From positions 1 through 22,476 of IMG/VR virus record IMGVR_UViG_3300048550_000910: 22,476 bases of DNA; one strand, written 5' to 3'. The stretch comes from a virus. Of this stretch, positions 1-22,476 are shown piece after piece. The notes beneath the pieces are model-generated. The model searched no databases. It saw only the letters and a program-made list of their open reading frames with translations, and had not been told where the DNA came from. Within the stretch, counting starts at the first letter, position 1, and each line of letters begins with the position of its first letter. The position numbers and the translations under genes were made by a program.

Positions 1-5
1 CTATT

Positions 6-182
6 CTATTTAGTGTTCATTTCTTCCCATATCTTCTCGACTACCGAGTATAATATCTCACCGTGTAAGTCGTGCTTTTCTTCACCCCATTGATCGGTAC
101 CTAACATATCGCTTAGGTAGTCACACGTTTGTTGGAATATACTATCGTATACTCGTCTGCTCATTGCTTCAAAACTATTCAT
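6..182 (-). CDS. small hypothetical protein, 58 aa (early block)
   Basis: Open frame of 58 codons starting ATG at 182 and ending TAG at 6-8. It begins MNSFEAMSRRVYDSIFQQ and ends IWEEMNTK; it is acidic and looks helical, with no recognised domain and no membrane segment. The start is supported by a copy of the block's conserved promoter at 204-235 followed by an A/T leader that runs straight into this ATG. It is the last gene of the leftward block inside the window. The 36-residue gene upstream ends at 240, so this gene has its own promoter and need not rely on read-through. Function unknown; position in a run of tiny phage genes suggests an early accessory protein (inference). Confidence 0.6.
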   Translation of the reverse strand: MNSFEAMSRRVYDSIFQQTCDYLSDMLGTDQWGEEKHDLHGEILYSVVEKIWEEMNTK

Positions 183-203
183 ATTATTATTTTTTACATT
201 ATT

Positions 204-235
204 ATTATCGTTTGGTAATCGTATTTAGCTTGTAA
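204..235 (-). promoter_or_regulatory. conserved early-type promoter, copy for the 6-182 gene
   Basis: On the minus strand TTACAA (235-230) is followed by GCTAAATACGA, then, exactly 20 bases after TTACAA, GATAAT (209-204). The same arrangement precedes five other leftward genes with the same 20-base spacer. The leader after GATAAT is A/T only up to the ATG at 182. Confidence 0.7.
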
Positions 236-239
236 ATTG

Positions 240-350
240 CTACCACCCAACTAACTCTTCAAGTTCTTCAATCGGTAATTCGATCAGTTCAGTAAGGCAT
301 TGGTCGGTATTCGCCATTGCTAACTCTAAAATGTATTCATATCTACTCAT
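240..350 (-). CDS. small hypothetical protein, 36 aa
   Basis: ATG at 350, TAG at 240-242. The product begins MSRYEYILELAMANTDQCL and is strongly acidic and leucine-rich (LIELPIEELEELVGW at the C-terminus), suggesting a short amphipathic helical protein. The ATG is preceded by AGTAAAGTT, the same leader as the next gene upstream (start at 633), which supports the start. The gap to the upstream gene is 16 bases with no promoter motif, so it is probably the third gene of a transcript beginning near 850. No function recognised. Confidence 0.5.
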   Translation of the reverse strand: MSRYEYILELAMANTDQCLTELIELPIEELEELVGW

Positions 351-366
351 AACTTTACTTATTTAA

Positions 367-633
367 TTATTTTACATTTCTTTTTACCCACTCTACACAA
401 TATTGGTATCGATCGGCGGGGTTAGGTATAAGCACCCGTCTGTATCTATACATAACAATACCGTGCTGGTCTGTCCATTGCTGGTCTATTTCTTTTACTA
501 CTTTATTGATTTGGTATAGTCGATCACCGCCATAGTCTATTCTTACATAGCCTGAAGTGTAGTTATATAGAAACCTACCATCACTTAACTTAAACTTTAA
601 CGTACCCTTCTTACTTATATCTATTAGCTTCAT
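367..633 (-). CDS. hypothetical protein, 88 aa
   Basis: Begins MKLIDISKKGTLKFKLSDG and ends ADRYQYCVEWVKRNVK. It is rich in Tyr, Arg and Lys, with alternating hydrophobic residues that suggest a small beta-rich, basic protein; there is no signal peptide or membrane segment. The start is the ATG at 633, preceded by AGTAAAGTT, a leader shared with the gene starting at 350. It lies 7 bases downstream of the gene ending at 641, with no promoter between, so the two are probably co-transcribed. Family not recognised; a nucleic-acid-binding role would fit the charge but is only a guess. Confidence 0.6.
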   Translation of the reverse strand: MKLIDISKKGTLKFKLSDGRFLYNYTSGYVRIDYGGDRLYQINKVVKEIDQQWTDQHGIVMYRYRRVLIPNPADRYQYCVEWVKRNVK

Positions 634-640
634 AACTTTA

Positions 641-829
641 CTATTTATTATATACTTGTTTTACTAAATCATTTATTAACATCTCCTCTGTTTCCCCCTC
701 TTCTAAATCACAATCTAACTTAACAAACTCTTCGATCGCTTTCTTCACTTCGAAATTTGTTTTTCTAATAGTTAGTTCAGAAAAATAATCTAAGGTATCA
801 CTATCCCAATAAAATTTACTTTTACTCAT
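641..829 (-). CDS. hypothetical protein, 62 aa (start moved inward)
   Basis: The longest frame could begin at a GTG at 865, but that codon and the ATG at 850 lie within the conserved promoter and leader that recur before five other genes. In the others the real ATG comes about 20-35 bases after GATAAT. The matching start here is the ATG at 829, giving MSKSKFYWDSDTLDYFSEL at the N-terminus. The product is acidic and probably helical, with many Glu/Asp near the C-terminus. Function unknown. It is the first gene of a probable three-gene unit with those starting at 633 and 350. Confidence 0.6.
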   Translation of the reverse strand: MSKSKFYWDSDTLDYFSELTIRKTNFEVKKAIEEFVKLDCDLEEGETEEMLINDLVKQVYNK

Positions 830-854
830 CTTAGTTGCTTTTAAATTCATATAT

Positions 855-886
855 ATTATCTTCACCGAGTCGTATTTAGTTTGTAA
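855..886 (-). promoter_or_regulatory. conserved early-type promoter, copy for the 829-to-240 gene run
   Basis: Minus strand TTACAA (886-881), then ACTAAATACGACTC, then GATAAT (860-855) after a 20-base spacer. It is followed by ATATATGAATTTAAAA, a leader also seen before the genes starting at 2458 and, with one change, 1770. Confidence 0.7.
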
Positions 887-1073
887 TAAAAGTAGGTACA
901 GTGTTTAGTAGAAAAAAAGTAGGGATAGGTATAACACCACACCTCTGAGTGTAGGAAAGTTAAAAAGTGTGACATTAGGTAGCTAATATATTAAATATAA
1001 CAGGCTAGTGTCGCACTATACGCTACTAATCTCTTGCTTACTGATCTGTTCTTTGCGTTACTTTACCGCACTT
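887..1073. other. noncoding stretch with a stem-loop and a conserved element
   Basis: No convincing gene is present. It holds a stem-loop at 937-955 (CCACAC / GTGTaGG, loop CTCTGA). It also holds the first copy of a roughly 53-bp element (967-1020) whose second copy is at 2738-2791. An unrelated C/T-rich segment fills 1021-1073. It sits between the hairpin after the gene ending at 1134 and the promoter at 855-886, so it may give a short leader or regulatory RNA; this is inference. Confidence 0.4.
967..1020. repeat. conserved ~53-bp element, copy 1
   Basis: Aligns base for base with 2738-2790 apart from one gap and scattered changes. Both copies share TGTGAC, then TTAG, an A/T core (TATATT or similar) and GGCTAGTGTCG. 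On the minus strand it reads CGACACTAGCC followed by an A/T-rich block, reminiscent of the ACGA and GATAAT layout of the early promoters. Orientation and role are unknown. Confidence 0.5.
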
Positions 1074-1108
1074 TGCTATACATATGCTATACACACTCGC
1101 GGTGAGTG
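1074..1108 (-). terminator. hairpin plus two TGTATAGCA-type copies after the 1134-1385 gene
   Basis: Reading leftward, the stem CACTC / GAGTG (1094-1098 with 1104-1108, loop of five) is followed by GTATAGCA twice (1092-1085 and 1081-1074). The same layout follows three other genes in this block. There is no U-run, so it is not a textbook intrinsic terminator; RNA processing is an alternative. Confidence 0.4.
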
Positions 1109-1133
1109 CGTTACTCCGGTTAGGTGTGAAATC

Positions 1134-1385
1134 TTATTTTACTAAGACCTCATCACCTAACTCTCTTACAAACTTAGGTAGTGCAAAAGTTTGAGAGTAG
1201 TACTTGTACTTTTGAAAACACTTCATGTTGTCAAACCTTTCTTTACATAACTCATATACTTTGTCATGTGAATACTTGTGTACTTTACCGTCATAGTCGG
1301 TGAATGTTACTACTATTCCTTTACCTATTAGTGTCTTTCTAATGATAAATCTTTTACTTACTAGTGTATTTTGTTTTTTACTCAT
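1134..1385 (-). CDS. duplicated early-block protein, copy A, 83 aa
   Basis: Begins MSKKQNTLVSKRFIIRKTL. Its central 71 residues match the protein at 2001-2252 at 62 positions, so the two are recent or strongly constrained paralogues. It is basic, with a likely beta segment (IVVTFTDYDGKVHKYS) followed by a charged helix (HDKVYELCKERFDNM) and a Tyr-rich stretch. No known motif, signal peptide or membrane segment is visible. The ATG at 1385 follows the conserved promoter at 1413-1444 and an A/T leader. Function unknown; small size, basic charge and early position would fit a host-interaction or nucleic-acid-binding role (inference). Confidence 0.7.
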   Translation of the reverse strand: MSKKQNTLVSKRFIIRKTLIGKGIVVTFTDYDGKVHKYSHDKVYELCKERFDNMKCFQKYKYYSQTFALPKFVRELGDEVLVK

Positions 1386-1412
1386 AATTTCTATTTTTAA
1401 ATGTTCACTTAT

Positions 1413-1444
1413 ATTATCTTCTATACTTCGTGTTTAGTTTGTAA
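1413..1444 (-). promoter_or_regulatory. conserved early-type promoter for the 1134-1385 gene
   Basis: Minus strand TTACAA (1444-1439), then ACTAAACACGAAG, then GATAAT (1418-1413), 20-base spacer. It is followed by ATAAGTGAACATTTAAAAA and the ATG at 1385. Confidence 0.7.
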
Positions 1445-1473
1445 AAGATCTTACAAGTAGAGTACGGTGAAAA

Positions 1474-1508
1474 TGCTATACGCGTTGCTATACACCTCCG
1501 GTGGAGGT
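1474..1508 (-). terminator. perfect hairpin plus two GTATAGCA copies after the 1531-1770 gene
   Basis: The stem ACCTCC (1494-1499) / GGAGGT (1503-1508) is perfect, with a three-base loop. Leftward it is followed by GTATAGCA at 1493-1486 and 1481-1474. It lies about 22 bases past the stop codon at 1531. There is no poly-U tail, so termination is probable rather than certain. Confidence 0.5.
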
Positions 1509-1530
1509 TTGGGGCATTTTGTTAATTAGA

Positions 1531-1770
1531 CTATAGCTTGTCTAATATATATTCAGCTAGGTCATTTTTATCCCACTGCATTAAGACCTCATAAGTTAGC
1601 TCAGGGCTTTGACTATTTAGCTCTTGCTGCAGCTTTAGCTCAGACTGGTAAATTTTATTTAACTCTTCTTGTATATGCTCAATTGAGTATTGAATGCAGA
1701 GGTATTGGTCATTTGAGACTTTATTAATTAGCTTAGTTAATTTTTTATTTAGGTTTAGTTTAGTGGACAT
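1531..1770 (-). CDS. hypothetical coiled-coil protein, 79 aa (start moved inward)
   Basis: A GTG at 1791 would add seven residues but lies inside the promoter leader conserved among these genes. The ATG at 1770 (MSTKLNLNKKLTKLINK) is the better start. From about residue 30 onward the protein shows a heptad-like pattern with many Gln, Glu and Leu (IEHIQEELNKIYQ, ELKLQQELN), suggesting a coiled coil. The C-terminus is acidic. No membrane segment or known domain. It has its own promoter (1796-1827) and its own hairpin (1474-1508), so it appears to be a single-gene transcript. Function unknown. Confidence 0.6.
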   Translation of the reverse strand: MSTKLNLNKKLTKLINKVSNDQYLCIQYSIEHIQEELNKIYQSELKLQQELNSQSPELTYEVLMQWDKNDLAEYILDKL

Positions 1771-1795
1771 ATTATTTATTTTTAAATTCACTTAT

Positions 1796-1827
1796 ATTAT
1801 CTAGGTATAGTCGTGTTAGGCTTGTGA
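1796..1827 (-). promoter_or_regulatory. conserved early-type promoter (TCACAA variant) for the 1531-1770 gene
   Basis: Minus strand TCACAA (1827-1822), then GCCTAACACGACT, then GATAAT (1801-1796). The spacer is again exactly 20 bases; this copy differs from the others by one base in the first hexamer. Confidence 0.65.
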
Positions 1828-1845
1828 TTAGTTTGGCGCAGTTTT

Positions 1846-1873
1846 TGCTATACACGGGGCGGGGCCCCTGTGT
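1846..1873 (-). terminator. strong GC hairpin plus GTATAGCA after the 1876-2001 gene
   Basis: The stem ACAC-GGGGC (1852-1860) pairs with GCCCC-GTGT (1864-1873), with a GGG loop on the plus strand and one bulged base. It starts three bases beyond the stop codon of the membrane-protein gene. Leftward it runs into GTATAGCAAAAA (from 1853). It is the strongest hairpin in the window. Confidence 0.5.
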
Positions 1874-1875
1874 TG

Positions 1876-2001
1876 TTACACTCGAAACCCCGGATCCGTG
1901 ATTAGCTTGATCGCTGCGAATATGATCCCTGAACCCGCTAGGGCGACATAGCTGCCGATGACTACACCGACAACTATATCCTTGGTTGTGTAGCGACGCA
2001 T
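1876..2001 (-). CDS. small predicted membrane protein, 41 aa
   Basis: The ATG overlaps the stop codon of the upstream 83-residue gene by one base (TAATG at 2003-1999), which strongly supports translational coupling and this start. The product has a short basic N-terminus (MRRYTTKD) and then one hydrophobic segment from about residue 9 to 33 (IVVGVVIGSYVALAG and IIFAAIKLI). It ends in a short polar tail. It is predicted to be a single-span inner-membrane peptide. Such tiny phage proteins can affect lysis timing, superinfection or host membrane functions, but nothing here identifies which. Third-position G/C is higher than in the rightward genes. A strong hairpin follows directly. Confidence 0.6.
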   Translation of the reverse strand: MRRYTTKDIVVGVVIGSYVALAGSGIIFAAIKLITDPGFRV

Positions 2002-2252
2002 TAGATTACGTCTGCTTTATCCATTTCACGTACGAACTTAGGTAACGCGAATGTTTGTGAATAGTACTTGTACTTCTTGAAGCACGCCATGTTATCGAAG
2101 CGCTCTTTGTGATACTCGTACACTTTATCGTGTGAGTACTTGTGTACTTTGCCATCGTAGTCCGTGAAGCTTACTATTACTCCCTTACCGATTAAGGTCT
2201 TGCGGATAATGAATCTTTTACTAATTAACGTGTTTACTTTATTTTTACTCAT
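2001..2252 (-). CDS. duplicated early-block protein, copy B, 83 aa
   Basis: Begins MSKNKVNTLISKRFIIRK and is a paralogue of the protein at 1134-1385 (62 of 71 aligned residues identical). In a 16-codon stretch from the shared DYDG motif the two genes differ at eight bases, all synonymous, so the protein has been held under selection while the DNA drifted. The two copies differ most at the extreme C-terminus and at the residues after the shared KVYE. This copy uses more G/C-ending codons. It has its own promoter (2283-2314) and is coupled to the downstream 41-residue membrane protein, unlike copy A. Function unknown. Confidence 0.7.
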   Translation of the reverse strand: MSKNKVNTLISKRFIIRKTLIGKGVIVSFTDYDGKVHKYSHDKVYEYHKERFDNMACFKKYKYYSQTFALPKFVREMDKADVI

Positions 2253-2282
2253 AACTATTATATTTAATTGTTTTACATTTAT

Positions 2283-2314
2283 ATTATCTACTATACTTCG
2301 TGTTAGGCTTGTAA
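2283..2314 (-). promoter_or_regulatory. conserved early-type promoter overlapping the end of the upstream gene
   Basis: Minus strand TTACAA (2314-2309), then GCCTAACACGAAG, then GATAAT (2288-2283), 20-base spacer. The last codons and stop of the 2303-2458 gene (TTA CAA GCC TAA) are themselves the conserved upstream half of this promoter. Confidence 0.7.
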
Positions 2315-2458
2315 TACTTCGTGGCCGATGATCTTGCTCTCAAGCTGATGCTGAGACATGAAGCGGAGGTAGTTGTCCAGGTGTGACTGACTCTGGAATA
2401 GCTGTACCCTGCTCGAGTAATTACCTAACCAATTCTTCTTATCAATTCTAACTAACAT
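2303..2458 (-). CDS. small hypothetical protein, 51 aa
   Basis: ATG at 2458, TAA at 2303-2305. Begins MLVRIDKKNWLGNYSSRVQ and ends SKIIGHEVLQA; it is polar and Gln/His/Ser-rich, with no membrane segment and no recognised family. The start follows the conserved promoter (2485-2516) and a leader nearly identical to that of the 641-829 gene. Its final four codons coincide with the next promoter, so the gene and promoter share sequence. It is too short for strong coding evidence by itself; the promoter and leader are the main support. Confidence 0.55.
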   Translation of the reverse strand: MLVRIDKKNWLGNYSSRVQLFQSQSHLDNYLRFMSQHQLESKIIGHEVLQA

Positions 2459-2484
2459 AGTTTCTAAATTTTAAATTCATATAT

Positions 2485-2516
2485 ATTATCGAAGTGCAGT
2501 CGTGTTAGGCTTGTAA
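2485..2516 (-). promoter_or_regulatory. conserved early-type promoter for the 2303-2458 gene
   Basis: Minus strand TTACAA (2516-2511), then GCCTAACACGACT, then GATAAT (2490-2485), 20-base spacer. It is followed by ATATATGAATTTAAAA. It abuts the upstream hairpin and TGTATAGCA (2527-2520). Confidence 0.7.
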
Positions 2517-2519
2517 AAA

Positions 2520-2542
2520 TGCTATACACCCCGGGGCCGGGG
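2520..2542 (-). terminator. GC hairpin plus GTATAGCA immediately after the 2543-2713 frame
   Basis: The stem CCCCG (2529-2533) / CGGGG (2538-2542) has a four-base loop. Leftward it is followed by GTATAGCATTTTT (from 2527). It directly abuts the stop codon at 2543-2545, repeating the gene-hairpin-GTATAGCA pattern of the other three sites. The short T-run makes this copy the most terminator-like. Confidence 0.5.
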
Positions 2543-2713
2543 CTAAACGGAAAAGCCAGAATCCTGCTCAGGATCCCGATAGTTAGTTGCCTGGAGGGCC
2601 GCAACCGTAACCTGGGAACCCTGGATCGTAACCGGAAAACGCAGGCGGGGCTGGGTAAAAAGAATTAGCTTTAGTTTAGCGGGTATATCGTTAAAAATGT
2701 GTATGCAACCCAT
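2543..2713 (-). CDS. possible small protein, 56 aa, in a GC-rich patch
   Basis: Open frame from ATG at 2713 (MGCIHIFNDIPAKLKLILF) to TAG at 2543-2545. A longer frame reaches back to 2833, but it would run through the conserved element and into the rightward gene at 2822, so the 2713 start is preferred. Support: the stop is followed at once by the hairpin and GTATAGCA unit that follows other genes of the block, and the conserved element lies about 25 bases upstream. Against: no conserved promoter with GATAAT precedes it, the composition is unusual, and no family is recognised. A structured RNA in this GC-rich stretch is the alternative. Confidence 0.35.
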   Translation of the reverse strand: MGCIHIFNDIPAKLKLILFTQPRLRFPVTIQGSQVTVAALQATNYRDPEQDSGFSV

Positions 2714-2737
2714 TAGTTGCCTATATCTCACAAGAAA

Positions 2738-2791
2738 ATGTGACGTTAGCTTACTAAGTATATTTAATAGAAGGCTAGTGTCGTATTGTAA
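2738..2791. repeat. conserved ~53-bp element, copy 2, in the divergent region
   Basis: Matches 967-1020 (TGTGAC, TTAG, A/T core, GGCTAGTGTCG). It lies between the last leftward frame and the first rightward gene, ending about 31 bases before the ATG at 2822. On the minus strand it begins TTACAATACGACAC, which partly resembles the early promoters. It could be a promoter in either direction, an operator or an origin-linked site. Confidence 0.5.
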
Positions 2792-2821
2792 GAAAATATA
2801 ACTATCTGTAATATAATATGT

Positions 2822-3058
2822 ATGGCAAAACAAAAACTATCAGCTGAAGCCCGAAGACGCAAAGCGGTTCGAGATTTAAAGTATGCGAATAGCGCTAGAA
2901 GAAAGCGTATGCGTGCGGAGAATCAACGATTGAGAAGAGCTGCGGTAAAAGCCGGAAAGAAGATTGATGGTAAAGACTATGACCATAATACCAAGCGTTT
3001 CGTGTCTGTGAAAAAGAACAGAGGCAATCACGGGCGTGGAACCAAACGAGAAGGATAA
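2822..3058 (+). CDS. small, very basic protein, 78 aa
   Basis: First gene of the rightward block. Begins MAKQKLSAEARRRKAVRDLK; roughly a third of the residues are Lys or Arg, mostly in the first 50 positions (helix-forming RRKRMRAENQRLRRA) and in a Gly/Arg-rich tail (NRGNHGRGTKREG). There are no Cys and no membrane segment. The charge pattern suggests nucleic-acid binding, for example DNA compaction in the capsid or RNA binding, but no family is recognised. The leader is A/T-only (TAATATAATATGT) with no Shine-Dalgarno. It is followed 24 bases later by the gene at 3083. Confidence 0.6.
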   Translation: MAKQKLSAEARRRKAVRDLKYANSARRKRMRAENQRLRRAAVKAGKKIDGKDYDHNTKRFVSVKKNRGNHGRGTKREG

Positions 3059-3082
3059 ACTGCCTCTACAAACCAAAACCAA

Positions 3083-3370
3083 ATGACATACTTTTATTAC
3101 CAAACACAGACATCGCAAGGCGATGGGAGTGTATCCGAAGAAACCAGAAAACTTTGGGAGCATATCTCCGATAAGTCTAACTGGCGCATAGTTCAGCTAC
3201 CGAACGGGTATTACCAAGCTGAATACAACAAAGAGGGTAAGTGGGTTGATACCACTCGCCGCGAAACAGAGCAAGGAGCAGAAGCTGCAATCGATGCATC
3301 AATTGAGCATTATAAAAAGAGATTGGCGTTTGCTAACGGCCCTGTTGTTGTAAAAACATTCGACAAATAA
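3083..3370 (+). CDS. hypothetical protein, 95 aa
   Basis: Begins MTYFYYQTQTSQGDGSVSEE. The middle has aromatic and Gly residues (WRIVQLPNGYYQAEYNKEGKW) that look like a short beta hairpin. A helical segment follows (AEAAIDASIEHYKKRL) and the protein ends in VVVKTFDK. No known motif, signal peptide or membrane segment. It ends 22 bases before groEL, so it is probably in the same transcript. Preceded by an A/C-rich leader without Shine-Dalgarno. Function unknown. Confidence 0.6.
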   Translation: MTYFYYQTQTSQGDGSVSEETRKLWEHISDKSNWRIVQLPNGYYQAEYNKEGKWVDTTRRETEQGAEAAIDASIEHYKKRLAFANGPVVVKTFDK

Positions 3371-3392
3371 TAATCAATTACAATTTAATTAA

Positions 3393-4958
3393 ATGGAATA
3401 TAATCAACCTAGCCAGATTGTAAAAGATTTGGCGTTTGGCGAATCAGCCAGAGACAAAGTAATAACTGGGGTAGACAAACTTACCTCAGCAGTAAAATCA
3501 ACATTAGGTGCTTCAGGTAAATGTGTTATCTATGAAGACGCCATGGGAAAACCGGTGATTACAAAAGATGGTGTAACCGTTGCGGAAAGCGTAGTCTTAT
3601 TTGATCCGGTTGAAAACATAGGGGCGACACTCATCAAGGAAGCAGCTAAGAATACGGTGAGGGAAGCAGGCGACGGCACCACAACGGCGACCGTCCTTGC
3701 CCACTCACTATTAAAAGGCGCTAATGGGAGCAAAGGCGGGAACAATGACCGGGAAATAAAAAGCGGCATGTTTAAAGGATTATCTAAGGTAAATGCTTAC
3801 CTAGATAAAATAAGTGTACCCGTTGAGGGCGATATGCTTTACAATGTAGCTAGCATCAGTTGCAACAATGATACAACACTCGGCGCATTTATAGCTGATG
3901 CGTTTACACGTGTGGGTAAAGACGGCGTTGTGCTAATGGAAGAATCTGATACCAGTGAAACGTATGTAGATTTTGTAGAAGGTACACAACTTAAATGCGG
4001 CCTTAAATCGCCACACCTTATTACTGATAAAGACAAAGGCACGGCTGTTTTAGACAACCCTTACGTCCTTATTGTATCTTCACCTATAGCAAACATTAGG
4101 AAAATTCAAAGTGTCTTAGAACACGTTATAAAGCAAAAGCGTAGTTTATTAATTGTTGCAAATATTGAGCAGCAACCAACTGCAGCACTTTTAGCTAACA
4201 AAGTGAAGGGCAATATTAAAGTAAATATAATCGACCCTCCGGGATTTGGACCAACCAAACAAGATACGATTGAAGATTTAGCGTTTTTAACAGGCGCTAG
4301 GGTAATTAATGAAGAGTTAGGTGATGACTTAGATCTTATTGATCCTTCAGTGCTAGGTGAAGCGGTAAAGGCTATAACGGACGAAAAAAACACCATACTT
4401 CAAACTATTGATTTAGGTAATGACTTTAAAGAAAGACTCGAATTTATTGAAAAGAAAATTGCAGAAGAGTCTAACCCGTATTTTAAGAAACGACTGCAGG
4501 AAAGACAAGCGATGTTGAACGGTGCTGTCGGAATCGTAAAAATCGGTGCGGATTCTAAAGTTGAGCTAAAAGAAAAGAAAGATAGAGTAGAAGATGCAAT
4601 ATATGCTGTTAAAGCAGCACTGCAAGAAGGTATTGTGCCCGGTGGCGGAATTGCACTTCTAAATGCTTCACAAAAAATTAAGCCCTCCGGGCTAGGTGAA
4701 GATATATTACTACAGGCTATACAAGCACCATTTAAAACAATACTTGAAAACGCAGGTATTGAAATGGATAATTTCAAAGCAAACGCAGGAAAAGGTATAG
4801 ATGTTACTTCAGGTAAAATAATTAATATGGTAAAAGCTGGTATTATAGATCCAGTATTGGTAACAAAGACTGCGCTTAAAAATGCAGTATCAGTTGCTAC
4901 TACAATATTCTCGGCTGATTGTGTAATTTCAAATATGAGAACAAATGCAGGCGATTAA
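3393..4958 (+). CDS. groEL: phage-encoded chaperonin GroEL, 521 aa
   Basis: Full-length group I chaperonin that would form an ATP-driven folding ring in the host cytoplasm. Family landmarks are in order: TLGASGK (37-43), ITKDG (56-60), the nucleotide-binding GDGTTT (93-98), PGFG in the apical domain (283-286), the VEDA box with the hydrolysis Asp at 401, GGG (417-419) and an IIDP motif near 486. It is about 27 residues shorter than the E. coli protein and lacks the Gly-Gly-Met C-terminal tail. Several apical positions that bind substrate or GroES in E. coli appear changed (for example, Tyr to Leu or His near 204-208), by alignment from memory. The start follows an A/T leader (ACAATTTAATTAA). 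The 3' end overlaps groES by 14 bases. It probably folds virion proteins; all catalytic residues are present, so activity is likely. Confidence 0.93.
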   Translation: MEYNQPSQIVKDLAFGESARDKVITGVDKLTSAVKSTLGASGKCVIYEDAMGKPVITKDGVTVAESVVLFDPVENIGATLIKEAAKNTVREAGDGTTTATVLAHSLLKGANGSKGGNNDREIKSGMFKGLSKVNAYLDKISVPVEGDMLYNVASISCNNDTTLGAFIADAFTRVGKDGVVLMEESDTSETYVDFVEGTQLKCGLKSPHLITDKDKGTAVLDNPYVLIVSSPIANIRKIQSVLEHVIKQKRSLLIVANIEQQPTAALLANKVKGNIKVNIIDPPGFGPTKQDTIEDLAFLTGARVINEELGDDLDLIDPSVLGEAVKAITDEKNTILQTIDLGNDFKERLEFIEKKIAEESNPYFKKRLQERQAMLNGAVGIVKIGADSKVELKEKKDRVEDAIYAVKAALQEGIVPGGGIALLNASQKIKPSGLGEDILLQAIQAPFKTILENAGIEMDNFKANAGKGIDVTSGKIINMVKAGIIDPVLVTKTALKNAVSVATTIFSADCVISNMRTNAGD

Positions 4959-5202
4959 TTATTTTGTAGTAATAGAAAAAATAAAAGAAGCCCCAAAAAC
5001 AGTTGGAGGGCTTGAGCTGACGGAAACGCAAAATAGCGACGTTAGGTACCTAAAGGGTAAAGTAATATCTGCCGGGGATCAAGTTACAATGTTAAAAGAA
5101 GGGGACGTTGTGTATTACGACAAGCACAATGGGCATGGCATACAATGGAAAGATCAATTGTTCCATGTGTTAAAGCTTGGCGATATTGTTCTTGTGGAAT
5201 GA
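4945..5202 (+). CDS. groES: phage-encoded co-chaperonin GroES, 85 aa
   Basis: Co-chaperonin lid for the GroEL ring. The sequence shows the expected order: an N-terminal strand (YFVVIEKIKE), the mobile loop with GGLEL at 21-25 (GGIVL in E. coli), KGKVISAGD, the LKEGDVVYYDK strand (matching VGDIVIF) and the C-terminal LKLGDIVLVE. It is about 12 residues shorter than E. coli GroES. Its ATG lies inside the last codons of groEL in another frame, so translation is probably coupled. The order groEL-groES is the reverse of the usual bacterial operon. The mobile-loop tripeptide carries an acidic residue (Leu-Glu-Leu), which may match changes in the partner GroEL; that is inference. Confidence 0.88.
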   Translation: MQAINYFVVIEKIKEAPKTVGGLELTETQNSDVRYLKGKVISAGDQVTMLKEGDVVYYDKHNGHGIQWKDQLFHVLKLGDIVLVE

Positions 5203-5639
5203 GGCTAGATCCTTCTGACATAAGAAGCATGAATTTACTTAAGTATTACAGGCTCATTCGCAAGTGGGCCTGTAAAACTTATAAGCTAAAAGACGCTGAT
5301 CTTGAATTATTAATATATCTAGATTGCAAAAATAGATTTACACGTAATGATTTCATAGATGGCCAGTACACATATTCTTGGGATAAAGATAGGTGGGAGC
5401 GCCTTCGCAGAGATGGCTGGATTGAGGTTTGGCGTCATCGTAATCGTACTACAATTAAATATTCTATATTTCAAACCTCTCAAAAATGCAGACGCTTAAT
5501 CAGCAGAATGTATAGAATAATGCTTGGCGAAGAAGACTTACCAACGTCAGAGCGAAGCATATTTTACAAAAACAAAACATACACAGATAAAGTCTATAAT
5601 AAAGCTATAGACGATATGATAAAAGATTCAGAACGATAA
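5199..5639 (+). CDS. probable winged-helix (MarR-like) DNA-binding protein, 146 aa
   Basis: The frame is open from 5145, but the ATG at 5199 overlaps the groES stop as ATGA and is preferred; the extra 18 residues would be read from within groES. The product (MRLDPSDIRSMNLLKYYRL...) shows several helices, then SWDKDRWERLRRDGWIEVW followed by a basic hairpin (RHRNRTTIKYSIF) and a helix (SQKCRRLISRMYRIM). This matches the recognition helix, wing and C-terminal helix order of MarR-type winged-helix proteins, though without a family match I can verify. It is rich in Arg, Trp and Tyr. It may regulate transcription of the rightward block; a structural role cannot be excluded. Confidence 0.6.
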   Translation: MRLDPSDIRSMNLLKYYRLIRKWACKTYKLKDADLELLIYLDCKNRFTRNDFIDGQYTYSWDKDRWERLRRDGWIEVWRHRNRTTIKYSIFQTSQKCRRLISRMYRIMLGEEDLPTSERSIFYKNKTYTDKVYNKAIDDMIKDSER

Positions 5640-5650
5640 AAACTAATATT

Positions 5651-5746
5651 ATGCCTGGAACAAGCAAAAAAGGCGGGGGCCTTAAAACAAAAAAAAGTTA
5701 TAAAAAGTCTTATGCCAAAAAACCAATGGCTAAAAAGAAAAAGTAA
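5651..5746 (+). CDS. tiny lysine-rich protein, 31 aa
   Basis: ATG at 5651 after the leader ACTAATATT, stop TAA at 5744. Begins MPGTSKKGGGLKTKKSYKK and ends AKKKK; 13 of 31 residues are Lys, with no acidic residue. The next gene starts two bases after the stop codon, and similar Lys-rich mini-proteins follow, which supports a real gene. Polyamine-like peptides of this kind could neutralise DNA in the capsid. That is inference; low-complexity composition limits recognition. Confidence 0.5.
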   Translation: MPGTSKKGGGLKTKKSYKKSYAKKPMAKKKK

Positions 5747-5748
5747 TC

Positions 5749-6036
5749 ATGCCTAGCAAAAACGCACCCTCAAGAAAAAAATCTAAAGGCTATTATGCTA
5801 AAGTTAAGAAAGGCAAAGGCACTGGGGCTAAAGCCGGCGGCGGTATGACTGCTAAAGGTGTTGCTAAATACAGAAGGGATAATCCTGGAAGTAAGCTAAA
5901 AACCGCGGTAACCACGCCTCCTTCTAAACTTAAAAAAGGCAGTAAAGCTTGGAAACGTAGAAAAGCATTCTGTGCGCGTTCAAAAAGTTGGACCAGCGAA
6001 AGAGGCAAAGCCGCACGTAGAAAATGGAACTGTTAA
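5749..6036 (+). CDS. basic DUF6321-like protein, 95 aa
   Basis: Begins MPSKNAPSRKKSKGYYAKV. The conserved-looking core starts with GGGMTAKGVAKYRRDNPGSK (30-49), includes SKAWKRRKAFCARSKSW and ends with SERGKAARRKWNC. I recall this pattern (TAKGVAxYRRxNPGSKL ... FCARSKxW ... RGKAARRxWxC) from a small family found in marine phages and large DNA viruses, labelled DUF6321; the label is from memory. The protein is strongly basic with two Cys, one in FCAR and one at the C-terminus. Function unproven; DNA binding is plausible. It lies two bases after the preceding mini-gene. Confidence 0.65.
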   Translation: MPSKNAPSRKKSKGYYAKVKKGKGTGAKAGGGMTAKGVAKYRRDNPGSKLKTAVTTPPSKLKKGSKAWKRRKAFCARSKSWTSERGKAARRKWNC

Positions 6037-6045
6037 AATAATATT

Positions 6046-6156
6046 ATGAAAAAATTAAGTCCAGCGCAAAAAAAGCTTGCAAGAGCTGCAAAGCCATATA
6101 ACAAAATAACTGGAGCAGACTTTAAGGCGCTTAAAAAAAGAAAAAAACGTAAATGA
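6046..6156 (+). CDS. tiny basic protein, 36 aa
   Basis: ATG at 6046 after the leader AATAATATT, the same type of leader as the gene at 5651. Begins MKKLSPAQKKLARAAKPYN and ends LKKRKKRK; 15 of 36 residues are Lys or Arg. Its stop TGA overlaps the next ATG (ATGA at 6153), which supports both genes. Probably helical and nucleic-acid binding; no family recognised. Confidence 0.5.
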   Translation: MKKLSPAQKKLARAAKPYNKITGADFKALKKRKKRK

Positions 6157-6311
6157 AGTCTAGAGGCTTAGGTGATGATATTCACAAATTAACAACCCGT
6201 ACCGGTATTAAATCCGCTGTAGATTTTCTTTCAAAAGGATTGAACATCCCATGTGGCTGCGAAGGTCGCAGAAAAGCAATGAATAAACTATTCCCAAAAC
6301 GATACAAATAA
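6153..6311 (+). CDS. small Cys-motif phage protein, 52 aa
   Basis: Begins MKSRGLGDDIHKLTTRTGIK and contains CGCEGRRKAMNKLFP near the C-terminus. The pattern GLGDxI...TGIK...CGCxxR...LNxxFP is one I remember from small proteins of many marine phages, of unknown function. The CxC pair could bind a metal, but no second pair is present. It is coupled to the preceding 36-residue gene by an ATGA overlap. It is less basic than its neighbours. Confidence 0.6.
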   Translation: MKSRGLGDDIHKLTTRTGIKSAVDFLSKGLNIPCGCEGRRKAMNKLFPKRYK

Positions 6312-6339
6312 AAAAAATAAACGATATAAATAAAAAATT

Positions 6340-6813
6340 ATGGCATATAATATGAAAAAAGGCGGTGGAAGCGCCAATGCTGATACGCCAGGTACTTTTA
6401 GCCTTAACGACACAAATACAATGGCAGCTTTAGAAAAAGCAAGAGCCAAAGCATCCCAATTGAAGGCTCAAAAAACAGCAGATAGCCTTAGCTATGCTAA
6501 AGATTTAGAAAAACAATTTAGAAGCCAAAGAGGGCAATTAGACGCCGCAGGGGATCGGCAATTAATGAAAGACGTTAAAAAACGAGCAAGTGAAGTTTAT
6601 GATTTTGACATAATAGAGCCTACTGAAAAATTTCCAAAAACGGGTGTAACCGTAAAAAAAGGAACATATTTAGGCCCAGGATATATTACAGATGGTCAAG
6701 AACTAGGATTTGGAAGTGGTATGACTGTTACTCAATTAGCTAAAGATAAGCCACGTTTTGGTTTTGAGCAAACAAAAGCCAAAAAGATTTCTAAATTATT
6801 AGGCTTAAAATAA
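6340..6813 (+). CDS. hypothetical protein, 157 aa
   Basis: Begins MAYNMKKGGGSANADTPGTF. Residues 28-90 are charged and helical, probably a coiled coil (AALEKARAKASQLKAQK, LEKQFRSQRGQLDAAG). The C-terminal half is Gly-rich and beta-like (KKGTYLGPGYITDGQELGFG) and ends in a basic tail. Its stop codon overlaps the holin start as TAATG, so the two are coupled. It does not show lysozyme, amidase or peptidase motifs, so I do not call it an endolysin. Possibly a virion or assembly protein; function unknown. Confidence 0.6.
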   Translation: MAYNMKKGGGSANADTPGTFSLNDTNTMAALEKARAKASQLKAQKTADSLSYAKDLEKQFRSQRGQLDAAGDRQLMKDVKKRASEVYDFDIIEPTEKFPKTGVTVKKGTYLGPGYITDGQELGFGSGMTVTQLAKDKPRFGFEQTKAKKISKLLGLK

Positions 6814-7271
6814 TGCCAAAAAAACCGTTTAAAGACAGCACCGTTGGTAAGCTTTTACTAGGTGCTGCTTCTGTTATAAATCCTGCTTTGGGGAATGTAT
6901 TATCTGGTGTAACATCGCCAAAAGATGCAATAGCAGAAATTACAAAAGCCGACATACCTGCTGAAGAAAAAATTAAATTACAACAATTAATATTCGACCA
7001 GCAAAATAAAGAAATAGAGGCTATAAGCACACGCTGGAAAGCAGATGCGGCTTCAGATTCTTGGCTTTCAAAAAACGTACGCCCACTAGTTTTAGTGTGG
7101 TGTATTGTTGTATTTAGCTTTGCTGGTATATTAGATAGTGTAGATTCTATAGCTTTTAATATAGGGGCAACATGGAATGATACATTTGAAAAAGTAATGA
7201 TGGCTGTTGTATTAGCATATTTTGGCGGTAGAACAACGGAAAAAGCAACAAACATATTTAAAAGTAAATAA
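6813..7271 (+). CDS. holin-like membrane protein, 152 aa
   Basis: The N-terminal third has a Gly/Ala-rich hydrophobic stretch (VGKLLLGAASVINPALG, 11-27). A charged helix follows (about 40-75), then SDSWLSKNVRPLVL (81-94), leading into a membrane span (about 91-108) and a second span (about 126-139, VMMAVVLAYFGG). The tail is basic. This resembles the three-transmembrane holin families of marine phages and gene-transfer agents, where a WLSKNVRP-type sequence precedes the first span (from memory). It would form inner-membrane lesions that release an endolysin or collapse the membrane potential. No endolysin is seen next to it. It is coupled to both neighbours by TAATG overlaps. Confidence 0.7.
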   Translation: MPKKPFKDSTVGKLLLGAASVINPALGNVLSGVTSPKDAIAEITKADIPAEEKIKLQQLIFDQQNKEIEAISTRWKADAASDSWLSKNVRPLVLVWCIVVFSFAGILDSVDSIAFNIGATWNDTFEKVMMAVVLAYFGGRTTEKATNIFKSK

Positions 7272-7957
7272 TGGCTAGAATAAGTACCTATCAAAGAGAT
7301 ACTGTTGTAACTAAAAACGACAAGGTAATAGGCACTGATTCTGCTGGTTCAGTTACTAAAAATTTTAAATTAGAAGATCTCTCAAACTTTTTTTCTACAA
7401 ATATAACTGTAGCCGGGCAAGCGGGTTATAGATTTAAAAACGAATTGGGCAACGGAATTATAAATGGTTTTTCTAATAATGATGCATTTTCTGCTTTAAC
7501 TACTTTCAAGGTAAGTGAAGTAGATGTGGCCGGGCATAATATAGAAAATTTTTTACAAGAATACAAAAACAAAAGAATAATTCTTGTACAGGTAGACAAC
7601 AAAGATAATTACGGCATATACGATGTAACCAATATTGTAGAAGATACAAATAATCTTAACTACCACGATTTTACATTAGAATACCATTCAGGTAATGGCA
7701 ATTTAATTTTAGATAAATATTATATACTGGCTATATATGCTCAAGACGCTGAGTATAAACATAACCAACAACTTGCTTCTAGCACTTGGGTTATAAATCA
7801 TAATTTAAATAAATTCCCAAGCGTAAGCATAAAATTTTCAGGCGGTGCGCAATTATATACTAATGTTGGTGCATTCGCTGGTGTAACATATACAAACAAA
7901 AACTCATTAACAATAAATTTAGCTACTGAGCTCAGCGGCTACGCATACTTAAACTAA
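7271..7957 (+). CDS. putative tail-fibre or appendage protein, 228 aa
   Basis: Begins MARISTYQRDTVVTKNDKVI, followed by GTDSAGSVTKNFKLEDLSNF, an N-terminal pattern I associate with virion appendage proteins of flavobacterial and marine phages. The rest is beta-rich with many Asn, Thr and Tyr. It includes TWVINHNLNKFPSV and a C-terminal strand ending SGYAYLN; the NHNL...PSV motif recurs in receptor-binding and fibre tips. It follows the holin with a one-base overlap and precedes two larger fibre genes. Probably part of the adsorption apparatus, perhaps a short fibre or a connector for the giant fibre. The exact position in the virion cannot be told from sequence. Confidence 0.55.
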   Translation: MARISTYQRDTVVTKNDKVIGTDSAGSVTKNFKLEDLSNFFSTNITVAGQAGYRFKNELGNGIINGFSNNDAFSALTTFKVSEVDVAGHNIENFLQEYKNKRIILVQVDNKDNYGIYDVTNIVEDTNNLNYHDFTLEYHSGNGNLILDKYYILAIYAQDAEYKHNQQLASSTWVINHNLNKFPSVSIKFSGGAQLYTNVGAFAGVTYTNKNSLTINLATELSGYAYLN

Positions 7958-7961
7958 AATT

Positions 7962-9179
7962 ATGGCTATCCCATTTCTTAATCACTTAGACTTATTAGAT
8001 GTATCGGAAATACAAAACGCGATACTGCACAAAACTACATCAGCGCTTGCATCGGATGTAGAAGGTAAAATTATTTATGACACTGGCTCTGATACAATAA
8101 AGTACTACAATGGATCCGTTTGGATTTCTTTGGCTGGCGACACTGTAAGAACCGTTGCTGTTGACACTAATGGCGATGGAACTGCTGATAATACTTTAGA
8201 AGTAGCTGAGGATTTAGTATTAAAGAAAGGTAGCAATATAACTTTAGCTGAAGCCGGAGGTGTTGTTACAATATCTTCTACAGATACGGTAGACATGGGA
8301 GATGGTTTTATTGTATCTGCTGACACAAATACAAATGCTACTACAATAACAGAAGGAGATACACTAACAATTGCAGGTGGAACCAACATAACAACAGAGA
8401 CTACAGCAGATGGTACTGTGACGATAAGCTCTACGGCTCCCGACGTAGATGTGTCTAATGCAAACTTATTAACTAGATTAGCTAATTTAGAGTCTACCAA
8501 TGGGAGTGAAACGGATGAAAATATTGTAATAGGTGCTAGCGCTGGTGATACTATAGTTATAACGGGTAACCTACAAGTTTCTGGCACAACCACGACTGTT
8601 AATTCTACCGAGGTAGTAGTGGCTGACAATAATATTGTACTTAGTAAAGACAACACTACTTCAGCTGTTATAGATGGCGCAGGTATTACGCTTGAAGGTG
8701 GCACGGGTGATGATGCTACATTTACATATAGTACAACTGGCCCTAAGTTTGAATTAAAACTTGGATCTAGTTATGAAGACTTACAAGTTGATCAATTAAT
8801 TGCTTCTTCATTAGATATATCTGGCGACGTTGATGTTGACGGTACTTTAGAAGCTGACGCAATAACAGTAAACGGATCAACACTTAATAGTGTTATTGAC
8901 GGCAGAATAACAGCAAGAGAATACAAAGCTAACTTCCCAGCTTCTGCTACAAGTGCTGGGGATGCGATAACAATAACACATAGCTTAAACTCGCGAGACG
9001 TTATTGTTCAGTTTTACGCTTTAGTAGAAGATATTGATGGAGACGCTAACACACCTAATGTAACACAATACGAAGAAGTTAAATTAGCAAACGTAAGAAC
9101 AGATGCTAATAATATAACAGTTACACCTAATACGGCACTAGCTGCTGAAGCACTTAGAGTTCTAATTAAAGAGCTATAA
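7962..9179 (+). CDS. tail-fibre protein, 405 aa
   Basis: Begins MAIPFLNHLDLLDVSEIQNA and shares the IPFL attachment-like N-terminus with the 2512-residue fibre downstream. Residues about 28-58 (VEGKIIYDTGSDTIKYYNG and onward) resemble the short domain near the start of many marine phage fibres. The middle is Thr/Ser/Asp-rich, with LQVSGTTTTVNSTEVVV followed by NNIVLSKDN, a pattern familiar from cyanophage-type fibres. Then comes DISGDVDVDGTLEADAI. The C-terminal about 80 residues form a beta domain (SLNSRDVIVQFYAL ... ALRVLIKEL). There is no S74 domain. Likely an extended trimeric beta fibre forming part of the adsorption apparatus. Confidence 0.7.
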   Translation: MAIPFLNHLDLLDVSEIQNAILHKTTSALASDVEGKIIYDTGSDTIKYYNGSVWISLAGDTVRTVAVDTNGDGTADNTLEVAEDLVLKKGSNITLAEAGGVVTISSTDTVDMGDGFIVSADTNTNATTITEGDTLTIAGGTNITTETTADGTVTISSTAPDVDVSNANLLTRLANLESTNGSETDENIVIGASAGDTIVITGNLQVSGTTTTVNSTEVVVADNNIVLSKDNTTSAVIDGAGITLEGGTGDDATFTYSTTGPKFELKLGSSYEDLQVDQLIASSLDISGDVDVDGTLEADAITVNGSTLNSVIDGRITAREYKANFPASATSAGDAITITHSLNSRDVIVQFYALVEDIDGDANTPNVTQYEEVKLANVRTDANNITVTPNTALAAEALRVLIKEL

Positions 9180-9195
9180 TAAATAACAATTTAAT

Positions 9196-12100
9196 ATGAG
9201 TAAAATACCGTTTTTAGACCCAGCGTGGTTAAAAGCAGGGTTAGTTGATACTTCAGGCGATGCTGGCTCAAGCGGGCAAATACTTTCGTCAACTGGCTCT
9301 GGCGTTAACTGGATAAACCAAGGTGATATAACATCTGGTCAAGTTGACAAGGCTCTTTCGCTTACGTTGCAAGTAAAGAACACAGAATCTGTAGCGCTAA
9401 CAAAGGGACAAGTTGTTTGCGCCGCGCCTACTGCTACACCACCGTCTGGAAATGTTATTGAAGTAAAACTTGCTGACAATGACGGTACAGATAGTATGCC
9501 AGCTATTGGTATTCTAAACGAAGGCTTAGACGCTGCAGGCGGGGAAAATGATGAAGGCGAAGCTATTATGTTTGGCCGTATTTCCGGTATAGATACATCC
9601 GCATTTTCTGTAGGCGATGAAGTTTTTGTTTCAGATACAGCAGGAGCTTTAATCGCTACAAAACCAACTGGCGTAAAATACATTCAAAAAGTTGGGGTTG
9701 TAATGCGCGACGACGCTTCCAATGGTACAATAGAAGTTTTTGGTGCGGGAAGAACAAACGATGTACCGACTCCATTATATATAGATCACACTAATCAGCG
9801 CTTGGGGATTGGGACGGCTAGTCCTGGAGCTAAGTTAGAGGTTGCAGGTACTGGTGAATTATCTTTTAAAATAAATAACACACAACACAGTAGATCACTA
9901 ATTATAGAACAAGGTGGTGGTTATTCACATTTAAAAGCATCGCATGTTTCAGGGATCGCTATTAATTACGGCCAAGGGAATCCTGGTATTCTTTCATTGT
10001 TTAACAACACAACACAAGCCGTAAAAATAAACACGAATGGTAATTCATATCTTAACGGCGGCAACGTCGGGATTGGGACTACTAGTCCCACACATCTACT
10101 TACTTTAGAGACCGCAAGTTCTCCAGGTTTAAAAATAAAAGACACTACGCAGGGAGCTACCTTGCTGGCTTTTAGCCAAGATTCCAATTCACATATAGGT
10201 ACTTACAGTTCACACCCATTGGTTTTGGATACTAATAGTTCAGAAAGAATGCGCATCACCTCAGGTGGCAACGTTGGGATTGGGACGGATAGTCCTATAT
10301 CTAAATTAGAAATTAGTCAGCAGTTATCCGCCGCTTCTACTATAGATTATCCTTATACTATTTCGTCAAGAGACGATGGAAATTCAATTAATCAACTTGG
10401 CGGCGAAGGAGTTGGTATTAAGTTTAGAGTAGCAGGGAACGATGCTACCGATCCAGGTAATAGTTTAGTTGGAGCAAGTATTGCTGCAATAAGAGAAAGT
10501 TCATCTGATTCAGTTAGTAATACTGGTTTAGGATTTTTTGTTACACAAAATGATGAAACATTAGACGAGGCTGTAAGAATAGATAGCGCAGGCAACGTCG
10601 GTATTGGAACGACTAGTCCTGGGGCAAAGCTTCAAGTTAATGGAGGTGTTTTATTAGGTAGCGCATACGTACAACCAGCAGGTTCTTCTTGGACGACTTC
10701 TAACTCTCAGTTGATACTAGGAGGCGCTCATAATACAGAATTTAACGATGACAACCCCGGGGTTAAGCTTTTAATAAGTGGATATAATAACGACGGCACC
10801 ACTCTTTACCCGATATACGTAGAAGATGAAAACGGACTTCCAGATTTTTGGTTAAAAAACAGACCTTCTGGTACAGGTTTGCCTACGGCTTATTTTGCAG
10901 GCAACGTAGGGATTGGGACGACTAGTCCTTCTCATGACTTAACTATAAATTCAGCAACAGGCGGTCAATTACAATTTCAGTATAATACATTAAGTCGTTT
11001 AAGAATTGAAGCTGATTCAGGAGGTGGTTCTTATTATGCTGCTGCGGGATTTTACCATAGGTTTTTTACTTCAGGAGCAGAACGTATGCGCATCGATTCG
11101 TCAGGCAACGTTGGAATTGGAACGACTAGTCCATCACAAAAAATTGAAGTGTCTGGCAGTGTTAATAATAATGATATTGCGGTTTTAATTAAAAATAACT
11201 ATGACGATAATCTTTCAACAAGTAGACCAGCCGCTGCGTTGCTATTTAGTACAGCTAGTAATAATGGGTATTTAAGAGTTTATGGTGCTCCAGCAGATAC
11301 CGCAGCAAACCATCAAATTGATTTAGGGTCAACAGCTGGGGGTAGTTATTTAACATTTTCTCCATCTGGTTCTGAAAAAATGCGCATTGAAGCGGATGGG
11401 AGTATTATATTTAATGATTATGGGTCTGGCTCCAATACAGGAACAGTTGCGTATAATTTAGCTGTAGATTCTTCAGGTAATATTATAGAGAACTCTGCAA
11501 ATACAAGAAGTGTTTTTGTAGCAACTTCAACAGCTTCAGGATATAATATAAACACTACAACTACAATAAGTTGGAATAGTGAAGATATAAAAGATTCTGG
11601 CTACACACATAGTAATTCTACAAATAACGACTCAATAACAATTACACAAGCCGGTACGTATAAAATATATGCAGCTATAACATATACAACAGCAGTTGAA
11701 AGAGCAAATGTAGCTTTACAAATACTGGTAAACGGCACTGCAACCGGGGCAAGAGGTGCTGGTGGTTATGTTAGATCTCAAAGCGGGCATAGTGACGGCA
11801 CTACAATTGTAGAAGATTATGTTACGCTAAGTGCTAATGATGTTATAAAAATACAAACGTCGCAAGAAGCAGCAGCAGGTACTGTAAATCTTATATCAGG
11901 CGAGTCAAAAATTATTATTGAAAAACTTACAGGACTTACGCTTTCAACCACAAATGCTAATACCTTGGGTGGCCTTGGAGCTACCGATTTTGTTCAGGTT
12001 TCAGGCGATACAATGACTGGCGACTTGTATCTAGACGACGGTGATGGGGCAACTCCTTCTCTATATTTTAAAAATGGAGCTAATAATTTTTGGAGATACC

Positions 12101-15100
12101 TTATGTTATCAGGGGGTGATTTTTCTATAAAAGAAGGAACATCAACGAGATTAACATTCCAAGCAGGCGGCAACGTTGGGATCGGGACTACAAGTCCGAG
12201 CAGAAAACTAGACGTTAGGGGAGATGCACAAATTCTTTCTACTGGGGCAACAGGCTTGAGAATTGTTGGAGGTAATACAGATGAAGTCTATATGATTTTT
12301 GGTGATGCCGATGATAATTCAATGGGCGGGTTTGGTTACGATAACAATACTAATGAACTTAGTATTGATGTAAACAACTCTGAGGCTATAAGAATAGATT
12401 CCTCCGGCAACGTCGGGATTGGGGCTACTAATCCTGAAAACATATTACACCTTAAAAGCCCTAATCCTTATTTAATACTAGAGGACACTTCAAATGCGAA
12501 TAAAAATAGAATTGCCAATGTAGATGGGAATATGCACTACCACGCGGACTACAATAACCAAATGGGTAACTCTAGACATATTTTTTATATAGATAACTCT
12601 GAAAAATTAAGAATAAATACCAACGGCAACGTCGGTATTGGAACAACTAGTCCAGGTAAAAAATTAGATGTCGCTGGAGAAATACAAGGAACAAATTTAT
12701 TTGCAGAAACTTACCGATCGGCTAGAACTGATGGTGATATTTACATTCAAGCTGCAACTGCAACAGATTTTGTTTCTATTGGAACACAAGTATCTCCTAA
12801 TTTAATGAGAATAGACGGTTCAGGAAACGTCGGGATTGGTACTACGAGTCCTGCGGCAAAATTAGAAGTTGCTGGTAATTCTATATTAGATAAAAAATCG
12901 ATTTTAAGACTACCAGGAATGAGTATGGGCTCGGGGGGTATCACTGATGAATATCTTGTTATTGCCAGAAAATATGATGGAGTAAATCAAAATGCCACTG
13001 GTATAATTGGTAAAATTATATTTTCAAGAGGAGGCACGACCGCTGGCAATAACCCATCAGAATATTATATCAATATTCAATGTGCTTATAATAGCGATGC
13101 TTTAAATAGTTTAACTTATACAGGAAGTGAAATATTTACAAGCCTTGATGTTGTTGATATAAGCGGAACTGATTATTATGCATTAAAAGTAAGAAGTAAC
13201 GGCGGGGGAGACACCAGTGATAGATTTTATGCTGAAGGCTTATTGATGGATGATGGAGACTCAAATATATTTACAAGAGTTAGATCAAGCGATGCATCAG
13301 TAACTGTTGTTTCAACTGGATCAATGACACCAACGGTTAAAATTAATGGGTCAGGTACAGCCAACTATGTAACCAAATGGAGTGATACAGATACTATTAC
13401 TAATTCTACTATCTATGACAATGGAACTAACGTCGGAATTGGTACTACGAGTCCAAGCCATAAATTTCATGTATCTAGCGGGAATGGTGATACAACTCAT
13501 ACAATACACGTTGCTCATACAAGAAACGATCCTGACACTGCTTCTAATGCTGTATTTATTGATGCTAATTACTCAGGCACAAAATCAGCTGCTACAGATA
13601 TAATACAAACTGGTTTAAAAGTAGATTTAGATTCTTCAGCTACTGGAACTGCTACTGATGAACATAGAGTATATGGTATTCATTCAGACACTAGAAATAG
13701 TGGTTTTGCTGATTTTGTATTTGGAACATACTCTTATGCTGAATCGAATTATACTGGCGGTAAAACTGCTAATCTTGGGGGTGTTTATGGTTTAGTTGCT
13801 CACGACGCTAATAGTGCAAGTGGTGGTGTTACAAATTTGTTCGGCGTAAAAGGTGTAGCACAAATACAAGATGATGGTGATGTAGATAATGCTTATGGTG
13901 GGCAATTCCAAGTGCTTATAGCAAACAATAGAGACGCGAATGTTGATGTTACAGTAGGAGTTGAAGCAGAAATACAAATTGATGAACAGAGTGCATTGAC
14001 CTATGGGGATATACATGGCTTTAGAGCAATTATAGATAACAACGAAGGTGCTGTACCAACCTTTGGAAACCAATATTTATTTAAAGGTGATTACCAAGGA
14101 ACAAAAGGCAGTAACGCTTACGGTATATATATAGAAGGTGATAAACATTACTTTGATGGAAACGTCGGGATCGGGACTACGAGTCCTGATTTAAAGCTAC
14201 ACCTTGCTCATTCAGATAGTAATAATGGGTTACTACTAGAACATACTTCTCAAGCAAATGGATTTCAAATTCTTCAAAATATTAGAGAAACTGAAGGTTT
14301 AATTTGGCAGAAATGGACTAATGGTTCTTTTACTTCAAACTTGATGACTCTTGACTATTCAGGCAACGTCGGGATTGGAACGACTAGCCCTCAACAGAAA
14401 CTTGATGTTAATGGGGATATTGCCATTAAAACTGCTACCCAGCTTAGTTTTAATACCAGCAATGGCACTCTTAGTGTTGGCGGTCACGCGGGGCAGCTCG
14501 ATTTATTAAGTAGCAGTATTTTTATTAATTATACCGGCGACGTCGGAATCGGGACGACTAACCCTGGTGCTAAGCTAGACGTAGAAGGTGGCGCCATAGG
14601 TAGTGCGCAAGGAGATTCTACAACAGCAGCTATATTTAGAGCGGGTAGACAAAATCTTTACTTTGAAAATCAAAGAACAGCTGCAGGATCTGATTGGAAT
14701 AACAATACGTTTAAGATTTTAGCAAAAATAGATACTACATCCCACCAGTCTATAGACTTTGTAAATGACGCTTCATACAATGAACACATTGATATATATA
14801 CAGGAAATCAAAGCTTCAATACAAGGTTTGCCGCGAACGGCAACGTAGGGATCGGGGACACGGCGCCAGGCGCTAAATTAACAGTATTTAGAACAGATAA
14901 CTCATATGCAATTAATTTATCTGACACTGAGTCTAGAGCTGGATTATCTGTAAAATCTTCGGGCAGCTTTGATAGCAAATTAACAATAAGCTCTGGGGCA
15001 AGCTCAAGGCAGTATATACAAGCTGTTAATAACGCTGCTACAACAGGAAGAGATATTGCTATAAATCCTTACGGAGGCAACGTCGGGATTGGGACTACGA

Positions 15101-16734
15101 GTCCAGGTGAAAAACTAACTATTTCAGGAGGAAACTTACTTGTAGCGGGTGATTATCAAAGCTTATACGTTGGCGGTAAAACAGATTCTTCGCAAGACGG
15201 TATTAGAATGTCTATCGATAACGCTGGTAATGGTTATTTTGATCACAGAGGTTCTGGCCTCTTGCATTTTAGAGTTGATTCATCAACAGGCGCAACTTCT
15301 AGAATGGTTATTAATTCCTCCGGCAACGTTGGGATTGGGACTACAAATCCTACTGCGAAATTGGGAATTCACCAAGCCGCAAATAATGGCAACACAGGGG
15401 CTTTTACAAATACTCATTTAAAACTTTCAGCTTCAGCTACAGCCGATGGAAGCGGCTTTTGTGGTATAACCGCTGCAACTTCAACCGCGAATAATTACGG
15501 TTATTCTTTTGGCGCACAAAGAACATCTGGCGGCGTAGGCGATTTTAAAATTAACTATCATAACAATTCCGCATCAGGCACAAATAGATTTTTAATAGAC
15601 CAAAACGGCAACGTCGGGATCGGGACTACTAATCCTGATGGTCTTTTAAATTTAAAACACACTAGCAGCTCTTCTTCTGTGGCTAATGATGCAACAGCTT
15701 ATGCATTAACATTAAATTTTGAAGGAGCTACAGGAGATTACGGTAGGCATATAGCTATAAGAGATGCGTCTGGACAAGCAGTAGCGGCTATTGGCGGGTA
15801 TGACGAAGGAACAGTTGGAGCAACGGGATTGTTTTTTGCTACAGGAAATGCCACAACAGCGGCTCAAGAGGTCATGATGATTGATTCCAGCGGCAACGTC
15901 GGGATTGGGACGACCAATCCTAGTAGACAACTAGAAGTTTCCAACACAGGGGATTCAATAATAAGAATAGCAGGGGATAGCGACAATGACACAGGAGAAT
16001 TAGGAGATGCCGTACTTGAAATGACTACTGATGGAGGAGGTCAAGGGTGGACAATAAGAAGTGCTAATGTAGGTGGAGGAACAGGTGATTTCAAAGTAAA
16101 CACTTTTATAGGCGGTACTGAGTCAAATAAACTACTAATTGACAGGGACGGCAACGTCGGGATTGGGACTACTAGTCCGAGTGAAAAACTTCACATATCT
16201 TCAAGCGACCAATCAACAGCAAGAATAAGATTATCTAATACAAATACAGGTAGTGGGGGTGATAATATTGATTTAGTAGCAGGTGTACACAATGTTACCC
16301 AAGACGGGTTTAGCGTATATAACGCGACATCTAACCAAACACAACTTGTTATACAAGGCGGTGGCAACGTCGGGATTGGGACTAGTACTCCTTCTTACAA
16401 ATTAGATGTTGCAGGTACAATTAGAGCAACAGGAGATGTTATAGCTTATTCAGATGTTAGAGTAAAAGAAAATATTAAAACAATAGACAATTCTTTAGAA
16501 AAAGTAAATCAATTAAGAGGTGTTGAATTTAATAAAATAGGAGAAGATAAAAAATCTATAGGTGTTATAGCGCAAGAAATAGAAAAGATATTGCCTGAAG
16601 TAGTAAGACAAGATGATAAAGGAATGAAATCTGTAGCGTATGGCAATATTACAGCCGTGCTTATTGAAGCTATAAAAGAACAGCAAAAACAAATTGACGA
16701 ACTTAAAAATAAATTAAATGCCTTTACCAAGTAG
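9196..16734 (+). CDS. giant tail-fibre protein with S74 self-cleaving chaperone, 2512 aa
   Basis: Host-recognition fibre. The N-terminus (MSKIPFLDPAWLKAGLVDTS) resembles that of the preceding fibre. A beta domain at about 50-190 follows. From about residue 200 to 2400 there are 21 copies of a (N)VGIGTTSPxxKL-type motif, usually 60-110 residues apart. At about 770-912 is a jelly-roll that looks C1q/TNF-like (ITQAGTYKIYAAITY). GDTMTGDLYL lies near 940 and GTANYVTKWSDTDTITNS near 1400. The C-terminus is a peptidase S74 intramolecular chaperone: YSDVRVKENI with Ser2419 and Lys2424 as the expected catalytic dyad, then a terminal coiled coil (AIKEQQKQIDELKNKL). By analogy with other S74 fibres it trimerises and cleaves itself, releasing about 94 residues. 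The next gene starts inside its last codons. Confidence 0.9.
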   Translation: MSKIPFLDPAWLKAGLVDTSGDAGSSGQILSSTGSGVNWINQGDITSGQVDKALSLTLQVKNTESVALTKGQVVCAAPTATPPSGNVIEVKLADNDGTDSMPAIGILNEGLDAAGGENDEGEAIMFGRISGIDTSAFSVGDEVFVSDTAGALIATKPTGVKYIQKVGVVMRDDASNGTIEVFGAGRTNDVPTPLYIDHTNQRLGIGTASPGAKLEVAGTGELSFKINNTQHSRSLIIEQGGGYSHLKASHVSGIAINYGQGNPGILSLFNNTTQAVKINTNGNSYLNGGNVGIGTTSPTHLLTLETASSPGLKIKDTTQGATLLAFSQDSNSHIGTYSSHPLVLDTNSSERMRITSGGNVGIGTDSPISKLEISQQLSAASTIDYPYTISSRDDGNSINQLGGEGVGIKFRVAGNDATDPGNSLVGASIAAIRESSSDSVSNTGLGFFVTQNDETLDEAVRIDSAGNVGIGTTSPGAKLQVNGGVLLGSAYVQPAGSSWTTSNSQLILGGAHNTEFNDDNPGVKLLISGYNNDGTTLYPIYVEDENGLPDFWLKNRPSGTGLPTAYFAGNVGIGTTSPSHDLTINSATGGQLQFQYNTLSRLRIEADSGGGSYYAAAGFYHRFFTSGAERMRIDSSGNVGIGTTSPSQKIEVSGSVNNNDIAVLIKNNYDDNLSTSRPAAALLFSTASNNGYLRVYGAPADTAANHQIDLGSTAGGSYLTFSPSGSEKMRIEADGSIIFNDYGSGSNTGTVAYNLAVDSSGNIIENSANTRSVFVATSTASGYNINTTTTISWNSEDIKDSGYTHSNSTNNDSITITQAGTYKIYAAITYTTAVERANVALQILVNGTATGARGAGGYVRSQSGHSDGTTIVEDYVTLSANDVIKIQTSQEAAAGTVNLISGESKIIIEKLTGLTLSTTNANTLGGLGATDFVQVSGDTMTGDLYLDDGDGATPSLYFKNGANNFWRYLMLSGGDFSIKEGTSTRLTFQAGGNVGIGTTSPSRKLDVRGDAQILSTGATGLRIVGGNTDEVYMIFGDADDNSMGGFGYDNNTNELSIDVNNSEAIRIDSSGNVGIGATNPENILHLKSPNPYLILEDTSNANKNRIANVDGNMHYHADYNNQMGNSRHIFYIDNSEKLRINTNGNVGIGTTSPGKKLDVAGEIQGTNLFAETYRSARTDGDIYIQAATATDFVSIGTQVSPNLMRIDGSGNVGIGTTSPAAKLEVAGNSILDKKSILRLPGMSMGSGGITDEYLVIARKYDGVNQNATGIIGKIIFSRGGTTAGNNPSEYYINIQCAYNSDALNSLTYTGSEIFTSLDVVDISGTDYYALKVRSNGGGDTSDRFYAEGLLMDDGDSNIFTRVRSSDASVTVVSTGSMTPTVKINGSGTANYVTKWSDTDTITNSTIYDNGTNVGIGTTSPSHKFHVSSGNGDTTHTIHVAHTRNDPDTASNAVFIDANYSGTKSAATDIIQTGLKVDLDSSATGTATDEHRVYGIHSDTRNSGFADFVFGTYSYAESNYTGGKTANLGGVYGLVAHDANSASGGVTNLFGVKGVAQIQDDGDVDNAYGGQFQVLIANNRDANVDVTVGVEAEIQIDEQSALTYGDIHGFRAIIDNNEGAVPTFGNQYLFKGDYQGTKGSNAYGIYIEGDKHYFDGNVGIGTTSPDLKLHLAHSDSNNGLLLEHTSQANGFQILQNIRETEGLIWQKWTNGSFTSNLMTLDYSGNVGIGTTSPQQKLDVNGDIAIKTATQLSFNTSNGTLSVGGHAGQLDLLSSSIFINYTGDVGIGTTNPGAKLDVEGGAIGSAQGDSTTAAIFRAGRQNLYFENQRTAAGSDWNNNTFKILAKIDTTSHQSIDFVNDASYNEHIDIYTGNQSFNTRFAANGNVGIGDTAPGAKLTVFRTDNSYAINLSDTESRAGLSVKSSGSFDSKLTISSGASSRQYIQAVNNAATTGRDIAINPYGGNVGIGTTSPGEKLTISGGNLLVAGDYQSLYVGGKTDSSQDGIRMSIDNAGNGYFDHRGSGLLHFRVDSSTGATSRMVINSSGNVGIGTTNPTAKLGIHQAANNGNTGAFTNTHLKLSASATADGSGFCGITAATSTANNYGYSFGAQRTSGGVGDFKINYHNNSASGTNRFLIDQNGNVGIGTTNPDGLLNLKHTSSSSSVANDATAYALTLNFEGATGDYGRHIAIRDASGQAVAAIGGYDEGTVGATGLFFATGNATTAAQEVMMIDSSGNVGIGTTNPSRQLEVSNTGDSIIRIAGDSDNDTGELGDAVLEMTTDGGGQGWTIRSANVGGGTGDFKVNTFIGGTESNKLLIDRDGNVGIGTTSPSEKLHISSSDQSTARIRLSNTNTGSGGDNIDLVAGVHNVTQDGFSVYNATSNQTQLVIQGGGNVGIGTSTPSYKLDVAGTIRATGDVIAYSDVRVKENIKTIDNSLEKVNQLRGVEFNKIGEDKKSIGVIAQEIEKILPEVVRQDDKGMKSVAYGNITAVLIEAIKEQQKQIDELKNKLNAFTK
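9800..16392 (+). repeat. 21 dispersed copies of a ~30-bp coding repeat in the fibre gene
   Basis: Approximate starts: 9800, 10060, 10267, 10591, 10901, 11105, 12168, 12406, 12626, 12825, 13428, 14160, 14364, 14539, 14839, 15076, 15319, 15606, 15892, 16150 and 16363. The best copies share GGCAACGTCGGGATTGGG exactly (10060, 12406, 15076, 15892, 16150 and 16363). The repeat is G/C-rich within an A/T-rich gene and conserved at synonymous positions, unlike the sequence between copies. Confidence 0.85.
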
Positions 16735-17473
16735 CGGACAAATTAGTGTGTCTGATATAAATACAGAGCTAGGCAGAGCGTCAAATACTGCAAATTCAAA
16801 TTTTGCGGGGGGAACAACACCGCAAAGTGGTAGTTTGTTTAAATTAGGTGAAGCGGGGGGCATAAATCAAACAGCGCCGCATGCAATGTCTGAGTGGTAT
16901 AGTTATGATCACGGCTTGGGGTTAAGCTCGGCTTTAGCTACCAAAAGCGGGCAATATAATTGTAGTTCTTATGAATCAATTGAAGTAGATTTGACTAATT
17001 ATATAGGTAATACCGTTAAAATAGTTATACATTATGTTTCAGGTTCTGACTATACAGGAGATGTGCAGGTAGATGATATTACGCTTTGGAATGACAGTAA
17101 AAACGCAGGGCAGCCTTCTTATGGTTTTTCTAATTCAGCCAATAATTTTCAAACTTCTACTACTGATACAGCCTCTTATAGCAATGTTACTTGGTCATAT
17201 GTAGCAGATGGTACTACCCAGCTTAGGTGGAATAGAGATTCCGGCGGGACGCCTTCTAGCAACACTGGCTTAGCTTTTGACGCTGGTGGAAATCCCTCAT
17301 CTCCTTTTTATCTTTACGCTGAAGCCTCAAACTCCGGTTATCCTAGTAAAAATTTTTGGCTAAGGTCGCCTAATGTTTCAGTAACATCAACTTACCACAA
17401 CTTAGAAGTATACCTAGCAAGATGCGGGTCAACTATAGGAACCGTGAAAATACACGTAGACGTAGTAAGCTAA
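16718..17473 (+). CDS. virion-associated protein, 251 aa
   Basis: The ATG lies 17 bases before the end of the fibre gene in another frame. The N-terminus, MPLPSSGQISVSDINTELG, followed by a Ser/Asn/Gly linker and a WYSY motif, is a start I remember from many marine phage structural proteins. From about residue 70 there is a beta-sandwich-like domain (YESIEVDLTNYIGNTVKIVIHYVSG ... in parts) with VQVDDITLWND, similar in style to MAM or carbohydrate-binding jelly-rolls. The C-terminus is a further strand-rich segment (GTVKIHVDVVS). Its place after the fibre suggests an accessory tip or adhesin; the function is inferred from context only. Confidence 0.6.
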   Translation: MPLPSSGQISVSDINTELGRASNTANSNFAGGTTPQSGSLFKLGEAGGINQTAPHAMSEWYSYDHGLGLSSALATKSGQYNCSSYESIEVDLTNYIGNTVKIVIHYVSGSDYTGDVQVDDITLWNDSKNAGQPSYGFSNSANNFQTSTTDTASYSNVTWSYVADGTTQLRWNRDSGGTPSSNTGLAFDAGGNPSSPFYLYAEASNSGYPSKNFWLRSPNVSVTSTYHNLEVYLARCGSTIGTVKIHVDVVS

Positions 17474-17537
17474 AATAAAAACCTAAACAATTGTGTAATA
17501 ATAACTTTATACAAATATTAATTAATAAAAACAAAAA
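17474..17537 (+). other. A/T-rich intergenic gap, possible promoter
   Basis: 64 bases between the structural gene and the next gene. It contains TAATAACTTTATACAAATA, which only partly matches the Bacteroidota promoter core TAnnTTTG. No hairpin is visible. It is the largest gap between genes in the rightward block, so an internal promoter is possible but unproven. Confidence 0.2.
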
Positions 17538-17879
17538 ATGGCAAATACATATTCTTGGACAATTAATGCTTTAGACACATATCCTTCACAAGAAGATCTT
17601 GCAGATGTTGTTTACAATATCCATTGGGGATTAACAGCTGAGTCGGATCAAACAGATGCGGATGGTAATGCTTATACAGCAAACTCTATCGGCACGCAAA
17701 CTGTTGCAGCAGCTGACGCTGATGATTATACAGCTTTTGAAGATCTTACACAAGAGGTTGTGGAGGCGTGGCTAGAAGCAAGCGAGTTAGATGTTGAAGC
17801 AATCAAAGAAGGTCTTGATTCTCAAATTGAAGAAAAAATTACACCTACAAGTGTAACAAAGCAGTTACCAACTGCATAA
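17538..17879 (+). CDS. DUF7936-like phage protein, 113 aa
   Basis: Begins MANTYSWTINALDTYPSQED, then DVVYNIHWGLTAES, a central tract rich in Asp/Ala/Thr, and a C-terminal helix (TQEVVEAWLEASELDVEAIK) before EEKITPTSVTKQLP. The combination YxWxIxALDxYP...VVYxIHWxL...W...L...I..K..P..V...LP is familiar from small marine phage proteins now grouped as DUF7936; this is from memory. The protein is acidic. Function unknown; its place among structural genes suggests a virion or assembly protein. Confidence 0.6.
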   Translation: MANTYSWTINALDTYPSQEDLADVVYNIHWGLTAESDQTDADGNAYTANSIGTQTVAAADADDYTAFEDLTQEVVEAWLEASELDVEAIKEGLDSQIEEKITPTSVTKQLPTA

Positions 17880-17909
17880 TTATTATTAACAATTAAATAC
17901 AATTAAATT

Positions 17910-18170
17910 ATGTCTAACGACGCAAAATTAACCGAAGAGCAATTACAAAAACTACAAGGGTTTGTATCAGCTCTAAACCAATCACAAATGCAATTAGGAC
18001 AACTAGAAGTTGAAAAACACAGCCTATTGCACCAGACCGGAGAAATCCAAGGACAATTACAAACGTTCCAAAAAGAACTTGAAGAAGAATACGGTAAAGT
18101 ATCCGTAAACATTCAAGATGGAACTTATGTAGCAATCCCGGAAGAAGATGAATCTGATAAGAAAGATTAG
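17910..18170 (+). CDS. small coiled-coil protein, prefoldin-like in shape, 86 aa
   Basis: Begins MSNDAKLTEEQLQKLQGFVS and is almost wholly helical to about residue 63, with heptad-like Leu spacing and many Gln/Glu. A short beta-like segment follows (YGKVSVNIQDGTYVAI) and then an acidic tail. The layout of two helical arms ending in EEEYGKVSVNI...G is one I recall from small proteins in many phages, and it resembles half of a prefoldin subunit. A chaperone or scaffolding role is conceivable but not shown. The leader (TTAACAATTAAATAC...) is A/T-rich. Confidence 0.55.
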   Translation: MSNDAKLTEEQLQKLQGFVSALNQSQMQLGQLEVEKHSLLHQTGEIQGQLQTFQKELEEEYGKVSVNIQDGTYVAIPEEDESDKKD

Positions 18171-18198
18171 TATCGGGAGAGACTATAAAAATGAAGCT

Positions 18199-18366
18199 AT
18201 GCATTACTCCGTAGGCCAAGAGGTCTACGGGGGGCATACTATTTGTGATATAGTTGAGGAAGAAAATAAATTTAGTATTTATATTAAGAAAAACAACGAA
18301 GTATTGCCTTGGAAAGATTTTAATAAAAACATGGCAGTCGCGGTTGAATATAACCTAGAATATTAA
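18199..18366 (+). CDS. small hypothetical protein, 55 aa
   Basis: Begins MHYSVGQEVYGGHTICDIVE. The frame is open back to an ATG at 18148, which would add 17 residues and overlap the coiled-coil gene by 23 bases; the ATG at 18199 is preferred because VGQEVYGG looks like the first strand of a small beta-barrel. Alternating hydrophobic residues (KFSIYIKKNNEVLPW) suggest an SH3-like or OB-like fold. It ends directly before the ATG at 18367. Function unknown. Confidence 0.5.
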   Translation: MHYSVGQEVYGGHTICDIVEEENKFSIYIKKNNEVLPWKDFNKNMAVAVEYNLEY

Positions 18367-18972
18367 ATGCGAAGCATTTTTAGTTTTATAGTTGAGCCAA
18401 AAGAAGAGCGTTATAATAACAAAAAACAAATTGGCGATAACGAATTAATATTAAATACAGAAATATCTGATCATAGGTATATTAGCAGAAATGCTATTGT
18501 GCTTGAAACCCCATTAGCCGAAAAAACAGATATTAAAAAAGGTGACGAAGTAATCGTACACCATAATGTTTTTCGCAGATGGTATGATGTTCGTGGTAAA
18601 GAAAAAAATTCATCAAGTTACTTTGAAGAAGACAAATACTTTATAACTGCCGACCAAATTTTTTTATACAAGCGTAATAGCAAATGGCACGCACCAAAAG
18701 GTTTTTGTTTTGTAAAGCCTTTAAAATCTAATGATAAATTTAATACCGACCAAGAAAGACCTTTAATAGGTATTATAAAATATACTGATAAAGCCTTAGA
18801 AAAAAACGGTATTAAAAACGAATGCTTAGTTGGTTTCACACCTTCAAGTGAATATGAATTTATTATAGAGGGCGAAAGAATGTATCGTGTGCCGACCAAT
18901 TCAATTTCAATTAAATATGAGTATCAAGGAAACGAAGAAGAATATAATCCAAGCTGGACGCAAAGCAGTTGA
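18367..18972 (+). CDS. probable tandem GroES-fold protein, 201 aa
   Basis: Two halves each follow the GroES strand order. First half (about 5-102): FSFIVEPKEE, NELIL, RNAIVLETP, IKKGDEVIVHHNVF, then KYFITADQIFLYKR, matching the GroES elements RVIV, GGIVL, GEVLAVG, VKVGDIVIF and VLIMSESDILAIV. Second half (about 111-185): GFCFVKPL, PLIGIIKYTD, NGIKNECLVGFTPSSEYEF, then RMYRVPTNSISIKY. The first half carries a long insertion after HHNVFRRW. No canonical GG-hydrophobic mobile loop is obvious. It lies directly before the terminase genes. If the call is right, the phage makes two co-chaperonin-like proteins. A structural beta-barrel protein unrelated to GroEL binding is the alternative. Confidence 0.5.
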   Translation: MRSIFSFIVEPKEERYNNKKQIGDNELILNTEISDHRYISRNAIVLETPLAEKTDIKKGDEVIVHHNVFRRWYDVRGKEKNSSSYFEEDKYFITADQIFLYKRNSKWHAPKGFCFVKPLKSNDKFNTDQERPLIGIIKYTDKALEKNGIKNECLVGFTPSSEYEFIIEGERMYRVPTNSISIKYEYQGNEEEYNPSWTQSS

Positions 18973-19192
18973 TGAGCTTATAAAGGTTGCTGAAGAAAAA
19001 ATCATTACTAACACAGAAGATGATGTTTCAACAGACAGGCTTAAAAACGCTGCGGCTACAAAAAAGCTTGCAATATTTGATGCTTTTGAAATATTGAATA
19101 GAATCCAAGAAGAGGAAGCTATACTTGAAAATAAACCGCGGAAAGAAACAAAAGAAGCGTTTAAAGGTTTTGCTGAAAAAAGAAGTAGGTAA
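18917..19192 (+). CDS. candidate terminase small subunit, 91 aa
   Basis: Starts at ATG 18917 (MSIKETKKNIIQAGRKAVDE), 56 bases inside the previous gene; a GTG at 18887 would add ten residues but is less likely. The protein is wholly helical, with a core (RLKNAAATKKLAIFDAFEIL) and a basic C-terminal tail (FKGFAEKRSR). Small, helical and directly upstream of the large terminase with a TAATG overlap, it fits the small subunit that recognises phage DNA and regulates the packaging motor. The call rests mainly on position; I do not see a clear helix-turn-helix. Confidence 0.5.
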   Translation: MSIKETKKNIIQAGRKAVDELIKVAEEKIITNTEDDVSTDRLKNAAATKKLAIFDAFEILNRIQEEEAILENKPRKETKEAFKGFAEKRSR

Positions 19193-21411
19193 TGTATAAG
19201 CAAACTTTATATAAGGTTATAGAGCCCATTAAAATAAACAAGCTTAAAAGATTTAATAAAGCTAAGCGGTGGAAATACGGTTATAACAAGGAAGAAGATA
19301 TTGTTGTTATAAGCAAAACCGGACAGATTGGCGATGTGTATAGCATACAAAATCTCAAAATAGCTTTACCTCCCGCGCCCGCTAAATTAAGTAAAGGTGA
19401 TGATAAATGGGTTAAAGCAGAATACCCTAAAGAGTTAAGTAAAATAAAAACCATATTTGATTGGAAAAATTATCCTCCCGAATTCCAAGAAAAATGGGAG
19501 CCATATATAGATGAAGAATTCAAAAGACGTGAAGAAGGCCATTGGTTCTATAATAAGGGCGTGGCTACTTACATTACTGGTACTAACTATATGTACTTGC
19601 AGTGGACCAAGATTGATGTTGGGGCACCTGAGTTTAGAGAAGCAAACAGACTTTTCTTTATTTTCTGGGAAGCTTGCAAAGCAGATACCAGGTGTTATGG
19701 AATGTGCTATCTCAAAAACAGACGTTCGGGATTTTCGTTTATGGCATCGGCTGAAACCGTTAACTGGGCTACAATATCAAGCGACGCACGTTTCGGAATA
19801 TTGTCCAAATCTGGTTCCGATGCAAAAAAAATGTTTACAGATAAAGTTGTACCAATATCAATAAACTATCCGTTCTTTTTTAAACCAATACAAGACGGTA
19901 TGGACCGCCCAAAAACAGAACTAGCTTACAGGGTACCCGCATCAAAATTAACAAGAAAATCAATAGCATCAGGACAGCAGCGCGAAGAGCTTGAAGGCTT
20001 AGATACAACTATTGACTGGAAAAATACAGGTGACAACAGTTATGACGGTGAAAAACTAAAACTGTTAGTACACGACGAAAGTGGTAAATGGGAAAAGCCG
20101 GATAACATATTAAATAACTGGCGTGTAACAAAAACTACATTAAGATTAGGTAGTAGAGTTATAGGTAAGTGTATGATGGGATCAACATCAAACGCATTAG
20201 ATAAAGGTGGTGAAAACTTTAAAAAATTATATAATGATTCCAACGTTACAAAAAGAAACCGCAATGGACAGACTCGCAGCGGATTATATAGTTTGTTCAT
20301 ACCTATGGAGTGGAATTACGAAGGATTCATTGATTCTTATGGACACCCTGTCTTTGATACGCCGGCAGAACCAGCTGAAGGCCCATACGGGGACCTCATT
20401 GACCAAGGAGTAATAGAGCATTGGGATAATGAGGTTGATGGATTAAAAGGCGACCAGGACGGCTTAAACGAATATTACAGGCAATTCCCGCGCACTGAAG
20501 AGCATGCGTTTCGAGATGAAACAAAAAATAGCATATTTAATCTAGCTAGAATATACGAGCAAATAGATTATAATGACGATATTGAATCTTTAGCAGGGGT
20601 TACAACAGGTAGCTTTCAATGGGAAAATGGAATAAAAGATAGTAAAGTAGAGTTCGTACCAAACCCAAATGGAAGATTTAAAGTAAGCTGGGTGCCACCT
20701 GCAAATTTACAAAACCGTGTAATAGTAAAGAATGGGGTAAATTACCCTGGAAATGAGCATATGGGTGCCTTTGGCTGTGATAGTTACGATATATCAGGTA
20801 CTACAGACGGGCAAGGATCTAAAGGCGCACTGCATGGATTAACAAAATTTAGTATGGAAGATGCTCCTGCTAATATGTTTTTTTTAGAATATGTAGCGCG
20901 CCCACAAACAGCAGAAATGTTTTTTGAAGATGTGCTTATGTCATTGGTATTTTACGGAATGCCATTGCTTGCGGAAAATAACAAACCTAGATTATTATAT
21001 TATTTAAGAAGAAGAGGTTATCGCGGATTTTCAATGAATAGACCTGACAGAGCTAGAAACAAGCTATCTGTTACAGAAAAAGAAATTGGTGGAATTCCTA
21101 ACTCTTCTGAAGATATACGGCAAGCACATGCCGCTGCAATAGAATCATACATACAAAAATATGTTGGTTTATCAGAAAATGGCGAATATGGAAATATGTA
21201 TTTCAATAATACATTAAATGATTGGGCAAAATTTGATATAAACAAAAGAACAAAATATGATGCCGCCATTAGTTCTGGCTTAGCAATTATGGCTTGTAAT
21301 AAAAATTTATATGCCCCAAATCAAGAAAAACAAAAATTAAAGCTTAATCTGAACATCGCTAGATATAAAAACGATGGTTCACAATCTAAAATAATAAAAA
21401 ATTATGGCTGA
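19192..21411 (+). CDS. terminase large subunit, 739 aa
   Basis: DNA-packaging ATPase and headful or site-specific nuclease. ATPase half: the Walker A position is taken by KNRRSGFSF (175-183), which lacks the classical GKS/T. Walker B is LLVHDES (291-297) with Asp294 and Glu295, and the coupling motif is MMGSTSN (328-334). Nuclease half: GCDSYD gives Asp530 and Asp533, with Glu595 (PLLAENNKPR) and Asp690 (KYDAAISSGLA) as further RNase H-fold acids. The layout and length match the large terminases of crAss-like and related Bacteroidota phages, as I remember them. It overlaps the upstream gene by one base and the portal gene by eight, a typical packaging operon. Confidence 0.88.
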   Translation: MYKQTLYKVIEPIKINKLKRFNKAKRWKYGYNKEEDIVVISKTGQIGDVYSIQNLKIALPPAPAKLSKGDDKWVKAEYPKELSKIKTIFDWKNYPPEFQEKWEPYIDEEFKRREEGHWFYNKGVATYITGTNYMYLQWTKIDVGAPEFREANRLFFIFWEACKADTRCYGMCYLKNRRSGFSFMASAETVNWATISSDARFGILSKSGSDAKKMFTDKVVPISINYPFFFKPIQDGMDRPKTELAYRVPASKLTRKSIASGQQREELEGLDTTIDWKNTGDNSYDGEKLKLLVHDESGKWEKPDNILNNWRVTKTTLRLGSRVIGKCMMGSTSNALDKGGENFKKLYNDSNVTKRNRNGQTRSGLYSLFIPMEWNYEGFIDSYGHPVFDTPAEPAEGPYGDLIDQGVIEHWDNEVDGLKGDQDGLNEYYRQFPRTEEHAFRDETKNSIFNLARIYEQIDYNDDIESLAGVTTGSFQWENGIKDSKVEFVPNPNGRFKVSWVPPANLQNRVIVKNGVNYPGNEHMGAFGCDSYDISGTTDGQGSKGALHGLTKFSMEDAPANMFFLEYVARPQTAEMFFEDVLMSLVFYGMPLLAENNKPRLLYYLRRRGYRGFSMNRPDRARNKLSVTEKEIGGIPNSSEDIRQAHAAAIESYIQKYVGLSENGEYGNMYFNNTLNDWAKFDINKRTKYDAAISSGLAIMACNKNLYAPNQEKQKLKLNLNIARYKNDGSQSKIIKNYG

Positions 21412-22476
21412 GTCAGTTGTAAAAAGTTATTTTCCTAGCCAAACAGTTAGCGATGTAGAAAAAGCAAGTCCAGAATATGGTCTTGAAATAGCGCGTGCTA
21501 TTGAAAACGAATGGTTTAAAAGAGACGCAGCTACAAACAGATTTTATGTAAACCAAAATGCTTACCACAATTTGCGCCTATATGCTCGAGGCGAGCAATC
21601 TGTTCAAAAATATAAAGATGAGCTGTCTATCAATGGCGATATGTCTTATCTTAATCTTGATTGGAAACCTGTTCCAATTATACCTAAGTTTGTAGATATT
21701 GTAGTGAATGGCATGGCTAATCGTACTTATGATATTAAGGCATATTCGCAAGATCCTTTTGGTGTTAACAAACGCACTGAGTATATGGAAGGTATACTTA
21801 GAGATATGCAAACAAAAGAGCTTAACGATTTTGCGCAAGCTAATTTTGGTATAAACCTTCAGGAAAGTAATATGGCTGAACTTCCTGAAAATGAAGAAGA
21901 GTTGCAATTACATATGCAGCTTAACTATAAACAAGCTATTGAAATTGCGGAAGAAGAAGCAATAAATGTTATTCTAAATAAGAATAGATATGAATTAACT
22001 AAAAAGCAATTATATTATGATCTTGCTGTTTTAGGTACTGCTGCAGTAAAAACTACATATAATAATTCAGAAGGTATAAAAATTGATTATGTAGACCCGG
22101 CTAATATTGTGCATTCATACACAGAATCGCCATATTATGACGATATATATTATATTGGCGAAATTAAAACAATACCAATTAATGAATTAAAGAAAGAATT
22201 TCCAAATATTACAAATGAACAATTAGAAAAACTTTCTTCCGAAGGGTATTCAAATTATAGAATATATAATAGGCATAACCCTATAGCTAAAAAAGAAGAT
22301 TCTAACACGGTAGATGTGCTGTATTTTAATTATAAAACTTTTCACAATGAAGTTTATAAAATAAAAGAAACAGGAACCGGAGCTAAAAAAGCAATTAAAA
22401 AAGATGATTCATTTAATCCTCCTAAAGATCCAAGGGCAAGGTTTGAAAGAATAGCTACAAATATTGAAGTATTATA
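21404..22476 (+). CDS. portal protein, crAss-like, first 357 codons (runs off the window)
   Basis: The ATG at 21404 lies in the last codons of the terminase gene. The frame stays open to the window edge. Recognisable pieces: LRLYARGEQSVQKY (57-70), LNLDWKPVPIIPKFVDIV (83-100), then LPENEEELQLHMQLNYK, EIAEEEAINVIL, GTAAVKTTY, and YVDPANIVHSYTESPYYDD. These correspond to the portal of crAss-like phages as I recall it. The protein forms the dodecameric ring at one capsid vertex through which the terminase drives DNA. Full-length members are typically around 750-800 residues, so roughly half is present. The gene order terminase-portal agrees with that group. Confidence 0.8.
   Translation, partial: MAESVVKSYFPSQTVSDVEKASPEYGLEIARAIENEWFKRDAATNRFYVNQNAYHNLRLYARGEQSVQKYKDELSINGDMSYLNLDWKPVPIIPKFVDIVVNGMANRTYDIKAYSQDPFGVNKRTEYMEGILRDMQTKELNDFAQANFGINLQESNMAELPENEEELQLHMQLNYKQAIEIAEEEAINVILNKNRYELTKKQLYYDLAVLGTAAVKTTYNNSEGIKIDYVDPANIVHSYTESPYYDDIYYIGEIKTIPINELKKEFPNITNEQLEKLSSEGYSNYRIYNRHNPIAKKEDSNTVDVLYFNYKTFHNEVYKIKETGTGAKKAIKKDDSFNPPKDPRARFERIATNIEVL

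Follow-up and report, generated by a model that had tools for sequence, protein, structure and literature searches.

The window, by which we mean the whole analysed stretch of 22,476 bases, an IMG/VR virus fragment, carries three chained genes on its plus strand. The first encodes a GroEL-like chaperonin (3393-4958, 521 aa, ATG start), which scored 192.9 bits against the Pfam family Cpn60_TCP1 (PF00118, E 1e-56, cut-off 34.3) and had a PHROG match at 1e-131. The second encodes a GroES-like co-chaperonin (4945-5202, 85 aa, ATG start), which reached 38.8 bits against the Pfam family Cpn10 (PF00166, E 1e-9, cut-off 21.1) and whose mobile loop reads GGLELT, as an earlier note on this DNA had claimed. 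That note had described a full phage-borne groEL-groES pair in an order reversed relative to bacteria, and this description holds: both reading frames are intact and above the Pfam cut-offs, they overlap by 14 bp (4945-4958, plus strand), and the order GroEL then GroES is opposite to that of groES-groEL in E. coli and to the Bacteroidota host loci examined. Likewise, the catalytic motifs of the GroEL were correctly read, as GDGTTT (D94), D401 and G417-419 correspond to D87, D398 and G414-416 of E. coli, and the GGM tail is indeed missing. The GroES was also said to be full-length, which is true of its complete reading frame but not of the protein, since the roof hairpin is absent. The overlap of both genes is consistent with coupled translation, and its length differs between relatives. 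The note had overlooked this missing roof, the lost E. coli ring-ring contacts of the GroEL and the tandem GroES-like gene of the window, all of which are described below.

The third gene starts with the ATG at 5199, inside the GroES stop codon (ATGA), and extends to 5639 on the plus strand. Its product of 146 aa belongs to PHROG 17028 of unknown function, and no relative was found in Pfam or the PDB; from the look of the sequence, which gives an impression only, it is possibly a winged-helix DNA-binding protein or regulator. A relative of this gene directly follows GroES in 79 of 80 related loci. With 75-85% identity among relatives it is better conserved than GroES. Searches for Rfam elements and tRNAs were negative both for the window and for the surroundings of the operon.

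Relatives are encoded on at least 597 IMG/VR stretches. GroEL precedes GroES in all of the 80 nearest IMG/VR loci (overlaps of 0-28 bp) and in all 80 loci of a wider profile-search set (54-71% identity), 78 of which overlap or abut. The two sets are partly redundant, some contigs being common to both, and together they give the order GroEL then GroES in 160 of 160 loci, with overlapping or abutting genes in 158. Three named phages, Elemovirus (Flavobacterium phage elemoE 6-9C, NC_055854), Maribacter phage Panino (PP540027) and Podoviridae ctfjg026 (MW202828), are annotated with GroEL before GroES as well. Flavobacterium phage immuto has the opposite order, GroES then GroEL, and in phi38:1 the order of transcription is Cpn10, a hypothetical gene and GroEL. 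Since pairs and the reversed order occur in named Bacteroidota phages, both are already known there, and the GroEL/GroES pair itself is of a kind known before from phages of marine flavobacteria. The statement that phages more often supply one partner only fails for the Bacteroidota phages of the collection, since many of these carry both genes. The rarity that the note implied for the pair was rejected for this phage group, and that of the reversed order was not supported.

No named phage matched the window at the nucleotide level. For the placing of the phage the large subunit of the terminase (19192-21411, plus strand) was used, and the nearest named relatives are Podoviridae ctfjg026 with 64% and Elemovirus with 45% identity. 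The GroEL and GroES of ctfjg026 are just 36% and 29% identical to those of the window, which suggests that the chaperonin module was exchanged or is fast-diverging there.

The nearest named phages infect Flavobacteriia, which makes flavobacterial hosts plausible and would also fit a flavobacterial groESL operon copied recently, or a chimaera from binning or assembly, as the source of the pair. The closest of 50 Bacteroidota GroELs, however, is only 41.7% identical to the window GroEL (E. coli GroEL: 37.5%), and in the GroEL phylogeny with Bacteroidota and phage homologues, which the earlier note had called for, the viral GroELs group in a clade of their own (SH-aLRT 99) that excludes those of Bacteroidota. 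The note had named a near-identical pair branching within one flavobacterial species as its refutation, and this was not observed. Long branches make the deep position of the viral clade among the GroELs of phages uncertain. A scan of 84,980 bacterial and archaeal genomes gave nine matches to the window GroEL, and those with at least 49% identity all lie in metagenome bins of mixed taxonomy, consistent with phage contigs; close relatives are spread over bins of several phyla. Together with the reversed gene order and the downstream gene kept in 79 of 80 loci, these results make a host pick-up or chimaera extremely improbable, and we rejected it. A Sphingobacteriales MAG (G001) contains two viral-type GroEL genes (contigs C26 and C28) beside one host-type GroEL.

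For the characterization of the GroEL, residues were surveyed in 157 viral relatives (E. coli numbering). All residues required for ATP and Mg binding and for catalysis (T30, G32, D52, D87, T89-91, D398, D495) are invariant in the 157 proteins and present in the window. The apical groove for GroES and substrate is remodelled: Y199 is replaced by L (133/157), Y203 by H (129/157) and V264, a known GroES-contact position, by A or M. L234, a conserved residue that binds GroES and substrate, is Q in all 157 sequences, so that the lid could bind weakly or in another way. L237 and N265 on the GroES-binding face are invariant. Among the salt bridges, the allosteric pair D83-K327 is charge-swapped (K/R-D/E) in 96 of 157 proteins, including R90-E331 of the window, R197-E386 is lost and D155-R395 is retained. 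We also checked the positions of the E. coli-type ring-ring contacts (K105/A109/E434 and R452/E461/S463/V464). This segment is trimmed, with E461 gapped in 145 and S463/V464 in 108 of the 157 sequences, and A109 is not retained. The loss of these contacts suggests that the viral GroEL probably forms single or weakly paired rings. The acidic residues of the cavity wall, D359, D361 and E363, are mostly P, F/I and K, and the GGM tail occurs in none of the 157 viral GroELs compared with 41 of 50 host proteins. As far as residues can tell, the viral GroEL would thus combine a working ATPase cycle with an altered chamber.

The predicted structure of the window GroES has the Cpn10 fold and matches Cpn10 chains, followed by T4 gp31 as a weak hit (1g31, E 7e-3). 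The segment that forms the roof comprises 12-13 residues in 161 of 161 relatives, while that of host proteins is 16-21 and that of E. coli 21 residues long; judged from the alignments, the viral GroES is without the roof hairpin in every relative examined, like T4 gp31. The latter lacks the roof loops as well, and the chamber of the gp31-GroEL complex is larger (PMC6318259). A lengthened mobile loop of the gp31 type was looked for and not found, the alignment of the 85-aa GroES containing no loop insertion. The loop tripeptide of the window, LEL, is also the most frequent form among the relatives, with LIM, LLL and LIL as variants; in the common variants positions 1 and 3 are hydrophobic and the middle position is often E.

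It had been proposed that GroEL and GroES are matched to each other, and one association points in this direction. Position 264 of GroEL and residue 26 of GroES, the middle of the loop, are associated with a phi of 0.84, by which GroEL 264 ranks second of 346 variable columns; an acidic residue 26 pairs with a small residue at GroEL 264. The trait changed only about four times on the tree, so the association lacks phylogenetic independence; well-supported branches supply a single independent pair, and a match between the partners stays suggestive.

A third protein with GroES similarity is encoded at 18367-18972 on the plus strand, where it immediately precedes the terminase gene group. It comprises 201 aa and is predicted to be a tandem two-domain GroES-like co-chaperonin with both domains arranged head to tail, the first being the weaker one. 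The protein matches PHROG 13932, co-chaperonin GroES, at 2e-21, while no Pfam family matches it, also with regard to the Cpn10 cut-off. Its relatives from phi46:3 (33.3 bits) and phi38:1 (28.2 bits) lie above this cut-off. A narrow profile of the tandem protein gave weak domain matches, and wider sampling raised the scores: in the comparison with GroES, domain 2 was a strong match (96.6%, E 5e-10) and domain 1 a moderate one (58%, E 1e-4), for which 30 column shuffles all gave lower scores. The AlphaFold2 model (pLDDT 80.5) had Cpn20 and Cpn23 of Chlamydomonas (7ekq) as top PDB folds, followed by Cpn10 chains. The matches to Cpn20 and Cpn23 span the whole chain with modest TM values of 0.51 and 0.47 (E 9e-4 and 1e-2). 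Domain 1 has a low-confidence loop in the model with a conserved hydrophobic LIL, and in domain 2 no mobile loop was seen. The C-terminus reads SWTQSS in the window (18960-18972), and the next gene overlaps it with its start. In several relatives (L101, L126, L151, L155 and L156) a stop codon stands at the position of the Q, with SS following in frame.

The tandem protein could be a second lid component of the phage GroEL, or a factor with a GroES fold in packaging or virion assembly, for example capping another ring, in which case the GroEL/GroES pair would act without it. The gene is found just upstream of the terminase in phages as different as Elemovirus, phi38:1 and phi46:3, which speaks for the latter role, as do the missing loop of domain 2 and the top fold match 7ekq, in which the Cpn20-bearing cap sits on the ClpP protease. 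Moreover, phi46:3 (Pachyviridae) encodes a single GroES and a tandem GroES (28560-28814 and 41804-42406 of its record) and no GroEL, so the tandem protein is not strictly dependent on a phage GroEL. Against a role apart from GroEL stand the presence of the tandem gene in 48 of 50 longer records carrying a GroEL of the window type and the flexible loop with its LIL retained in domain 1; the relative from phi46:3 contains the loop-like motifs SGLEL and SLIYIP, one per half. Distances between 41 records bear on the question as well. Those of GroEL, terminase, tandem protein and GroES are all inter-correlated (GroEL-terminase: 0.855 for complete terminases), from which it follows that the chaperonin genes were inherited with the phage backbone. 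After removal of terminase and portal distances, a partial r of 0.48 remained for GroEL and the tandem protein and of 0.25 for GroEL and GroES, so that the tandem protein tracks GroEL beyond the backbone. A mirror-tree result in which GroEL followed the tandem protein much more closely than the terminase was discarded, as incomplete terminases accounted for part of it; the partial correlations alone remain. They lend moderate support to the view that GroEL, GroES and the tandem protein would act together, and we regard a packaging or assembly factor as the possible but clearly less probable function.

We consider it likely that the phage has a group I chaperonin system of its own, consisting of a GroEL ring, a dedicated GroES lid and the tandem protein as a second lid component. 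GroEL would act as the ATP-driven ring and GroES, translated in overlap with it, as its dedicated lid, with the 201-aa protein most likely joining as the second lid component. Without roof hairpin and GGM tail the folding chamber should be larger or more open, and the likely task of a roofless lid on a GGM-less GroEL is the folding, at a late stage of infection, of phage structural proteins that are large or abundant. Phage protein folding would thereby be freed from dependence on the host GroEL/GroES. The intact ATPase residues, the GroES fold with its loop, the loss of the roof, the tandem architecture and the conservation of these genes and their joint occurrence are the parts that sequence and predicted structure support; the number of rings, the pairing of lids with rings, the composition of the lid, its substrates and the timing are what we infer.

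Several observations weigh against such a three-part system: the lid independence of the chaperonins of phages EL, OBP and AR9, the exchange L234Q in 157 of 157 sequences, the position of the tandem gene beside the terminase and away from the GroEL/GroES genes, the tandem GroES of phi46:3 in a phage without GroEL, and the missing Pfam match of the tandem protein of the window. If GroES and the tandem protein served mainly the host GroEL, in the manner of T4 gp31, the phage GroEL would mostly be a lone holdase like gp146 of phage EL. The altered apical groove (Y199L, Y203H, L234Q), the lid-independent phage GroELs characterised so far and phi46:3, with lids and no GroEL, would suit this arrangement, but it is quite unlikely in view of the adjacent genes in one order in 160 of 160 loci, the invariant L237 and N265 on the GroES-binding face and the association of GroES residue 26 with GroEL 264. 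Within the preferred three-part system, a hetero-oligomeric lid, for instance of one GroES and three tandem proteins (seven domains), on a single-ring GroEL would give a roofless, asymmetric chamber specialised for phage proteins; we hold this special form to be rather doubtful.

Compared with known phages, Elemovirus shares with the window the order GroEL then GroES (1-bp overlap), the roofless GroES and a tandem gene annotated as co-chaperonin GroES just upstream of the terminase. Its GroEL is 36.6% identical, retains L234 and R197-E386 and is encoded, like its GroES, on the other strand from the late genes around it, unlike in the window. Podoviridae ctfjg026 and Panino also have GroEL followed by GroES and a tandem protein, with GroELs just 36-38% identical. 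For chaperonins of the virioplankton, Marine et al. 2017 (ISME J 11:2479) reportedly connected the GroEL phylogeny with the order in which the genes of the large and the small subunit stand. We know of no tandem lid or loss of the roof described there or by Nishimura et al. 2017. The virioplankton of Marine et al. 2017 and the group-2 environmental genomes of Nishimura et al. 2017 resemble the window in carrying divergent viral GroELs in marine phages, the latter study listing GroEL in 36 phi38:1-like genomes without mention of GroES (PMC5332604). T4 gp31 is a phage co-chaperonin without roof loops as well, but its mobile loop is longer and it works with the GroEL of the host, whereas the window encodes its own GroEL. 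The chaperonins of the giant phages EL, OBP and AR9 function without a co-chaperonin (PMC9598537, PMC7185714). They share with the window a phage GroEL homologue with altered ring-ring contacts; that of phage EL, however, is only about 24% identical and needs no co-chaperonin.

A tandem layout of GroES is otherwise described from chloroplasts, and the phage protein appears from its model to consist of two joined GroES units. Chloroplasts combine Cpn10 and Cpn20, for which hetero-oligomers of seven domains have been proposed (PMC5780408), and the coexistence of single-domain and tandem two-domain GroES is common to both. Unlike the Cpn20 type, the phage protein has a mobile loop in domain 1 only, and no kinship with chloroplasts is implied. 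A text search of the literature, with incomplete coverage, turned up no description of a tandem GroES from phages. The combination of a roofless single lid, a tandem lid and a GroEL without the E. coli ring-ring contacts looks undescribed so far. Phage GroELs studied earlier derive from giant phages and are lid-free; here the lineage is widespread and combines GroEL with a roofless GroES and a predicted tandem GroES. Such a lineage would show how viruses rebuild the folding cage and whether mixed single and tandem lids arose outside plastids, and would supply compact natural variants for testing what roof, GGM tail and ring-ring contacts each contribute. Cultured relatives make the system testable, namely Elemovirus on Flavobacterium BAL314, Maribacter phage Panino and Cellulophaga phi38:1.

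Two further features of the window were recorded. On the minus strand, 1134-1385 and 2001-2252 encode near-tandem paralogues of 83 aa of the VNTLISKRFIIRKTLIGKG-type. The reading frame at 9196-16734 encodes a tail fibre of 2512 aa with many repeats of the NVGIGTTSP type, whose C-terminal region resembles an intramolecular chaperone of the endosialidase type.
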